In this document: one piece after another, positions 1-64,000 of the stretch | How the letters are laid out: every line of letters starts with the position of its first letter | Position numbering within the stretch: position 1 is the stretch's first letter | Source of the DNA: Gammaproteobacteria bacterium | GTDB taxonomy: Bacteria; Pseudomonadota; Gammaproteobacteria; Burkholderiales; Gallionellaceae | Direction of reading: 5' to 3' | DNA length: 64,000 nt | Assembly: GCA_018820925.1 (NCBI GenBank) | Contig: JAHJNJ010000024.1 | Coordinates: 1-64,000 of the forward strand | Notes under the pieces: model-generated | What the model was told of the DNA's origin: nothing | What the model saw: only the letters and a program-made list of their open reading frames with translations | Database searches by the model: none | Translations under genes and position numbers: made by a program

Positions 1-660
1 CTCGCCGAGTTGGTTCCGACGTTTGTCCCGCCCTTCCTCCACTGATAGGAGAGTGGCGCGGTTCCGGTCGCGATGACATTGAATGTCGCAGTCTGCCCCA
101 CCGTAACCGATTTGTTTGCCGGTTGAGTGGTGATGGCAGGAGCGACCGGCGTGGCCGTGACTGTGAGCGTTGCATTGTTACTGGTGACGTCACCCGCAGA
201 ATTGCTCACAACCACACTGTAGCTGGCTCCGCTATCTGTCAATAAAGTTGCGGGAGTTGTGTAACTCGCGGAATTGGCTCCAACAATGTTTGTTCCATTC
301 TTCCTCCACTGGTAAGAGAGTGGCGCGGATCCGGTCGCAATGACATTGAATGTCGCAGCCTGCCCCTCCATAATCGACACGTTTGCCGGTTGAGTGGTGA
401 TGGCTGGGACGGCCGTCACTGTGAGCGTTGCATTGTTACTGGTGACGTCACCCGCAGAATTGCTCACGACCACACTATAGCTGGCTCCGCTATCGGTCAA
501 TACTGTGGCGGGGGTGGTGTAGCTCGCCGAGTTGGTTCCGACGTTTGTCCCGTTTCTCCTCCACTGGTAAGTGATGGGCATGGTTCCGGATACGGCGACA
601 TTGAATGTCGCAGCCTGCCCCGCAGTGACAGATCTGTTTGCAGGCTGTGTCGTGATTGCG
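1..660 (-). repeat. Tandem DNA repeat coding Ig-like units
   Basis: At least two and a half copies of a 255-267 bp unit are arranged in tandem inside the lipoprotein gene. Anchors such as GAATGTCGCA recur at 81, 348 and 604, and GGTGACGTCACCCGCAGA recurs near 183 and 441. Adjacent copies are nearly identical at the nucleotide level, which indicates recent duplication or gene conversion. The copy number is likely to vary between strains. Confidence 0.8.
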
Positions 661-1034
661 GGTGCAACCGGGACGGCGGTTACCGTAAGCAATGTGGAAT
701 TTGTTCTCCCGCCATACGAAGCTTCTATGGTCGTCTCGCCTGGTCCGGTGGCCGTTGCCAATCCAGCACTCGTGACCGTTGCTGTGGTTGTGTCCGTGGA
801 ATTCCATGTTGCATCTGACGTTAAATCAACAGTCGAATCATCCGTGAGTGTTCCGGTGGCGACGAACTGCTGGGTACCACCTTGAACAATTCCGGGGGTC
901 GCCGGTGCAATGCTGATGGATGCGAGGGATGCGGTCAGCGCCTCATTCTTCGGCTCATCAGCAACACCTCCACCACAACCTGAAAGGATGAAAATCAACA
1001 TCCACAATGTTGCCTGAAAGCATGACTTCCTCAT
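1..1034 (-). CDS. Secreted Ig-like repeat lipoprotein (5' part, runs off the left edge)
   Basis: The reading frame is open from an ATG at 1034 to the window edge (about 344 codons) and has an AGGAG ribosome site 8 nt upstream. The first 20 residues form a lipoprotein signal with the lipobox LSGC, Cys20 being the predicted lipidated residue. Residues about 36-115 resemble a bacterial Ig-like group 2 (BIG2) domain. From about residue 118 there are near-identical Ig-like units with the signatures Y-Q-W-R-(R/K)-N-G and S-Y-S-V-V-V-S-N-S-A-G. Proteins of this design are usually surface or extracellular adhesion or carbohydrate-binding modules, but no catalytic domain is visible here and the C-terminus is missing. 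The function is therefore open; lipoprotein and Ig repeats are seen directly. Confidence 0.8.
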   Translation of the reverse strand, partial: MRKSCFQATLWMLIFILSGCGGGVADEPKNEALTASLASISIAPATPGIVQGGTQQFVATGTLTDDSTVDLTSDATWNSTDTTTATVTSAGLATATGPGETTIEASYGGRTNSTLLTVTAVPVAPAITTQPANRSVTAGQAATFNVAVSGTMPITYQWRRNGTNVGTNSASYTTPATVLTDSGASYSVVVSNSAGDVTSNNATLTVTAVPAITTQPANVSIMEGQAATFNVIATGSAPLSYQWRKNGTNIVGANSASYTTPATLLTDSGASYSVVVSNSAGDVTSNNATLTVTATPVAPAITTQPANKSVTVGQTATFNVIATGTAPLSYQWRKGGTNVGTNSA

Positions 1035-1177
1035 GTTCTATACTCCTGTGAAAACGACTGACTGAATGGGTGCAAACTGGAAATGCGGATACCGGGGAGT
1101 TGTCTGGATTAAAGCGGATTAAGATCCTTGGGGTATTTCCAGAGGCTACAGCAAATTTTTATCACGCCAGCTCAATA

Positions 1178-1202
1178 TTGTCCATATTAATAATATGGAC
1201 AA
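1178..1202. promoter_or_regulatory. Perfect 25-bp palindrome, candidate operator
   Basis: The two 12-nt arms (TTGTCCATATTA and its exact complement) flank a single central A at 1190. The spacing is too tight for an RNA hairpin, so a dimeric regulator site is more likely. It lies between the divergent Ig-lipoprotein and mnh transcripts and covers the ATG at 1195 of a 50-codon frame. The cognate regulator is not identifiable in the window. Confidence 0.5.
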
Positions 1203-1347
1203 GCTGGAACTGATTGAACTACCCACCATCCCTGCGGCACGACGGAAATGCACGGAACATCCGGAACGGGCCTTTACCCGAAACTTCGCCACGCAACTCA
1301 AGGGACAACTGACGGCTCCGGCAGCCGATTTCGTCACCCCGAGCTAA
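1195..1347 (+). CDS. Possible 50-aa leader or fragment upstream of mnhA
   Basis: An ATG inside the palindrome opens a 50-codon frame ending in TAA 21 nt before mnhA. The product is basic (MDKLELIELPTIPAARRKC at its start) with no recognisable domain or membrane segment. There is no convincing ribosome site. It may be a remnant of a longer gene or a leader peptide, and it may equally be chance. Confidence 0.25.
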   Translation: MDKLELIELPTIPAARRKCTEHPERAFTRNFATQLKGQLTAPAADFVTPS

Positions 1348-1368
1348 AGGCTTGGATAAGATACGGAC

Positions 1369-4164
1369 ATGGCATCCTCCCAATTGCTCATCGCTATCGT
1401 TGTCACCGCACTATTAGCCAGCCCGTTGCCGTTGCTGGCGCAACGTTACGGACGCGGCGCGGCGGCGCTGTGCAGTGCGCTGGTGATCACGGTTTGTCTC
1501 GCTCTGCTGTCACCGCTGATCCCCGAGGCGATGAATGGCGTCGTGCTGCTGGCAAGCGTTGTCTGGCTGCCTGACTGGGGGCTTGCGCTGTCCTTCCGCC
1601 TCGACGGCCTCGGCCTGATGTTCAGCCTGCTGATCATGGGCATCGGTCTGCTGGTCACGCTGTACGCCTATTACTATCTGGACGGACACGACAAACTGGG
1701 GCGCTTCTACACGCTGCTGCTGCTGTTCATGGCGGCGATGCTGGGTGTGGTGCTGTCCGAGAACCTGCTGTTACTGGTGGTGTTCTGGGAGCTCACCAGC
1801 CTCGCCTCTTTCCTGTTGATCTCCTACAAACATGAGAGCTACGAATCGCGCCTGTCCGGGCGCATCGCGCTGGCGGTCACCGGCGGCGGCGGACTGGCGC
1901 TGTTCGCGGGCGTGCTGCTGCTGGGTCATATCGCGGGCAGCTTCGAACTGTCGGCGGTGCTGGCCGCGGGCGAACATATCCGCGCGCACGAGCTGTACGC
2001 GCCCATGCTGATCCTCGTGCTGCTCGGCGTATTCACCAAATCGGCGCAGTTCCCCTTCCATTTCTGGCTGCCGCAGGCCATGGCCGCGCCCACACCGGTG
2101 TCTGCCTACCTGCACTCGGCGACCATGGTGAAGGCGGGCGTGTTCCTGCTGGCGCGTCTGTATCCGGCGCTGGCCGGCAGCGACCTGTGGTTCTGGCTGG
2201 TCAGCGGCACCGGCGCGCTCACGCTGGTGTATGCCGCCTTTCTCGCCTTCTACCGCTACGACTTCAAGGGCCTGCTGGCCTATTCCACCATCAGCCACCT
2301 TGGCCTGATCACGCTGCTGTTCGGGCTCGACACGCCGCTGTCGGTGGTGGCCGGCGTGTTCCACATCATCAACCACGCCATCTTCAAGGCCTCGCTGTTC
2401 ATGGCGGCCGGCATCGTCGACCACGAGTGCGGCACGCGCGACATGCGCCGCGTCAACGGCCTGTTCAAGTTCATGCCGATCACCGCCACCCTGGCCATCG
2501 TCGCCGCCGGGTCGATGGCGGGGGTGCCGCTGCTCAACGGCTTTCTCAGCAAGGAGATGTTCTTCGCCGAGACGGTGGGCCATCCGGTGTTCGACGAGAT
2601 CAAATGGTTGCTGCCCACCTTTGCCACACTGGCCGGCATCCTCGCCGTGGCCTATTCGTCGCGCTTCATCCACGACGTGTTCTTCAACGGCGATCCGGTC
2701 GACCTGCCGCGCAAACCGCACGAGCCGCCGCGCTGGATGCGCGCACCCGTGGAGGTGCTGGTGACGCTGTGCCTGCTGGTCGGCATCTTCCCGCAGTGGA
2801 GCATCGCCCCCATCCTCAATGTCGCCGCCGGTGCGGTGCTGCAACAGGAACTGCCCCCGTTCCACCTGGCGGTGTGGCACGGCTTGAACGCGCCGTTCAT
2901 GATGAGCCTGGTCGCACTGGCGGGCGGCATCGCGCTGTATGCCATGCGCCATCGCCTTTATGCACTGTACGACCGGCTGCCTACCATCCACGCCAGCATC
3001 GTGTTCGAGCGCGCTTACGAGAACATGGTGGCTGCTGCGCGATTACTGATCGCCTGGATGGACAACGGATCATTGCAGCGTTACCTCGCGCTGTTCGTCG
3101 CCTTCGTGCTGGCGCTGGGCGGCTGGGCCTGGCGGTCCGCACCCGCCTCCGCGCTGCCTGTCGTCACGCAGGCGCCCGACGCGGCCAGCCTCGTCGCGCT
3201 CGGGATGCTGGCCGCGGCCGCCACCGGTGTGCTGCTGCTGCACCGACGCCGCCTCATCGCCATCGTGTTCACCAGCATGATCGGCCTGATCGTGGCGCTG
3301 ACCTTCGTGCGCTTCTCCGCACCCGACCTGGCACTCACCCAGCTTTCGGTCGAGGTGGTCACCATCGTGCTGCTGCTGCTGGCGCTGTATTACCTGCCGC
3401 CGGCTTCGCCCGCCGAGGACGCCATGCCGCGCATCCTGCGCGACGCACTGCTGGCGGTCGCCGCCGGTGTCGGGCTGGGTGCGGCGAGCTATGCCATGCT
3501 GACTTCGCCGTTCGACACCCTCTCCGGTTTCTACCTGGCTGAGTCGCTGCCGGGCGGGGGCGGCAGCAATGTGGTGAACGTGATCCTGGTGGACTTCCGC
3601 GGCTTCGACACGCTGGGCGAGATCACCGTGCTGGCGATGGTGGGACTGGCCGCGCATGCGCTGCTCGACCAGTTGGTGCTCAAGGCGCCGCCGCGCGACG
3701 ACGAAGGCAGGACATGGGCTGCCGAGCGCCATCCGCTGTTTCTGCAGATGCTGATGCGGCCGCTGCTGCCGTTGGCGCTGATGGTGTCGGTGTACATCTT
3801 CCTGCGCGGCCACAACCTGCCGGGCGGCGGCTTTGTCGCGGGGCTGGTGACTGGCGTCGCCTTGATCCTGCAATACCTCGCCAGCGGCATCGGTTTCGCC
3901 TCGGCCCGCTTGCCGCAGCGACTGCCCCTGTTCCTCGCGACGGGATTGTTCGCGGCCCTGGGCGCGGGCGCCGCGAGCTGGCTGTTCGGTCGCCCCTTCC
4001 TCACCAGCGCGCACGGGCATGTCACCCTGCCGCTGCTCGGCGACATCGAACTAGCCTCCGCCATGGTGTTCGACCTCGGCGTGTATCTCGTGGTGGTCAG
4101 TGTGGTGCTGATGGTGCTGGCGGAACTGGGCAAGTTATCCGTGAGCCATGAGGGGACAAACTGA
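1369..4164 (+). CDS. mnhA: Mrp/Mnh Na+/H+ antiporter, fused A and B subunits
   Basis: This 931-residue polytopic membrane protein is the large subunit of the multisubunit Mrp (Mnh/Sha) antiporter, which exchanges cytoplasmic Na+ (and in some cases K+) for external protons. Residues up to about 480 match the NuoL/MrpA proton-translocating domain, with the conserved VFWELTSLASFLLISYKHE stretch and the WLPQAMAAPTPVSAYLHSAT motif with its following Lys. The last 140 residues (from RHPLFLQMLMRPLLPL) match MrpB, so A and B are fused as in many proteobacteria. The stop overlaps the mnhC start (TGATG), which implies translational coupling. It heads the operon mnhAB-C-D-E-F-G. Confidence 0.95.
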   Translation: MASSQLLIAIVVTALLASPLPLLAQRYGRGAAALCSALVITVCLALLSPLIPEAMNGVVLLASVVWLPDWGLALSFRLDGLGLMFSLLIMGIGLLVTLYAYYYLDGHDKLGRFYTLLLLFMAAMLGVVLSENLLLLVVFWELTSLASFLLISYKHESYESRLSGRIALAVTGGGGLALFAGVLLLGHIAGSFELSAVLAAGEHIRAHELYAPMLILVLLGVFTKSAQFPFHFWLPQAMAAPTPVSAYLHSATMVKAGVFLLARLYPALAGSDLWFWLVSGTGALTLVYAAFLAFYRYDFKGLLAYSTISHLGLITLLFGLDTPLSVVAGVFHIINHAIFKASLFMAAGIVDHECGTRDMRRVNGLFKFMPITATLAIVAAGSMAGVPLLNGFLSKEMFFAETVGHPVFDEIKWLLPTFATLAGILAVAYSSRFIHDVFFNGDPVDLPRKPHEPPRWMRAPVEVLVTLCLLVGIFPQWSIAPILNVAAGAVLQQELPPFHLAVWHGLNAPFMMSLVALAGGIALYAMRHRLYALYDRLPTIHASIVFERAYENMVAAARLLIAWMDNGSLQRYLALFVAFVLALGGWAWRSAPASALPVVTQAPDAASLVALGMLAAAATGVLLLHRRRLIAIVFTSMIGLIVALTFVRFSAPDLALTQLSVEVVTIVLLLLALYYLPPASPAEDAMPRILRDALLAVAAGVGLGAASYAMLTSPFDTLSGFYLAESLPGGGGSNVVNVILVDFRGFDTLGEITVLAMVGLAAHALLDQLVLKAPPRDDEGRTWAAERHPLFLQMLMRPLLPLALMVSVYIFLRGHNLPGGGFVAGLVTGVALILQYLASGIGFASARLPQRLPLFLATGLFAALGAGAASWLFGRPFLTSAHGHVTLPLLGDIELASAMVFDLGVYLVVVSVVLMVLAELGKLSVSHEGTN

Positions 4165-4490
4165 TGGAAGCGATCATCTCCATCGCCATCGGCCTGCTCA
4201 CCGCCTGCGGCGTGTACCTGCTGCTGCGCGCGCGCACCTTCCCGCTGATCCTCGGACTCACGTTGCTGTCTTACGCGGTCAACCTGTTCCTGTTCGCCAG
4301 CGGGCGGTTGCGCATGGATGCGCCGCCGCTGATCCGCGACGGCGCGAGCTACACCGACCCGCTGCCGCAGGCGCTGGTGCTCACCGCCATCGTCATCGGC
4401 TTCGGCATGACCGCCTATCTGGTGATGCTGGCCTTGCGCGCCCTGAATGAATCGGGCGACGACCATGTGGATGCGAGGGAAAAAATATGA
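4164..4490 (+). CDS. mnhC: Mrp/Mnh antiporter subunit C (NuoK-like)
   Basis: A 108-residue protein with three predicted membrane helices, the size and pattern of MrpC/NuoK. It forms part of the membrane core of the Mrp Na+/H+ antiporter. The start overlaps the mnhA stop. Its own stop (4488-4490) overlaps an ATG at 4487 that has a GAGGGA ribosome site. That ATG would be the natural start of mnhD but is now followed by a repeat insertion, so coupling between C and D looks disturbed. Confidence 0.93.
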   Translation: MEAIISIAIGLLTACGVYLLLRARTFPLILGLTLLSYAVNLFLFASGRLRMDAPPLIRDGASYTDPLPQALVLTAIVIGFGMTAYLVMLALRALNESGDDHVDAREKI

Positions 4491-4626
4491 CCGAGAAAAT
4501 TCGGACGAAAGCCGGATTTTGTTGCCTGGCCTCTGTAGGTGCGAATTCATTCGCACGTCGCACAAGTTCATGTGCGAATGAATTCGCACCTACATGGCCT
4601 TTCTATTTGGCATTTGCAAGATGACC
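4487..4626. mobile_element. Palindromic repeat insertion between mnhC and mnhD
   Basis: The hexamer ATGACC occurs at 4487-4492 and again at 4621-4626, bounding 128 bp of apparently inserted DNA. At its core is a perfect 23-bp inverted repeat (4534-4556 and 4572-4594, beginning TGTAGGTGCGAATTC) with a 15-nt loop. A second small hairpin (AAAATTCGG/CCGGATTTT) lies at 4496-4520. The natural ATGA overlap of mnhC with mnhD is reconstituted if the segment is removed. This fits a MITE-like insertion with target duplication; no transposase is encoded. Confidence 0.6.
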
Positions 4627-6144
4627 CAGCACGCCGCCATCCTGCCCATCCTGATCCCGTTCGTTGCGGCATTGCTGCAACTGGCGGCGAAGGGCTACGG
4701 CATCGGCGTGCAGCGCGCCATCGGCCTCGCCGGTACATTGCTCGGCGCGGTTGCCGCGCTCTGGCTGGTGTGGCTTGCCGACGACGGCATGGTGCGGGTG
4801 TATGCGCTGGGCGACTGGGCGGCGCCGTTCGGTATCGTGCTCGCGGTGGACCGGCTGGCTGCCGCCATGGCGTTGCTCACCGCGCTGCTGGGGCTCGGCG
4901 CATTGCTGTATGCCAGCGCCGGTTTCGATACCCAGGGACGTCATTTCCATCCGTTGTTCCAGTTGCAGTTGTTCGGACTGCAGGGCGCATTCCTCACCGG
5001 CGACCTGTTCAACCTGTTCGTGTTCTTCGAGGTGATGCTGCTCGCGTCCTATGTGCTGCTGGCGCACGGCGGCGGCATGGCGCGCACGCGCGCCGGCATC
5101 GCTTACGTGGCGCTGAACCTGGCCGGATCGGCGTTGTTCCTGATCGCGCTCGGCATGCTGTACGGCTCGCTGGGCACACTGAATCTGGCCGACGTGGCGC
5201 TGCGTCTGCAAACACCGGGGATAGATGTCGCAACGGCGCGACTCGCCTGCATGCTGCTGGTCGCCGTGTTCGCCTTGAAAGCGGCCTTGCTGCCGCTGTC
5301 GTTCTGGCTGCCGCATGCCTATGCCGCCGCAGGCGCGCCGGTCGCTGCACTCTTTGTCATCATGACCAAAGTCGGCATCGTTGCCATCCTGCGCGTGCAG
5401 GCCATCGCACTTGATCCGGCCACGGTTACCGCCGACCTGCTGAGCGGCTGGCTGCTGCCGCTTGCGCTGGCCACTGTGCTGTTCGCCGCCGTCGGTGCAC
5501 TGGCCGCGCCGCGCCTGCGCGACCTTACCGCCTGGCTGGTGCTGGCTTCCGCCGGCACCTTGCTGCTCGCACCCGTCTTCCCGCAGGCGAACGTCAGCGC
5601 CGCCGCGCTGTATTACCTCGTGCAATCCAGTTTCGTTGCCGCCGCGCTGTTCCTGCTGGCGGAACAGATCGCGGTGCGCCGCGGCGAAGTCGCCGATGCC
5701 TTCCAGCCCGGCCCGCGCATCCACGCACCATGGCTGGGACTGGCTTTCCTGTTGTCCGCCGCCAGCGTCGTCGGGCTGCCGCCGTTCGCAGGCTTCATCG
5801 GCAAGCTGATGCTGCTGACCGCGCTGCGCGACAGCGGCGATATGGTGGCGATATGGTCCGTATTGCTGTTCGCCGGACTGCTGTTGATGCTGGCACTGGC
5901 CAAGGGCGGCGGACGCTTGCTGTGGGAACGCAGCCCGCACCATCCGCATGCCAGCACCGCGCGTAGCGGCTGGCGCCGCAGCACGGCCATCGTCCTGCTG
6001 GTATCGCCCGCGCTGCTGCTCGCCCTGTTCGCCCGACCGGTAGCGGATTACGCAGCGCGCGCCGCAGCGCAGTTGCATGACCCACAAGCCTATGTTTCCG
6101 CCGTGCTCGGCACGCAAAATATCGAACGGGAGCGCAAGCCATGA
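4621..6144 (+). CDS. mnhD: Mrp/Mnh antiporter subunit D (NuoN/NuoL-like)
   Basis: The 507-residue product is a polytopic NuoN-like subunit of the Mrp antiporter, with conserved FEVMLLASYVLL and the Lys-bearing LLPLSFWLPHAYAAAGAPVAALF segment of the proton path. I start it at 4621 (MTQHAAILP) because this reproduces the family N-terminus. An in-frame ATG at 4594 would add nine residues encoded by the upstream repeat. The ribosome site in front of 4621 is weak (GCAAG). The stop overlaps the mnhE start (ATGA). Expression could be reduced by the inserted palindrome directly upstream. Confidence 0.93.
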   Translation: MTQHAAILPILIPFVAALLQLAAKGYGIGVQRAIGLAGTLLGAVAALWLVWLADDGMVRVYALGDWAAPFGIVLAVDRLAAAMALLTALLGLGALLYASAGFDTQGRHFHPLFQLQLFGLQGAFLTGDLFNLFVFFEVMLLASYVLLAHGGGMARTRAGIAYVALNLAGSALFLIALGMLYGSLGTLNLADVALRLQTPGIDVATARLACMLLVAVFALKAALLPLSFWLPHAYAAAGAPVAALFVIMTKVGIVAILRVQAIALDPATVTADLLSGWLLPLALATVLFAAVGALAAPRLRDLTAWLVLASAGTLLLAPVFPQANVSAAALYYLVQSSFVAAALFLLAEQIAVRRGEVADAFQPGPRIHAPWLGLAFLLSAASVVGLPPFAGFIGKLMLLTALRDSGDMVAIWSVLLFAGLLLMLALAKGGGRLLWERSPHHPHASTARSGWRRSTAIVLLVSPALLLALFARPVADYAARAAAQLHDPQAYVSAVLGTQNIERERKP

Positions 6145-6632
6145 AGCGCCGCCTGCTCCCGCGTCCCGGGCTATCTGCGGCACTCTTCCTGTTATGGGCA
6201 GTGCTGAGCAATGCCGCATCGGCGGCCACGCTGCTGCTCGGTGCGTTGCTGGCCCTGCTGTTGCCGCACATCGCGGCGCCGTTCTGGCCGGATGCGCCGC
6301 GGCTCGCACGCCCGTTTGTTGCGGTCAGGTTTGCGGCGCGCATCGTCTGGGACATGCTGCTCGCCAATGTCGCGGTGGCACGACGTGTGGTCGGGCCGCT
6401 GGCGAAACTGCATCCCGCCTTCATCGAGGTGCCGCTGGATCTGCGCGACCCGTTCGCCGCGACGGTGCTGGGCAGCATTGTGTCGCTGACGCCGGGCACG
6501 GTGTCCATCGACGTGGACCGCGAACGCTGGGTGCTGCAGGTGCACGCGCTGGATGCGCCAGACCCGGATGCATTGATCCGCCAGATCAAGCAACATTATG
6601 AAGCGCCGATCAGGGAGATATTCTCATGCTGA
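6141..6632 (+). CDS. mnhE: Mrp/Mnh antiporter subunit E
   Basis: The 163-residue protein matches MrpE: two or three membrane helices at the N-terminus, then a cytoplasmic tail with the family hallmark ATVLGSIVSLTPGTVSID. MrpE is needed for assembly of the antiporter membrane complex. It overlaps mnhD by 4 bp and mnhF by 7 bp, showing a tightly coupled operon. Length is normal. Confidence 0.93.
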   Translation: MKRRLLPRPGLSAALFLLWAVLSNAASAATLLLGALLALLLPHIAAPFWPDAPRLARPFVAVRFAARIVWDMLLANVAVARRVVGPLAKLHPAFIEVPLDLRDPFAATVLGSIVSLTPGTVSIDVDRERWVLQVHALDAPDPDALIRQIKQHYEAPIREIFSC

Positions 6633-6895
6633 ACTTTGCCATCGAACTGGGTTTCGTCTTCATCGGCCTTGCCATGCTGCTCAACCTGTGGCGGCTGGTG
6701 AAGGGTCCCGACATCACCGACCGCATCCTCGCGCTCGACACCATCAACATCAACGCCATTGCGTTGCTGGTGCTGTTCGGCATCCGCGCGGCCAGCAGCG
6801 CATATTTCGAGGCCGCGCTGCTGCTGGCCGCGATGGGCTTTGTCGCCACCGTGGCACTGTGCAAATTCCTTCTGCGCGGGGATATCATCGAATGA
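6626..6895 (+). CDS. mnhF: Mrp/Mnh antiporter subunit F
   Basis: The 89-residue protein has three membrane helices and the conserved RLVKGPDITDRILALDTININ loop typical of MrpF. MrpF proteins are small subunits of the Mrp complex and have been linked to Na+ and cholate efflux in Bacillus. It overlaps mnhE upstream and shares ATGA with mnhG downstream. Confidence 0.93.
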   Translation: MLNFAIELGFVFIGLAMLLNLWRLVKGPDITDRILALDTININAIALLVLFGIRAASSAYFEAALLLAAMGFVATVALCKFLLRGDIIE

Positions 6896-7206
6896 ACTCC
6901 GCCGTCGAATTTATTGTCTCCGCTTTGATCCTGCTCGGTGCACTGTTCGCGCTGCTGGGCTCGGTGGGACTGGCGCGGTTGCCGGATTTCTTCACCCGCC
7001 TGCACGGGCCGACCAAGGCGACCACGCTGGGCGTGGGGGCGATGGTGCTGGCTTCCGCGCTGTATTTCACCGCCACGCGCGACGGCGTCAGCCTGCACGA
7101 GATCGCGGTGATGCTGTTCCTGTTCATCACCGCGCCGGTATCGGCGCACCTGCTGGCCAAGGCGGCGTTGCACCGGCAGACCGACAAGGAAGACGAAACG
7201 CATTGA
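6892..7206 (+). CDS. mnhG: Mrp/Mnh antiporter subunit G
   Basis: The 104-residue protein carries the MrpG signature GLARLPDFFTRLHGPTKATT followed by two further hydrophobic helices. The start at 6892 overlaps the mnhF stop (ATGA), and this start gives the family N-terminus. It is the last antiporter gene. Only 12 nt, including a GGAGG ribosome site, separate it from the P-type ATPase, so the two are probably co-transcribed. Confidence 0.93.
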   Translation: MNSAVEFIVSALILLGALFALLGSVGLARLPDFFTRLHGPTKATTLGVGAMVLASALYFTATRDGVSLHEIAVMLFLFITAPVSAHLLAKAALHRQTDKEDETH

Positions 7207-7218
7207 GAGGAGGCAAGC

Positions 7219-9915
7219 ATGGCACAGCACATCTGGCATGAACTCTCCGCCACGGAGGCTCTCGCTGCCCAGCAGGCGAACGAGCACGGCCTGAGTGCCG
7301 ACGAGGCAACCCGCCGCCTCGCGCAGCATGGCCCCAACCGGCTGACGCCGCCGCAGAAGCGCGGGCCGTTCATGCGCTTCCTGCTGCAATTCCACAATCT
7401 GCTGATCTATGTGCTGCTGTCCGCGGCCGCCGTCACCGCGCTGCTCGCGCACTGGGTGGACACTGCCGTGATCGTCGGCGTGGTGGTGATCAACGCGATC
7501 ATCGGTTTTATCCAGGAAGGCAAGGCGGAGCAGGCGATGGAGGCGATCCGCCGCATGCTGTCGCCCGAAGCCACCGTGTTGCGCGGCGGCAGGCGTATGG
7601 TGGTGGCGGCCGAGACGCTGGTGCCGGGCGACATCGTGCTGCTCGCTTCCGGCGACAAGGTGCCGGCCGATCTGCGCCTGTTGAGCGTAAAGAACCTGCG
7701 CATCGAGGAAGCCGCGCTGACCGGCGAATCGACGGCCGTGGAGAAGGACGTCGCTGCGGTGAACGGTCGCGCCGCGCTGGGCGACCGTGCCTGCATGGCC
7801 TATTCCAGCACACTGGTGGTGTACGGCCAGGGCACGGGCGTGGTGGTGGCAACCGCAGACAATACCGAGATCGGGCGCATCAGCGCAATGCTGCAGGAGG
7901 TGCAGAGCCTGACCACGCCGCTGCTGCGGCAGATGGAGACGTTCGGGCGCTGGCTGACCATTGCCATCATGGTACTGGCCGCACTCACCTTCCTGTTCGG
8001 CTGGCTGGTGCACCATTTCGCGCTCGGCGACATGTTCCTCGCCGCAGTGAGTATGGCGGTGGCGGCGATCCCGGAAGGCCTGCCCGCAGTCCTTACCATC
8101 ACGCTGGCGCTTGGCGTGCAGCGCATGGCCGGGCGCAGCGCCATCGTGCGCCGCCTGCCCGCAGTGGAGGCGCTGGGCTCGGTTACCACCATCTGCACCG
8201 ACAAGACCGGCACGCTCACAAAGAACGAGATGACCGTGCAGCGCGTGATCACCGCCACGCAGGTTTTCGATGTGAGCGGCAGCGGCTATGCGCCGCAGGG
8301 TGGTTTTTTTTGCGTCGGCCTGGAATGCGACACTGCGGCCCATCCGTATGTGCTGGACCTGCTGCGCGCCGGGCTGCTGTGCAACGATGCGCAGTTGCAC
8401 GATGCTGAAGGTCAGTGGCGCATCGCGGGCGATCCCACCGAGGGCGCGCTGATCCCGCTGGCGCTGAAGGCCGGCATGGATCCCCGCTTCGAGCACGACG
8501 AGCTGCCGCGCACCGACCTCATCCCGTTCGAATCGGAACACCGTTTCATGGCCACGCTGCACCACGACCATGCCGGGCACGCCTTCGTCTTCGCCAAGGG
8601 GGCGGTGGAACAGGTGCTGGCGATGTGCAACCGCCAGCGCGGCGCGGGCGAGGATGTGCCGTTGGAACTGCCGTATTGGCATGCGCAGATGGCCGCGACC
8701 GGCGCACTCGGCCAGCGCGTGCTGGCGCTGGCGATGAAAGCGGTCGACCACGGCCAGCGCGAGCTGACCTTCGCCGACGTGGAAGGCGGCTTCACGCTGC
8801 TGGGCATGGTCGGCATCAGCGACCCGCCGCGCGACGAAGCCATCGCCGCGGTGCGCGACTGCCAGGCGGCGGGCATTCGCGTCAAGATGATCACTGGCGA
8901 TCACGCCGACACCGCACGCGCCATCGCCCTCCAGCTCGGCATCGGCAGCGGCCGGGTGTTTACGGGCGTGGAACTGGACACCCTGGATGATGCCGCCTTG
9001 CGCAGCGCGGTGCGCGAGGTGGACGTGTTCGCGCGCGCCAGCCCGGAGCACAAACTGCGGCTGGTCGAGGCCCTGCAGGCCAACGGCGAGATCGTTGCCA
9101 TGACCGGCGACGGCGTGAACGACGCGCCCGCACTCAAGCGCGCCGACATCGGCGTGGCGATGGGCTTGAAGGGCACCGAGGTCGCCAAGGAGGCGGCGGA
9201 GATGGTGCTGGCCGACGACAACTTCGCCACCATCGCGCACGCGGTCGAGGAAGGCCGCACCATCTACGACAACATCAGGAAGGCCATCGTCTTCATCATG
9301 CCAACCAACGGCGGCGAGGCCGCCATCGTGCTGATCGCGATCCTGTTCGGCATGGCGCTGCCGCTTACGCCGGTGCAGATCCTGTGGGTGAACATGGTGA
9401 CGGCGGTCACGCTGGCGCTGGCGCTGTCGTTCGAGAAGGCCGAGCCGGATGTGATGCGGCGCAAGCCGCGCGCCGCCGCCGAACCCCTGCTGACCGGTTT
9501 CATGATCTGGCGCATCAGTTTCGTCTCCGTCTTGCTGGCCGTGGGCGTGGTGGCGCTGTTCCTGTGGGAGTCCGCGCGCGGCGACGGACTCGACACCGCG
9601 CGCACCATGGCGATCAACGCGCTGGTAGTGGGCGAGATGGCCTATCTGTTCAATTGCCGCTACCTGCTGGCGCCGGTGCGCAACTGGCGCGACTTCGGCG
9701 GCAATCCCTATGTGCTGCTCAGCATCGCAGTGCTGGTGGTCATCCAGCTGGCTTTCACCTACCTGCCCTTCATGCAGAAGCTGTTCGGCGTGGTCGCGCT
9801 GGATGCGCCGTCCTGGGGGCTGATCCTCGCTTTCGGCGTGCTGCTGTTCGTGGCGGTCGAGCTGGAGAAGTGGGTGATAAGCAGGTTGCGCGGCGAGCGT
9901 TCCAGCAACATTTGA
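7219..9915 (+). CDS. P-type cation-transporting ATPase (P2-like)
   Basis: The 898-residue protein has the full P-type layout. An N-terminal cation-ATPase domain is followed by TGES near residue 167, M4 PEGLPAVL, the phosphorylation motif CTDKTGTLTKNEM with Asp near residue 327, and GDGVNDAP near 630. The C-terminal helices contain ILWVNMVTAVTLALAL. It drives ATP-dependent cation transport across the inner membrane. The M6 stretch lacks the Asp found in the SERCA motif VNLVTD, so Ca2+ should not be assumed. Linkage to the Mrp operon points to monovalent cation or proton homeostasis, which is inference. Confidence 0.9.
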   Translation: MAQHIWHELSATEALAAQQANEHGLSADEATRRLAQHGPNRLTPPQKRGPFMRFLLQFHNLLIYVLLSAAAVTALLAHWVDTAVIVGVVVINAIIGFIQEGKAEQAMEAIRRMLSPEATVLRGGRRMVVAAETLVPGDIVLLASGDKVPADLRLLSVKNLRIEEAALTGESTAVEKDVAAVNGRAALGDRACMAYSSTLVVYGQGTGVVVATADNTEIGRISAMLQEVQSLTTPLLRQMETFGRWLTIAIMVLAALTFLFGWLVHHFALGDMFLAAVSMAVAAIPEGLPAVLTITLALGVQRMAGRSAIVRRLPAVEALGSVTTICTDKTGTLTKNEMTVQRVITATQVFDVSGSGYAPQGGFFCVGLECDTAAHPYVLDLLRAGLLCNDAQLHDAEGQWRIAGDPTEGALIPLALKAGMDPRFEHDELPRTDLIPFESEHRFMATLHHDHAGHAFVFAKGAVEQVLAMCNRQRGAGEDVPLELPYWHAQMAATGALGQRVLALAMKAVDHGQRELTFADVEGGFTLLGMVGISDPPRDEAIAAVRDCQAAGIRVKMITGDHADTARAIALQLGIGSGRVFTGVELDTLDDAALRSAVREVDVFARASPEHKLRLVEALQANGEIVAMTGDGVNDAPALKRADIGVAMGLKGTEVAKEAAEMVLADDNFATIAHAVEEGRTIYDNIRKAIVFIMPTNGGEAAIVLIAILFGMALPLTPVQILWVNMVTAVTLALALSFEKAEPDVMRRKPRAAAEPLLTGFMIWRISFVSVLLAVGVVALFLWESARGDGLDTARTMAINALVVGEMAYLFNCRYLLAPVRNWRDFGGNPYVLLSIAVLVVIQLAFTYLPFMQKLFGVVALDAPSWGLILAFGVLLFVAVELEKWVISRLRGERSSNI

Positions 9916-9926
9916 GGAGAGACGAG

Positions 9927-10640
9927 ATGGAACCGCATGACCCAGTTGAAACACAAGCCCACATACCCGAACCGTCAGGTCGAATCGCGCACATCGTGCG
10001 CTACCTGCTGATCGGTTTCTTCACCGTCGCCCCGCTGTGGGTGACCTGGCTGGTGTTCGACTTCCTGCTCGGCATCCTCGCCGACATGGGTTCGCCGTTG
10101 CTGCGCGCTGCCGCCGGACTAATCCGCCCGCTATCCGAGACGCTGGCCGGGTGGCTGCTCGATTCACTGTTCCAGCGGTTCATCGCCATCCTGCTCACGC
10201 TGGGCAGCTTGTATGCCATCGGATTGCTGGCCTCGCAGGTGCTGGGGCGCAAGCTGCTGCACTGGATCGAGACGATGTTGGAGCGCCTGCCGCTGGTACA
10301 GACCATTTACGGCGGCACCAAGCGTTTTCTCGCCACGCTGCGCAAGCCACCCATGACCGGCCAGCGCGTGGTGCTGATCAGCTTTCCCACGCCGGAGATG
10401 AAGGCCGTAGGCTTCGTCACCAAGGTCATGCGCGATACCGATACGGGTCGGGAATTGGCGGCGGTGTATGTGCCGACCTCGCCCAACCCGACCTCGGGCT
10501 ACATCGAGATCGTGCCGCTGGAAGACGTGGTGCAGACTGATTGGACCATCGAAGAGGCGATGAGCTTCGTGATGACCGGCGGCGCGAATGCGCCGGAACG
10601 GGTGCGCTATTCGTCCCGCTCCGGGAAGGGCGTTGCGTGA
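9927..10640 (+). CDS. DUF502 family membrane protein
   Basis: The 237-residue protein has two N-terminal hydrophobic segments (IVRYLLIGFFTVAPLWVTWL and a second near residue 75). A soluble part follows with the DUF502 pattern PLVQTIYGGTKRF, VVLISFP, GFVTK and VYVPTSPNPTSGY. DUF502 proteins are conserved inner-membrane proteins of unknown function. The start at 9927 follows a GAGGAGA ribosome site 11 nt after the ATPase stop. Its stop overlaps the next ATG (TGATG), so it belongs to the same transcript. Confidence 0.85.
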   Translation: MEPHDPVETQAHIPEPSGRIAHIVRYLLIGFFTVAPLWVTWLVFDFLLGILADMGSPLLRAAAGLIRPLSETLAGWLLDSLFQRFIAILLTLGSLYAIGLLASQVLGRKLLHWIETMLERLPLVQTIYGGTKRFLATLRKPPMTGQRVVLISFPTPEMKAVGFVTKVMRDTDTGRELAAVYVPTSPNPTSGYIEIVPLEDVVQTDWTIEEAMSFVMTGGANAPERVRYSSRSGKGVA

Positions 10641-11491
10641 TGCGGATACGGGAGGCATTACTCTGGAAGCCCGGAGCATGGGCGCGCGAAGGCATTGTCG
10701 CGACAACGCTGGCGCTCGCGCTCGGTATCGGCTATTTGCACACGCTGACCGGTCTGGCCTACGAATTCCATGTCGTGTTCGTGTTGCCGGTATTGATCGC
10801 GGCGTGGTTCGTCGGCGCTCGTGCAGGCTATGGTCTGGCCCTGCTGGCTGCCGCAGAATGGTTTGTCGCCGACCGCCTGCTGGCCGGTGAGCAGGCCTAT
10901 TTGTTTCCGTTGTTGTTCAATACCGGCATGCGGCTGGCGATTTTTGTTGGCGGGGTCTGGCTGCTGAACGAGATACGGCGCGTGCTCCAGCGTGAATCAC
11001 GGCTGGCGCGCGAAGATGCATTGACGCAGTTGCCAAACCGCCGGGAATTTTACGAGCGCGGTCGCACCGTTTTTGCCCAGGCCCAACGGCATGGGGCCCC
11101 GTTCTCGGTGGTGTTCATCGACCTCGACAGATTCAAGGAGGTCAATGACGAATTGGGCCATGGGGCGGGCGATCAACTTCTGGCAAAAATCGCCGGAGTG
11201 ATGCGCTTGCATGTGCGTACGAGCGATGTCGTCGGCCGACTTGGCGGAGACGAGTTTGCGCTGTTGCTGCCGAATATGGATGCATCATCTGCTGCGTCCT
11301 ACGTCGAGGAACTTCGGCAAAGAATGCTGGCGGCGATGGGCGAACATGGCTGGCCAGTGACATTCAGCATCGGAGTCGCCAGCTATGACGTGACGCCCCG
11401 GGATTTCGATGCAGCGCTGACGCAAGCCGATTCGCTGATGTACGAAGTGAAAAACGGGGGACGGAATCGCATCCTGCAGCGCGGCTTTTAG
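10640..11491 (+). CDS. Membrane-anchored diguanylate cyclase (GGDEF)
   Basis: The 283-residue product begins with about four hydrophobic segments (residues 20-115) resembling a small integral sensor region. It ends in a GGDEF domain with an intact active-site motif, VVGRLGGDEFALLLP, so it is expected to make cyclic-di-GMP from GTP. No EAL domain and no clear RxxD inhibitory site were noted. The ATG overlaps the DUF502 stop. Coupling to a cation-transport operon may tie c-di-GMP signalling to ion or membrane stress, which is inference. Confidence 0.88.
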   Translation: MRIREALLWKPGAWAREGIVATTLALALGIGYLHTLTGLAYEFHVVFVLPVLIAAWFVGARAGYGLALLAAAEWFVADRLLAGEQAYLFPLLFNTGMRLAIFVGGVWLLNEIRRVLQRESRLAREDALTQLPNRREFYERGRTVFAQAQRHGAPFSVVFIDLDRFKEVNDELGHGAGDQLLAKIAGVMRLHVRTSDVVGRLGGDEFALLLPNMDASSAASYVEELRQRMLAAMGEHGWPVTFSIGVASYDVTPRDFDAALTQADSLMYEVKNGGRNRILQRGF

Positions 11492-12239
11492 ACCGGGATC
11501 AAGCGCGGCACCGGCCCAGAACTGAAAGTAAGGTTTGCGCCAGGATGGAATTCGGCATGAAACCCGATCGACATTATCCTGGAAACAGCAGTTGGACGAA
11601 GTGTAGTGTGCGTTCATCTCGGTGCAGGGCAAGGCGCGAGAGCGTGGCTTTTCCGGCTGAGACGATCCGAATAATGCTGCCTTTTCGATCAGCGCATTAC
11701 CTGGTAGGGGTGAAAGCAAGAACCGATCTCGCTCGTCGTGGCGTAGCTCGGGCCTGCCTGGCTCGGAGATACTCCCGAAGGTGCCGTTGAATTTCCTGCT
11801 TTTCGACCGGCTACTTTTTCATGATGATGATGTCATCGAGTTGGCGCTTGTATGACTGCTGATTGCCCCAGCAAGGAGTGACGCCGTCCGCCATGAATTC
11901 GGGGCAGTCGGTGAACCGCGGGCGGCAGCTCATCGCATGGTGGTACTCGTTGCTCCCGTAGGGGACACACTGGTTGGCCGCGTTGAATGCGCAGTTTTCA
12001 GGCAAGAAGGCATCCGCGCATGTGATGAATACCAGGCGACTGGCCTACCTATGACGCGTGACGGGGCGGATGCCTGGCTTGACAAGTTGGAGCAAGGCCA
12101 GGATGTGGAGCAGTAGTGGTTATGTCGCGCTATACCGCTTAGGCGGTCAGTCGGCAATCATCGTCGCTCTCCGCCATCATAAGGAAACCGGGTATTTATC
12201 AGCGCAACATAGCAATGAGTTACCTGGCGTTTTCAGCGA
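11492..12239. other. Gene-poor relic stretch
   Basis: About 750 bp separate the cyclase from the groEL terminator. No full-length gene is visible. Two unrelated fragments face each other near 11985-12005: an antitoxin-like frame on the plus strand, and on the minus strand a Cys-rich frame (11811-12005) containing CVPYGSNEYHHAMSC and ending IIIMKK. The latter has no ATG and is closed upstream by a TAG. I see no tRNA or repeat between 11492 and 11810. Confidence 0.4.
11937..12116 (+). pseudogene. Antitoxin-like C-terminal fragment
   Basis: A 59-codon frame ends with DEYQATGLPMTRDGADAWL followed by DKLEQGQDVEQ. This resembles the C-terminal tail of small CopG-type antitoxins (D-E-Y-x-x-T-G-L, then D-A-W-L-x-x-L-E-x-G). 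The N-terminal DNA-binding half is absent and the first 20 residues look like noise. No toxin gene follows. I treat it as a relic; the family assignment rests on recalled motif similarity only. Confidence 0.35.
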
Positions 12240-12275
12240 GAAAAAAAACGAACCCCGCGCAAGGCGGGGTTCGTT
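12240..12275 (-). terminator. Rho-independent terminator of groESL
   Basis: Read on the minus strand, a 12-bp stem (AACGAACCCCGC with its complement) closes a 5-nt loop and is followed by eight or more Ts. It lies about 55 bp after the groEL stop, in the correct orientation to end the groESL transcript. Confidence 0.9.
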
Positions 12276-12327
12276 AACTACAACACAGAACAAGTGCGAG
12301 ATGCTTTTCGCTGCAAATTCCAAGTCA

Positions 12328-13993
<1,666 letters not shown>

Positions 13994-14032
13994 TTATTTG
14001 GGACCAAAAGTAATTTTTCGCGAAGCGAAAAA

Positions 14033-14323
14033 TTACTTCTCGATCACGCCGATGATGTCGTCTTCACGCATGGTCAGCAGTTCCTGACCATCCATCTTGA
14101 AAGCTTGACCGGAATATTTTCCGAACAACACACGGTCGCCGACTTTAACGTTCATAGGCTGCAGCTTGCCGTCGTCACCCATCTTGCCGTTGCCCACAGC
14201 GACGATCTCGCCCTGGTCAGGCTTCTCGGTAGCCGCATCGGGAATAACGATACCGGACGCTGTCTTGCGCTCTTCTTCCATGCGCTTGACGATGACGCGG
14301 TCGTGCAAAGGACGAATCTTCAT
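14033..14323 (-). CDS. groS: Co-chaperonin GroES (Hsp10)
   Basis: The 96-residue protein shows the GroES pattern: [20 protein letters not shown] at the N-terminus, the mobile-loop region [20 protein letters not shown], and [11 protein letters not shown]. It caps the GroEL cavity as a heptamer. It is the first gene of the groESL operon, preceded by a GGAGATA ribosome site, a CIRCE operator and a sigma70-type promoter. Confidence 0.98.
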
Positions 14324-14412
14324 GCTTTATCTCCTGAAAACATTGGGTTGAAAAATACGAGAGCGGGATATTTGCGTTATTGGCTTTTCGGCCATGCCAG
14401 CCAAATCGCCGG

Positions 14413-14439
14413 TTAGCACTCCCCGCCTGCGACTGCTAA
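14413..14439. promoter_or_regulatory. CIRCE operator of groESL (HrcA site)
   Basis: TTAGCACTC, nine bases, then GACTGCTAA matches the CIRCE consensus TTAGCACTC-N9-GAGTGCTAA with one mismatch. CIRCE is bound by the HrcA repressor, which is inactivated on heat shock. The element sits about 90 bp upstream of groES, just downstream of the promoter -10 box. Confidence 0.92.
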
Positions 14440-14467
14440 TAATAGGGGCTGACGCGCCCTATTTCAA
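14439..14467 (-). promoter_or_regulatory. Sigma70-type promoter of groESL
   Basis: On the minus strand TTGAAA (14462-14467) and TATTAT (14439-14444) are separated by exactly 17 bp. The -10 box abuts the CIRCE operator, the usual geometry for HrcA repression. No sigma32 consensus was recognised. Confidence 0.75.
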
Positions 14468-14501
14468 GGGCGGCATGGAAATTTATCCGCAGAACGGGGC
14501 G

Positions 14502-15401
14502 CTAGCGACTCAGAATGTCGTTCAATGCCTTGGCCAGATCGGGGAATTTGAACTGGTAGCTGGCTGCCGTCAGTTTGCCCGGCAGCACGCGCTGTCCTTC
14601 CAGCAACAAAGCGGCGCGCTCCCCCATCGCCAGCTTCAAAACCGCGCCAGGAGCAACAAGAAGCGCGGGCCGATGCAATGCCTGAGCCAATGTCCGGGTA
14701 AATTCAGCGTTGGTGACCGGGTTTGGCGCGGTCATATTGAACGGACCGCGCATCTGCTCGTCCTCCAGCAGGCGCAGCAGCATCGCCACATAGTCATCAA
14801 TGTGCACCCAACTCATCCATTGCTTGCCATTTCCCAGGCGTGTCCCCAGGCCCGACTTGAAGGGCAACAGCATGCGCCCCAGTAACCCGCCGCTTGCGCT
14901 GAGCACCAAACCGGTACGCAACAGACAGACCCGCACACCATAATCCTCCACAACAAGCGCGGATCCCTCCCAATCCCGGCAAAGATCGGCGGCGAAGTCA
15001 TTGCCCGCCCCGGCCCACTCCCCCACCCCCGTATCTCCGCGATTGCCGTAATAGCCGACAGCCGAACCGCTCAGCAGTACGGCGGGCTTTTGTTGGGCCG
15101 CAGCAATGCATTGCACCAGCTTTTCGGTCAGCGCGATGCGGCTATCGCGCAGCACCTGCTTGCGCTTCGCCGACCACCAGGCATCCACAATCGGCTCCCC
15201 CGCCAGATTGATGACTGCATCGAACGACCGGTCCGGGCGCCATTCATCCAGCGACACCAGCGCCTGCACGGTCGCCCCGCAGTTGACGGCAACCGAGTCC
15301 GGACGGCGACTCAGTACAGTCAGCTGATGCCCTTTCCCCAGCAAGGCTTTGCACAGATGCCGCCCGATCAAACCTGTCCCGCCTGTGATCAAAATACGCA
15401 T
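14502..15401 (-). CDS. NAD(P)-dependent epimerase/reductase, YfcH/TIGR01777 type
   Basis: The 299-residue protein begins with the nucleotide-binding MRILITGGTGLIGRHL and contains the family block INLAGEPI. It also has the LLSGSAVGYYGNRGD active-site region and the C-terminal DUF1731 segment. TIGR01777 proteins are SDR-like enzymes of uncertain substrate, widespread in bacteria and plastids. It is convergent with no obvious partner and is separated from groES by the promoter region. The length is typical of the family. Confidence 0.88.
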   Translation of the reverse strand: MRILITGGTGLIGRHLCKALLGKGHQLTVLSRRPDSVAVNCGATVQALVSLDEWRPDRSFDAVINLAGEPIVDAWWSAKRKQVLRDSRIALTEKLVQCIAAAQQKPAVLLSGSAVGYYGNRGDTGVGEWAGAGNDFAADLCRDWEGSALVVEDYGVRVCLLRTGLVLSASGGLLGRMLLPFKSGLGTRLGNGKQWMSWVHIDDYVAMLLRLLEDEQMRGPFNMTAPNPVTNAEFTRTLAQALHRPALLVAPGAVLKLAMGERAALLLEGQRVLPGKLTAASYQFKFPDLAKALNDILSR

Positions 15402-15479
15402 GATGGTCTCCGAGTGGGAATTTGACGTTCATGGACATGAACCTATCTTACGCCTCGCGCGTCACGCGCAAACTCCGTT

Positions 15480-16808
15480 ATGATTCCGCGTATGCCAACC
15501 AACTCCGACCTTCTCGCGCGCAGCCTGTCCGCAGTCTGGCATCCCTGTACCCAGATGAAACGACATGAAACCTTGCCGCTGGTTCCCATCGCGCGCGGCG
15601 AAGGGGCATGGCTGTACGACGCGGACGGCAAACGCTATCTGGATACGGTGAGTTCCTGGTGGGTAAACCTGTTCGGCCATTGCAACCCGCGCATCAACGC
15701 CGCCCTCACCGACCAGCTCGGCAAACTGGAACATGTGATGCTGGCCGGCTTCACTCACGAACCGGTGGTGCAACTGTCGGAAAGATTGCGCGACCTCGTC
15801 CCGACCGGACTCGGGCATTGTTTCTACGGCTCGGACGGCGCCTCGGCCACCGAAATCGCGCTGAAGATGAGCGCCCACTACTGGCGCAACAGCGGCAAAC
15901 CGGAGAAGACGCAATTTATCAGTTTGCAGAACAGCTACCACGGCGAGACGCTGGGTGCACTGTCGGTGACCGATGTCGCGCTGTTCCGCGACGCGTATGG
16001 CGCGCTGATCAAACAGAATGCCACCGTGCCCAGTCCGGATTGGCGCGAGGCAAACACGGGCGAAAGCGCGGAGAATTTCGCGCAGCGCTGTGCCGATTCT
16101 CTCGAAGCCCATTTGCAACAGCATCACGCCGATCTTGCCGCTTTCATCGTCGAGCCGCTGGTGCAGGGTGCGGCCGGTATGGCGATGTACCACCCCGTTT
16201 ATTTGAAGAGAGCACGCGAGTTGTGTTCGCAATATGAGGTGCATTTGATCGCCGATGAGATTGCTGTCGGCATGGGCCGGACCGGCACATTGTTCGCCTG
16301 CGAGCAGGCAAACATCAGGCCCGACTTCCTGCTGCTCTCCAAGGGCATCACCGGCGGTTATCTGCCGCTTTCGATCGTGATGACCACGGACGACATCTAC
16401 CGCGCCTTCTATGCCGACGAAACGGCGCGCGGCTTCCTGCATTCGCACTCCTACACCGGCAACCCGCTGGCCTGCCGCGCCGCGCTCGCCACGCTGGATA
16501 TTTTCGCGCAGGACGATGTGCTGAACGCCAATCGCGACAAGGCGGCATTCTTCAACCGCATCGCGCAACCGTTGCGCGATCACCCCAAAGTGAAAAACTT
16601 CCGCAACACCGGCATGATCTGGGCATTCGAAGCCGATACGCCGCATACCGATTTCGCCCAGCGCTGCTTCAGCTTCGGCCTGCAGCATGAATTGCTGCTG
16701 CGCCCCATGGGCAACACCGTCTATTTCATGCCACCCTATATCATTGGCAAAGACGAGATGCAGCTGCTCGTCACCCGCACGCTGAACATCATCGACGCGC
16801 TGACATGA
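15480..16808 (+). CDS. bioA: Adenosylmethionine-8-amino-7-oxononanoate aminotransferase
   Basis: The 442-residue PLP enzyme transfers the amino group of S-adenosylmethionine to 7-keto-8-aminopelargonate, giving 7,8-diaminopelargonate in biotin synthesis. It shows the BioA N-terminal VWHPCTQMKRHE, the FYGSDGASATEIALKM cofactor segment, the LIADEIAVGMGRTG motif and the PLP-lysine region LLLSKGITGGYLPLS. Two in-frame starts exist, 15480 and 15492, neither with a clear ribosome site; the second is equally plausible. No other bio gene is adjacent. The stop overlaps dacB by 4 bp (ATGA). Confidence 0.95.
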   Translation: MIPRMPTNSDLLARSLSAVWHPCTQMKRHETLPLVPIARGEGAWLYDADGKRYLDTVSSWWVNLFGHCNPRINAALTDQLGKLEHVMLAGFTHEPVVQLSERLRDLVPTGLGHCFYGSDGASATEIALKMSAHYWRNSGKPEKTQFISLQNSYHGETLGALSVTDVALFRDAYGALIKQNATVPSPDWREANTGESAENFAQRCADSLEAHLQQHHADLAAFIVEPLVQGAAGMAMYHPVYLKRARELCSQYEVHLIADEIAVGMGRTGTLFACEQANIRPDFLLLSKGITGGYLPLSIVMTTDDIYRAFYADETARGFLHSHSYTGNPLACRAALATLDIFAQDDVLNANRDKAAFFNRIAQPLRDHPKVKNFRNTGMIWAFEADTPHTDFAQRCFSFGLQHELLLRPMGNTVYFMPPYIIGKDEMQLLVTRTLNIIDALT

Positions 16809-18292
16809 AAATATTTTTTACCCTGCTACTCGCACTCTGTTTTATCGCCGGCGCGCAGGCCGCCTCGCTGCCCGCCGCAGTACGCCATGAACTGAAAGAC
16901 GCCGGCATTCCGCTATCCGCCGTCGCGGTCGAAGTGGTCGAAGCCGGAAAACACACCCCGCTCATCAGCGTCGGCGCAAAGCGACCGATGAACCCGGCTT
17001 CCACCATGAAGCTGCTCACCACTTACGCCGCACTCGACCTGCTCGGCCCGGCCTATTCCTGGAAGACCGAAGCCTGGACCGACGGCGAATTGAAGGACGG
17101 CGTGCTGAACGGCAACCTGATCCTCAAGGGTTATGGCGATCCGAAATTCACCATCGAACAATTCTGGCTGTGGCTGAGCGAACTGCGTTCGCGCGGCCTG
17201 CGCGAAATACGCGGCGACCTCATCCTGGATCGCAGTTACTTCGAGCTGCCCGAATACGATCCTGCGCAGTTCGACGACGACCCGATGCGCGCCTACAACG
17301 TCGGCCCCGATGCGCTGCTGCTCAACTTCAACACCCTGCGCCTGCGTTATCTGCCGGACGGTGTCGGCCTGAAGGTCGTCAGCGAACCACCGCTGGACGG
17401 CGTAACGCTGGACAACCAATTGCTGCCCAATGGCGAGAAAGTGAACTGCGACTACTGGGACGACCAGTTTTCCGTGCAACCCAACGGCGACAGCGTCGTG
17501 TTGCAAGGCGACTATCCGATGGGATGCGGCGAACGCGAACAGAACCTCAGCGTGATGCCGCACACGCGTTATGTGGGCGCATTATTCCGTGCCATATGGA
17601 AAGAACTGGGCGGCACGCTGCAAGGCAGGGATATCGTCGGCACGGTTGGCGACACTGCGCAATTGTTCTCCACGCATCGCTCCGAACCCTTGAGCAACAT
17701 CATTCGCGACATCAACAAGTTCAGCAATAACGTCATGGCGCGCCAGTTATTTTTGACGCTGGGAGAATCCCTGCCTGCCGCATCGGATGCAGACCTCCCG
17801 CCCGAAAACATACAACCCCAAAGTGCCGTGTCTGCCCAACCGCCCTCCCCTGCAAATTCGGAACGCACTGGCCGCATGAGCATAGCCCGCAGCATCCTCG
17901 CCATGCAAACTTGGCTGGCCAGTAGTCGACTGCACTTCCCGGAACTGGTTCTGGAGAACGGCGCCGGACTCTCGCGCATGGAGCGCATCAGCGCCGCACA
18001 TATGGCGCAACTCTTGCAGGACGCGTCCAATCATCCGCTGAGCGCCGAACTGAAAGCATCCCTGCCCATCCTCGGCGTGGACGGCTCGGCAAGGAAACGT
18101 CTCCGGGACAGTCTGGCAGCCGGTCATGCACATTTCAAGACTGGCACCCTGGAAGGCGTGAAGACCATTGCGGGTTATGTGAAATCAAAGAGTGGCCGAG
18201 AATGGATCGTCGTGTTCTTCATCAACCACCCCTACGCCAGGCGCGGACAGGATGCGCAGGACACTTTAATCGAATGGGTACAAAAACGATAA
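16805..18292 (+). CDS. dacB: D-alanyl-D-alanine carboxypeptidase/endopeptidase (PBP4, S13)
   Basis: The 495-residue periplasmic protein starts with a cleavable signal peptide ending near AGAQAA (residue 20). It has all three penicillin-binding motifs: S-T-M-K with Ser66, S-N-N near residue 305 and K-T-G near 446. Such enzymes trim or cross-cut peptidoglycan stem peptides. The start overlaps the bioA stop (ATGA), indicating coupling despite unrelated functions. Length and domain order are normal for the S13 family. Confidence 0.95.
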   Translation: MKIFFTLLLALCFIAGAQAASLPAAVRHELKDAGIPLSAVAVEVVEAGKHTPLISVGAKRPMNPASTMKLLTTYAALDLLGPAYSWKTEAWTDGELKDGVLNGNLILKGYGDPKFTIEQFWLWLSELRSRGLREIRGDLILDRSYFELPEYDPAQFDDDPMRAYNVGPDALLLNFNTLRLRYLPDGVGLKVVSEPPLDGVTLDNQLLPNGEKVNCDYWDDQFSVQPNGDSVVLQGDYPMGCGEREQNLSVMPHTRYVGALFRAIWKELGGTLQGRDIVGTVGDTAQLFSTHRSEPLSNIIRDINKFSNNVMARQLFLTLGESLPAASDADLPPENIQPQSAVSAQPPSPANSERTGRMSIARSILAMQTWLASSRLHFPELVLENGAGLSRMERISAAHMAQLLQDASNHPLSAELKASLPILGVDGSARKRLRDSLAAGHAHFKTGTLEGVKTIAGYVKSKSGREWIVVFFINHPYARRGQDAQDTLIEWVQKR

Positions 18293-18294
18293 AC

Positions 18295-19758
18295 CTACAA
18301 CCCCAATTCGCCCCACATCGCATCCACCTTCGCTTTCACTTCCGCATCCATCACGATGGGCGTGCCCCATTCACGTTGCGTCTCGCCCGGCCATTTATTG
18401 GTCGCATCCAGTCCCATCTTGCCACCCAACCCTGAAACAGGACTGGCAAAATCGAGATAGTCGATGGGCGTGTTCTCCACCAGCAAGGTGTCGCGCACCG
18501 GGTCCATGCGCGTGGTGATCGCCCACATGACTTCCTTCCAGTCGCGCGTGTCGATATCGTCGTCCACCACGATGATGAACTTGGTGTACATGAACTGGCG
18601 CAGGAAACTCCAGACGCCGAACATCACGCGCTTGGCATGCCCGGCGTATTGCTTCTTGATGCTCACTACCGCCATGCGATACGAACACCCTTCCGGCGGC
18701 AGGTAGAAATCGGCGATCTCGGGAAATTGTTTTTGCAGCAGCGGCACGAACACTTCGTTCAGCGCCACGCCCAGCATGGCCGGTTCGTCGGGCGGCTTGC
18801 CGGTGTAGGTGGAGTGATAGATGGGATCGCGGCGCATGGTTATTCGCTGGATGGTAAACACAGGGAACTTGTCCTGCTCGTTGTAGTAGCCGGTGTGATC
18901 GCCGTACGGGCCTTCGAGCGCGGTCTCGCCCGGATGAATCACGCCTTCCAGCACGATCTCGGCGGAGGCAGGTACTTGCAGATCGCTGCCGATGCACTTC
19001 ACCAACTCGGTCTTGCTGCCGCGCAGCAATCCGGCGAACTGGTATTCGGATAGCGAATCCGGCACGGGAGTGACCGCGCCGAGGATGGTGGCCGGATCGG
19101 CGCCGATCACTACCGCGACCGGATATGGTTGCCCCGGATTTTTTTCGCAGTGGTCACGAAAATCCAGCGCGCCGCCGCGATGCGCCAGCCAGCGCATGAT
19201 GACTTTGTTCGGCGCGATCACCTGCTGGCGGTAGATACCAAGATTCTGGCGCGGCTTGTTCGGCCCGCGCGTGACGACAAGACCCCAAGTGATGAGCGGT
19301 GCAACATCGCCCGGCCAGCAATGCTGAATTGGCAACTTGCCCAGATCAACATCGTTATCTTCCCACACCACCTCTTGGCACGGCGCGGAAGACAGCACTT
19401 TGGGCGACATCGTAAGAACTTGTTTGAGAATGGGCCATTTCTCCCACGCATCTTTCAGACCCTTGGGTGGTTCGGGTTCTTTCAGGTAAGCGAGCAGCTT
19501 GCCCACTTCGCGCAATGCCGCAGTGGACTCTTCGCCCATGCCCAGCGCCACGCGGCGCGGCGTGCCGAACAGGTTGGCGAGTACCGGCATCTTATGCCCG
19601 ACCACATTCTCGAACAGCAGCGCCGGACCTTGCGCGCGCAGCACGCGGTCGCAGATCTCGGTCATTTCCAGATGCGTTGAAACAGGCGCAGTCACACGCT
19701 TGAGTTCGCCGATTTTCTCCAGTTGGGAGATGAAGTCGCGCAGGTCTTTATATTTCAT
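18295..19758 (-). CDS. ubiD: 3-octaprenyl-4-hydroxybenzoate carboxy-lyase
   Basis: The 487-residue protein is UbiD, the prenylated-FMN-dependent decarboxylase of ubiquinone synthesis. Seen in sequence are the N-terminal [20 protein letters not shown], the central [16 protein letters not shown] block and the C-terminal [15 protein letters not shown]. It needs the prenyl-FMN made by UbiX, which is not in the window. It is convergent with dacB; the two stop codons are only 2 bp apart, leaving no room for a separate terminator. Confidence 0.96.
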
Positions 19759-19778
19759 TTCAGCATCCCTTCAGACGT

Positions 19779-20165
19779 TTATCTCCCCTCTCCCGCTGGC
19801 GGGAGAGGGGCAGGGGGAGAGGGCTCTGGTATAACCGTCAATCGTATTTGTTCCAACACTCCATCCAACTGTTGCATGACATCATTGTTCCAAAAACGCA
19901 ACACAGTGTAGCCTTGGCTTCTCAACCAATCATCGCGCCGTTGGTCATATTCAATCTGTTCGGAATGCTGTCCACCGTCAAGCTCAACAATCAACATACG
20001 CTCCACGCACACAAAATCGACGATATAGCTGCCGATTGGTTTTTGCCGCTTGAATTTCAAATCCATGAAACGGTGTGCCCGCAGGTGATACCACAATCGC
20101 AGTTCGGCTTCAGTTTGGTTTGAGCGTAAGGCCTTGGCGTTGTCCAAGATTTCGTTCTCAATCAC
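19779..20165 (-). CDS. DUF559 (Vsr-like) endonuclease-fold protein inside repeats
   Basis: About 128 residues with the DUF559 pattern: TEAELRLWYHLRAHRF, FKRQKPIGSYIVDFVC, LIVELDGGQHSEQ and VLRFWNNDVM. The fold is that of very-short-patch-repair and related PD-(D/E)XK nucleases, with the Asp, Glu and Gln of D-F-V-C and E-L-D-G-G-Q-H as likely active-site residues. I start at GTG 20165, which has GAGAGGG upstream; a TTG at 20195 lies within the repeat. The last residues (SPPAPLPPAGEGR) are translated from the flanking repeat. Function is unknown; linkage with repeats suggests a mobile cassette. Confidence 0.8.
   Translation of the reverse strand: MIENEILDNAKALRSNQTEAELRLWYHLRAHRFMDLKFKRQKPIGSYIVDFVCVERMLIVELDGGQHSEQIEYDQRRDDWLRSQGYTVLRFWNNDVMQQLDGVLEQIRLTVIPEPSPPAPLPPAGEGR
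19782..19824. repeat. GC-rich palindromic repeat at the DUF559 3' end
   Basis: CTCTCCCGC-TGG-CGGGAGAG forms a perfect hairpin followed by GGGCAGGGGGAGAG. It encodes the C-terminus of the DUF559 protein and mirrors the repeat at its other end (20169-20206). It is related to the dispersed CCCTCCCCCTGCAAGGGGGAGGG family. Confidence 0.75.
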
Positions 20166-20168
20166 AGA

Positions 20169-20206
20169 ACCCTCTCCCCTGCCCCTCTCCCACAAGTGGG
20201 AGAGGA
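20169..20206. repeat. GC-rich palindromic repeat at the DUF559 5' end
   Basis: CCCTCTCCCCTGCCCCTCTCCCAC followed by AAGTGGGAGAGG forms a hairpin of the same type as at 19782-19824 but inverted, so the DUF559 gene is bracketed by inverted repeats. Confidence 0.75.
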
Positions 20207-20212
20207 TGTGCC

Positions 20213-21085
20213 CTAATAAAATCTCGCCTCGCCCTCCGGCCGCGTCTTGAACCGCTTGTGCAGCCAGAAATACTGTTCCGGCATTTCACGGATGCGGTCT
20301 TCGATAAATGCATTCATGCGCCGCGCATCGGCGACGTCGTCGCCGCTGGGATAATTCTCCCATGCCGGATAGAACGTCAGCACATATCCTTGCCCACCCG
20401 GCAACACGCACGTGATGCTGGGCACCACCTTGGCGCCGGTCATTTGCGCGATGCGCGGCAACGAGGTCATGGTGGCGGCAGGCACGCCAAAAAAGGGAAT
20501 GAATGCGCCGTCCTTGACACCCTGATCCTGATCCGGCGGATAGATGAACGGCAAGCCTTTGCGCATCCCCTTGAGGATGGGACGCAAACCTTCCTGCCGC
20601 GAATACAGATGCTGGTTGCGGAAACGGGCGCGCTTCTTCAGCAGCAACTCGGTCAGGTACACGTTCTTCTGGTTCGCATACATGCACACGGTGTCCACCT
20701 GCTGCGCGATCCATTGTCCGCCGGTATCCATGCCGACAAAATGCGGGGTGAGCAGGATCATCGGCTGGCCTTTCCACGCTTCGAAATGCTCGACCCCTTC
20801 AACGCGAATCAGCGAATTGATGCGTTCCGCACTCGACCACCACACGATGCTGCGTTCGATGAGGCCGCGCATGAACATCCTGAAATGTCCGCGCAGCAGT
20901 TTTTTGCGCGCCTTTTCGTCCATGTCGGGGAAGCACAGTCGGAGATTGGTATCCCCCACAAAACGGCGTTCGGCGGCAAACGGGTAAGCCAGCGTACCGA
21001 GCACATTACCAATAGCCACAATGACGCGAAACGGCAAAAAATGGATCAGCCAGAAAAATAAAACGCCGAGTCGTGCCAACATCAA
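20213..21085 (-). CDS. Lipid A biosynthesis acyltransferase (LpxL/HtrB family)
   Basis: The 290-residue protein has an N-terminal membrane anchor and the family motifs MILLTPHFVGMDTGG (catalytic H-x4-D/E type), FIYPPDQDQG and FFGVPAATMTSLPRIA. Enzymes of this family add secondary acyl chains to the Kdo2-lipid A precursor at the inner membrane. Its ATG overlaps the stop of the upstream homologue by 4 bp, so two paralogous acyltransferases are coupled. Which acyl chain each transfers cannot be read from sequence. Confidence 0.9.
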   Translation of the reverse strand: MMLARLGVLFFWLIHFLPFRVIVAIGNVLGTLAYPFAAERRFVGDTNLRLCFPDMDEKARKKLLRGHFRMFMRGLIERSIVWWSSAERINSLIRVEGVEHFEAWKGQPMILLTPHFVGMDTGGQWIAQQVDTVCMYANQKNVYLTELLLKKRARFRNQHLYSRQEGLRPILKGMRKGLPFIYPPDQDQGVKDGAFIPFFGVPAATMTSLPRIAQMTGAKVVPSITCVLPGGQGYVLTFYPAWENYPSGDDVADARRMNAFIEDRIREMPEQYFWLHKRFKTRPEGEARFY

Positions 21086-21945
21086 TGCTCCTTGCTTGCC
21101 TCCGGCGGCAACGCGCCGCGCGGGACTTTATAACGGTTGTAACTCCACAGGTACTGATCGGGGTGGTTGCGTATCACCGTTTCCAGTGCCGCGTTCATCT
21201 GTCTGGGGATGGATTCTGCCGCAGCGAAGGACAGCTGAGTGAAATGCAAAGCATAGCCTTTCCCGCGCGCCAGACGTTCGCTGTGACACATCACCACCGC
21301 CGCCCCGCTGGATTCCATCAACCGCCCGATCAGCGTCATCGTGTAGGCAGGCCGTCCAAAGAATGGCGCCCATTCGCCTTCGCCATTGCCCGGTACCTGA
21401 TCCGGCAACACGCCGATGACCTGCCCCTTTTTGAGCGCTTTGAGCAATTGGCGAACTCCGCCCAGATCGGTCGGGGCCAACTTCATCTGCCCGCGCTCCC
21501 GACCTTCATGCATGAGCGTATCCAGAAACTTCCAGCGCGGCCGACGATACATACACGTCATCGGCTGGCGCGCGGCAATATACAAACCAATGACTTCGAA
21601 ACAACCGATATGCGGCGTCAGCACAATCACGCCCTTGCCCCGTGCATGCGCAGCTTCAAAGTGCTCCCAACCGTGGCACAGTTGTACGCTGGCGACCACC
21701 TTCTCAAAAGGTCGACGCCACACCCAGGGCAATTCCATCACCCCTTTGCCCATTTCGCGAATATTGGTGTGCAGCAAGCGACGCGTTGCGGATTCTGACC
21801 GTGCCAGCCCGGCCTTTTGCAGATTTTCTCGCAAACGGGCGGCATAACGACCGGAGGACAGAAAGGTCAACCAACCGAATAGCGCGCCAAGCCGATGCAA
21901 TGCCGACAAAGGCAGCCGCGCTAACACATCAAACAGAATAACCAT
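21082..21945 (-). CDS. Lysophospholipid/lipid A acyltransferase family protein
   Basis: The 287-residue paralogue of the next gene has motifs VIVLTPHIGCFEVIGLYIA, MYRRPRWKFLD, GVLPDQVPGNGEGEWAPFFG and PAYTMTLIGRL. It likely acts as a second late acyltransferase in lipid A synthesis. It is first in a two-gene operon and divergent from metK, with about 80 bp between starts. Assignment as LpxL versus LpxM is left open. Confidence 0.9.
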   Translation of the reverse strand: MVILFDVLARLPLSALHRLGALFGWLTFLSSGRYAARLRENLQKAGLARSESATRRLLHTNIREMGKGVMELPWVWRRPFEKVVASVQLCHGWEHFEAAHARGKGVIVLTPHIGCFEVIGLYIAARQPMTCMYRRPRWKFLDTLMHEGRERGQMKLAPTDLGGVRQLLKALKKGQVIGVLPDQVPGNGEGEWAPFFGRPAYTMTLIGRLMESSGAAVVMCHSERLARGKGYALHFTQLSFAAAESIPRQMNAALETVIRNHPDQYLWSYNRYKVPRGALPPEASKEH

Positions 21946-21983
21946 TCAGAAAAACCCATTAAATCAAAAAGGCGGGGATTTGG

Positions 21984-21989
21984 TATACT
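21984..21989 (+). promoter_or_regulatory. Extended -10 box of the metK promoter
   Basis: TATACT preceded by TGG lies 40 bp upstream of the metK ATG. A -35 hexamer at the proper distance is weak, so this would depend on the extended -10 contact. The metK start has GGAGAG 7 nt upstream. Confidence 0.4.
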
Positions 21990-22028
21990 GCGCGCCCATT
22001 TAACTACTGAAGCAACAATCGGAGAGCC

Positions 22029-23192
22029 ATGAGCGAATACTATTTCACATCCGAATCCGTGTCCGAGGGCCATCCGGACAAGGTTGCAGACCAAATCTCC
22101 GACGCGATCGTTGACGCGATTCTAGCGCAGGACCAGCATTCACGCATCGCCGCAGAAACCCTGGTCACCACTGGACTGGTGGTACTGGCCGGCGAAATCA
22201 CCACCAACGCCCAAGTCAATTTCGCCAAAGTGGCGCGCGAAACCATCCGCAAGATCGGCTACGACGATCCCAGCCTGCGCTTCGATGCCGACGGTTGCTC
22301 GGTACATGTGTGCTACGGAACTCAGAGCCCCGATATTGCACAAGGCGTGGACAAAGCCTACGACGACACACTCGACCAGGGCGCGGGCGACCAGGGCCTG
22401 ATGTTCGGTTATGCCTGCCGCGAAACCGACGTGCTGATGCCGCTGCCTATTTATCTTTCGCACCGCCTGGTCGAACGCCAGGCGCAACTGCGCCGCGACG
22501 GCCGCTTGAGCTGGCTGCGCCCGGACGCGAAGTCACAAGTCACCATCAAGTATGTGGACGACAAACCATTCAGCATCGACACCGTGGTGCTTTCCACGCA
22601 GCACTCGCCGGACATTTCGCTGGAACAGATCCGTGAAGCCGTCATCGAGGAAGTCATCAAGCCCGTATTGCCCAAGGAGCTCATCAAGGGCGATATCAAG
22701 TACCTGGTGAATCCGACCGGCCGTTTCGTCATCGGCGGCCCGCACGGCGATGCCGGCCTGACCGGACGCAAGATCATTGTCGACACCTACGGCGGCGCAG
22801 CCCCGCACGGCGGCGGCGCGTTCTCCGGCAAGGATCCGTCCAAGGTTGACCGCTCGGCGGCTTACGCCGGACGTTATGTGGCAAAGAACATCGTTGCTGC
22901 CGGACTGGCCGACAAATGCCTGGTACAGATCAGTTACGCCATCGGCGTGGCGCATCCCACCAGCATCATGGTCACCACTTATGGCACGGGCAAGGTTTCC
23001 GACGACAAGATCACCGCGCTGGTGAAGAAACATTTCGACCTGCGCCCGAAGGGCATCGTGCAGATGCTCGACCTGCTGCGCCCGATCTACCAGAAAACGG
23101 CGGCTTACGGCCACTTCGGTCGTGAAGAGCCGGAATTCAAGTGGGAAGCCACGGATAAAGCTGCGGCACTTCGTGCCGATGCTGGCTTGTAA
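22029..23192 (+). CDS. metK: S-adenosylmethionine synthetase
   Basis: The 387-residue enzyme makes S-adenosylmethionine from methionine and ATP. Diagnostic segments are [20 protein letters not shown] (methionine and Mg/K site), the [16 protein letters not shown] hexapeptide region and [19 protein letters not shown]. It stands at the head of a methyl-cycle block with ahcY and metF. A palindromic repeat separates it from the SAH riboswitch of ahcY, so metK and ahcY are probably separate transcripts. Confidence 0.98.
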
Positions 23193-23202
23193 GAAATGAC
23201 GT

Positions 23203-23277
23203 AGGGTGGGCACGTTTTTCGTGCCCACGCGGAAATTTTACCAATCACAGCGTGGGCACCAAAAACGTGCCCACCCT
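23203..23277. repeat. Palindromic repeat, AGGGTGGGCAC family
   Basis: Arms of 28 nt (AGGGTGGGCACGTTTTTCGT and continuing, 23203-23230; complement at 23250-23277) close a 19-nt loop. The same family occurs at 35038-35065 (half), 58271-58343 and 59551-59620. Here it lies between metK and ahcY and could act as a transcript-end hairpin. Confidence 0.85.
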
Positions 23278-23298
23278 GCAAAAACGTATCACCCATCC

Positions 23299-23383
23299 CG
23301 CCGAGGGGCGCTGCAGCAGTTACCATCAGGTGAACCTGTCAGGCTCGGTAGGAATGGCTCAACATGTAGCAACGGCGCCCATT
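23299..23383 (+). promoter_or_regulatory. SAH riboswitch upstream of ahcY
   Basis: CCGAGGGGCGCTGCAGC (23301 on), CAGGCTCGG (23340-23348) and CAACGGCGCCCA (23370-23381) match the conserved blocks of the S-adenosylhomocysteine riboswitch. CCGAG pairs with CTCGG as P1, and GGGCGC (23306-23311) can pair with GCGCCC (23375-23380) as the pseudoknot. A variable hairpin lies between them. SAH binding is known to turn on expression of recycling genes, which fits ahcY just downstream. Confidence 0.92.
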
Positions 23384-23410
23384 CATTATTTATTGTGAAT
23401 GGAGAACGTT

Positions 23411-24805
<1,395 letters not shown>

Positions 24806-24872
24806 GCAGCTTGATGCGGGTATGATTGCGGGGGCGGGGTTGCCGCCCCTTCACTTATTGAAAAAGAAAACG

Positions 24873-25262
24873 ATGCTGTTTCGACTGCTACTTATCTGGA
24901 CCTTGAACGCACTCGCCCTGGTGGCGGTGGCGAATTTCGTCCCCGGCATTCATGTGGACGGATTCATGGCGGCGTTCATTGCCGCTTTGATTCTTGGGCT
25001 CGTCAACACGCTCGTCCGCCCCATCTTTCTGGTGCTGACCCTGCCCGCCACCGTGCTTACACTGGGATTGTTCATCTTCGTCATCAACGGCTTGATGTTC
25101 TGGTTCGCGGGTTCCATCCTGCGCGGATTTTATGTAGACAGCTTCTGGCACGGCGTATTGGGCGCGGTCCTGTACAGCCTCTTTACCTGGGCGCTGAGTT
25201 CAGCCGCCACACAACTTCTTGCGAGAAAACATGGCAATCACGAAAACACCGATCAGTTTTGA
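24873..25262 (+). CDS. Phage-holin-4-like small membrane protein
   Basis: The 129-residue product has four hydrophobic helices and the pattern LNALALVAVANFVPGIHVDGF, LVNTLVRPIFLVLTLPATVLT and GLMFWFAGSILRGF. This is the COG1950/phage-holin-4-2 family. The family name is historical and no lysis function is implied. It is a recurrent neighbour of ahcY and metF in proteobacteria (established knowledge). Its end overlaps metF by 32 bp, so it is translated in the same mRNA. Confidence 0.88.
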   Translation: MLFRLLLIWTLNALALVAVANFVPGIHVDGFMAAFIAALILGLVNTLVRPIFLVLTLPATVLTLGLFIFVINGLMFWFAGSILRGFYVDSFWHGVLGAVLYSLFTWALSSAATQLLARKHGNHENTDQF

Positions 25263-26073
25263 GTTTTATCCGCCGCAAACGCCGGAAGGCGCGGAACGGT
25301 TAGCCGTCGTACGCCAGCGTCTCGCCGCGCTCAAGCCGGAATATTTTTCCGTCACTTTCGGCGCGGGCGGCTCCACACAAGACCGCACACTGGAGACGAT
25401 CAAACAAATCCACGCCGAGGGACACACTGCGACACCGCATCTGTCCTGCGTCGGCTCCACCCGCGACAATGTCCGCGCCCTGCTGTTCACCTACAAGGAC
25501 ATGGGCATCAAACACCTCGTCGCTTTGCGCGGCGATCTTCCGTCCGGCATGCACAGCATCGGCGAGTTCCAGTACGCCAACGAACTGGTGTCGTTCATCC
25601 GCGCGCAGACCGGCGACCATTTCCACATCGACGTCGCGGCCTACCCGGAGTTTCACCCGCAAGCGAAGTCCGCGCGCGACGACATGCTCAATTTCAAGCG
25701 CAAAATGAACGCGGGCGCCAACTCGGCCATCACGCAATACTTTTTCAACGCGGATGCTTACTTCCGCTTCGTCGAAGAAACGCGCAAGCTCGGCGTCACC
25801 GCACCCATCGTGCCGGGCATCATGCCCATCGTGCGTTTCTCGCAGCTCGCGCGTTTCTCCGACAACTGCGGCGCTGAAATTCCGCGCTGGATGCGCAAGA
25901 CCATGGAAGGGTACGGCGACGACACAGAGTCGATTCAGAACTTCGGCCTCGATGTCGTGACGCGTTTATGCGAAAAACTCATCGCGGGCGGCGCACCGGC
26001 AATGCACTTCTACACGCTGAACCAGGCGACCGCTTCCGTAGAGATACTGCGGCGACTGGGCTACAGGGCATGA
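25231..26073 (+). CDS. metF: 5,10-methylenetetrahydrofolate reductase
   Basis: The 280-residue flavoprotein reduces methylene-THF to methyl-THF, the methyl donor for methionine synthesis from homocysteine. The signature is SFEFYPPQTPEG near the N-terminus, followed by VTFGAGGSTQDRT, HLSCVGSTRDN, ALRGDLPSG and TQYFFNADAYFRF. ATG 25231 is used because it gives the family N-terminus; it overlaps the upstream membrane gene. Together with ahcY and metK it completes most of the activated methyl cycle. Confidence 0.96.
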   Translation: MAITKTPISFEFYPPQTPEGAERLAVVRQRLAALKPEYFSVTFGAGGSTQDRTLETIKQIHAEGHTATPHLSCVGSTRDNVRALLFTYKDMGIKHLVALRGDLPSGMHSIGEFQYANELVSFIRAQTGDHFHIDVAAYPEFHPQAKSARDDMLNFKRKMNAGANSAITQYFFNADAYFRFVEETRKLGVTAPIVPGIMPIVRFSQLARFSDNCGAEIPRWMRKTMEGYGDDTESIQNFGLDVVTRLCEKLIAGGAPAMHFYTLNQATASVEILRRLGYRA

Positions 26074-26080
26074 TTATTTA

Positions 26081-26152
26081 TCCGCAGATTACGCAGATTT
26101 ACACGGATTGGGTTTTGAAACTGAATCTGTGTAAATCTGCGTAATCAGCGGA
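26081..26152. repeat. Inverted repeat (hairpin) after metF
   Basis: Two 29-nt arms (26081-26109 starting TCCGCAGATTACGCAGATTT; 26124-26152) pair with two mismatches around a 14-nt loop. There is no T-run. It may help end the metF transcript or be a dispersed palindromic element; the next gene starts 13 bp later. Confidence 0.75.
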
Positions 26153-26164
26153 CAGGGTTATGAT

Positions 26165-27502
26165 TTGAAGACTCCCGAACTCCTCCTCCCCGCCGGCACC
26201 CTCGACAAAATGCGCACTGCCTACGCCTACGGCGCGGACGCGGTGTACGCCGGGCAGCCGCGCTATTCGCTGCGTGCGCGCAACAACGAATTCAAGCTGG
26301 AAGAGTTGGGTATCGGCATCCAGGAAGCGCACGCGCTGGGCAAGAAACTGTTCGTTGCCAGCAACCTGATGCCGCACAACGCCAAGGTGAAGACCTACAT
26401 GGCGGATATGCAGCCGGTCATCGAAATGCAGCCGGACGCGCTGATCATGGCCGACCCCGGCCTCATCGCCATGGTGCGCGAACGCTGGCCGGAAATGCAG
26501 ATACACCTTTCGGTGCAGGCCAACACCGTCAACTACGCTGCCGTGAAATTCTGGAAGTCGCTGGGACTGTCGCGCGTGATCCTGTCGCGGGAAATTTCGC
26601 TGGACGAGATCGAGGAAATCCGCCAGCAATGTCCGGATATCGAACTCGAAGTATTCATCCACGGCGCGCTGTGCATCGCCTATTCCGGCCGTTGCCTGCT
26701 CTCCGGCTATTTCAACCACCGCGATGCGAACCAGGGCACCTGCACCAACTCCTGCCGCTGGGATTACAAGGTGGACAGTGCCGAAGAAAGCGACACCGGG
26801 GAAATTCAGAAAATCGATTTCGACTTCGACAGGGCGCTCAGCGAATCCGAACTCTCGGAATGCGGCAACCAGCCGCGCCACCCGCTGGCGGACAAGGTTT
26901 ATGTCATCTCGCGCAAGGACCACCCGGGCGAACTCATGCCGGTGCTGGAAGACGAGCACGGCACCTACATCATGAACTCCAAAGACTTGCGCGCGGTCGA
27001 GCATGTCGAGCGGCTGGTAAAGATCGGTGTGGATTCGCTCAAGGTCGAGGGCCGCACCAAATCCATCTACTACGTGGCGCGCACCGCGCAGGTGTATCGC
27101 CAGGCCATCGACGATGCCGTCAAGGGCCGTCCGTTCAACCTGGAACTGCTGGGCGCGCTGGACGCGCTGGCCAACCGCGGCTATACCGACGGTTTCTACG
27201 AACGCCACCACACCCACGAACAACAGAACTACATGCGCGGCCACTCCGAAAGTTTCCGCCAGCAATATGTCGGCGACATCGTGGCCTGCGCCAACGGCAT
27301 GGCCGAGATCGACGTGAAGAACCGCTTCAGCGTGGGCGACAAACTCGAAATCATCCATCCCTCCGGCAACAGCATTGTCGAACTGAAGGAGATGAAGAGC
27401 CTGGATGGCGAAGCGCTCAGCGTTGCACCCGGCAGCGGGCATCACGTGCGGATCCCCTTGCAGGGCGAGTTCGCCAAGGGAATGCTGGCAAGGTTTTTGT
27501 AG
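26165..27502 (+). CDS. trhP: U32 family protein, tRNA uridine hydroxylase type (TrhP/YegQ)
   Basis: The 445-residue protein begins KTPELLLPAGTLDKMRTAYA and carries the U32 signature FIHGALCIAYSGRCLLSGYF, followed by the Cys pair in NQGTCTNSCRW. Members of this branch (YegQ/TrhP) hydroxylate wobble uridine of tRNAs in a prephenate-dependent reaction; the old name is collagenase-like peptidase. The start is TTG at 26165, since the nearby ATG at 26160 is followed by a stop. Length agrees with TrhP. Confidence 0.88.
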   Translation: MKTPELLLPAGTLDKMRTAYAYGADAVYAGQPRYSLRARNNEFKLEELGIGIQEAHALGKKLFVASNLMPHNAKVKTYMADMQPVIEMQPDALIMADPGLIAMVRERWPEMQIHLSVQANTVNYAAVKFWKSLGLSRVILSREISLDEIEEIRQQCPDIELEVFIHGALCIAYSGRCLLSGYFNHRDANQGTCTNSCRWDYKVDSAEESDTGEIQKIDFDFDRALSESELSECGNQPRHPLADKVYVISRKDHPGELMPVLEDEHGTYIMNSKDLRAVEHVERLVKIGVDSLKVEGRTKSIYYVARTAQVYRQAIDDAVKGRPFNLELLGALDALANRGYTDGFYERHHTHEQQNYMRGHSESFRQQYVGDIVACANGMAEIDVKNRFSVGDKLEIIHPSGNSIVELKEMKSLDGEALSVAPGSGHHVRIPLQGEFAKGMLARFL

Positions 27503-27673
27503 CCCGGATTTCCCGGCTCCGGGGTGGCGGCATTTGAATTAAGCCCTACTTAAGAAATGCCTTCTATGCTTCGCTCCACTTTCTTCCAATCCGCCGCTTT
27601 ACGGCCTTGCATCATTGGCGACTGCCTGCAGTTGGATGCGGCGCTTACGAATTCACTTTAAAGGAGATTTGCA

Positions 27674-28222
27674 ATGAACTTCAGAAACTCCGCGATCCGC
27701 TACGGTTCGCTTTCCATCAGCCTCCACTGGCTCATGCTGCTGTTGTTTATCGCGGTATATGCCACCATCAACCTGCGTGAGCTGTACCCCAAGGGCAGCG
27801 ATCCGCGCGAATTGTTAAAGACCTGGCACTTCATGCTCGGCATGCTGACTTTCGTATTGGTCTGGCTGCGCTTGGCTGCCATCTTCTCCGGCCCCGCCCC
27901 GCTTATCCAGCCCACACTGCCGCGCAGCCAGGAAATCTCCGCCAAACTGCTGCATCTGGCACTCTATGTGCTGATGATTGGCATGCCAATCACGGGCTGG
28001 CTGTTGCTCAGCGCCGCAGGCAAACCAATTCCATTCTTCGGCCTGGAATTACCGGCGCTGATCGGCGAGAACAAAGACCTTGCACATCAGATCAAGGAAG
28101 TGCATGAGTTCGTCGGCACGACGGGATATTTCCTCATCGGCCTGCATGTAGTGGCCGGCTTGTATCATCACTACATCAAACGCGACAACACGCTGACCCG
28201 GATACTTCCCGGCCGCGCATAA
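27674..28222 (+). CDS. Cytochrome b561 family protein
   Basis: The 182-residue inner-membrane protein has four helices with the expected haem-ligand histidines in SISLHWLML, LKTWHFMLGML, LLHLALYVLM and IGLHVVAGLYHHYIKRDN. Such diheme cytochromes pass electrons between quinol and other carriers; some oxidise superoxide (CybB). It has an AGGAGA ribosome site 9 nt before the ATG and stands alone. A specific partner cannot be inferred. Confidence 0.9.
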   Translation: MNFRNSAIRYGSLSISLHWLMLLLFIAVYATINLRELYPKGSDPRELLKTWHFMLGMLTFVLVWLRLAAIFSGPAPLIQPTLPRSQEISAKLLHLALYVLMIGMPITGWLLLSAAGKPIPFFGLELPALIGENKDLAHQIKEVHEFVGTTGYFLIGLHVVAGLYHHYIKRDNTLTRILPGRA

Positions 28223-28331
28223 ATCCCGGATGCCCGGATATCGACCGCGATATCCGGGCGAACCAAATTCAAGCGCACGTTGCTCAAACGGATTGCAGCA
28301 AGGTTTGTTCTGGCTGTATTCTCGAGACAAC

Positions 28332-28811
28332 ATGAAACTCAAAACCATAGGCATATCCCTCATCTGGCTCTTGTTGGCGGGTGCGTTGTTTTACTTTTTC
28401 AATTCGAAAGTACATCCGAACACGGCAGACAAACTGGGCAACAGCGGAGCGGAAGTGAGATTGGAACGGGATCTGAGCGGGCATTACCGCGCCGAGGCAT
28501 ATATCAACGGCGTAAAAACCACTGTCCTGGTCGATACCGGCGCGACGGATGTTTCCATTTCCAGACAGTTTGCCGACAAGCTGGGCATCCAAAGCATCGC
28601 CGCCATCCGCACACAAACTGCAAACGGTGCAACCGTCGGCTATATGACGCGTCTGAACAGCGTAAAATTGGGCGGTATTGAAGCAAACGATGTCGCCGCA
28701 ACCATCGTCGACGATCCCGGGGAAGACATGCTGCTCGGCATGTCCTTCCTGAACCGGATGGATGTGCGGTTGAACAAGGGCATAATGACGATCCGATCCT
28801 CCGCTAACTGA
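28332..28811 (+). CDS. Membrane-anchored retropepsin-like aspartic protease
   Basis: The 159-residue product has an N-terminal membrane segment (residues 6-24) and a retroviral-type aspartyl protease domain with the catalytic VLVDTGATDVSIS. The flap-like QTANGATVGYMTRL and the LLGMSFLNRMDV tail identify the TIGR02281 family. These proteases act as dimers facing the periplasm; substrates are mostly unknown. The start at 28332 avoids an upstream in-frame extension that lacks a ribosome site. Confidence 0.88.
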   Translation: MKLKTIGISLIWLLLAGALFYFFNSKVHPNTADKLGNSGAEVRLERDLSGHYRAEAYINGVKTTVLVDTGATDVSISRQFADKLGIQSIAAIRTQTANGATVGYMTRLNSVKLGGIEANDVAATIVDDPGEDMLLGMSFLNRMDVRLNKGIMTIRSSAN

Positions 28812-28819
28812 ACCAAACC

Positions 28820-29278
28820 ATGATCTTCTCCTCCCTTTCCCAATCCGACCGCTACGCCGCCCTGCATCCGCTGTTCCAGCGCGCCTTCGACTACATCCGA
28901 GACACCGACCTGTTCGCCGTCGCACCCGGTCGCTACAACATCGTCGGGGACGACCTGATCGCCATCGTGGAGCATGTGCCTGCGAAAAAGAAAGACATGG
29001 CGAAGCTGGAAGCGCATCGCAAGTACATCGACATCCAACTGGTGCTGGAAGGTGATGAGACGATGGGATGGAAGCCGCTGGTGGATTGTCTCAACCCGAT
29101 TAGCGAGCACAGCATGGAAAAAGACATCCGTTTTTTCCACGATGCGCCTGCTTCGTGGATCGCCGTGCCGCCCGATCATTTCTGCATTTTTTTCCCGGAG
29201 GATGCGCATGCGCCGCTGGTGGGCAGCGGGGATATCCGCAAGGTGATCTTCAAGGTTGCCGTGAAACCGCAGCCTTGA
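28820..29278 (+). CDS. YhcH/YjgK/YiaL family protein (DUF386)
   Basis: The 152-residue beta-sandwich protein is recognised from AVAPGRYNIVGDDLIAIVEH, AHRKYIDIQLVLEGDETMGW and WIAVPPDHFCIFFPEDAHAP. Family members are cupin-like and have been linked to sialic-acid or sugar metabolism and to biofilm traits in enteric bacteria. No sugar genes are nearby, so the role here is open. It follows the protease by only 8 bp and may share its transcript. Confidence 0.88.
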   Translation: MIFSSLSQSDRYAALHPLFQRAFDYIRDTDLFAVAPGRYNIVGDDLIAIVEHVPAKKKDMAKLEAHRKYIDIQLVLEGDETMGWKPLVDCLNPISEHSMEKDIRFFHDAPASWIAVPPDHFCIFFPEDAHAPLVGSGDIRKVIFKVAVKPQP

Positions 29279-29320
29279 CCGTTCCGGCAGAACTCCTTCG
29301 GTTCTGCCATTGCGCAAACC

Positions 29321-30607
29321 TCACAGCAACTTCATCGCGTGCAGTTTTTCTTTGAGGGTCTTGATCTGCGCATTCTTGCCAGCCAGCTGTTTGTCTTTCG
29401 CGGCCACTTGTTTGTCTTTTTCTGACATCTGTTTGTCTTTTTCCGTCAGTTGTTTGTCCTTCTCGGCGATTTGTCGGTCTTTTTCAGCCAGTTGCCTGTC
29501 CTTCTCGGCCAACAATTTGTCTTTCAACGCCATATTACTCAGCCCTTTGCTGGCATCTTCAAGACGCGCTTCCAGATCCTGCGCGGAGATTGCACCATTG
29601 GTCTGAAGGGCGGCTTCTGCGGCAGCGCGCTTGATCACTTCAACCTGCTTTTCCAGTGGTTGATCTCGCGGATCCCGGAGTCTCAATGCGGTTGAAATAG
29701 CCAACAGACGATCTTCTTCCTGCAAGACGATCTTTTCGACAGTGACTTTCCCTGCGTCCGGGGATTTTTTGTCTGCCTGGGTACCGCTGTTGCTCATCGG
29801 GGCACTGAAAGAAGCGCTAATTTTCAGCCTGGACTGCAGGAAAGCGACCCGCTCATTGACATACTTTGCGTGGCGCGCGGCAAATAATGCGGCTGCACCC
29901 AGGCGTTTAACCAGCGCCTGGTCGTGATATGCGGCGGCAATTCCATTCCTGGAATCCTGGTAAACGCGCAGTGCCTCGGCATAAGTCAGCGGAGCCTGTT
30001 TTTCGGCATTGTTCTTCCGGCTTTCCTCGTTGATGATTTCGCTTTCCTGCAACACATCGACTTGAACTGTCTTGATCACCAGTGCCGACATCGACCTGAT
30101 CAAGTTGTCCTTGTCCTTGTCGATGTTGTCCGGTTGCTCGCGTTCCACCTTGGTGATCAGTCTGGTCAGCTCTCCAATCACTGCCGCATATTCAGCTGGC
30201 AACAATTCTGGTGCATTCTTTTCTTCCAACTGTTCTTTGAGCTCCAGCTCTTTGGAGAAGCGATATTTGACGATCTCCATGACGGAACGCCCCTTTTCCA
30301 GAATGGCATCGCCCTTGGCCGCAGTGTTCACCACCACCTCCCTGGACATGCCCGCCAACGCGCTTTGGCATTCGCTCAACACTTGCGAAGCCTCGCGAAA
30401 ATAATTCGGCGCCAGGAATGACATGCCGGCCTTTCCGGCCTCATTCACATTCTTTTCCAAAGTGGCCGCCACCTCCACGGCAGGAAGGCCGTTGTATTTG
30501 GCGACATTTGCCGATGACGGCTTGATATTGGTACTCACCGGCATCACACAGCCCGCCAGGAACAGGGCGATCAAGATATTTGCAATAGGTAGTTTCCATG
30601 AATTCAT
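29321..30607 (-). CDS. Coiled-coil lipoprotein with heptad tail
   Basis: The 428-residue protein starts at ATG 30607 (GGGGAG ribosome site) with a lipobox LAGC at residues 16-19. The middle is mostly helical. The C-terminal 60 residues are about seven 7-residue units of the type A-E-K-D-(R/K)-Q-(L/I/M), predicted to form a long charged coiled coil. No enzyme motif is seen. It is probably outer-membrane anchored and periplasmic; the function is unknown. Confidence 0.75.
   Translation of the reverse strand: MNSWKLPIANILIALFLAGCVMPVSTNIKPSSANVAKYNGLPAVEVAATLEKNVNEAGKAGMSFLAPNYFREASQVLSECQSALAGMSREVVVNTAAKGDAILEKGRSVMEIVKYRFSKELELKEQLEEKNAPELLPAEYAAVIGELTRLITKVEREQPDNIDKDKDNLIRSMSALVIKTVQVDVLQESEIINEESRKNNAEKQAPLTYAEALRVYQDSRNGIAAAYHDQALVKRLGAAALFAARHAKYVNERVAFLQSRLKISASFSAPMSNSGTQADKKSPDAGKVTVEKIVLQEEDRLLAISTALRLRDPRDQPLEKQVEVIKRAAAEAALQTNGAISAQDLEARLEDASKGLSNMALKDKLLAEKDRQLAEKDRQIAEKDKQLTEKDKQMSEKDKQVAAKDKQLAGKNAQIKTLKEKLHAMKLL
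29385..29520 (-). repeat. 21-bp tandem repeat coding coiled-coil heptads
   Basis: About six to seven diverged 21-bp units, each containing TTGT(C/T)(T/G)TTTTC-like sequence, encode the 7-residue coiled-coil units of the lipoprotein. Repeat number is likely to vary by slippage. Confidence 0.75.
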
Positions 30608-30695
30608 CTGCTTGCTCCCCAACAATATTTTTAAAACTCGACCGATGATTGCATCGGCCGGTAGTGATTCCGATTCTGCCTACTGGTCTGCCATC

Positions 30696-31541
30696 TCAAT
30701 CAAACGCGACATCTCCTTCTTCCACCGCTACACCCAGGTGCATATTCCTGAAGTCGAACAGGTTTCCATCCAGCAGATGCGAAGATTTGACATTTTGCAT
30801 GGCGGTAAAAATGGTCTGACTGCGCCCGGGATACTGGCGTTCCCAGTTGGTGAGCATTTCCTTGATGTTTTGCCGTTCCAGGTTCTCCTGCGAACCGCAC
30901 AGGTTGCACGGGATGATGGGAAATTGCATGCCGCGCGCGTAGCGGGCGATGTCTTTCTCGGCACAATAGGCCAGCGGACGGATGACGATGTGGTCGCCCT
31001 TGTCGGTGACCAGCTTGGGCGGCATGGCCTTGAGCTTGCCGCCGAAGAACATGTTCAGGAACAGCGTTTCCACCATATCGTCGCGATGGTGACCCAGCGC
31101 GATCTTGTTCGCTCCCAGCTCGCCGGCCACTTTGTAAATGATGCCGCGCCGCAGGCGCGAGCACAGCGAGCAAGTGGTCTTGCCCTCGGGAATTTTCGCT
31201 TTGACAATGGAGTAAGTGTCCTGCGTCTCGATGTGGAAATCCACGCCGAGACCTTCCAGGTAATTCGGCAACACATCGGAAGGAAAGCCCGGCTGCTTCT
31301 GGTCGAGGTTCATCGCCACGATCTTGAAATTGATGGGTGCGCGTTTCTGCAGTGTGCGCAGGATGTCGAGCAGGGTGAAGGAATCCTTGCCGCCGGACAG
31401 ACATACCATCACGGTATCGCCTTCCTCGATCATGTTGAAGTCGCCAATGGCTTTACCGACCGAACTCTCCAGCCTGCCCTTGAGGCGGTTGAAGTTGGTG
31501 GAGTGGTGCTCGAAATGGATGGGTTGGGTGATGTCGTTCAT
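30696..31541 (-). CDS. ttcA: tRNA 2-thiocytidine synthetase
   Basis: The 281-residue enzyme thiolates cytidine 32 of tRNAs using an iron-sulfur cluster and ATP. The PP-loop SGGKDS is at residues 49-54. The C-x-x-C pair in [12 protein letters not shown] and the downstream CNLC segment provide cluster ligands. Length is normal. It stands alone on the minus strand. Confidence 0.95.
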
Positions 31542-31568
31542 TAAATATTCGTTTCGTTAAATATGTAC

Positions 31569-31622
31569 TCTACCCCCACCCCAGCCCTCCCCCTTGAGGG
31601 GGAAGGTTAGGATGGGGGTAGA
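31569..31622. repeat. Dispersed GC-rich palindromic repeat (single element)
   Basis: TCTACCCCCACCCCAGCC leads into a hairpin CCTCCCCCTTGAGGGGGAAGG, followed by GATGGGGGTAGA. The outer TCTACCCCC/GGGGGTAGA ends are complementary. It belongs to the family found also at 33617, 46201, 52351, 54521 and 60230. Confidence 0.85.
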
Positions 31623-31643
31623 CAAGTAATTCACTTCGCCAAA

Positions 31644-32384
31644 CTAAAGGTTGATACTCCGTCCGCCATCCACCGCAATCACCTGCCCGGTAATGTACGG
31701 CGCATCTGCGATCAGGAATTTCACCGTCTTAGCGATGTCGTCCGGTTCGCCCTCGCGCTTGAGCAGCGTATGCGCGATGATCTTGCGGCGCTGTTCTTCG
31801 TCCTGCCACGCCTCGTTTTCCGGCCACAGGTTGACGCCGGGTGCGACGCCGTTTACGCGTATCTGCGGCGCCAACTCCTGCGCCAATGCCCGCGTCAGCG
31901 CCGCCAGGCCGGACTTGGCTACGCTGTACAGCAGATGTCCGGGCATCGGGAAGTCGGCATGGATATCGACGATGTTGACGATACAACCGTGCCGCCGCCG
32001 CAATTCAGGCATGGCCGCCTGCGCCAAAAACAGCGGCGCCTTCATATTGGTGCCCAGCAAATCGTTCCATTGCTGCTCGCTCACCGCCTCCAGCGGCGTG
32101 GGATAAAAGCTGGAAGCATTGTTCACAATGGCATCCAGGTGGCCGAAATGTTGCAGGACTTCTTCGATCACGCGCGGCATGGTGGCGATATCCAGCAGAT
32201 CGGCCTGGACCATGAACGCCGATCCTTCGCGCTTCCCGTTCAATTCGGCACGCAGCGCCATCGCGTCGTACAGCGAACCGTGGCAATGAATCGCCACATT
32301 GGCACCCGCCGCATGCAAATGGCGCACGATGGCCGCGCCGACGCGCTTTGCACCGCCTGTCACCAATACCGTTTTGCCTTGCAT
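31644..32384 (-). CDS. Short-chain dehydrogenase, pteridine-reductase-like (FolM type)
   Basis: The 246-residue SDR begins MQGKTVLVTGGAKRVGAAIV, has NNASSFYPTPL and the catalytic Y-S-V-A-K motif, and ends VIAVDGGRSI. The features match pteridine/dihydrofolate reductases of the FolM/PTR1 group that keep tetrahydropterins reduced with NADPH. Start 32384 gives the family N-terminus; longer in-frame starts lack support. It is divergent from the MidA-type methyltransferase with 46 bp between the two starts. Confidence 0.88.
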   Translation of the reverse strand: MQGKTVLVTGGAKRVGAAIVRHLHAAGANVAIHCHGSLYDAMALRAELNGKREGSAFMVQADLLDIATMPRVIEEVLQHFGHLDAIVNNASSFYPTPLEAVSEQQWNDLLGTNMKAPLFLAQAAMPELRRRHGCIVNIVDIHADFPMPGHLLYSVAKSGLAALTRALAQELAPQIRVNGVAPGVNLWPENEAWQDEEQRRKIIAHTLLKREGEPDDIAKTVKFLIADAPYITGQVIAVDGGRSINL

Positions 32385-32430
32385 CGAATTCCCCACTAAA
32401 CTCACTACCCTTGTCGAATTATACCCGAGC

Positions 32431-33585
32431 ATGCCCATCAACCTGCCTGCCCCCAGCCCCGATGCCTTGGTCCACAGCGCCAAGCTGTGCGAACTCATCC
32501 GCCAGGACATTGCCAATCAGGGCGGCTGGATACCCTTTTCGCGCTTCATGGAATTGGCACTGTACGCGCCCGGCTTGGGCTACTACACGGCGGGAGCGCA
32601 CAAATTCGGCGAAGACGGCGACTTCATCACCGCTCCGGAGCTTTCATCCCTGTTCGGCCGCACCCTGGCCCGGCAACTGGTCGAAGTCATGCAGGCCAGC
32701 ACACCGCACATCCTCGAGCTCGGCGCGGGCAGCGGCAAGCTGGCCTTGGACATCCTGACCGAACTGGAAAGTCTGGGCGCACTGCCGAAACGCTATTCGA
32801 TCCTCGAAGTCAGCGCCGACTTGCGCCAACGCCAGCAGGCGTTGATCAAAGGCAAGCTGCCGCACTTGGCCGACCGCGTGACATGGCTGGATGCGCTGCC
32901 GGAACAGATTTCCGGTGCCGTCATCGGCAACGAAGTGCTGGACGCGCTGCCCGTGCATCTGCTGCACTGGACCAAAGACAAAGTCCATGAAGTTGGTGTG
33001 GCCAACAAAAGCCACCGTTTCGTGTGGCAGGACAAACCGCTGGAAACCCCGGCACTGCACGACATCATCGAAAAAATCCGCGTTCCCAACGATTACATCA
33101 GCGAAGTGTCGCTCACCGCGCGCGGCCTGGTTGCCAGCCTGTGCGAGCGCATGAGCAAGGGAGCACTGCTGTTCGTCGATTACGGATTCGGTGCAAAAGA
33201 GTATTACCATCCGCAGCGCTCGCGCGGCACACTGATGTGCCACTACCGCCACCATTCGCACGACGACCCCTTCTACCTGCCCGGCCTGCAGGACATCACC
33301 TGCCACGTGGATTTCACCGCCGTCGCGGAAGCCGCCATCGACAGCGGCGCGCACTTCCTCGGTTACACCACGCAGGCGAATTTCCTGCTCAACAACGGCA
33401 TGGCGGATTTTCTCGGCGATGTTTCGCCGGACGACGTAAAAGCCTACGCCCCTCTATCCGCCCAACTGCAAAAACTCACCAGCCCGGCGGAGATGGGCGA
33501 ACTGTTCAAGGTCATCGCACTCGGCATCAAGCTGGACCAGCCGCTGGCGGGGTTCCTGCACGGCGATCTGTCGAGGCTGTTGTGA
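32431..33585 (+). CDS. MidA/NDUFAF7-family SAM-dependent methyltransferase
   Basis: The 384-residue protein has GWIPFSRFMELALYAPGLGYY, GEDGDFITAPELSSLFGR, the SAM-binding ILELGAGSGKLALDIL, VIGNEVLDALPVHL and FVDYGFGAKEYYHPQRSRGT. The mitochondrial homologue NDUFAF7 dimethylates an arginine of complex I subunit NDUFS2. Bacterial members (COG1565) are less well known. The start at 32431 gives the normal N-terminus. Confidence 0.9.
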   Translation: MPINLPAPSPDALVHSAKLCELIRQDIANQGGWIPFSRFMELALYAPGLGYYTAGAHKFGEDGDFITAPELSSLFGRTLARQLVEVMQASTPHILELGAGSGKLALDILTELESLGALPKRYSILEVSADLRQRQQALIKGKLPHLADRVTWLDALPEQISGAVIGNEVLDALPVHLLHWTKDKVHEVGVANKSHRFVWQDKPLETPALHDIIEKIRVPNDYISEVSLTARGLVASLCERMSKGALLFVDYGFGAKEYYHPQRSRGTLMCHYRHHSHDDPFYLPGLQDITCHVDFTAVAEAAIDSGAHFLGYTTQANFLLNNGMADFLGDVSPDDVKAYAPLSAQLQKLTSPAEMGELFKVIALGIKLDQPLAGFLHGDLSRLL

Positions 33586-33616
33586 TGCCTGACAGCGCAC
33601 CGCAGCAAACCAAGCC

Positions 33617-33715
33617 CCTTCCCCCATGCAGGGGGAAGGTTGGGATGGGGGTAGAGTTGTGGCAGCAAAACGTTTCTACCCCCACCCTGCCCCTCTCCCC
33701 TGCAAGGGGGAGGGA
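33617..33715. repeat. Composite GC-rich palindromic element, about 100 bp
   Basis: Left hairpin (CTTCCCCCATGCAGGGGGAAG) plus GATGGGGGTAGAG, a short centre, then TCTACCCCCACCCTGCC and a right hairpin (CCCCTGCAAGGGG). The inner TAGA/TCTA arms are complementary, so the whole element can fold on itself. It lies between the methyltransferase and glycosylase genes. Confidence 0.85.
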
Positions 33716-33747
33716 ACTGGATGGCGAAGTGATCGTTTGGTAATCAC

Positions 33748-34248
33748 ATGCCCCGCCTCCACAGCTTCCCACCCGTCGCCGATGAACACGCGACCCTGCT
33801 CATCCTCGGCAGCATGCCCGGCAAAGCATCGCTCAAACAAAACCAGTACTACGCCCACCCGCACAACGTCTTCTGGAAGATCATGGGCGAACTCGTCGGT
33901 GCACATCCAGCTTTGCCCTACCCGCAACGGCTACACGCACTCACATCAGCACACATCGCACTGTGGGACGTGCTGGCCACCTGCGAGCGCAAGAGCAGCC
34001 TCGATTCCCACATCCGCAACGAGAAAGCCAACGACTTCGCCGCCTTCAACGCCCAGCACCCGCACATCACTCGCGTGTACTTCAACGGCGCAAAGGCCGA
34101 ACAGAGTTTCAAACGGTTCGTGCTGGGAAAACAGAAATTGCCGCCCCTGGAATTCGTGCGCCTGCCATCCACCAGTCCGGCACATGCGGGGATGCGTTAT
34201 GTGGAGAAGTTGAGGGTGTGGGGTGAGGCTATTGGTTCAGGCGGCTGA
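33748..34248 (+). CDS. Uracil-DNA-glycosylase-superfamily DNA repair protein (hypoxanthine type)
   Basis: The 166-residue protein resembles the DNA-deoxyinosine glycosylase family of the UDG superfamily: LLILGSMPGKASLKQNQYYAHPHNVFWKIM at the N-terminus (motif 1 GSMPG), ALWDVLATCERKSSLD, and the C-terminal LPSTSPAHA motif. It would excise deaminated bases such as hypoxanthine. The closest alternative is a mismatch-specific uracil glycosylase. A GC-rich repeat precedes it, so no promoter is assigned. Confidence 0.82.
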   Translation: MPRLHSFPPVADEHATLLILGSMPGKASLKQNQYYAHPHNVFWKIMGELVGAHPALPYPQRLHALTSAHIALWDVLATCERKSSLDSHIRNEKANDFAAFNAQHPHITRVYFNGAKAEQSFKRFVLGKQKLPPLEFVRLPSTSPAHAGMRYVEKLRVWGEAIGSGG

Positions 34249-34297
34249 TGCGTGGAAATTTAAGGCGCGCCCCCGCGACCTGGAGGGAACTTCAGGG

Positions 34298-34595
34298 TTA
34301 GAATCTAGCCTGCCAAATAGCCGGGTCTCTGCTTCCATGGAATACCGCCAGGACAACAAGGCGATGTAGCTCAGCGCGAAAATAAACACTGTACGGGAAA
34401 CGATTGGCGACGACGCGCCTAACGTCCTCGCGAACAACGGCATACTGGAGAGGGTGTTCGGATGCCAGCGATACGCAACGATCAATTTCGGCCATGAACT
34501 CAAGCGCAAGTCCAACCCGCTTTGACTCAATACCACTCACTTGCTTCGATGAACTCTGCGCTCGCGGCGTGATGAAAATAAACGTGGAGGCTCAT
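34298..34595 (-). pseudogene. ParE/RelE-type toxin, frameshifted
   Basis: ATG 34595 overlaps the antitoxin stop (ATGA) and encodes MSLHVYFHHAASAEFIEASEWY, then hits TGA at 34527-34529. Removing one T in that codon region restores ESKRVGLALEFMAEIDRCV and the full ParE-like C-terminus VYFRAELHRLVVLAVFHG ending RDPAIWQARF. The intact gene would encode an mRNA- or gyrase-targeting toxin. A single-base insertion thus inactivates it, unless it is a sequencing error or a programmed shift. Confidence 0.75.
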
Positions 34596-34819
34596 TGCCT
34601 GATTTTGGCAAGAGCTGCAGCCTTTACTTCACTCCAGGGTACAACATCATCAGGGTTGGCAAGGTGATCTGCGAGGCGGCGGTCAAGCTCTGTTTTCTGC
34701 GCCTCAGTCAACGAAGGTGCGGCGCCGCGACTAACGATGCCATCCCAAATGGCCTCAACCAGTTCAATCTGCTCGTCAGTGTTGAGCACACGTGCCTGCT
34801 GTAAGAGCTGTGTATTCAT
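34592..34819 (-). CDS. Addiction-module antitoxin (TIGR02574 type)
   Basis: The 75-residue protein (MNTQLLQQARVLNTDEQIEL at its start, ending PWSEVKAAALAKIRQ) matches the small helical addiction-module components that pair with ParE/RelE toxins. Typical are the N-terminal L-x-x-x-E-R/Q-I-E-L-V-E-x-I-W-D stretch and the P-W-x-E-V tail. It overlaps the damaged toxin by 4 bp, the usual antitoxin-first arrangement. With the toxin broken it may be a relic still able to neutralise related toxins. Confidence 0.82.
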   Translation of the reverse strand: MNTQLLQQARVLNTDEQIELVEAIWDGIVSRGAAPSLTEAQKTELDRRLADHLANPDDVVPWSEVKAAALAKIRQ

Positions 34820-35084
34820 GACCAGGACTCCATTAAAAACTCCTGGTGCGATTCTAGTGCGCAACGCACCTCAAGTCGAACGTATGCCCAACGAGTCCCC
34901 TCGAACGGGCCGTAGGGCGAGACTATTGATTCGCGCGAGTGATACATGCGAAAAACAAATGCGATGCCGACCCCTTATCGCTCTTTTATTGGCTTGGTGC
35001 ACGCCTTGGTGATTACGCTGATAGGACTTGATTGACCGCGTGGGCACAGAAACGTGCCCACCCTACCCTATCTGGCCACCCCAA
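34820..35084. other. Intergenic stretch with half palindromic repeat
   Basis: About 265 bp between the antitoxin and a lipoprotein gene. It contains one half of the GCGTGGGCAC...GTGCCCACCC repeat family at 35038-35065 and a roughly 29-codon plus-strand frame starting MRKTNAMP with a hydrophobic end. I do not consider that frame a gene. Confidence 0.45.
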
Positions 35085-35783
35085 CTAAATTGGGTGAGCA
35101 GCCTCTTTGGGAGAATCGAACTTTGATATCGCCAAGATTGCCGGATCTGCAAGCAGGTTTCGAACGTTAGCAGAAAAGGAATGCCTCAAGAATGTAGCTA
35201 TCGTACTTGTAATGATGCCATCACTCTTGAAAGAGCCTTCAGTGGTTGTCTCGTACACAACCTTCCCATCTGCTCTACTGTAGATTTGCCATCTCACTTG
35301 CATGAACGTCGACCCCTGAACTTCGCTAGTAATTCCATAGCTTGCGCTGGGACTGCTCGAAAAAGGAAACCAAATACTGGTTTCTACCTTCTCAATTGCA
35401 GCCGCAACCAGCAAATCAGCTTTGAGTACACTTGGAGCATCAAACAAAGCCTTGGTATCATCCACAACCGAGTATTTCAATTGCGTTAATTCATGGCGAA
35501 AGCTGTCTGTCATTTCCTCATCGGTAAGATTTAGGCGACCACCCCGCCATTCGACAGAAACTCCTGACGTGCGCCACCAACTGTAATAGATATGCAGAAC
35601 TCTATCGCCCAAAGGGATATTGGTAACGACTTTGCTTAAATGCATGGACTTGGTTATCACTCCTTCTGGGACTGCAATGGGGCTCTTGTTTAAGGCATTT
35701 CGAGCCGGATCCATGGCACAACCAGTCAAGGTCAACACACAGAGCGAAAGCACAATCCTTGCAACTTGAAATCTGGTATCCAT
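35085..35783 (-). CDS. Putative lipoprotein of unknown function
   Basis: The 232-residue product starts at 35783 (MDTRFQVARIVLSLCVLTLTGC) with a lipobox LTGC at residues 19-22. The mature part is beta-rich, with YSWWRTSGVSVEWRGGRLN and QVRWQIYSRADGKVVYETTT, and no known motif. The codon use is less GC-rich than in neighbouring genes, which may indicate acquisition. No operon partner is seen and the function is unknown. Confidence 0.65.
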   Translation of the reverse strand: MDTRFQVARIVLSLCVLTLTGCAMDPARNALNKSPIAVPEGVITKSMHLSKVVTNIPLGDRVLHIYYSWWRTSGVSVEWRGGRLNLTDEEMTDSFRHELTQLKYSVVDDTKALFDAPSVLKADLLVAAAIEKVETSIWFPFSSSPSASYGITSEVQGSTFMQVRWQIYSRADGKVVYETTTEGSFKSDGIITSTIATFLRHSFSANVRNLLADPAILAISKFDSPKEAAHPI

Positions 35784-35949
35784 AATTCGAGATACACCCC
35801 TTGTTTGGTGACGAAGCAACAATACTCCTGAGCTGAAATTCAGCATGAAATAACCTCAAGCCGCAAATTTGTACGCCACTTTACATGACTACAAAATACA
35901 GAACAATTGCCATTTGGACTATCACCAGCCAACTAAATCACAATCGCTA

Positions 35950-37194
35950 TTAACCTTTGATGACCGCTTCCACCGCCACAATACGCGCTTCGCGCACCTT
36001 GTCGGCGATCAGGTTCTTGTCGGCACAAGCCCGTGCAATCTCCCCCGCATTCACCGCCTGCGCTGCTCGTGCGCAATTCAGCAGGTAAGCCGATTGCGGA
36101 TAGGCATCGTTCTCATGCCCGGTACGTCCGTGCGCATCTGATTCGCAGGCGAGCAGTATCTGGGCGAAGCGTTCCGGTTTGCGCCACAGGTCGCAACTAT
36201 CAAACAGTTTCACGATGGTGTCGGCGCGTAGTTCGCGGGCGCGGTGCACGTGGCTGTGATATTGCGCCACCAGCAGCGCGAGGTCACGGCAATCGCCCGG
36301 CACGCGCAGGCGTTCGCACACTTTCTTGAGCAGGCCGACGCTGCGCATTTCGTGGCCGATGTGGCGCGGCAGGGTGTCTTCCGGCGTGGTGGCTTTACCG
36401 AGGTCGTGACCCAGTGCGGCGAAGCGCACTTCCAGCACGCGCTCATGTTTGGCCGTGTCGTCCACTACCATCAGCACATGTACGCCGCAGTCGATCTCGG
36501 GGTGGTAGTGCGCGGGTTGTGGCACGCCGAACAGGTCTTCCACTTCCGGCAAGATTTTTTTCAGTGCGCCGCATTCGCGCAGGGTGGTAAAGAAACGCGA
36601 GGGTTGTTTCTCCATGAGTCCGCGCGCCAGTTCCTGCCACACGCGCTCGGCGACCAGCGCATCCACTTCGCCGTTGTCCACCATGTTGCGCATCAGCGCC
36701 AGGGTCTCCGGCGCAAAGGTGAAACCGAAACGTGCCGCGAAGCGCGCGCCGCGCAGGATGCGCACCGGGTCTTCGGCGAAGGCATCGCTCACGTGGCGCA
36801 GGATGCCCGCCTTGAGGTCGGCCTGGCCGCTGTAGGGGTCGATGAGCTTGCCGTCGGCGTCCTCGGCGATGGCGTTGATGGTGAAGTCGCGGCGCAGCAG
36901 GTCCTGCTCCAGCGTGACATCGGGCGAGGTGTAGACGGTGAAGCCCTTGTAGCCCTGCGCAACCTTGCGCTCGGTGCGCGCGAGCGCATATTCCTCGTGC
37001 GTGTCGGGATGCAGGAATACCGGAAAATCGGCGCCCACGGGTTTGAATCCGCGCGCGACCATTTCCTCCGGCGTGCTGCCCACCACGACCCAGTCGTGAT
37101 CCTGCACCGGCAGGCCGAGCAGGCGGTCGCGCACGGCGCCGCCAACGCAATACACGGTCAGGGGAGCGTTATTCAACACATATTCTCCAGGCAC
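35950..37194 (-). CDS. cca: tRNA nucleotidyltransferase (CCA-adding, with HD domain)
   Basis: The 414-residue enzyme adds or repairs the 3'-CCA end of tRNAs. It has the nucleotidyltransferase core VYCVGGAVRDRLLGLPVQDHDWVVVG, RRDFTINAIAEDADG, the ARFAARFGFTFAPETLALM body and a C-terminal HD phosphohydrolase motif (ALGHDLGKATTPEDTLPRHIGHE). The HD domain is typical of gamma/betaproteobacterial Cca and confers phosphatase/phosphodiesterase activities. It lies 23 bp downstream of slt on the same strand, and the two may be co-transcribed. Confidence 0.96.
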   Translation of the reverse strand: MPGEYVLNNAPLTVYCVGGAVRDRLLGLPVQDHDWVVVGSTPEEMVARGFKPVGADFPVFLHPDTHEEYALARTERKVAQGYKGFTVYTSPDVTLEQDLLRRDFTINAIAEDADGKLIDPYSGQADLKAGILRHVSDAFAEDPVRILRGARFAARFGFTFAPETLALMRNMVDNGEVDALVAERVWQELARGLMEKQPSRFFTTLRECGALKKILPEVEDLFGVPQPAHYHPEIDCGVHVLMVVDDTAKHERVLEVRFAALGHDLGKATTPEDTLPRHIGHEMRSVGLLKKVCERLRVPGDCRDLALLVAQYHSHVHRARELRADTIVKLFDSCDLWRKPERFAQILLACESDAHGRTGHENDAYPQSAYLLNCARAAQAVNAGEIARACADKNLIADKVREARIVAVEAVIKG

Positions 37195-37217
37195 TCAACG
37201 GGGCTTTCATTATCAAC

Positions 37218-39146
37218 TCATGGGATATCAAGATTGATCTTCCTGTTCTTCGCATCGCGACCGTCGATAGTACCCAGCCGCTGTTTGAGCGTTTGCGAAG
37301 TTTCGCCAAACAGCTTGGCATAGTAGACGGTGTTGCTCAACACGTGCCTCACATAGTGGCGTGTCTCGTCGAACGGAATGGTCTCGACGTAAATTGCCCC
37401 TTCCATCGGTTTCGCACTGCGCCATTGCCGAGCCCGTGTCGGGCCCGCGTTATAGGCGGCAGATGCAAGGGCGGGGTTATCTTCAAACTGGTGCGAGACG
37501 GTTTTCATGTAATACGTGCCCAGTTTGATATTCACATCCAGTTGGTGGATAAGCCCTTTGCGGTAGCCTTTCATGCCGATCTGTCTGGCCACCCAGCGCG
37601 CCGTGTCCGGCATGATCTGCATCAGGCCGGCGGCACCGACTTCTGATTTTACCTTGGTGGCAAAGCGGCTCTCCTGCCGCATCAGGCCGTATACCCAGGC
37701 CTCTTCCAGTCCGTGCTTGTGCAGGTTTTCCTGCATGGCCTCGCGATACGGCGCAGGATAACGCAGATTAAAGTCATGCAATTGCACCGTGCGATCCGCG
37801 GCGTTGATGGAACGGTCATACAATTCGTTGCGCTGTGCCACCTCGGCTGCGGCCAATAGCTGTTTGTCGTTCAGGTTGCGCATCCCCCATGCCCATTCCC
37901 TGGACCCTTCGCTACGAAGGTTCATGCTGTACAGCAACAGTGTGCGCTGTACCGTAGGCATGGACAGTATCGCTTCAATTTCGTCATCGCCCGGTTGATA
38001 GCCCACCGAGCTCATTCCCGCCCCCGGCGCCGACCCCAGTTCTTCGGAGGCAAGTTGTCCGTAGTAGTTGAACTCCCGGCTCAGTTCGACAAACAACGCT
38101 TCCGCTTCCACTGACCGTCCCAGCACCTTGAGTGCGCGACCCTTCCAGTAACGCCACGCACCTTCGCTCTGTTGCTCCGGCGCCATCGCCTCAATGCTTG
38201 CCCACACCTCATGCCAATTCTGTGCGCGCAGTGCGGCGCGCGTGCGCCATGCGAGTTGCCTTGAATTCAACACCGCATCACCCGCCGCCGCAAACCACGT
38301 CAGCGCGCGCTCGTCATGCGACAGCGCCCCGGCAAGACCCAGCCAGCCGAAAAAATAGCGCTGTTCTTCCTCGGAAAAGTTATTTGCAATTGTCTCCCAG
38401 TGCGCATAGGCAATCTGCGGGGATTGTTTGGACAGGCGCTGCAAAGCGTATAGCGCCGTCAGATGCCGCCCTTTGCCCGCATTCTGGAACTTGGTTTTCT
38501 CCAGATAACGCCTTGGGTTGCGTTCCGCCACGGTCAACTCCGCTGCCGGAAATATCTGCGCTTTGGGCAACTTCGGGATAATTTGTTTCGCCAGCGTGAC
38601 CTTGTTCACTTCCAGCGCAAGACGCATGCGCTGCCAGATATCGGCCTCGCCGATAACACCCTGCCTGATCGCCTCGTCAAACAACGGCGTGCAACTGTCC
38701 GGCATTTCTTCACCGCGCAGCCACATGTTGCGCGCTTGGGCCAGCGCGCCTGCTTCATCGCTTTTCCGGCGCAATTGCAGTGAGTAACAAACCAGTTCGT
38801 CATCGGTGTTCAGCAGGCGCGAATATTCATCCGCAAATTCTTCCCAGCTCTCGTGCTCGCCCAGAAACTTGAGCCACTCGCCGCGAAACTGGTCGACGAT
38901 CGGCGACTCGCTGGTGCGTTGCAGGAAAGCCTTGATCGGCACGGTGGCCCTGGTGCTCATGCGCAGGCGCAACTGGTAATAGGTAGCGTATGGCTCAAGC
39001 GGCGTGTCTTTGAGTCGTTCCGCCATGGTGTCCAGGCGCGCCATGTTGCCGACCCGCGACGCTTCGCGGGCGGCGAGAAAATCACTCTCAATGTCGGCCA
39101 ATGCACATAGCGGCTGCACCAGCAGCAAAAGCAACAGGAATTTCAT
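37218..39146 (-). CDS. slt: Soluble lytic murein transglycosylase
   Basis: The 642-residue periplasmic enzyme has a signal peptide (MKFLLLLLLVQPLCALA), a long alpha-superhelical region and a C-terminal lysozyme-like domain. The latter contains YGLMRQESRF (catalytic Glu), SEVGAAGLMQIMPDTARW and ASAAYNAGPTRARQW. It cleaves peptidoglycan between MurNAc and GlcNAc with formation of 1,6-anhydro ends. Start 39146 gives the signal peptide; a longer in-frame start lacks one. Confidence 0.93.
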   Translation of the reverse strand: MKFLLLLLLVQPLCALADIESDFLAAREASRVGNMARLDTMAERLKDTPLEPYATYYQLRLRMSTRATVPIKAFLQRTSESPIVDQFRGEWLKFLGEHESWEEFADEYSRLLNTDDELVCYSLQLRRKSDEAGALAQARNMWLRGEEMPDSCTPLFDEAIRQGVIGEADIWQRMRLALEVNKVTLAKQIIPKLPKAQIFPAAELTVAERNPRRYLEKTKFQNAGKGRHLTALYALQRLSKQSPQIAYAHWETIANNFSEEEQRYFFGWLGLAGALSHDERALTWFAAAGDAVLNSRQLAWRTRAALRAQNWHEVWASIEAMAPEQQSEGAWRYWKGRALKVLGRSVEAEALFVELSREFNYYGQLASEELGSAPGAGMSSVGYQPGDDEIEAILSMPTVQRTLLLYSMNLRSEGSREWAWGMRNLNDKQLLAAAEVAQRNELYDRSINAADRTVQLHDFNLRYPAPYREAMQENLHKHGLEEAWVYGLMRQESRFATKVKSEVGAAGLMQIMPDTARWVARQIGMKGYRKGLIHQLDVNIKLGTYYMKTVSHQFEDNPALASAAYNAGPTRARQWRSAKPMEGAIYVETIPFDETRHYVRHVLSNTVYYAKLFGETSQTLKQRLGTIDGRDAKNRKINLDIP

Positions 39147-39290
39147 GGAAGGACTCGGGATCGACTGCGCCAAGAATAGCACAAGCGTCTTGCCGCACGT
39201 CGTTCTGGCACCCCGAACGGGGCGTTGGATAAGGCTTATGGAGAGGGCGGCGTCCGTGGCAGCGCCACCCCGAACGGCACCTCTTTTGCG

Positions 39291-39506
39291 TTAATCCCTG
39301 TACATCTTCCGAAGGAAGGCATCGACATCCATGTTCGCCAGATCGCCGGGAATGGATGAGATTTTGTCCATTTCCGTAATATGCCTATCGCCCACCGATA
39401 CCAGTTGCGGAATCAATTCCGCATACATCACTTCGTCGCCATACTCCTCGGCTGCAACCGATTCGCACTCGATTTCGTATCCGCTCATGTTCATCACGAT
39501 AGTCAT
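39291..39506 (-). CDS. Small acidic protein of unknown function
   Basis: The 71-residue protein begins MTIVMNMSGYEIECESVAAEEYG and ends MDVDAFLRKMYRD. It has a perfect AGGAGG ribosome site 6 nt before the ATG, strong evidence of translation. It is acidic, lacks membrane segments and matches no family I recognise. It is located at the distal end of the nif gene series on the same strand, so it may be a nif accessory protein (inference from position only). Confidence 0.6.
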   Translation of the reverse strand: MTIVMNMSGYEIECESVAAEEYGDEVMYAELIPQLVSVGDRHITEMDKISSIPGDLANMDVDAFLRKMYRD

Positions 39507-39659
39507 CTCACACCTCCTTATCCCGGAGCATCGACGTGCCCCTGTAAGTAGAGTATCGGCGTTGGCGGGAAGAAGTTTAGAACGTTTCGGATCGATTGGA
39601 TTACATAAAACGCCGACTGTCTGCCCTTGCTGACCGTATGTCGGATGCCGCCAGAATGA

Positions 39660-39788
39660 TCAGGAAAAACGCTGTTGCAAGTATTTGATGATGTCACCGG
39701 ACTCGTACAACCACTGCTCTCGACCTTGCTCGTCGGCGATGCGCAGACACGGGGTTTGTTCCGCAACAAACGATGCTGCGTGCCGCAC
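39660..39788 (-). pseudogene. Glutaredoxin/GST-N-like C-terminal fragment
   Basis: A 42-codon frame (GTG 39788 to TGA 39660) encodes FVAEQTPCLRIADEQGREQW followed by LYESGDIIKYLQQRFS. This matches the C-terminal third of glutaredoxin-fold proteins (V-P-C-L-R-I near the cis-Pro, Y-E-S-x-D-I-I-x-Y-L). The N-terminal C-x-x-C half is absent and an in-frame TGA lies just upstream, so it is a remnant. It sits 16 bp behind the ankyrin gene at the distal part of the nif operon. Confidence 0.6.
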
Positions 39789-39803
39789 CCATCAAACGGA
39801 AAC

Positions 39804-40274
39804 TCATGCACGCTTCCGGCCCCCCGCCGCCTTGAGCAGCCACAAGCATGCGGTATTCGATGCCAGCTCCAGTGCGCTGAAGTCATCCAGCGTCAGCAGA
39901 TCGGGATTAGCACCCGCATCCAGCAGCAGTTGTACCAGCGGCGCTTTGCCGGTGGATGCGCAGTAAATCAGCGCGGTGGCGCCATTGACATTCTGGCTGT
40001 CGAGCGGCGCACCGGCTTTGATGAGCGCGGTAACGCATTCTTCGCTGTCGGCAAAACAGGCGAACCATAATGCGCCATTGTTATCCGAATTCATCCGCGC
40101 CGGGTCGGCAGCGCGGGCCAGCAATCCGTTTAACGCATCGATGTCGCCCACGCGCGCCGCATGCATCAACGGCGTAGTGCCGTTGGGCAAGGCCCTGTCG
40201 ACATCGTCGCGCAGCACATCGGAAACCTTGAATCCGGCTTGCGCCAGCCAGCACCTGAGAAGTCCATCATTCAT
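39804..40274 (-). CDS. Ankyrin-repeat protein in the nif operon
   Basis: The 156-residue protein contains about three ankyrin repeats: NGTTPLMHAARVGDIDALNGLL, NNGALWFACFADSEECVTALIKAGA and NGATALIYCASTGKAPLVQLLLDAGANPDL. Ankyrin repeats bind partner proteins, and no catalytic domain is present. It starts 32 bp after the SagB-like gene on the same transcript. It likely scaffolds or modulates a nif-related enzyme, with the SagB-like protein the obvious candidate (inference). Confidence 0.88.
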   Translation of the reverse strand: MNDGLLRCWLAQAGFKVSDVLRDDVDRALPNGTTPLMHAARVGDIDALNGLLARAADPARMNSDNNGALWFACFADSEECVTALIKAGAPLDSQNVNGATALIYCASTGKAPLVQLLLDAGANPDLLTLDDFSALELASNTACLWLLKAAGGRKRA

Positions 40275-40306
40275 TTACATCCTCCTGGTTAAATCGTTTT
40301 ATTGTT

Positions 40307-41842
40307 TTATGTGTAGGCAGGCAACGTGGAAATGCGCGCATCGTGCAGCGCCATCCCGATTGCATAGTGATAAATTACCTGGAACGCATTGTCCTGCAAT
40401 CCGAGCACTTCGTGTCCGGCATTGTCAAAAAAACAACCAATGCCGGTACCGCGCCATCCGGCGGCCTCCGCTTCCAGTGTGAGCACATGCCCCAGCATGC
40501 CTGCCTCCCAATGCAGATGGCGGTAGGCTGCCGGATCGGCGGCAACCGGTGCGGCGAATTCCGCCACCAGCATGAATGTCACAGCGCATTGCTCGGCTAT
40601 ATCCTGGTGACAGGACAAGGTGCGCGCGGTCTTGCCGGCACGCGCGGCAATCAGTTGAAACAATGGCAACTCCGCATCGGCCGCTTGCCAGGCAAATGAT
40701 TCCCTGAACGCTGCCTGCAACGACGATTTCGCCGCCGCCGAGCGCGGCATCACATACAGGCCGGGTGCGACTCCGTCCACGCGATGCACCAGCAGCACCG
40801 GATGCACACGTGCTGCGTACGGCCACAATTCCCACACCGGGGAACCGCCGGGCAACAGGCTGCCGAGCAGTTGCCTGAACAGGGCGTGCGGCATCACCGA
40901 TTCGCCGTCGAAGGCCTGGGCGCTACGGCGTTGCAGGATGACCTGGCTGGCGCGGATGTCGTTTTCGATTTGTGGGAGTACAGGTGCGGGCAACGCAGTT
41001 TCGGCGCAAGGAATTACACCCCGCGTTGCCGCAGCCACTTCCGCGATCACCGGCCATTGATACAAAGGACGCGCATCCAGCAAACTCGGCTTGCCCGCCC
41101 AGTGCTGCCAGTTTGACGGCAAGGCTTGATCACCCGCCTCCAGGGAGACAATTACTTCGGCCTCTTCGCCTTCCACACCGGCAAAGTCGGCGGCGCGATC
41201 CAGTCCCAGACATCTGGCAATGCCATCCGAATCCAGCTTCACGAGGTGTGGCTTCCAGCCGTGCAACACCGCCGCATAACTCACTGCGGCCAGCACATGC
41301 CCCATATCGAGCTGGCAATAACGAAAGGCGCGTTCGCCGTATTTCCACGCCTCGCGCCAGTGAATGGAACTGAAACCGACCCATGCACCGGTTGCCGACG
41401 GCGCACTTCCCCACGCGCGCCGCTCCAGCGCGTGATGCAGATTCTGGTAGTGATACAGACCGTCTTCCAGACCCGCCACATTCGCGGCGATCAGCCAGGT
41501 TTCGGTCGGATGCAAATTGCCGGACGAAGGATGCGCGCGCAACGACCAGCGCGAACCGCGATATTCCTTCCACGCGGTCAGGCCCGCGCACAGACGCAGC
41601 AAGGAACCCAGGTTCGCGGTATTCAGGGGCAAGGACGGACGCGTGGCATAAAGTGCGCTCCAGGCAATTTCAGATACAACGACATCGCGCGGCAGCGCCT
41701 TCTGTTTTGCACCTTCCCAATCGCGAAATGCTTTGGGCTGCGCTTCCCAGTCCAGCGTGCCCGGACCGGCAGCATAACGATCCAGCGCATGTTTGCTGCG
41801 TGCGTGATAGGCCAGCACGGTCGCAACACGGGAATCGGTCAT
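40307..41842 (-). CDS. SagB/ThcOx-type nitroreductase-fold dehydrogenase
   Basis: The 511-residue protein has two nitroreductase-like halves: an N-terminal LHPTETWLIAANVAGLEDGLYHY segment and C-terminal blocks Q-R-R-S-A-Q-A-F-D-G, PGLYVMPR and YRHLHWEAGMLGHVLTLEAEA. SagB/ThcOx enzymes are FMN-dependent oxidoreductases; the best-known ones oxidise azolines in peptide natural products. No YcaO cyclodehydratase or precursor peptide is near. Its ATG lies 2 bp after the nifZ stop, so it is translationally coupled to a nif gene. Substrate unknown. Confidence 0.85.
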   Translation of the reverse strand: MTDSRVATVLAYHARSKHALDRYAAGPGTLDWEAQPKAFRDWEGAKQKALPRDVVVSEIAWSALYATRPSLPLNTANLGSLLRLCAGLTAWKEYRGSRWSLRAHPSSGNLHPTETWLIAANVAGLEDGLYHYQNLHHALERRAWGSAPSATGAWVGFSSIHWREAWKYGERAFRYCQLDMGHVLAAVSYAAVLHGWKPHLVKLDSDGIARCLGLDRAADFAGVEGEEAEVIVSLEAGDQALPSNWQHWAGKPSLLDARPLYQWPVIAEVAAATRGVIPCAETALPAPVLPQIENDIRASQVILQRRSAQAFDGESVMPHALFRQLLGSLLPGGSPVWELWPYAARVHPVLLVHRVDGVAPGLYVMPRSAAAKSSLQAAFRESFAWQAADAELPLFQLIAARAGKTARTLSCHQDIAEQCAVTFMLVAEFAAPVAADPAAYRHLHWEAGMLGHVLTLEAEAAGWRGTGIGCFFDNAGHEVLGLQDNAFQVIYHYAIGMALHDARISTLPAYT

Positions 41843-41844
41843 CG

Positions 41845-42114
41845 TTAACTGAGTCCGGTCAGCTCGTCGCCCAGGCAACCGATGGGCTCGGCCAGTGTGC
41901 CCTCGTCATCCATTTCAAAACGCACCAGATATATTTCTTCATCGGGCATTTCCTGCGCATGGCCGACGTTGACCACCACGCCGCGCGTTCCCGCAGCGGC
42001 CAGCAGGGCGTCGGGTTCCACGCCGGGGATGCTGCTCTCGCCCGTCTCTTCCATTGATTCGTTGTACAGGTCCTGTGCCGCAAAGACCATGTCACCCATC
42101 TGGAATCTGCTCAT
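41845..42114 (-). CDS. nifZ: NifZ family protein
   Basis: The 89-residue protein opens SRFQMGDMVFAAQDL and carries the NifZ-domain pattern GTRGVVVNVGHAQ, EIYLVRFE and a terminal IGCLGDELTGL. NifZ acts as a chaperone in maturing the P-cluster of the MoFe protein. The start at 42114 is preceded by AAAGGAGCAA. The preceding gene ends 11 bp upstream and the SagB-like gene follows after 2 bp, so all are in one operon. Confidence 0.85.
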   Translation of the reverse strand: MSRFQMGDMVFAAQDLYNESMEETGESSIPGVEPDALLAAAGTRGVVVNVGHAQEMPDEEIYLVRFEMDDEGTLAEPIGCLGDELTGLS

Positions 42115-42125
42115 CGTTTGCTCCT

Positions 42126-42497
42126 TTACAGGCTGGGGATCAACGTCGCTTCGCTGCGCATGGAGGTTTCGTTTCCCCACACCGTTACCATCTCGACAAA
42201 CCAGCGCGTGTCGCGCGGATGCGCACAGAACAAATCGTACTCGGCATAGAAGCTGTTGTCGCTGTTGATGGTCAGGGTACCGCACCGGTCGTTGCGGGCA
42301 TTGCGCCACACACCCTCGTAACCGGGCAGTTGGTTGCCGGGGTCGATGACGCGGGTAAACTTCAACGCGGACAACTCGATTTTCGGCGTGGCGCCGGTTG
42401 CGGTGTAGTTGTACGCCGTCTTCTGCAGGGCAGCCACGATGCGTTCGGCCAGCGCCTCAAGCTCGGCCGGAAGAACGCGCGAAGCAAGCACTACCAT
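42126..42497 (-). CDS. Nif-cluster protein of unknown function (123 aa)
   Basis: The product starts VVLASRVLPAELEALAERIV and has a beta-rich second half (YNYTATGATPKIELSALKF, CGTLTINSDNSFYAEYDLFC). No known motif is recognised. It overlaps the [2Fe-2S] ferredoxin stop by 7 bp and sits 11 bp before nifZ, so it is firmly within the operon. The function is unknown; co-conservation with nifZ would be the test. Confidence 0.75.
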   Translation of the reverse strand: MVVLASRVLPAELEALAERIVAALQKTAYNYTATGATPKIELSALKFTRVIDPGNQLPGYEGVWRNARNDRCGTLTINSDNSFYAEYDLFCAHPRDTRWFVEMVTVWGNETSMRSEATLIPSL

Positions 42498-42814
42498 ATG
42501 TCCGCAGGCGCTTTCAGGCGCTCCACCGGATTCCCGCCCAGCAGATGCTCGTCGAATATCTCGGTCACGTCGGCCTTGGTGACATTGCTGTACAACACGC
42601 CTTCCGGATACACCAGGATGTTGGGCCCCATGCTGCACGGCCCGATACAACTGCTGGTCGTCACCAGCACCTGCGCAAAGCACTGGCGCTGCATCCACTG
42701 CTGCATGAATTCATCCACCACTTCGCTGCAGCCCTTGCTCCCGCAGGATCCGCGCGGGTGACCGGCAGGGCGATTCTGGGAACAGACGAATACGTGTCGC
42801 GCTGGTTTTGCCAT
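42491..42814 (-). CDS. Thioredoxin-like [2Fe-2S] ferredoxin
   Basis: The 107-residue protein has the Shethna/thioredoxin-like ferredoxin layout: HVFVCSQNRPAGHPRGSCGS with Cys11 and Cys24, then Cys29, and a C-terminal pair in SSCIGPCSMGPNILVYPEG. It binds a [2Fe-2S] cluster and is often found in nif operons as an electron carrier or as protection against oxygen (FeSII/Shethna II relatives belong to another fold). It is 2 bp from fdxB upstream and overlaps the following gene. Confidence 0.85.
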   Translation of the reverse strand: MAKPARHVFVCSQNRPAGHPRGSCGSKGCSEVVDEFMQQWMQRQCFAQVLVTTSSCIGPCSMGPNILVYPEGVLYSNVTKADVTEIFDEHLLGGNPVERLKAPADIW

Positions 42815-42816
42815 GC

Positions 42817-43107
42817 TCAGACTCCGACCGGCATGGCTGAATGCGTCTGGCACTGCTTGGGACAGACGCGCGCACAGGAGCCGCAGCCGATGCAATCCAG
42901 CGCATTGGCGAGGGTCATCACCATGCAGTTGTCTTCGTCTTCATCGTAGTTCTCGTCGTCCTCGCTGCGCTCGACCAGCTCGAATACCTCGCGCGGGCAG
43001 ACCTTGAAACAACGGCCGCAGCCGAGGCAATTCGCCGCGTTCAGGGCGGTGATGAAGGTGGGTTCATAAGGCTTGCCGCCTCGGGTGATTCCGGTAATGT
43101 TGGCCAT
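42817..43107 (-). CDS. fdxB: Nif-specific ferredoxin III
   Basis: The 96-residue protein begins ANITGITRGGKPYEPTFITA and carries two [4Fe-4S] motifs: CLGCGRCFKVCPREVF (Cys27, 30, 33, 37) and CIGCGSCARVCPKQC. An acidic insertion separates them. This matches the nif-associated ferredoxin III (FdxB), a low-potential electron carrier linked with nitrogenase cofactor assembly or electron supply. Start 43107 has an AGGAG-like site upstream. Confidence 0.9.
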   Translation of the reverse strand: MANITGITRGGKPYEPTFITALNAANCLGCGRCFKVCPREVFELVERSEDDENYDEDEDNCMVMTLANALDCIGCGSCARVCPKQCQTHSAMPVGV

Positions 43108-43121
43108 CTCTGCTCCTCTAT

Positions 43122-43340
43122 CTAAACTTGCATCTCTTTCTGTGCTGCAATCAATTTCGCGTTGGCTTCCGCCCAGGCCTGGCACGCGTCATACGTGGAT
43201 TGCGCGATGCCGGGAATATCCTTGTATCCGGCCGGCAATCTTTCCTCGACCAGATCGTGCAACTGTGAAGCCCATTCGCTGGAGATGCGTTTGAGCTTCT
43301 TCACTTCCTTGTCGAGCGCTTTCAGTTCGTCTTCGGTCAT
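43122..43340 (-). CDS. DUF683 (CCE_0567-type) nif accessory protein
   Basis: About 72 residues (TEDELKALDKEVKKLKRISS, later ERLPAGYKDIPGIAQSTYDA). It forms a helical hairpin of the family seen next to DUF269 in many nif clusters; a cyanobacterial member binds metal. An ATG at 43346 would add two residues. It starts 4-10 bp after the DUF269 stop, implying coupling. Confidence 0.87.
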   Translation of the reverse strand: MTEDELKALDKEVKKLKRISSEWASQLHDLVEERLPAGYKDIPGIAQSTYDACQAWAEANAKLIAAQKEMQV

Positions 43341-43350
43341 CGCCAACTCC

Positions 43351-43815
43351 TTACAGCCCGGCCACTTCCGAATACTTGCCGATCAGCCCCAGCGCCACGG
43401 ACAACAGCTTGTCACCCTCGTCCTTCATCTTGGACAGGCTTTCATAACCGTAGCGGTGCACATCGCGCAGGGTCTTGTCCATCACCACCAGCTTGCCCAC
43501 GGTGATCAGCGCACGGCCGAAACCTTCGTGGGTGATGTTGATGCTGGGCACCGCCATCAGTCCGCATTCTTTTTCGATCAGCGAGGACACCGCGTTGTAA
43601 AACGCCTTGATGCGCGACAGCATGATCTCGTCCGGATCGCCGATCACGGGAATGGCGCGGCGCTGCTCCTTGGTCACCACATAAGGTGCCAGGATGCGCT
43701 CAACCGGCCAGCCGTCATAAGTACCGTAGCTGTCGATGGCACGCATCTGTTTGACCATTTCCTTGATGAAGTCGGTGGTCAACAACGGGTCTTGCTCTGC
43801 TGCTGCTTGATTCAT
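43351..43815 (-). CDS. NifX-associated protein, DUF269
   Basis: The 154-residue protein is the DUF269/NifX-associated family: PLLTTDFIKEMVKQMRAIDS, YGTYDGWPVERILAPYVVTK and GDPDEIMLSRIKAFYNAV. It is conserved beside nifENX in diazotrophs and thought to support FeMo-cofactor assembly, but its biochemistry is not settled. A 100-bp gap with a palindromic repeat separates it from the RseC-like gene upstream. Confidence 0.92.
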   Translation of the reverse strand: MNQAAAEQDPLLTTDFIKEMVKQMRAIDSYGTYDGWPVERILAPYVVTKEQRRAIPVIGDPDEIMLSRIKAFYNAVSSLIEKECGLMAVPSINITHEGFGRALITVGKLVVMDKTLRDVHRYGYESLSKMKDEGDKLLSVALGLIGKYSEVAGL

Positions 43816-43857
43816 GCTCTGTCTCCTTCGTTAAAATATTTCGTTCGGCTCAACGCG

Positions 43858-43905
43858 TAGGGTGCGCTTGCGCACCGGGTGCCTTGGTGCGCAAGCGCAC
43901 CCTAC
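43858..43905. repeat. Palindromic repeat, GTAGGGTGCGCTTGCGCAC family
   Basis: Two arms (GTAGGGTGCGCTTGCGCACC and its complement GGTGCGCAAGCGCACCCTAC) form a perfect 20-bp stem around an 8-nt loop. It lies between the RseC-like gene and DUF269 and may act as a processing or partial termination hairpin. A decayed relative is at 59065-59110. Confidence 0.88.
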
Positions 43906-43915
43906 AAAGAACTGC

Positions 43916-44371
43916 TTACCTCTCTGTTGCCTCTGTGGTCCCTGTAATCTCTGTGGCAAATTGCTTTTTGCTTTTCACGTTCATCTGCGGCACCCAGCCC
44001 GATACTCGTCCCAGCAGAAATCCCGCCGCCATGCCGTTTGCGGCACCCAGCGCGGCGCCGACATCGCCCATGCCCAGCGCTGTGGCAATTCCCGCACCGG
44101 CCAGCGCGAGCGCGCTGGGCAACAGGTAGGCCAGCAGCCCCGCCTTGAGCAGATCGCCCTCGCTCAGGCTCAATTGCAATTCATCGCCGGCACGCACACT
44201 CCCATCGCATCTCACCTCGATCGCCTTGCGCTTGCCCGAAAAATATTTCCCCAACCCCGACACGCCGCAGCTTTCGCGCGACTGGCAGGCGCCGCAGCCC
44301 GATTGCCCGGTGGATTCGACCTGCGCGGTGCCATTGGCGGCGGAGATCACACGGACGGGTGCGGAGATCAT
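43916..44371 (-). CDS. RseC/MucC-like membrane protein coupled to nifX
   Basis: The 151-residue protein has the RseC pattern: an N-terminal beta region with a Cys cluster (GQSGCGACQSRESCGVSGLG) followed by two hydrophobic helices (LLAYLLPSALALAGAGIATA and ALGAANGMAAGFLLG). RseC proteins help keep the SoxR iron-sulfur cluster reduced together with Rsx/Rnf. The ATG overlaps the nifX stop (ATGA). It may link an Rnf-type electron supply to nitrogenase, which is inference. Confidence 0.8.
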   Translation of the reverse strand: MISAPVRVISAANGTAQVESTGQSGCGACQSRESCGVSGLGKYFSGKRKAIEVRCDGSVRAGDELQLSLSEGDLLKAGLLAYLLPSALALAGAGIATALGMGDVGAALGAANGMAAGFLLGRVSGWVPQMNVKSKKQFATEITGTTEATER

Positions 44372-44781
44372 TCCTGCCACTCCTCGTCTTCCGCAAAGTT
44401 GGTGCCGCCGACCTGTTTCTTGAGATGTTTTGCCAGCCACACCGGCGGATCGTTCGCCAGGTTTTTCTGCAAGCCGCACAACAATTCGTCGATGAGCGTG
44501 CCTTCGTCCACGCGCATGGGCTGGATGCTCTTCACCAGCAATTGCTGGATCGCCGACGCGCCCACTGCATTGCAATACACCGCCGCGCAATCGCCCAGCA
44601 GATCGACCTTGGCCGCCAGCTTGCCTTCGTGGCCGTCCATCGCGGTCTCGATGAATTCCGCCACCTCGATCAGGCGCGTTTCGTTCTCGCCCACTTCGTA
44701 AATGGCGAACGATTCCGCCGCACCGAAATGCTGGTTGACCGCACGGCGGTCGCTGGTGGCAAAAGCGATCTTCACCGTCAT
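44368..44781 (-). CDS. nifX: FeMo-cofactor carrier NifX
   Basis: The 137-residue protein starts TVKIAFATSDRRAVNQHFGA and shows the NifX/NifB-C fold with AESFAIYEV and GDCAAVYCNAVGASAIQQLL. NifX binds the NifB-cofactor and a later FeMo-co intermediate on the NifEN scaffold. It is 10 bp downstream of nifN, in the standard nifENX order. Confidence 0.94.
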   Translation of the reverse strand: MTVKIAFATSDRRAVNQHFGAAESFAIYEVGENETRLIEVAEFIETAMDGHEGKLAAKVDLLGDCAAVYCNAVGASAIQQLLVKSIQPMRVDEGTLIDELLCGLQKNLANDPPVWLAKHLKKQVGGTNFAEDEEWQE

Positions 44782-44791
44782 GGCATGCTCC

Positions 44792-46180
44792 TTAGTGTCG
44801 ACCAGCCGCAGATGTCGCACGACGTTCTCCTGTCCGCTGGGAATAGATGGATACATACGGCTCCGGCTCGTGGTGTCCGTGTTCCACCAGCAGGTTGGCC
44901 AGATCGAACAACGCCTGGCGCGTGCCGCGATAGCCGACCCACAGGCGCTGATAGCCGCCGACCAGGTCGTATTGCGGAAAGCCCGCGCGCAGCAGCGGCA
45001 CGCCGAGACGGCGCGAGGTTTCCGCTGCATGCGAATTGCTGATCACCAGTTGCGCACCGTTCTTGCCGGCGGCAATTTCCAGGTCTTCCAGATCGCCGAT
45101 GCCGACCTGTGCTGCTTCCACATCCTTGAGGATATTTGCGCGCGCGGGCGCGACAGCGGCGACCACCTCGCACCCCATTTCCGTCACCAGCCGCGACAAC
45201 CCGTACAGCAGGTCGGGATCGGCAGCAATGGCCACGCGTGCAAAGCCCAGCATGAAATGGCAATCGACCATCGCATCCTGCAATTGCGCGCGCTGGCGCT
45301 CGATCTTTTCCGGGACGGGCTTGGCGCTGATGTCGGCGAGTGCCGCGACAAAACTGTCCACCGCATCCAGACCCACCAGACAGTCGAAGCGATAGTCCGG
45401 CACACCGGTCTGCGTCTTGAGAAAATCCGCCGCATCATATAAAGAGTTGCCCAGCACCAGCGTGGCGATAGACTCGCCCATGCTGGAGATGTCGGTGACG
45501 GGCGTTCCGCCCACCGTGACCGGGCTGCTTTCCATTTCGGTGAGATGGCCGTCGAGCGAATCGCCGATGTCCGGCAATACCAGCGGACGCAAGCCGAATG
45601 CCTCAACGAGTTCCTTGATATGTTCGACATCGCCCGGCGTAAGGAACGAACCGGCCAATACGTTGACTTGTTTCTTGCGTTTGCCGACGTTGTCGGTTTT
45701 TTTCGGCAACATCGTTTCCAGCACCGCCTTCACCGCGAGTGCATAGCCGCTCTCCAGACAGCCCGAGAAATCCGGCGTGTTCACGGGTACCACCGGAATG
45801 TGTGCGAACTCCGGATGCGCGGTATAAAAATCCTTCACCAGCCGTTTGATGTCCGTACCCTGCGTTTCGGCAAGGCTGGTAGTGGGCAGGCCGATCAGGG
45901 CGGGATTGCTTTTCTCGCAAATGGATTTCAATCCCAGGATCACGTTCTCGTCCGCGTTCATCACCGTGGACACCTGATCCATGGCGGTGGTCTGCAACGG
46001 AATGGGTTCGCGGAAGTGGCGCACGAAATACACCTTGCCGAAAGCGGTGCAGCCCTGCGAACCATGCAGCATCGGAATGGCGCGGTTGATGCCGAGGAAG
46101 GCGAGTGACGCGCCGACCGGCTGGCTGGCCTTGAGCGGATTCACCGCGAGTGCTTTATTGCGTTTCAGGATTTCAGCCAT
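44792..46180 (-). CDS. nifN: FeMo-cofactor scaffold subunit NifN
   Basis: The 462-residue protein begins [20 protein letters not shown] and has [20 protein letters not shown] with Cys44 as a cluster ligand, and [18 protein letters not shown]. It forms the alpha2beta2 NifEN scaffold with NifE on which the iron-molybdenum cofactor is completed. The start 46180 is chosen for the family N-terminus; the upstream in-frame stretch is repeat DNA. A 164-bp gap with a composite repeat separates it from nifE. Confidence 0.95.
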
Positions 46181-46200
46181 GTTGTGCTCCCCTCGCCAAC

Positions 46201-46303
46201 ACCTCCCCTCCCCCTTGCAGGGGGAGGGCCAGGGAGGGGGTAGAGTCGCTGACACTCAACTCTTCTACCCCCATCCTAACCTTCCCCCTGCATGGGGGAA
46301 GGG
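46201..46303. repeat. Composite GC-rich palindromic element between nifE and nifN
   Basis: A left hairpin (CCCTCCCCCTTGCAGGGGGAGGG) followed by AGGGGGTAGAG, about 20 nt, then TCTACCCCCATCC and a right hairpin (CCTTCCCCCTGCATGGGGGAAGG). At 103 bp it is a full copy of the family and lies inside the nifEN transcript. Confidence 0.88.
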
Positions 46304-46344
46304 ACGGTTGGGCAGTACTTTTCATTTGCGTGTTCATTCTCATC

Positions 46345-47751
46345 TCACGCCCCCAACTCAATTCCAGGCACCGACGACTTCGCCCACGGCGATGCCTTGC
46401 GCACCGATTGCCACACCGGGCTTTGTATGGTCAGCGCGAGCTGGCGCGCCAGTTCCATCATGCCGCTGTAACCTTCGTAGCCGAATTCGCGTTCCTGGTT
46501 GATGTCGAGGAAGGGGATGCGCGCCTTCAATGCGGTGTACATATTGCGTCCGCCCGCGATGAGGATATCCGCCCGGTATTCTTTCACTGCGCCGAGCAAC
46601 GCTTTGGGACTGCCGTCGGTGATCATCTTGGTCTTTTCGCCCATGATCTCGCGGATACGCGCCTTATCTTCTTCAGTGGATTTGTTGGTGCCGGTGGCGA
46701 CCACTTCCATGCCCAGGTCCTGCAAAGCGGAAACGATGGACCACGACTTCACGCCGCCGGTATAGAGCAGCACGCGCTTGCCGCGCAATTTTTCGCGCCA
46801 GGGATCAAGTGCGGCATTGATCTTGGCTTCCTCCCTCGCGATCAGCGCTTCCGTGCGTTCGGTCAGCGACGGGTCGTTGAGCAGCTTCGCAAAATCGCGG
46901 AACGCCATCGAGGTATCGGTCACGCCATAGAAACTGCCTTCGAAGAATGGCACCTTGTAGCTGGTCTCCAGCTTGCGCGCCACGTTGAGCAGCGCCTTGG
47001 CGCACACCACCATGCTGGCCTCGGCGCGATGCATGGTCTGCACTTCATGGAAACGGCCGTCGCCGGAAAGCGTGCACAGGATGCGCAGGCCGAGTTCGTC
47101 GAACAGCGGCGCCACATTCCAGAATTCGCCCGCGATGTTGTATTCGCCGATCAGGTTCACGTCGTGCACGGTGATGCCGGGGCGCTGCGCTTCGGGCGGC
47201 ACCGGCAGCGGTTCGGCCGTGCCGATCACATACTTGAACATCGCGTCGCCCGCGATGCGGTTGCCCAGGTTCTTGGTGCCGTAGAAACCGGCGCAATCCA
47301 CCGGGATGCACGGCACACCAAATTTTTCCGCAGCGGTCTTGCACACCGCACCGATGTCGTCGCCGGTCAGCGCCGGCACGCAGGTGTTGTAGACAAACAC
47401 CGCCTTCGGCGCGTAACCGTCGATGGCCTGCTTGATGGAATGGAACAGCCGCTTCTCGCCGCGCCCCATGATCACGTCCTGCTCGGTAAGGTCGGTGGTC
47501 ATGCCGATGCGATACAGCGTCGGGCCGGAAGAGCGCGTGCCGCGCCCTTCCCAGGAACTGCCCGCGCAGGCAATGGGCCCATGCACGATATGCGCCACAT
47601 CGGCGATCGGCAGCAACGCGATCTGCGCGCCGTCAAACGAACAGCCGCCCGCCGTCGCCCCCGGCTTGGGGCGCGCGCAGCCCGACTTCGACTTGGTGTT
47701 ATGGGTGCATGCCGGTTCGTTGAGTAACTCGGCAATATCCTTGGCTTGCAT
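46345..47751 (-). CDS. nifE: FeMo-cofactor scaffold subunit NifE
   Basis: The 468-residue protein is NifE, the NifD-like half of the cofactor scaffold. Its N-terminus has [20 protein letters not shown] with Cys37 and [20 protein letters not shown] with Cys62, followed by [15 protein letters not shown]. It heads the nifENX operon. Upstream on the minus strand are a perfect sigma54 promoter and a NifA-type site, so NifA control is expected. Confidence 0.96.
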
Positions 47752-47786
47752 GGCAATGGCTCACAATAGTTGACGCCCTCGTACTC

Positions 47787-47801
47787 GCAAGTGCCGTGCC
47801 A
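47787..47801 (-). promoter_or_regulatory. Sigma54 (-24/-12) promoter of nifE
   Basis: TGGCAC (47796-47801), five bases, then TTGC (47787-47790) on the minus strand fits the RpoN consensus exactly. It is about 36 bp upstream of the nifE ATG. Confidence 0.93.
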
Positions 47802-47839
47802 AAGATAGCAGTTTGATTTGTATGTGATTTATAAAGTAA

Positions 47840-47865
47840 TGTCTTGTAGCAAACCCGACAAGACA
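47840..47865. promoter_or_regulatory. NifA upstream activator site, extended palindrome
   Basis: TGT (47845-47847), ten bases, ACA (47858-47860) is the NifA consensus. The symmetry extends to TGTCTTGT-N10-ACAAGACA, 8-bp arms with the regular 10-bp spacer. It lies 39 bp upstream of the nifE -24 element and could also serve the divergent gene at 48025. Confidence 0.85.
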
Positions 47866-47958
47866 CGTGGATGTAACAAAATCCGTAGCTAACTAACTAA
47901 CCATGTACCTCATGTCCAGCCATTCCATTTTTTAAAGGTAGTCAGGGATTCCGGCCTA

Positions 47959-47987
47959 TTGACACTGGGTACTCGCAGTCCCAGAAT
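47959..47987 (+). promoter_or_regulatory. Possible sigma70 promoter for the gene at 48025
   Basis: TTGACA (47959-47964) and CAGAAT (47982-47987) are spaced 17 bp apart on the plus strand, ending 37 bp before the start codon. The -10 hexamer is imperfect. No sigma54 site was found on this strand. Confidence 0.45.
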
Positions 47988-48024
47988 CCCCCGGCCAACA
48001 ATGTAGTTTCTCCAGGAGGTCATC

Positions 48025-48510
48025 ATGGCAATTGAAGAAAATCGCACCGGAACATGGCAAGCCTACGACAAGACCAGACCCGGCGCGACCAAACCATTGG
48101 ACAAAGTTTCTTCCGCTGACCTGCACAATCCTGCTTTCCCCAAAACCATCCCCTTTGCCAGAGAATCCCGTTTTGCGAACTACCTCGCCCTGCATTTTCC
48201 CGAAGTGGCCGCGACCATCGACGCTGAAGACCTGGGCATGCTGCACCTCGAGGTGAGCGCGCTTAAACTGGCCACGCATGACGCGATACTCAAGCAAGAC
48301 TGGGAAACCGTGCGCACGCACTTCGCCTTCGTCGACGACGTGCTGGAAACCGCCGGGACCGATTTGCACGATGCAATCGGCATTTCCTATCTCGTGAATC
48401 TGTTTTACAACGAAACCACCCACAATTTCGCCAAGGCACGCACGTTGATGCCCAAACGTCTGGCCACCGCGCTGGAAATCATGGAGCGCCATTACGAAGA
48501 TTTGGCGTAG
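48025..48510 (+). CDS. Unknown helical protein divergent from nifE
   Basis: The 161-residue protein (AIEENRTGTWQAYDKTRPGA at its start) has a perfect AGGAGG ribosome site. Its second half is predicted helical: EDLGMLHLEVSALKLATHDA, WETVRTHFAFVDDVLETAG and DAIGISYLVNLFYNETTHNF. No known domain is recognised. It is the only plus-strand gene between nifE and the LRV operon and shares the NifA site with nifE. A nif-linked helical regulator or structural protein is possible, without proof. Confidence 0.75.
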   Translation: MAIEENRTGTWQAYDKTRPGATKPLDKVSSADLHNPAFPKTIPFARESRFANYLALHFPEVAATIDAEDLGMLHLEVSALKLATHDAILKQDWETVRTHFAFVDDVLETAGTDLHDAIGISYLVNLFYNETTHNFAKARTLMPKRLATALEIMERHYEDLA

Positions 48511-48555
48511 CGGGGTTTAATTGCGGTCGTGTTCAACTGCAGAATTGCGGAATCC

Positions 48556-49521
48556 CTATACCGAATACGGCGCCGCCACCCAGTTCTTGATTAAAGCCGC
48601 TTCGGTTTCCGGCAGGTAACTGAACCCCGCATCCAGATCGCGCGCCACGGCGTAGGCAACCTTGGGCGGTGTGATGGTGCCCGCAACCAGGTGCGCGTAC
48701 CAGGCTGAGGTGTATCCGGCGGCGCGGTCGAAGGCCTGCAACTGTTTCAGCATTTCCACTCCGGTCAGTTCGCTGTTCCACTGGAACGGTTTGAGTTCGC
48801 GCGCGTGGCGCGAGACCAGCGAGGCGGAGATCACCGGATTGCGGTAACGGTCCTGGTGTTCGCGCAATGCAACAATCCAGTGGTCGCTGAAGTGGCCGCG
48901 CGCTGCGGCGCTGCTGTGCGCCCATTCGGACAGCAGCCGTGTGAATCCGGCTTTGTGCGAATCGGCGGGTGATGCCCTGGCCACGGTCTGGCGCATATCG
49001 AGCAAGCGACGGAAGCGGTAGCGCGGTGCGGCAACCGGCTGCGCTTCAAGCTCGCTGGACAGCAACGGCTCCAGCAGTTCCTGCATATCTTCCGGCGGCG
49101 CTTCCGCATTGATCAGTTCGCGATCCAGCACTTCCTGCAATTCTTCCACTTCCAGTTGCAGAAAATCCGCCGGGGCCGGGCCGTAGGCCGCGACGAAGTA
49201 GTGGGTGCGTCCGGAATGGCGCGTCACCAGCAAACCGCTGTCGATATGACGCTCGACCAGTTCGTGCATGTCGCCGCCACAGGCGGCCAGCTCGGCTTTG
49301 GCCCAGGTAGCGAGACTGTCGGCGATGCGCGTGCCGTCGGCCGCAACGACGCCGCCGGAGCGATACCAGCCGCCGCGATTCAGCGCGTAACGAAAATTGC
49401 AGCCGGTGCAAATACGGTTGGCGATTTCCAGCAGCGCGCTGTGATGCGGACGCGGCGGCGTTGCCCCGATTTCGCTCTCCAGATTTTTCAGCGTGGCTTC
49501 ATCGGGCGTGTAGATGCTCAT
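48556..49521 (-). CDS. Unknown 321-aa protein coupled to the LRV gene
   Basis: The product starts SIYTPDEATLKNLESEIGAT and contains an Ile-Cys-Thr-Gly-Cys motif near residue 38-42 and a long helical body (LEVEELQEVLDRELINAEAP, TGVEMLKQLQAFDRAAGY). No family is recognised. The ATG overlaps the LRV stop by 4 bp, so both are made together under the sigma54 promoter at 50335. It probably partners the LRV iron-sulfur protein, which is inference. Confidence 0.78.
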   Translation of the reverse strand: MSIYTPDEATLKNLESEIGATPPRPHHSALLEIANRICTGCNFRYALNRGGWYRSGGVVAADGTRIADSLATWAKAELAACGGDMHELVERHIDSGLLVTRHSGRTHYFVAAYGPAPADFLQLEVEELQEVLDRELINAEAPPEDMQELLEPLLSSELEAQPVAAPRYRFRRLLDMRQTVARASPADSHKAGFTRLLSEWAHSSAAARGHFSDHWIVALREHQDRYRNPVISASLVSRHARELKPFQWNSELTGVEMLKQLQAFDRAAGYTSAWYAHLVAGTITPPKVAYAVARDLDAGFSYLPETEAALIKNWVAAPYSV

Positions 49522-50285
49522 ATATCGTCTCCGTGCAAAAAATCATTCAAACGATGCTCCACCACGGCACGCACATCCGGTTCGGCATCGTCCACCAGTT
49601 CGGTAATGGCCTCCAGCGGCGCATGCCTGGCTGCCTCAAGACGAACGACCCAGTCTTCGTCCTGAAGCATCTGTTCGGCATCGTCAGACAATGCCCGCGA
49701 TGCAACGATGCGACGTACCTCGGCATCCTCGTCTTTGGTCAGCAGGCGCAAAGCAAATGTTGGCAAGCGGCGGGCGACTTCCTTGCGCACTTCGCGATCT
49801 TCGTCATCCGCCATGCGCCGCAACTGCCCGTGCGGCAGGCGCTTGGCCACCTGCAAACGCACCAGATAATCCACATCGCCCAGCAGGTCGGTCAGGCCTT
49901 CCGGGTCCAGGCGGTTGGCCACTGTCATGCGCACCTCGCGATCCGGATCGCGCAGATAGTCTCCCAACTCGTCATTTGGCAACCGGCTCACCACCGCGCG
50001 GCGTACCACTTCGTCCTTATCGCGCGGCATCGTTTGCAATGCTTCCACGGGAGCGTAGCGCACCGCAATGGCGCGCCGTTCCCAGAATGAATCTGTCAGG
50101 TAATTTTGCGCGAACTGCGGATTGCGCCGGAAAAAGCGGTCGATCTGCCGGCCGCTCTGTGCAGACAGGCAAACTTCCCCCGGCTCGCACTTGCCTTCCG
50201 CCAATAACTCGCGGTGCAAACACGTCTTGCAGTCAATACGTACCACTTCAGTCAACGGCGATGCACCAGGATGATGTTCCGGCAT
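49518..50285 (-). CDS. LRV protein with N-terminal 4Fe-4S domain
   Basis: The 255-residue protein has an N-terminal Cys cluster (Cys19, 22, 33, 39 in CKTCLHRELLAEGKCEPGEV and following Cys). It is followed by leucine-rich-variant repeats such as AVVSRLPNDELGDYLRDPDR and VANRLDPEGLTDLLGDVDYL. It matches the LRV protein found beside nif genes in Azotobacter vinelandii, whose crystal structure shows the LRV superhelix. The function in nitrogen fixation is unknown. It is first in its operon behind a sigma54 promoter. Confidence 0.88.
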   Translation of the reverse strand: MPEHHPGASPLTEVVRIDCKTCLHRELLAEGKCEPGEVCLSAQSGRQIDRFFRRNPQFAQNYLTDSFWERRAIAVRYAPVEALQTMPRDKDEVVRRAVVSRLPNDELGDYLRDPDREVRMTVANRLDPEGLTDLLGDVDYLVRLQVAKRLPHGQLRRMADDEDREVRKEVARRLPTFALRLLTKDEDAEVRRIVASRALSDDAEQMLQDEDWVVRLEAARHAPLEAITELVDDAEPDVRAVVEHRLNDFLHGDDI

Positions 50286-50334
50286 ATCAAAACCTTTCAA
50301 TTCCCGCCCAGCCAATACTTCAGCGCAAATCCCT

Positions 50335-50349
50335 GCAACCACTGTGCCA
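50335..50349 (-). promoter_or_regulatory. Sigma54 (-24/-12) promoter of the LRV operon
   Basis: TGGCAC (50344-50349), five bases, TTGC (50335-50338) on the minus strand is a perfect RpoN site about 50 bp upstream of the LRV start. No TGT-N10-ACA site was found between 50349 and 50480. Confidence 0.92.
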
Positions 50350-50453
50350 TTTTATGAAATATTGCGCAAACCCCGCAAACTCACGGCGTTACGGTCGGCC
50401 ACATTACGCATCGGGTGGAAGGCTTGGTAGCGATTGCAATATAACAATGCAAT

Positions 50454-50918
50454 TCAACTTGGCAGCTTGCGCAAAACTGTCATGCTCGACGCAACAAAAC
50501 CGAGCTTGCGGTAGAAATCCAGCGCTGCCCGATTGTCGCGGTCGGCCAGCAGGGTGATGCGCGTCATGCCTTGTTCGCTTGCCCAGGCCATCACATGTTC
50601 GACCAGTTTCCGCCCCAACCCGCCCCCCCGGTATTCCTTGCGCACGATCACGTCTTCCAGCAGCAGTACGCGCCCGCCTTCGGCCGTGCTGACCGTGATC
50701 AGCGCATTGGCCATGCCTGCCACCTGCCCGTCAACGCGCAACACAAACAATCTTCCCAGTGCCGGATCGGCAAGAATCAGGCGCAGACCGCGCAACTGCT
50801 TGTCACGTTCGGGGCGGAAATCGTTTTCCAGCGCAAACAATTCGGCCAGCAAATCGGCGAGCCGGGGCAGGTCATCAGCGGTTGCGAAGTCTATTTCGAC
50901 TGACTTTGGGTTGTTCAA
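50454..50918 (-). CDS. GNAT family N-acetyltransferase
   Basis: The 154-residue protein has GNAT fold markers: VEIDFATADDLPRLADLLAE, VLLLEDVIVRKEYRGGGLGR (acetyl-CoA motif R-x-x-G-x-G) and NRAALDFYRKLGFVASSM. It would acetylate a small molecule or protein amine. It lies between the nafY and LRV groups and could be the last gene of the fdx-nafY transcript. Any nif role is unknown. Confidence 0.88.
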   Translation of the reverse strand: MNNPKSVEIDFATADDLPRLADLLAELFALENDFRPERDKQLRGLRLILADPALGRLFVLRVDGQVAGMANALITVSTAEGGRVLLLEDVIVRKEYRGGGLGRKLVEHVMAWASEQGMTRITLLADRDNRAALDFYRKLGFVASSMTVLRKLPS

Positions 50919-50964
50919 GCGGGTCTCCGCGAATCAGCATGTAAACAGGTTAACTGCTTGCAGA

Positions 50965-51240
50965 TTATTCCTCTTCGTCCACACACGCCAGCACAACGCC
51001 GATGGCCTGCTCCGCATCGGTCGTGAGGCTGAGGCAGTGCTCGCCGCCGCCCACCAGGTACAGATTGAATTTTTCGCGCTGCAAGGCGGACGGCATACGG
51101 GCGGGCATGTCGTCGTCGTTGCAGAGTGTGAAGCGCAGGTCCGGCCAGGTCTGCTTCAGGGAAACCATGGCCGCGTCATTCAGTTCGCCCAGAGAGGCGG
51201 CCGCGCCGGCGATCTGCTCCAGTGTCTCGGCGGCAATCAT
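50965..51240 (-). CDS. Small nif-associated protein (possibly DUF6129)
   Basis: The 91-residue protein (IAAETLEQIAGAAASLGELN, then LKQTWPDLRFTLCNDDDMPA and an acidic end CVDEEE) resembles a short family that I recall following nafY/nifX-like genes in Azotobacter-type clusters. It starts 4 bp after the nafY stop, so the two are coupled. The DUF number is from memory and should be checked. No function known. Confidence 0.7.
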   Translation of the reverse strand: MIAAETLEQIAGAAASLGELNDAAMVSLKQTWPDLRFTLCNDDDMPARMPSALQREKFNLYLVGGGEHCLSLTTDAEQAIGVVLACVDEEE

Positions 51241-51244
51241 CGGC

Positions 51245-51952
51245 TCACTCTTCTTCCGTCTCGGTAAACTTGCTCAGCGATTTCGCTTCCACGCCGAGTA
51301 TCTTGGCCAGCCAGGGCGGCGGCGCGCCGAGCACGTCCTGCAGGCGTTGCAGGGTGGCGCGCGCCTTGCCGCCTTCCGGCACTTTCACCGGATGGATGTT
51401 GGCGCGCACCGCCTTGGCGGCGGCCGGGCCGCCGATGGATTGCACATAGACGATCTGGCAGTCGCTGATCAGCCCGGTGCGCGCGACGTTTTTGTCTTCC
51501 GCGTCGTCGGTGATGAGCGTGGAACGCGCGTCGATCAGGCGGATGTTGTCGGTTCCAACCTGGTAGATGAGGAAGCGCGGACAGGAACCGAAGTGCCCGT
51601 CCAGGTTTTCTTCGGTATTGGAGGCGACCGCCACGCGCAAACTGCCGGGCATTTCGCCGTCGGTATAGGGATCCATGGGCGGCAAATCGTCCGCATCGCC
51701 GGATTGTCCCCACAGGTGGCGCACGGCCAGTTTGATGGTGGCATTGTCCACATCCGGTTCGACAGTCTCTTCGCCGGACAGGATCAGTTTGAGATCGGCC
51801 ACGGTCACTTTGCCCAGTTTTTCTTCGGTGACGGGGAGGCCGAGATGCTCGCCCAGTTTTGCGACCAGGGCGGCCGTGTTCACCTCGGAGAGGACACGGG
51901 TCGCCATGGCGATACGCAGGGCGGCTGTCTTAGTGATGATTCCGTTACTCAT
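51245..51952 (-). CDS. nafY: FeMo-cofactor-binding protein NafY
   Basis: The 235-residue protein has an N-terminal helical NafY domain (residues about 15-90, ALVAKLGEHLGLPVTEEKLG) and a C-terminal NifX-type domain (LRVAVASNTEENLDGHFGSC, IYVV-like strands, IGGPAAAKAVRANIHP). NafY (the gamma protein) binds FeMo-co and apodinitrogenase to help cofactor insertion. The two-domain length separates it from NifX. It follows the ferredoxin gene after 165 bp. Confidence 0.88.
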   Translation of the reverse strand: MSNGIITKTAALRIAMATRVLSEVNTAALVAKLGEHLGLPVTEEKLGKVTVADLKLILSGEETVEPDVDNATIKLAVRHLWGQSGDADDLPPMDPYTDGEMPGSLRVAVASNTEENLDGHFGSCPRFLIYQVGTDNIRLIDARSTLITDDAEDKNVARTGLISDCQIVYVQSIGGPAAAKAVRANIHPVKVPEGGKARATLQRLQDVLGAPPPWLAKILGVEAKSLSKFTETEEE

Positions 51953-52076
51953 ACGGTCACCTCATCGTATTCAGTTGTGTTCTTCAGCACACGGCCCGTG
52001 TTCGATCATGGTGAACGCCGGAGTGCCGGTGCTACGCAAACCCGGATATTCGTTGCATCCGGGCTATTCAATGGGT

Positions 52077-52109
52077 CCGTTCGCGGCTCGATTGGCGCAC
52101 CGCGAACGG
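52077..52109. repeat. Hairpin between ferredoxin and nafY genes
   Basis: CCGTTCGCGG (52077-52086) pairs perfectly with CCGCGAACGG (52100-52109) around a 13-nt loop. There is no T-run, so it is more likely an mRNA stabiliser or processing site than a terminator. It lies directly downstream of the ferredoxin stop. Confidence 0.65.
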
Positions 52110-52116
52110 AATGCTG

Positions 52117-52317
52117 CTATGCCGCGATTTGTGTAATACAGCCCTTGATCGGGCAGACTTTTACGCATTGCGGCTTGTCGTACTCTCCTTCGCATTCGGT
52201 ACATTCTTCCGCGTTGATCTTGTACATGCCCTTCTTGACGCTGATGGAAGCCGTCGGGCATTCCGGTTCGCAGTCACCGCAGGCGGTGCACAGATCCATG
52301 TCGATTTTCATTGCCAT
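52117..52317 (-). CDS. 2[4Fe-4S] ferredoxin (FdxN type)
   Basis: The 66-residue protein has two cluster motifs: [12 protein letters not shown] and [18 protein letters not shown]. The insertion in the second motif is typical of nif-linked FdxN-like ferredoxins. It is a candidate low-potential electron donor for nitrogenase or for NifB. It sits between nifT and nafY. An in-frame start two codons downstream is also possible. Confidence 0.9.
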
Positions 52318-52350
52318 GATATTTTCCTTTCAATTAACCATCCTCCACCA

Positions 52351-52450
52351 CTCCTTCCCCCTTTCAGGGGAAAGGTTGGGATGGGGGTAGACTTGCTGAC
52401 CGCGCTCATTTCTACCCCCACCCTACCCCTCCCCCTGCAAGGGGGAGGGA
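52351..52450. repeat. Composite GC-rich palindromic element after nifT
   Basis: Left hairpin (CTTCCCCCTTTCAGGGGAAAG), GATGGGGGTAGA, about 20 nt, TCTACCCCCACCC and right hairpin (CTCCCCCTGCAAGGGGGAG). A full 100-bp copy placed 13 bp downstream of the nifT stop, between nifHDKT and the ferredoxin gene. Confidence 0.88.
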
Positions 52451-52462
52451 ATGTGGAGAAAA

Positions 52463-52684
52463 TCACTCTGCCGCATCCAGACGCTTGGCGCGCAGGGAAA
52501 TCGGCAACCTGGCCGGTGCAGCCTGCGGCTCGATGTAATATGTGCCACCGTTGTTCAGTCTGATCTCGCCGCCCCACTTCTCCGGGGTGTCGAATTCCAT
52601 CGAAACGATGTTGTCCTCGAGGTCGCGCTTGGGCAGGTAAAACACATACGCGCCTTTGCTGCCCTGGATCATGATGTTTGCCAT
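52463..52684 (-). CDS. nifT: NifT protein
   Basis: The 73-residue protein (ANIMIQGSKGAYVFYLPKRD, then NNGGTYYIEPQAAPARLP) matches NifT/FixU. It follows nifK in many diazotrophs; no clear phenotype is known. It lies 172 bp downstream of nifK with a palindromic repeat between them. Confidence 0.92.
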   Translation of the reverse strand: MANIMIQGSKGAYVFYLPKRDLEDNIVSMEFDTPEKWGGEIRLNNGGTYYIEPQAAPARLPISLRAKRLDAAE

Positions 52685-52725
52685 AACTACTTCCTTTCTA
52701 AACCACTCGCTTTAATGTGTTCCCT

Positions 52726-52850
52726 TGTAGGATGGGTTGAGCAACGCGATACCCATCGCTTGCCATGTTGGGTATCGCTACGCTCTGACAATTTCTCACG
52801 AGGCTTGCCTCGTAGAGAATTGCGTAACTTTGTTGCCACCCAACCTACAC
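52726..52850. repeat. Palindromic repeat in the nifK-nifT gap, TGTAGGATGGGTTG family
   Basis: The ends TGTAGGATGGGTTGAG and CACCCAACCTACA are imperfectly complementary. Inside are GCGATACCCATCGC, GGTATCGCTACGC and a hairpin CTCACGAGGCTTGCCTCGTAGAG. It relates to 56160-56246 and 60402-60478. Confidence 0.7.
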
Positions 52851-52855
52851 AGGAA

Positions 52856-54424
52856 TTAGCGCACCAAGTCGTGGTTGTAGTCGGTGGTCCCCATCCCGCG
52901 GGTTTCCTCGTCCAGACGCTCCAGCACCGCATTGGTCAGTGTGGTGAGCATCTGCATCGCGCCTTCATAACCCAGCGTCGTCGAACGATGCAGGTGATGA
53001 CGATCGAAGATCGGGAAGCCGATACGGATCAGCGGCACTTCGAACTCCTTGCCCAGGGCCAGCGTGTCGCGCTGGATGAACTTGGCGTAGGAGTTGCCGA
53101 TCATGAAGTCCGGCTTCTCGGTCAGCACCAGCGAACGGAAGTGCCACAGGTCGGCGCCCGCAAACAGCTGCGTGTTCTTGCCGTAAGGAGACTCTTCCAG
53201 CATTGCCTTCATGGCCTTCGTCCACTTCTTGCTGCCGTTGTTGCACAGCACGTGCAGCGGCTCGATGCCCAGTTCCATCAGGAACTTGGTCATGCCCAGC
53301 GTGAAGTCAGGATCACCGTACAGGCTGATCTTCTTGCCGTGCAGCCAGGTATGGCTGTCGGTCATCATGTCGACGAAGCGGCCGCGTTCCTTCAACAACG
53401 AAGCGGGAATTTCCTTGCCGGTGACTTCGGCGACTTTCATCAGCCATTCGTCGGTCCACTCCAGACCCATCGGGATGTTCAGCTTCGGCACTTCATGTTT
53501 CCATGTCGTGTCGAGGAACTTCTTGGTCTTTTCCAGTTGCATCGGCTGCATCAGGAACGTGGTGATGGCATTCGGCGAATCCTTCACTTCATCCTGGGTG
53601 GTACCGCCCGCATACATGCGGAACTGGCCGTCAGCCGGGGTATCCAGCACTTCGGTCGGGTCGCTCAGCATGGTGTGTGCAACGCCCATCTCGTCCAGCA
53701 TGCGATGGATGACGCGGTAGTTGCCGAGGTAGGTCTCGAAGCCGGGAACGATGTTGATCTTGCCGTTCTTGCCGGGCACCTTGTCGTCCATGGTGTTCAG
53801 CGTGAAGTAGCGGATGATGCCTTCGAACATGTTGTCCCAGCCGGTGACGTGCGAACCCACGAACGACGGGGTGTGCGCGAACGGTACCGGATAGTCCTCG
53901 GGGATGTTGCCGGCCTTCTTGGTGTTGCGGATGAAGGCGTTCAAGTCGTCACCGATCACTTCGGCCATGCAGGTTGTCGAAACCGCAATCATGTCCGGCT
54001 TGTAGATCGCCTTTGCGTTTTCCAGGCCGTCGATCATGTTCTTCTGGCCGCCGAACACGGCTGCGTCTTCTGTCATGGAGTCGGAAACACAGGAGACCGG
54101 TTCGCGGAAGTGACGGTTGAAGTAGGTGCGGAAGTAAGCCACGCAGCCTTGCGAACCATGCACGTACGGCATGGTCTTTTCGAAGCCCAGTGCGCACAGC
54201 ACCGCGCCCAGGGGTTGGCAGGCCTTGGCCGGGTTCACGGTCAACGCTTCGCGTTTGAAGTTCAGTTCGCGGTACTCCATCGTGGTGGTCCACTTGAAGG
54301 TTTCCTGAACCTTGTCGGCGTCGTGACGCTCTTCAAAGCTATTCTGTTTGTTACCCAGCGATTCCTTGTACTCGTCCTGACGGAACAATGGATAACAGGG
54401 TTTGATGTCATCAGCTTGTTGCAT
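52856..54424 (-). CDS. nifK: Nitrogenase MoFe protein beta subunit
   Basis: The 522-residue protein is NifK, with P-cluster cysteines at 69 (PAKACQPLG), 94 (HGSQGCVAYF) and 152 (STTCMAEVIG). It also has the block HFREPVSCVSDSMTEDAAVF. It forms the alpha2beta2 MoFe protein with NifD. Length is typical of proteobacterial NifK. Between nifD and nifK lie 210 bp holding a composite repeat, a wider gap than usual. Confidence 0.97.
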   Translation of the reverse strand: MQQADDIKPCYPLFRQDEYKESLGNKQNSFEERHDADKVQETFKWTTTMEYRELNFKREALTVNPAKACQPLGAVLCALGFEKTMPYVHGSQGCVAYFRTYFNRHFREPVSCVSDSMTEDAAVFGGQKNMIDGLENAKAIYKPDMIAVSTTCMAEVIGDDLNAFIRNTKKAGNIPEDYPVPFAHTPSFVGSHVTGWDNMFEGIIRYFTLNTMDDKVPGKNGKINIVPGFETYLGNYRVIHRMLDEMGVAHTMLSDPTEVLDTPADGQFRMYAGGTTQDEVKDSPNAITTFLMQPMQLEKTKKFLDTTWKHEVPKLNIPMGLEWTDEWLMKVAEVTGKEIPASLLKERGRFVDMMTDSHTWLHGKKISLYGDPDFTLGMTKFLMELGIEPLHVLCNNGSKKWTKAMKAMLEESPYGKNTQLFAGADLWHFRSLVLTEKPDFMIGNSYAKFIQRDTLALGKEFEVPLIRIGFPIFDRHHLHRSTTLGYEGAMQMLTTLTNAVLERLDEETRGMGTTDYNHDLVR

Positions 54425-54520
54425 GTTTATCTCCTTAGCCGCACTGCCAATTTGCAGATGTCGGCACAGATTGATAGATTGACGGCGGTGTTTTGCGCGT
54501 CACTAAATTTCTTTCTTCCA

Positions 54521-54620
54521 CTCCTTCCCCCTTTGCAGGGGGAAGGTTGGGATGGGGGTAGAGTCGCGGAACCTCTTCACTTCTACCCCCTCCCTAGCCC
54601 TCCCCCTGCAAGGGGGAGGG
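54521..54620. repeat. Composite GC-rich palindromic element between nifD and nifK
   Basis: Left hairpin (CTTCCCCCTTTGCAGGGGGAAG), GATGGGGGTAGAG, about 20 nt, TCTACCCCCTCCC and right hairpin (CTCCCCCTGCAAGGGGGAG). A full 100-bp copy within the structural nitrogenase transcript, 15 bp after the nifD stop. Confidence 0.88.
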
Positions 54621-54634
54621 AACAGAGGTGTTAC

Positions 54635-56110
54635 TTACGCTGCCGCCTTCTCTGCGACCGACTCATCCTTCTTCAACCACGGTGCCTGCATCTTGCCCCA
54701 GCACGGGTTGTTCAAGGTCATGTCCATGTCGCGCGCGAAAATGGCGAAGCCGTCGTAGCCGTGGTACGGGCCAGAGTAGTCCCAGCTGTGCATCTGGCGG
54801 AAGGGCACACCCATTTTCTGGAAGATGAACTTTTCCTTGATGCCGGAGCCGACCAGGTCAGGCTTGACCTTCTTCACGAACTCTTCGAACTCGAAGCCGG
54901 TCACGTCGTCGTACAACAAAGTGGCATTGCCCATATCCTTGATGGTGCGGTCGTAGTCGTCGTTGTGCGCGAACTCGTAGCCGGTACCGACCACTTCCAT
55001 GCCCAGGTCTTCATAGGCGCCGATCACGTGACGCGGACGCAGACCGCCCACGTACAGCATGACGCGCTTGCCCTGCAGACGCGGTTTGTACTTGTCGATG
55101 ATGGCTTGCATCAGCGGCTGGTACTTGGCGATGACGCGCTCCGCACCTTCCTTGATCTTGTCGTCGAAGTTCGCTGCGATGGCACGCAGGCTTTCGGCAA
55201 CCTTGGTCGGACCGAAGAAGTTGTATTCCATCCAGGGGATGCTGTACTTCTCTTCCATGTGGCGCGCGATGTAGTTCATCGAACGGTAGCAGTGGATGAG
55301 GTTCATCTTGACGTAGGGCGTCTTTTCCATCTCGGCGATGGTGCCGTCGCCGGACCATTGCGCAACCACGCGCAGGCCCATCTCTTCCAGCAGGATGCGT
55401 GAAGACCATGCGTCGCCGCCGATGTTGTAGTCGCCGATCACGGCCACGTCATACGGTGTGCCTTCGAACGCCTTGCCATCGCGGCGCGGCAGCACCCAGT
55501 CGCGGATCGCGTCGTTGGCGATGTGGTGGCCCAGCGATTGCGACACGCCGCGGAAACCTTCGCAGCGCACCGGCACGACCGGCTTGCCGGTCTCGGCAGC
55601 AGCCTTCTTGGAAACCGCTTCGATGTCGTCACCGATCAGGCCGATCGGGCACTCGGATTGCACCGAGATACCTTTGTTCAGCGGGAACAGTTGCTCGATC
55701 TCGCCGATCAGCTTGGCGAGCTTCTTGTCGCCGCCGAACACGATGTCTTTTTCCTGAAAATCGGAAGTGAAGTTCATCGTGCCGAAGGTGTTCACGCCGG
55801 TGGTGCCGACGTAGTAGTTACGGCGACCGGCGCGGGAATACTGACCGCAGCCGACCGGGCCGTGAGAAATGTGGATCATGTCCTTGATCGGGCCCCACAC
55901 CACGCCTTTGGAACCGGCGTAGGCGCAACCGCGAATGGTCATCACACCCGGCAAAGATTTGCGGTTGGAGGTGATGCACTTCTTGGACTGTTCGATGGAT
56001 TGATCGTTGACCGCCAGGTGCTTGGCGCGGTCTTTCTTGGCTTTCTCTGGATAAACCTCGAGCACCTCCTGAATGAGGGCTTCGGTTTCTTCGCGTGTTA
56101 ATGCAGACAT
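54635..56110 (-). CDS. nifD: Nitrogenase MoFe protein alpha subunit
   Basis: The 491-residue protein is NifD of the Mo-type. P-cluster cysteines are at 62, 88 and 154. The FeMo-co ligand Cys is at about 274 ([10 protein letters not shown]), and the ligand His lies in MHSWDY near the C-terminus. Val70 and the Gln191/His195 pair around the cofactor are conserved. These residues indicate a working Mo nitrogenase rather than V or Fe-only types. It lies between nifH and nifK. Confidence 0.97.
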
Positions 56111-56159
56111 TTCATTCTCCTTTAATGACCCACTAATCTGTGGCGTCCGTCAGAGGTTA

Positions 56160-56246
56160 TGTAGGTTGGGTTAGCGGATTCACCGCGTAACCCAACAACT
56201 CTTCAAATGATGTTGGGTTACGCCCTGCGGGCTAACCCAACCTACA
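56160..56246. repeat. Palindromic repeat between nifH and nifD, TGTAGGTTGGGTTAGC family
   Basis: TGTAGGTTGGGTTAGC (56160-56175) and GCTAACCCAACCTACA (56231-56246) are perfectly complementary, with inner TAACCCAACA/TGTTGGGTTA also pairing. It may lower nifDK readthrough relative to nifH, which is usually made in excess (inference). Confidence 0.85.
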
Positions 56247-56250
56247 TCTG

Positions 56251-57147
<897 letters not shown>

Positions 57148-57195
57148 TCAGAATTTAAGATGCGATTGAAAACTGTCGCTCGCACCCCTACCATC

Positions 57196-57210
57196 GCAAG
57201 CTCCGTGCCA
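57196..57210 (-). promoter_or_regulatory. Sigma54 (-24/-12) promoter of nifHDK
   Basis: TGGCAC (57205-57210), five bases, TTGC (57196-57199) on the minus strand is a perfect RpoN site, about 67 bp before the nifH ATG. Confidence 0.95.
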
Positions 57211-57307
57211 CCCGCCATAAAACCGCCCAACCGCATGAAATGCATAAGAAAATTAAATCAACCCTACAAGCATTGGCGGATGTGGAACACAACAAAGAAG
57301 TTCCCTT

Positions 57308-57323
57308 TGTAGCAGTGACGACA
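57308..57323. promoter_or_regulatory. NifA upstream activator site of nifH
   Basis: TGT (57308-57310), ten bases, ACA (57321-57323) fits the NifA consensus and is 97 bp upstream of the nifH -24 box, the usual distance. It directly abuts the draT start codon at 57324. Confidence 0.82.
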
Positions 57324-58142
57324 ATGCCGACACTCGTACTGCCCCGCCCGGCGCGGCTGCCCATCAACCGCTGCAACCTGCCCGCCGACATCCTGGGCGG
57401 CCTGACTTTCCAGCGCGCGCCGGTTGCACTCGAACTGGACGGCGTGGCCCAGTTCCATCGCGGCCTGTTCCAACTGCTGAGCCGCATAGAGGATGCCAAG
57501 GAACGCGCCGCCGCATTCACCATGCACATGAACGCGGCGTTCTATCTGGACGAACCGGAACAGGCGGGCTACACCTCGAAGTCGAAGCAAAAGAGACAGA
57601 AAGCGGATTACCTGCGCATGGTGCGCGGCTGGAGCTTCGATGCTGATGGAAGAGAAGGCGCGGCACTGAAAGGCTGGGTGGAATCGCGCTTCGGCCTGCT
57701 CCCCCGCCATCACGCCGCCCCGATCCGCAACCTCTCCAGCGACGCCTACCGCCGCTACCTGGAAATGCGCGCGACTGCCTTATATGGAACCAATGCGCTG
57801 GAATCGCAATTCGACCTGCTCTACACCTACTGCCAGTACGAACTCGCCAGACTCTATCCGGGCGAAACCCACCTCACCCTGTATCGCGGAGTGAACCGGG
57901 TGGACGACTATGAAACTCTGACAACGCTGGACGACAAACGCCGCGTCGTGCTGTTCAACAGCCTGAGCTCCTTCACCTCCAACCGCGAACGCGCCGACGA
58001 ATTCGGCGACTACCTGCTTACCGCGCAAGTACCGCTGGCCAAGGTGTTCTGTTATACGAGGTTGCTGCCGGGGATGCTGCAGGGAGAGGATGAGTACACC
58101 GTGATTGGCGGGTTGTATGAGGTGTGTATTGCGGCGTATTAA
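57324..58142 (+). CDS. draT: NAD+-dinitrogen-reductase ADP-ribosyltransferase
   Basis: The 272-residue enzyme moves ADP-ribose from NAD+ to Arg101 of NifH, switching nitrogenase off on ammonium or energy stress. Family blocks seen are PARLPINRCNLPADILGGLT, YGTNALESQFDLLYTYCQYE, HLTLYRGVNRVDDYE and LPGMLQGEDEYTVIGG. Start 57324 gives the family N-terminus, but it lacks a good ribosome site because the NifA site abuts it. An ATG at 57240 would add 28 unrelated residues. draG, which reverses the reaction, is not in the window. Confidence 0.9.
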   Translation: MPTLVLPRPARLPINRCNLPADILGGLTFQRAPVALELDGVAQFHRGLFQLLSRIEDAKERAAAFTMHMNAAFYLDEPEQAGYTSKSKQKRQKADYLRMVRGWSFDADGREGAALKGWVESRFGLLPRHHAAPIRNLSSDAYRRYLEMRATALYGTNALESQFDLLYTYCQYELARLYPGETHLTLYRGVNRVDDYETLTTLDDKRRVVLFNSLSSFTSNRERADEFGDYLLTAQVPLAKVFCYTRLLPGMLQGEDEYTVIGGLYEVCIAAY

Positions 58143-58270
58143 TACACTGGCTGCGTTTTTGGTTTTACGGGTCAACATCAGTGCTAGCATATTAGTACTC
58201 CTCCACAACCGTATTGCGACCACCCAATGAGCGAGATCCCTGGCCACTCTTTACCAACATATTCAGCCGG

Positions 58271-58343
58271 GTAGGGTGGGCACGCTTCTGTGCCCACGCG
58301 GTAGCCACCTTTCAGCGTGGGCACAGAAGCGTGCCCACCCTAC
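58271..58343. repeat. Palindromic repeat, GTAGGGTGGGCAC family
   Basis: Arms GTAGGGTGGGCACGCTTCTG and onward to 58300 pair perfectly with the complement ending GTGCCCACCCTAC at 58343, around a loop of about 14 nt. Same family as 23203-23277. Confidence 0.88.
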
Positions 58344-58359
58344 AAGACTGCAATCCTTC

Positions 58360-58593
58360 CTAAACGCGTAGCAACGCCATCAATTCTTCAGTACGCCATT
58401 TGACATCTGCCATCCCACGCGCCAAATCGAAACAGTCCAGCTTGTGACCATTGCATGCATTGACTTTGTGGATGACAACATCGCCTTCTTGATTGACGCA
58501 GAACTGTACAGAACAGCCCGGTTCCATCTTGAGCGCATCCCGAATCTGTTTGGGAATGGTGACTTGGCCTTTGCTGGTAAGTGTAGTGGTCAT
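58360..58593 (-). CDS. AbrB/MazE-type DNA-binding antitoxin, orphan
   Basis: The 77-residue protein (TTTLTSKGQVTIPKQIRDAL, CSVQFCVNQEGDVVIHKVNA) has the SpoVT/AbrB swapped-hairpin DNA-binding domain of VapB/MazE antitoxins. The usual downstream PIN or MazF toxin is missing; a palindromic repeat takes its place. It may be a stranded antitoxin or a lone transcription regulator. Confidence 0.85.
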   Translation of the reverse strand: MTTTLTSKGQVTIPKQIRDALKMEPGCSVQFCVNQEGDVVIHKVNACNGHKLDCFDLARGMADVKWRTEELMALLRV

Positions 58594-58701
58594 GGCTGCC
58601 TTGCTAGCGTATTACGTGAGCGGACATTGTAATGCTGCAAGGAAGAACCAGCATCGATGCTGGCTGAGTATTCAAAACACCGACCTGATTGTTACAGAAT
58701 G

Positions 58702-58941
58702 AGGAGGCGGCAGTCTGCCGCCGCGCTTTTCGTCAGCGCACTGCCTGATCACGCAGTGGCAACGCGTTATCTGGCTTTGTTTGTCTCCGTACTCTGGATA
58801 AGTTTCGGCGCGGTTTTTCTTGTTGTCGCTTTCACTCAACCGGGGGAAGGTCTCCTGTTCAAGATGCCGCAGTGGATTCTGTTCCTCCCTGTCGGATTTC
58901 TTGGCTTATGGGGTTCTTTTTCTCGACCTGTTCGGCAATAG
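58702..58941 (+). CDS. Possible small membrane protein
   Basis: A 79-codon frame (ATG 58702) with two hydrophobic stretches, LALFVSVLWISFGAVFLVVA and FLPVGFLGLWGSF. No convincing ribosome site and no known family. An upstream in-frame start at 58657 exists. It may be a genuine two-helix protein or a decayed gene. Confidence 0.35.
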   Translation, partial: RRRQSAAALFVSALPDHAVATRYLALFVSVLWISFGAVFLVVAFTQPGEGLLFKMPQWILFLPVGFLGLWGSFSRPVRQ

Positions 58942-59138
58942 GGAGCTTCTATTGAGTGATTCGGGGCCAGTAATTCGCAGAGTAATTCGGGGGCTACCAT
59001 CGAAATAATCTCAGTGAACCTCAGGCGTGGCAGCATCACAATCATTTTGCGCCTCAACTCTCAATTGCGCTTGCGCACCTTTCTCGATGGTGCGTAAACG
59101 CACCCTACTTCAATTGTGGTAATGATGAGGAATGGAAC
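58942..59138. other. Short intergenic region with decayed repeat
   Basis: Contains TTGCGCTTGCGCACC (59065 on) and GGTGCGTAAACGCACCCTAC (to 59108), an imperfect copy of the repeat at 43858-43905. Nothing else is recognised. Confidence 0.5.
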
Positions 59139-59525
59139 ATGGTTGATTTCAGGTCATTGAATAAAATAACGTCCGGGATTTCCATTGCGCTGTTTTTCTT
59201 TTTGCTGATTTTCCCTGAACCAATCTTTTATTTGTTTAATGTTGCAGGAAATGATTCGGCATATTTTATTTCCCGCAGAGCTGCGATGCTTTTTCTGGGG
59301 TTTGGTGTGATTTCCTGGTTATCAAGAAATGCACAGCCTTCGGCAACCAGGCAAGCCATATCACTGGGAATCGCAATGTCGATGCTTGGCCTGACTATCC
59401 TGGGAATACTCGAGTTTCTTCGCGGCTATGCCGGAGGAGGGATTTTTATGGCTGCCAGCGCCGAGCTATTTTTGGCTGTATCCTATTTCTCGATTTGGCT
59501 GTCTGACAAAAAGGGCAATGCATAA
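59139..59525 (+). CDS. Four-helix membrane protein of unknown function
   Basis: The 128-residue product (VDFRSLNKITSGISIALFFF at its start) has four predicted membrane helices, a hydrophilic loop NVAGNDSAYFISRRAAM and a short basic tail (WLSDKKGNA). AT content is higher than in neighbouring genes, which suggests transfer. A weak GAGGAA-type site precedes the ATG. No family is recognised. Confidence 0.6.
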   Translation: MVDFRSLNKITSGISIALFFFLLIFPEPIFYLFNVAGNDSAYFISRRAAMLFLGFGVISWLSRNAQPSATRQAISLGIAMSMLGLTILGILEFLRGYAGGGIFMAASAELFLAVSYFSIWLSDKKGNA

Positions 59526-59550
59526 CAAATCAAACAGCAAATAACCAAAC

Positions 59551-59620
59551 AGGGTGGGCAAGCATTTAGTGTCCAAGCTGCAAGCAGGTTACCGCGTGGG
59601 CACAGACGCGTGCCCACCCT
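59551..59620. repeat. Decayed copy of the AGGGTGGGCAC repeat
   Basis: AGGGTGGGCAAGC at the left and GCGTGGGCACAGACGCGTGC to CCACCCT at the right are still complementary at the ends, but the left arm has decayed. The loop contains unrelated bases. Confidence 0.75.
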
Positions 59621-59640
59621 GCAAGACCGGAACACAAATA

Positions 59641-59847
59641 TCAGTCATCCCCCTTCTTCAGACTCTTCGAATTCCCACCCGTCAAAGACTTGAAGTTGCC
59701 GGTTGAGATCGCAGGCTTGCCAGTCTGCTGTTCAATATCCTTGCGCGCCCTGCCAGCCACTGCGCCGCCATCTTTTGCATTTTTTTCAGCGACTCCACGC
59801 CCGGCGAATCGCGGGTGCAGCTTCGCAGTCGCCACCCCGGCCCGCAT
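59641..59847 (-). pseudogene. Phage antirepressor/DinD-like C-terminal fragment
   Basis: The 68-residue frame contains GRGVAEKNAKDGGAVAGRAR followed by KDIEQQTGKPAISTGNFKSL. This resembles the C-terminal tails of DinD/BRO-type antirepressor proteins (A-x-x-A-R-x-D-x-E-x-x-T-G-K-x-x-x-S). The N-terminal Bro-N part is missing and an in-frame TGA lies upstream. It is therefore likely a remnant of an acquired gene. The family call is tentative. Confidence 0.4.
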
Positions 59848-59861
59848 CGTGTGGATCGCTG

Positions 59862-60059
59862 CTAGCCAGAAAAGGTGGGGGGTTCACTTCTGTCATTCAT
59901 CAGAAAATAGACGCCAACACCGACTAACACAATCCAGACCACCATGGCTGCGGAACCGAGCAGACTCCATAAATCTTCCATATAGAACAGCATGAGCATT
60001 GCGACAGCAAGGACAGCATTGCCAAGCCAGAATTTGGTTTTTGATTCAGCGTTATTCAT
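59862..60059 (-). CDS. Small two-helix membrane protein
   Basis: The 65-residue product (NNAESKTKFWLGNAVLAVAM, LLGSAAMVVWIVLVGVGVYF) has two membrane helices and a short polar tail. It has no known family. The ribosome site is weak (TATCC region). It could be a real small protein; its neighbours are relics and repeats. Confidence 0.45.
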   Translation of the reverse strand: MNNAESKTKFWLGNAVLAVAMLMLFYMEDLWSLLGSAAMVVWIVLVGVGVYFLMNDRSEPPTFSG

Positions 60060-60229
60060 TAGGATAGTTATTCTAATTAATGGTTAGTCGTGGAGGGAGT
60101 GATTACTCTCCATCCTTCCCTTGCGCAGCGTGAGCCTTCCAAACATCTTACCACTGGCTCTAGCCAGCCTCCATTAGCCCGGATGCACCCAATTTGTTTT
60201 GAACCCGGATTGTCCATTAGAGCCGAAGC

Positions 60230-60330
60230 CCCTTCCACCCTTACAGGGGGAAGGCCAGAATGGGGGTAGAGTCGATGATCTCCCGCGCTTCTACCCCCTC
60301 CCTAACCCTCCCCCTGCAAGGGGGAGGGGA
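60230..60330. repeat. Composite GC-rich palindromic element
   Basis: Left hairpin (CCTTCCACCCTTACAGGGGG, imperfect), AATGGGGGTAGAG, about 20 nt, TCTACCCCCTCCC and right hairpin (CCTCCCCCTGCAAGGGGGAG). A full 100-bp copy. Confidence 0.85.
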
Positions 60331-60401
60331 TATTGTGGCTTCCAATGGATTATCCGGGTTGAATGAAATGGGGTTCCGTTCCTGAGATCCACTGAGCAAG
60401 C

Positions 60402-60478
60402 AGGATGGGTTGAGCGCAAGCGATACCCATCGCCCATCTGCAAAAATGATAGGTATCGCTTGCGCTCAACCCATCCTG
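60402..60478. repeat. Palindromic repeat, AGGATGGGTTGAGCGC family
   Basis: AGGATGGGTTGAGCGCAAGC with GATACC (60402-60427) is complementary to GGTATCGCTTGCGC and onward to CCCATCCT at 60478. Loop about 25 nt. Related to 52726-52850. Confidence 0.85.
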
Positions 60479-60627
60479 CACGGTCTACTGCCGACGGGAC
60501 GTCGGCGCTCCCAACAACCAACCCCCAGCCCCTACCCCCGCACCCTGTCCGACAAGATTTCCGGCTTTGTCGCATTTACTCCAATCCCCTCCCCGCCGTA
60601 ACCCGCGCCAATGCTGGGTCGGCACTC
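60479..60627. other. Spacer before the SIR2-hemerythrin promoter
   Basis: About 150 bp with no gene. It contains no NifA-type TGT-N10-ACA site that I could find. Confidence 0.5.
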
Positions 60628-60642
60628 TGGCCCGATTATTGC
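60628..60642 (+). promoter_or_regulatory. Sigma54-type promoter of the SIR2-hemerythrin operon
   Basis: TGGCCC (60628-60633), five bases, TTGC (60639-60642) matches the RpoN consensus with one change (A to C) in the -24 box. It lies 38 bp upstream of the start codon. Confidence 0.72.
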
Positions 60643-60679
60643 GAATGATTCCCTTGTCATTACAAGAGGAGTTATCCCA

Positions 60680-61540
60680 ATGAGTACAGTATTCGAGCAA
60701 ATCTTCACCGGCCTGTCCGACGGCAATGTCGTCCCCTACCTGGGCGCGGGTGCGCTCAACGGCGTGATCGACCCGGCCACGGGCCGTGCCATCCCCGCCG
60801 ACAGCGACAGCCTGATCATCGCCATGAACAACGGGCAGCCGATGGCGCCCAAGCTGATGTATGAATTTCCGCGTGCGGCGATGAACGTGGAACTGAAGCG
60901 CGGGCGCTCGGCGGTGAACAAATTCCTCGATGCGACCTATCGCGATACGCAGTGGAGTGTGTCCGCGTTGCATGCCTGGCTGGCACAGCAAAAGCTGCCT
61001 TACATTGTGGATGCCAACCGCGACACACAATTGCAGAAGCAATACGCCGCCACACCGCACACGCTGATTGTCGGCATCGCGCGCATGTCGGGCAACGCAT
61101 ATCGCTTCCGCCTGTTCAACTATGATGGCACCAGCTACACCGCGATCGAGCAGGAAGCGGTCGATACCAGCCTGCCCATCCTGTTCAAGCCGCTGGGCAC
61201 GCCGCTGCCGGAATCGAACTACATCGCCTCCGATGCCGACTTTGTCGATTACATCACCGAGCTGATGGGCGGCTTTGCCATTCCGTCTTTCGTCAAACGC
61301 ATGCGCCAGAACAAACGCTACCTGCTGCTCGGCATGCGCCTGAACCGCGACACCGACCGCATGGTGTTCTCCGACATCATCTTTGGTGCGGACAAGCCCG
61401 CAGGCTGGGCGCTCATCCCGCACGCGACCGACAAGGAAAAGCGTTACCTGGGCAAAATGGGCATCGAGATCGTGAATGCGGATGCAGCGGATTTCCTTAC
61501 TGCCGCGCAGAGCTGGAACGGCAGCCTGGCGGCGGCATGA
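60680..61540 (+). CDS. SIR2-like (SIR2_2) domain protein
   Basis: The 286-residue protein has the SIR2-like NAD-binding start NVVPYLGAGAL (residues 16-26), the central LPILFKPLGTPLPESNYIAS and the C-terminal YLLLGMRLNRDTDRMVFSDI segment. SIR2-like proteins bind NAD and act as deacylases, ADP-ribosyl enzymes or NADases. The activity cannot be read here because several sirtuin catalytic residues are not obvious. An AGAGGAG site precedes the ATG. The stop overlaps the hemerythrin gene (ATGA). The sigma54 promoter suggests a nitrogen-fixation role. Confidence 0.8.
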   Translation: MSTVFEQIFTGLSDGNVVPYLGAGALNGVIDPATGRAIPADSDSLIIAMNNGQPMAPKLMYEFPRAAMNVELKRGRSAVNKFLDATYRDTQWSVSALHAWLAQQKLPYIVDANRDTQLQKQYAATPHTLIVGIARMSGNAYRFRLFNYDGTSYTAIEQEAVDTSLPILFKPLGTPLPESNYIASDADFVDYITELMGGFAIPSFVKRMRQNKRYLLLGMRLNRDTDRMVFSDIIFGADKPAGWALIPHATDKEKRYLGKMGIEIVNADAADFLTAAQSWNGSLAAA

Positions 61541-61953
61541 GCAAACATCCGGCGGTATGGGACGAGGTGCGCCACACGCTGGGCATGGCGGAGATGGACG
61601 CCACCCACCGCGAGTTCATCGCACAGGTGGCGGCGCTCATCGCGGCCGACAATGCCGAGTTCCCCGCCCTGTTCCAGGCGCTGGTCAACCACACCGCCGC
61701 GCACTTCAAGGCCGAAGGGTTGTTGATGCGCGAGTCCGGATACCGCGGCCTGCCCGAGCACGAAAGCGAACATCACCGCGTGCTGGGCGAGTTGCAACAG
61801 CTCAACCGCAGCCTCAAGCGCGGCCACCTGCCGCTGGTGCGCGCCTATGTGAAGGAAGGTTTGCCGGAGTGGTTCGACACACATCTGGCCATGATGGACA
61901 GCGCGCTGGCGATGCACCTGCGGAAGAAGGAGCATGCTGCCGTTGACCCGTGA
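61537..61953 (+). CDS. Bacteriohemerythrin
   Basis: The 138-residue four-helix protein has the full set of diiron ligands: His in MDATHREF, H-x-x-x-E in HFKAE, H-x-x-x-H in HESEH and H-x-x-x-x-D in HLAMMD, plus a further His in NHTAAH. It should bind oxygen reversibly at a diiron site. It is translationally coupled to the SIR2-like gene. A role in oxygen delivery, sensing or protection of nitrogenase is plausible inference. Confidence 0.92.
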   Translation: MSKHPAVWDEVRHTLGMAEMDATHREFIAQVAALIAADNAEFPALFQALVNHTAAHFKAEGLLMRESGYRGLPEHESEHHRVLGELQQLNRSLKRGHLPLVRAYVKEGLPEWFDTHLAMMDSALAMHLRKKEHAAVDP

Positions 61954-62261
61954 AAGACGGTGTATCGCGCCTTGGCCCTGCTCTTCCTGACAGGCGCAAG
62001 CGCTTTGCCGCCATGCCATTCATATTAAATATGTCTGTCCGGATCACATGCAAACAAAACCCTCGCCGGTAACTAGCCTCGGTTTGTTTACAGGTGATAC
62101 ACTCCAAAACCATGAACAAATCATCAATCACAAGCGCCTTGACGACGCCCATCCCGACCAAGCCTCCTGACAGACGGTAGCCTTGCAAGTCATCATCCTG
62201 GCGAAATATATCCGGCAGGAACGTCTATACAATCAGAACCGTACAAGAATCGAGCAGAACC
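61954..62261. other. Intergenic stretch before nhaB
   Basis: About 308 bp. A 22-codon plus-strand frame (MNKSSITSALTTPIPTKPPD) is present but unsupported. TTGTTTACA and GATACACT near 62090 could be a weak promoter. No repeat or RNA gene seen. Confidence 0.4.
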
Positions 62262-63764
62262 ATGACTACAGCAACCCAACCCGGCGTCCTTAACGTCCTC
62301 GCCAGCAGTTTCCTCGGCCATACGCCGCGCTGGTACAAACAGGCCATCGTCGCCTGCCTCATCCTCAACGTGGCGGTGTTCTACACCGCCGGACCGCTGA
62401 TCACCGGCTGGCTGATCCTCGGCGAGTTCATCTTCACGCTGGCCATGGCGTTGAAATGCTTTCCGCTGCAACCCGGCGGCCTGCTCGCGCTGGAGGCAGT
62501 CATCCTCGGCCTGACCGACACGCATACCGTCTACCGCGAGGTCGAGCACGGCCTGCCCGTGCTGTTGCTGGTGATCTTCATGGTGGCTGGCGTGCATTTC
62601 CTGCGCGGCATGCTGTACCGCATGATCAGCCACATCCTGCTTGGCATCCGATCCCGCATCCTGCTCAACCTGGTCGTCATCGTGGTGGTCTCCGTCTTTT
62701 CGGCCTTCCTCGATGCCCTCACCCTGCTGGCGGTACTGGTCGCCGTCTCAATCGGCTTCTACGAGGTCTATCACAAAGCTGTATCCAGCAAGGGTTATCA
62801 CGAGGACCCCGACCTGACCGATGATTACGTGGATGAGCTGCATCGCGCCGACCTCGAGCAGTTTCGCGCCGTGCTGCGCAGCATGCTGATGCACGGCGCC
62901 ATCGGCACGGCCATCGGCGGGGTCTGTACCCTGGTCGGCGAACCCGAAAACATCGTCATCGGCACCGAAGCGGGCTGGAGCTTCATGGAGTTCTTCATGC
63001 ATGCGGCACCGTCCACCATCCCCACCCTGCTGGCCGGTTTTGCCACCTGTGTGGTGATCGAAAAATATAAATTGTTCGGCTTCGGCGCGGAACTGCCCGC
63101 CGGCGTGCGCCAGATCCTGCTGGACGAAGACCGCCGCCTGCGCGCCAGCCACACCGCGCATGACCGCCTGATGCTGGTCGCCCAGGGCGTGGTCGCGGTG
63201 CTGCTGGTGCTGGCGCTGGGCTTTCACGTCGCCGAGATCGGCCTGATCGGCCTGGCGGTCATTGTCATCGTCTCGTCCATCGCCGGCGTCACCGACGAAC
63301 ACCATGTCGCCGAAGCTTTCATGCCTGGCCTGCCGTTCGCGTCCTTGCTGGTGGTGTTCTACGTGATCGTGGCGATGATCAGCAGCCAGCACATGTTCGT
63401 TCCCGTCATCCAGTGGGTGCTGGCGATGGAGGACCGCATGCAGGTGTTCATGATCTTCGTCACCAACGGCGCGCTGTCTGCCATCAGTGACAACGTGTTC
63501 GTGGCGGCCATCTACATGAAGGAACTCAAGGCGGTATTCGACTCCGGACTCACCACGCGCGAACTGTTCGATGCACAATCCGTCGCGGTGGTGATGGGGA
63601 CGGGCATCCCGAGCATGTCCACGCCGAATGGGCAAGCGGCCTTCCTGTACCTGCTGACCTCGCAGATCGCGCCGCTGATCCGCCTCGGCTATGGGCGCAT
63701 GCTGTGGATGGCCCTGCCTTATGCGATTGTCACGACGATTGTTGCCGGGCTGACGCTGTACTGA
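62262..63764 (+). CDS. nhaB: Na+/H+ antiporter NhaB
   Basis: The 500-residue inner-membrane protein has about 11-12 helices and the NhaB landmarks FLGHTPRWYKQAIVACLILN, GIRSRILLNLVVIVVVSVFS-AFLDALTLLAV, GGVCTLVGEPENIVI and SAISDNVFVAAIYMKELK. It exports Na+ in exchange for protons. Together with the Mrp system at the left end it shows a strong sodium-handling capacity. It appears monocistronic. Confidence 0.95.
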   Translation: MTTATQPGVLNVLASSFLGHTPRWYKQAIVACLILNVAVFYTAGPLITGWLILGEFIFTLAMALKCFPLQPGGLLALEAVILGLTDTHTVYREVEHGLPVLLLVIFMVAGVHFLRGMLYRMISHILLGIRSRILLNLVVIVVVSVFSAFLDALTLLAVLVAVSIGFYEVYHKAVSSKGYHEDPDLTDDYVDELHRADLEQFRAVLRSMLMHGAIGTAIGGVCTLVGEPENIVIGTEAGWSFMEFFMHAAPSTIPTLLAGFATCVVIEKYKLFGFGAELPAGVRQILLDEDRRLRASHTAHDRLMLVAQGVVAVLLVLALGFHVAEIGLIGLAVIVIVSSIAGVTDEHHVAEAFMPGLPFASLLVVFYVIVAMISSQHMFVPVIQWVLAMEDRMQVFMIFVTNGALSAISDNVFVAAIYMKELKAVFDSGLTTRELFDAQSVAVVMGTGIPSMSTPNGQAAFLYLLTSQIAPLIRLGYGRMLWMALPYAIVTTIVAGLTLY

Positions 63765-63847
63765 CCCTCATCTTGATGTCCTGCTGAAGCTGGAGATTCA
63801 ATGGCTCCGGCACAGCAGGCATTCCATCCCGTTCAACAACAGACTGC

Positions 63848-64000
63848 TCAATCCTCGTCGTCGTCCCCGGCCATGACCCGGCGCGGTACCGTGGCCGGGT
63901 CGGCGGTGATGGCGCGGTAGATCTCCACGCGGTCGCCGGGCTTGAGCAGCGCATCCAGTTCCGCCCCCTTGCCGAAGATGCCGACCTTGCATTGCGCCAG
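63848..64000 (-). CDS. rnfH: RnfH-family ubiquitin-like protein (3' part, cut by window edge)
   Basis: The visible 50 residues read CKVGIFGKGAELDALLKPGD, RVEIYRAITADPATVPRR and an acidic tail GDDDED. The G-D-R-V-E-I-Y-R-x-x-x-A-D-P motif is the RnfH/UPF0125 signature. The upstream part lies beyond 64000. RnfH is linked to Rnf electron-transport operons in some diazotrophs, though also found elsewhere. Confidence 0.85.
   Translation of the reverse strand: MAQCKVGIFGKGAELDALLKPGDRVEIYRAITADPATVPRRVMAGDDDED

Follow-up and report, generated by a model that had tools for sequence, protein, structure and literature searches.

A nif-linked operon of a PnfA-type, probably non-enzymatic SIR2-fold protein and a hemerythrin in a Gallionellaceae genome

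How aerobic diazotrophs run a nitrogenase that is destroyed by O2 while they respire is a long-standing question, and the transfer of nif genes into plants needs a complete parts list. The closest described gene is pnfA (PST1325) of Pseudomonas stutzeri A1501, which was described in 2010 and lies next to nifH (PMC2820453). According to the available parts of that report, pnfA is NifA-sigma54 dependent by qRT-PCR, and a pnfA mutant retained 23% of nitrogenase activity at 0.5% O2, had wild-type-like activity anaerobically, and showed much lower nitrate-supported activity (called lost), with normal nifH transcription. The same source names five close homologues, said to occur only in diazotrophs, and a second subfamily at 20% identity, and it likens PnfA to a universal stress protein or ETF alpha, not to SIR2; a 2024 paper labels PST_1325 as SIR2 family in its available text (PMC11332353).

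In Azoarcus olearius BH72, draT, azo0536, and dcrH1 have been proposed to form one transcript; as far as the available text goes, azo0536 and dcrH1 rise on N2, a rise of draT went undetected, and a secondary promoter was suggested (PMC8467165). RpoN and NifA sites are predicted for azo0536 in the accessible portion of a further study (PMC3916325), and the gene is not named in the main text of an Azoarcus Tn-seq paper. In R. capsulatus, Rcc03262 went undetected in the proteome of a nifA mutant and is described as NifA-dependent in the text available (PMC6925177). In three openly readable papers probed for it, no further SIR2-nif function turned up beyond a label.

The window, by which we mean the whole stretch of 64,000 nucleotides analysed here, carries the following features:

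60680..61540, plus strand: pnfA-type gene for a degenerate SIR2-fold protein of 286 aa, assigned by homology and predicted fold
61537..61953, plus strand: hemerythrin gene, 138 aa, with diiron ligands H24, H56, E60, H75, H79, H116, and D121
60628..60642, plus strand: predicted sigma54 (-24/-12) promoter TGGCCCGATTATTGC, TGGCCC-N5-TTGC, by motif and by the same position in homologues
60568..60583, plus strand: NifA upstream-activator-like site TGTCGCATTTACTCCA, with one mismatch to TGT-N10-ACA
57240..58142, plus strand: draT, by profile match (348 bits)
56251..57129, minus strand: nifH, first gene of nifHDK, with its own sigma54 site at 57196-57210

Direct reading of the sequence bears out the original prediction that the SIR2-like and hemerythrin genes are coupled as ATGA behind TGGCCC-N5-TTGC: the stop codon of the former (TGA, 61538-61540) overlaps the ATG of the latter at 61537, and the hemerythrin stop codon ends at 61953. 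The same reading places AAGAGGAG at 60664-60671, ahead of the SIR2-like ATG at 60680, which lies 38 nt after the sigma54 site; position 60628, earlier given as the start, belongs to the promoter and is not the gene start. DraT is encoded near the pair, as had been claimed, with draT upstream and 2.5 kb of other DNA between it and pnfA. Upstream of pnfA there is also an inverted repeat at 60400-60479 (32 nt, 97%, 16 nt between the arms), which looks like a dispersed palindromic repeat because one arm has five more copies, with 2-3 mismatches, at other places in the genome; two more inverted repeats lie at 60199-60363.

A scan of a species-genome collection with a 13-member profile gave 449 relatives, of which the best 80 loci were kept; they are weighted to Gallionellaceae and their neighbours and are mostly close kin. 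Sites of the form TGGCNC-N5-TTGC number nine in the window (1.83 expected; 0 of 100 shuffles reached nine), and two of them, at 57196-57210 and 47787-47801 (both on the minus strand), precede nifH and a nifE-like gene, in agreement with the earlier claim that RpoN-type sites stand ahead of nif genes elsewhere in the window. A sigma54-like site (score of at least 9) is found in 74 of 77 homologous upstream regions from the best 80 of 449 relatives, compared with 34 of 1106 non-nif control ORFs; in one locus, L111, the 120 nt nearest to the start codon used contain no -24/-12 site. The NifA-like site stands 60 nt upstream of the -24 element (p = 0.010 against shuffles, with a scoring matrix built from 21 exact sites of other loci). 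Of the 34 closest loci, 31 were scored along with the window, and every one of these 32 upstream regions has a NifA-like element at -59 to -61, 30 of them with p < 0.05. Exact TGT-N10-ACA occurs in 25 of 76 upstream regions of homologues (shuffles expect 4.4) and upstream of the window's nifH (57308-57323) and nifE-like promoter (47845-47860). Window-wide it is not enriched (9 found, 10.2 expected), and ahead of the window pnfA there is no exact copy, just the one-mismatch site at -60. Because the loci are kin, the conservation of these elements partly reflects descent, though the scoring matrix was trained on other loci. No sigma70 promoter ahead of pnfA appeared in a scan of 60300-62300. At the level of sequence, site conservation in homologues supports sigma54/NifA-type control, and the predicted promoter is of the NifA-sigma54 kind that marks PnfA subfamily 1, its NifA-like site having one mismatch.

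Among 300 genomes of the order, the SIR2-like gene is present in 48, nifD in 48, and both in 47; the 48 homologues comprise 13 of the PnfA type (59-100% identity) and 35 of the second subfamily (25-32%). The sole nifD-only genome, G132, shows 19.9 kb of nif cluster without a SIR2-like gene, and in the sole SIR2-only genome, G135, the gene lies among genes of the nifB operon at the edge of a contig. All 13 PnfA-type genomes have nifD (a contig-edge fragment in G201), and three genomes from the family of the window that lack nifD have no SIR2-like gene either. In a sample of 398 genomes of the phylum, the SIR2-like gene occurs in 17, nifD in 41, and both in 15. Of the two phylum genomes with the gene and not nifD, G538 has it in a fix-nif cluster, and G366 has a PnfA-type gene with a hemerythrin and no nifD at E ≤ 1e-100. 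Since nifD occurs without a SIR2-like gene in 26 of the 41 genomes, the gene does not belong to every nif system: its presence implies nif, with one exception (G366), and many nif lineages are without it. Like PnfA subfamily 1, the window's type is diazotroph-restricted and nif-linked, apart from G366. At the level of loci, a labelled nif-cluster gene (draT included) is found in 60 of the best 80 of 449, and in 40 of the 49 among these 80 where more than 15 kb of sequence was covered.

The eight of the 35 second-subfamily loci that were examined over 13-20 kb have the gene in a series of genes that includes nifB, in most cases behind nifT, and so do four of the 71 matching plasmid records (Rhizobium, Sinorhizobium, Paraburkholderia, and Methylococcus). 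This position in the nifB operon, where nifZ, nifT, a ferredoxin, and an aminotransferase are typical neighbours, could point to PnfA as a nitrogenase maturation or cofactor-assembly factor, with the hemerythrin as a passenger or a protector of labile intermediates; that no genome of the 300 in the order sample carries both subfamilies suggests interchangeable roles and would suit this explanation. The A1501 mutant is reported to be wild-type anaerobically, which is unlike a general maturation defect (PMC2820453), and we rate the maturation factor as a possibility on the unlikely side.

The SIR2-like label is weak by sequence, with Pfam SIR2_2 (PF13289) scoring the window protein at 18.5 bits, under the gathering cut-off of 24.5, and is strongly backed by the predicted fold, a SIR2 Rossmann fold next to known NADases. 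SIR2_2 does match the second subfamily, in 15 of 15 members at E ≤ 0.01. With the catalytic His and Asn positions assigned by alignment and motif, the His position is occupied by Leu, Met, Cys, or Thr in PnfA-type proteins (His in 0 of 91), and the TTNYD-type motif keeps its Asn and Asp in 91 of 91. In the second subfamily, His stands at the catalytic position in 5 of 32 sequences, and the motif Asn is kept in 0 of 32, with Trp in its place in 31. Judged by its residues, the PnfA type lacks the catalytic His of an active sirtuin or SIR2 NADase and keeps the Asn; full sirtuin catalysis is ruled out on these residues, and PnfA is probably a degenerate, non-enzymatic SIR2 protein. Because the pocket motifs are conserved and the catalytic His is gone, it would most likely bind NAD(H) or a related ligand without hydrolysis.

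Two other assignments were rejected. A similarity of the window protein to MadM was taken as chance, because both matches are far under their cut-offs and the fold is that of SIR2, and a role as an anti-phage defence SIR2 was ruled out by the lack of a PADLOC match to the window protein (none at E ≤ 0.1) and by the nif context. PADLOC gave a single weak LmuA match (E 0.011), for a second-subfamily member. The five sequences of that subfamily with His at the catalytic position may differ in activity; a Sinorhizobium copy reads YTPHGS, and L034 8001-8756 is an example of the subfamily.

The original prediction had tied the pair to NAD+ chemistry through DraT. PnfA would then consume NAD+ (by hydrolysis, ADP-ribosylation, or deacetylation) in an O2-dependent manner and so control DraT or nitrogenase. 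Such a role could draw on the neighbourhood of the fold to NADases, on the retained Asn and Asp, on the guess, in the available text of one paper, that ZMO1821 of Zymomonas is a deacetylase (PMC8600466), and on draT itself, which every PnfA-type genome in the order sample (13 of 13) carries and which lies directly upstream of pnfA (within 700 nt) in 22 of the best 80 of 449 loci. In all, 45 of these 80 loci have draT. The residues argue the other way, as the catalytic His is missing throughout the PnfA type and the second subfamily has exchanged Asn for Trp, and so does the distribution of draT: 14 of 35 second-subfamily genomes show no draT (some assemblies are incomplete), and A1501 is reported to lack DraT and DraG (PMC2820453), so DraT cannot be essential to the mechanism. 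The link is not supported, DraT as an obligatory partner is ruled out, and we consider NAD+ consumption by PnfA quite improbable.

The window hemerythrin matches PF01814 at 26.8 bits (cut-off 25.3) and TIGR02481 at 64.2 (cut-off 51.75); with the bacteriohemerythrin model NF033749 it reaches 61.9 bits, under the curated cut-off of 84. It has 7 of 7 diiron ligands and the features of a single-domain hemerythrin, and the seven ligands are conserved in all downstream hemerythrins of the best 80 of 449 loci whose sequence covers them. A same-strand hemerythrin lies within 1.5 kb downstream of the SIR2-like gene in 67 of the best 80 of 449 loci, and in 45 of these 67 the SIR2-like stop codon overlaps the hemerythrin start. 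The other 13 of the 80 have no hemerythrin within 1.5 kb (for one, L147, the downstream sequence is just 358 nt long), so it can be dispensed with in some loci. Hemerythrins of at least 49% identity number 11 in the 300 order genomes; all lie within 0.71 kb of pnfA, in 11 of the 13 PnfA-type genomes, all with nifD (the contig-edge fragment in G201). G154 has pnfA and nifD, and its assembly yields no hemerythrin of this sort at E ≤ 1e-12. The original prediction was to be refuted if the pair were equally common in non-diazotrophs; this check did not refute it, as 11 of 11 adjoin the SIR2-like gene in genomes with nifD.

The next two hemerythrins (41-42% identity) come from second-subfamily genomes, where they stand in nif clusters that contain draT but have no pnfA alongside, so this hemerythrin line seems to belong to nif neighbourhoods independently of pnfA. 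In the other 33 of the 300 genomes that match at E ≤ 1e-12, the hemerythrins are further removed, at 41% or less. In L172 (4291-7505), draT, an unnamed conserved gene, a gene that looks by eye like draG, and the hemerythrin follow in succession; L171 (4063-7231) has a similar order, with the draG-looking frame apparently broken. In three genomes an unnamed protein is encoded between pnfA and the hemerythrin (e.g., L045 9015-9572 and L033 11510-12118), with no Pfam match in the one copy scanned. A protein of weak similarity to it (23-27%), encoded beside a group II truncated hemoglobin in a nif cluster of Paraburkholderia, has no match at E ≤ 1e-8 in the 80 named loci.

The hemerythrin might instead be a nif-controlled O2 store or carrier for the respiratory chain, with PnfA functionally unrelated and co-transcribed by chance of cluster layout. 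Hemerythrins are numerous in Sideroxydans, with 14 genes in ES-1 according to the available text (PMC3770913), and the 13 loci without one nearby could be read this way. We think it unlikely, given the overlapping genes and the absence, in 300 genomes, of any hemerythrin of at least 49% identity away from pnfA.

Our preferred reading, to which we give an even chance, is that the operon is a NifA-sigma54-controlled nif accessory, pnfA-hemerythrin, which keeps nitrogenase working during respiration of O2 or nitrate. The two proteins would be made together with nitrogenase; PnfA would hold its ligand as a sensor or scaffold, the hemerythrin would bind O2, perhaps NO, at its diiron site, and the pair would keep a diatomic oxidant off nitrogenase and its electron donors or adjust nitrogenase activity to the redox state. 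We favour an NAD(H)-linked sensor or scaffold without enzymatic activity, joined to O2 or NO handling, because the A1501 defect shows up only with a respiratory acceptor and because a pocket-bearing SIR2 protein without the His pairs with a hemerythrin with a full diiron site. Ligand binding by PnfA, its physical partnership with the hemerythrin, and the protective mechanism are what we infer from this combination. The operon structure and nif linkage foreseen in the original prediction are supported by the ATGA overlap, the 67 of 80 pairings (best 80 of 449), and the 47 genomes with both genes, and the O2 connection is probable. O2 protection alone is argued against by the nitrate phenotype, which arises without O2; NO binding or redox sensing would fit better. 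A more specific version, a DraT-independent redox/O2 gate in which an NAD(H)-reading pseudo-sirtuin and a dedicated O2/NO-binding hemerythrin, switched on by NifA, set nitrogenase post-translationally by respiration, is speculative and on present evidence doubtful. If true, this would give the SIR2 fold one more widespread role besides deacetylation and phage defence, found, as one of two interchangeable subfamilies, in almost all diazotrophs sampled from the order. PnfA is a missing part: a SIR2-like gene accompanies 47 of 48 nifD genomes of the order sample, the A1501 counterpart has a loss-of-activity phenotype, and no biochemistry is assigned to it in the literature found. A SIR2 protein without the His and with its own hemerythrin makes concrete tests possible and cautions against annotation as a deacetylase.

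The window gene has in common with A1501 pnfA the NifA-sigma54 control (predicted for the window), the nif linkage, and a second subfamily at about 20% identity; it differs in that the A1501 gene lies beside nifH, with no hemerythrin mentioned there and DraT reported absent in the available text (PMC2820453). The PnfA-type gene of Ketobacter (L156), which diverges from nifH and has a Nif11 gene and a nifX/Y-type gene after it, holds the place corresponding to A1501 pnfA, and the PnfA-type proteins of Azoarcus indigens (L154) and Ketobacter are 62% and 59% identical to the window protein. Judging from synteny and subfamily, the window gene would be an orthologue of A1501 pnfA. The Nif11-domain gene of L156 (11672-11875) may correspond to PST1324 or PST1323.

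The BH72 order draT-azo0536-dcrH1 equals draT-pnfA-hemerythrin of A. indigens, and by place and name azo0536 would be the PnfA-type gene and dcrH1 the hemerythrin; the window differs by the 2.5 kb of other DNA between draT and pnfA. For the secondary promoter suggested in BH72, an obvious candidate is the conserved site that lies between draT and pnfA. The SIR2 proteins of nifB operons (Rcc03262, ZMO1821, and R. etli p42d, of which the p42d copy was aligned here and the other two placed by published label and position only) share the superfamily and the nif linkage; aligned members are 24-30% identical to the window protein, the Trp replacement is found in 31 of 32, and no hemerythrin is labelled nearby in the eight loci examined over 13-20 kb. 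ThsA and KomC, SIR2 NADases of phage defence, have the catalytic His (mutants KomC H146N and DSR2 H171A), whereas the window protein has a nif context. The operon is real, and a function for it is very probable; its first gene would be the orthologue of a described gene, in an arrangement seen in Azoarcus. The expectation that such a unit would be new stands in part: pnfA was described in 2010 and draT-azo0536-dcrH1 is known in Azoarcus, and the present analysis adds a SIR2 fold that has lost its active site, the strength of the nif linkage, and the dedicated hemerythrin.
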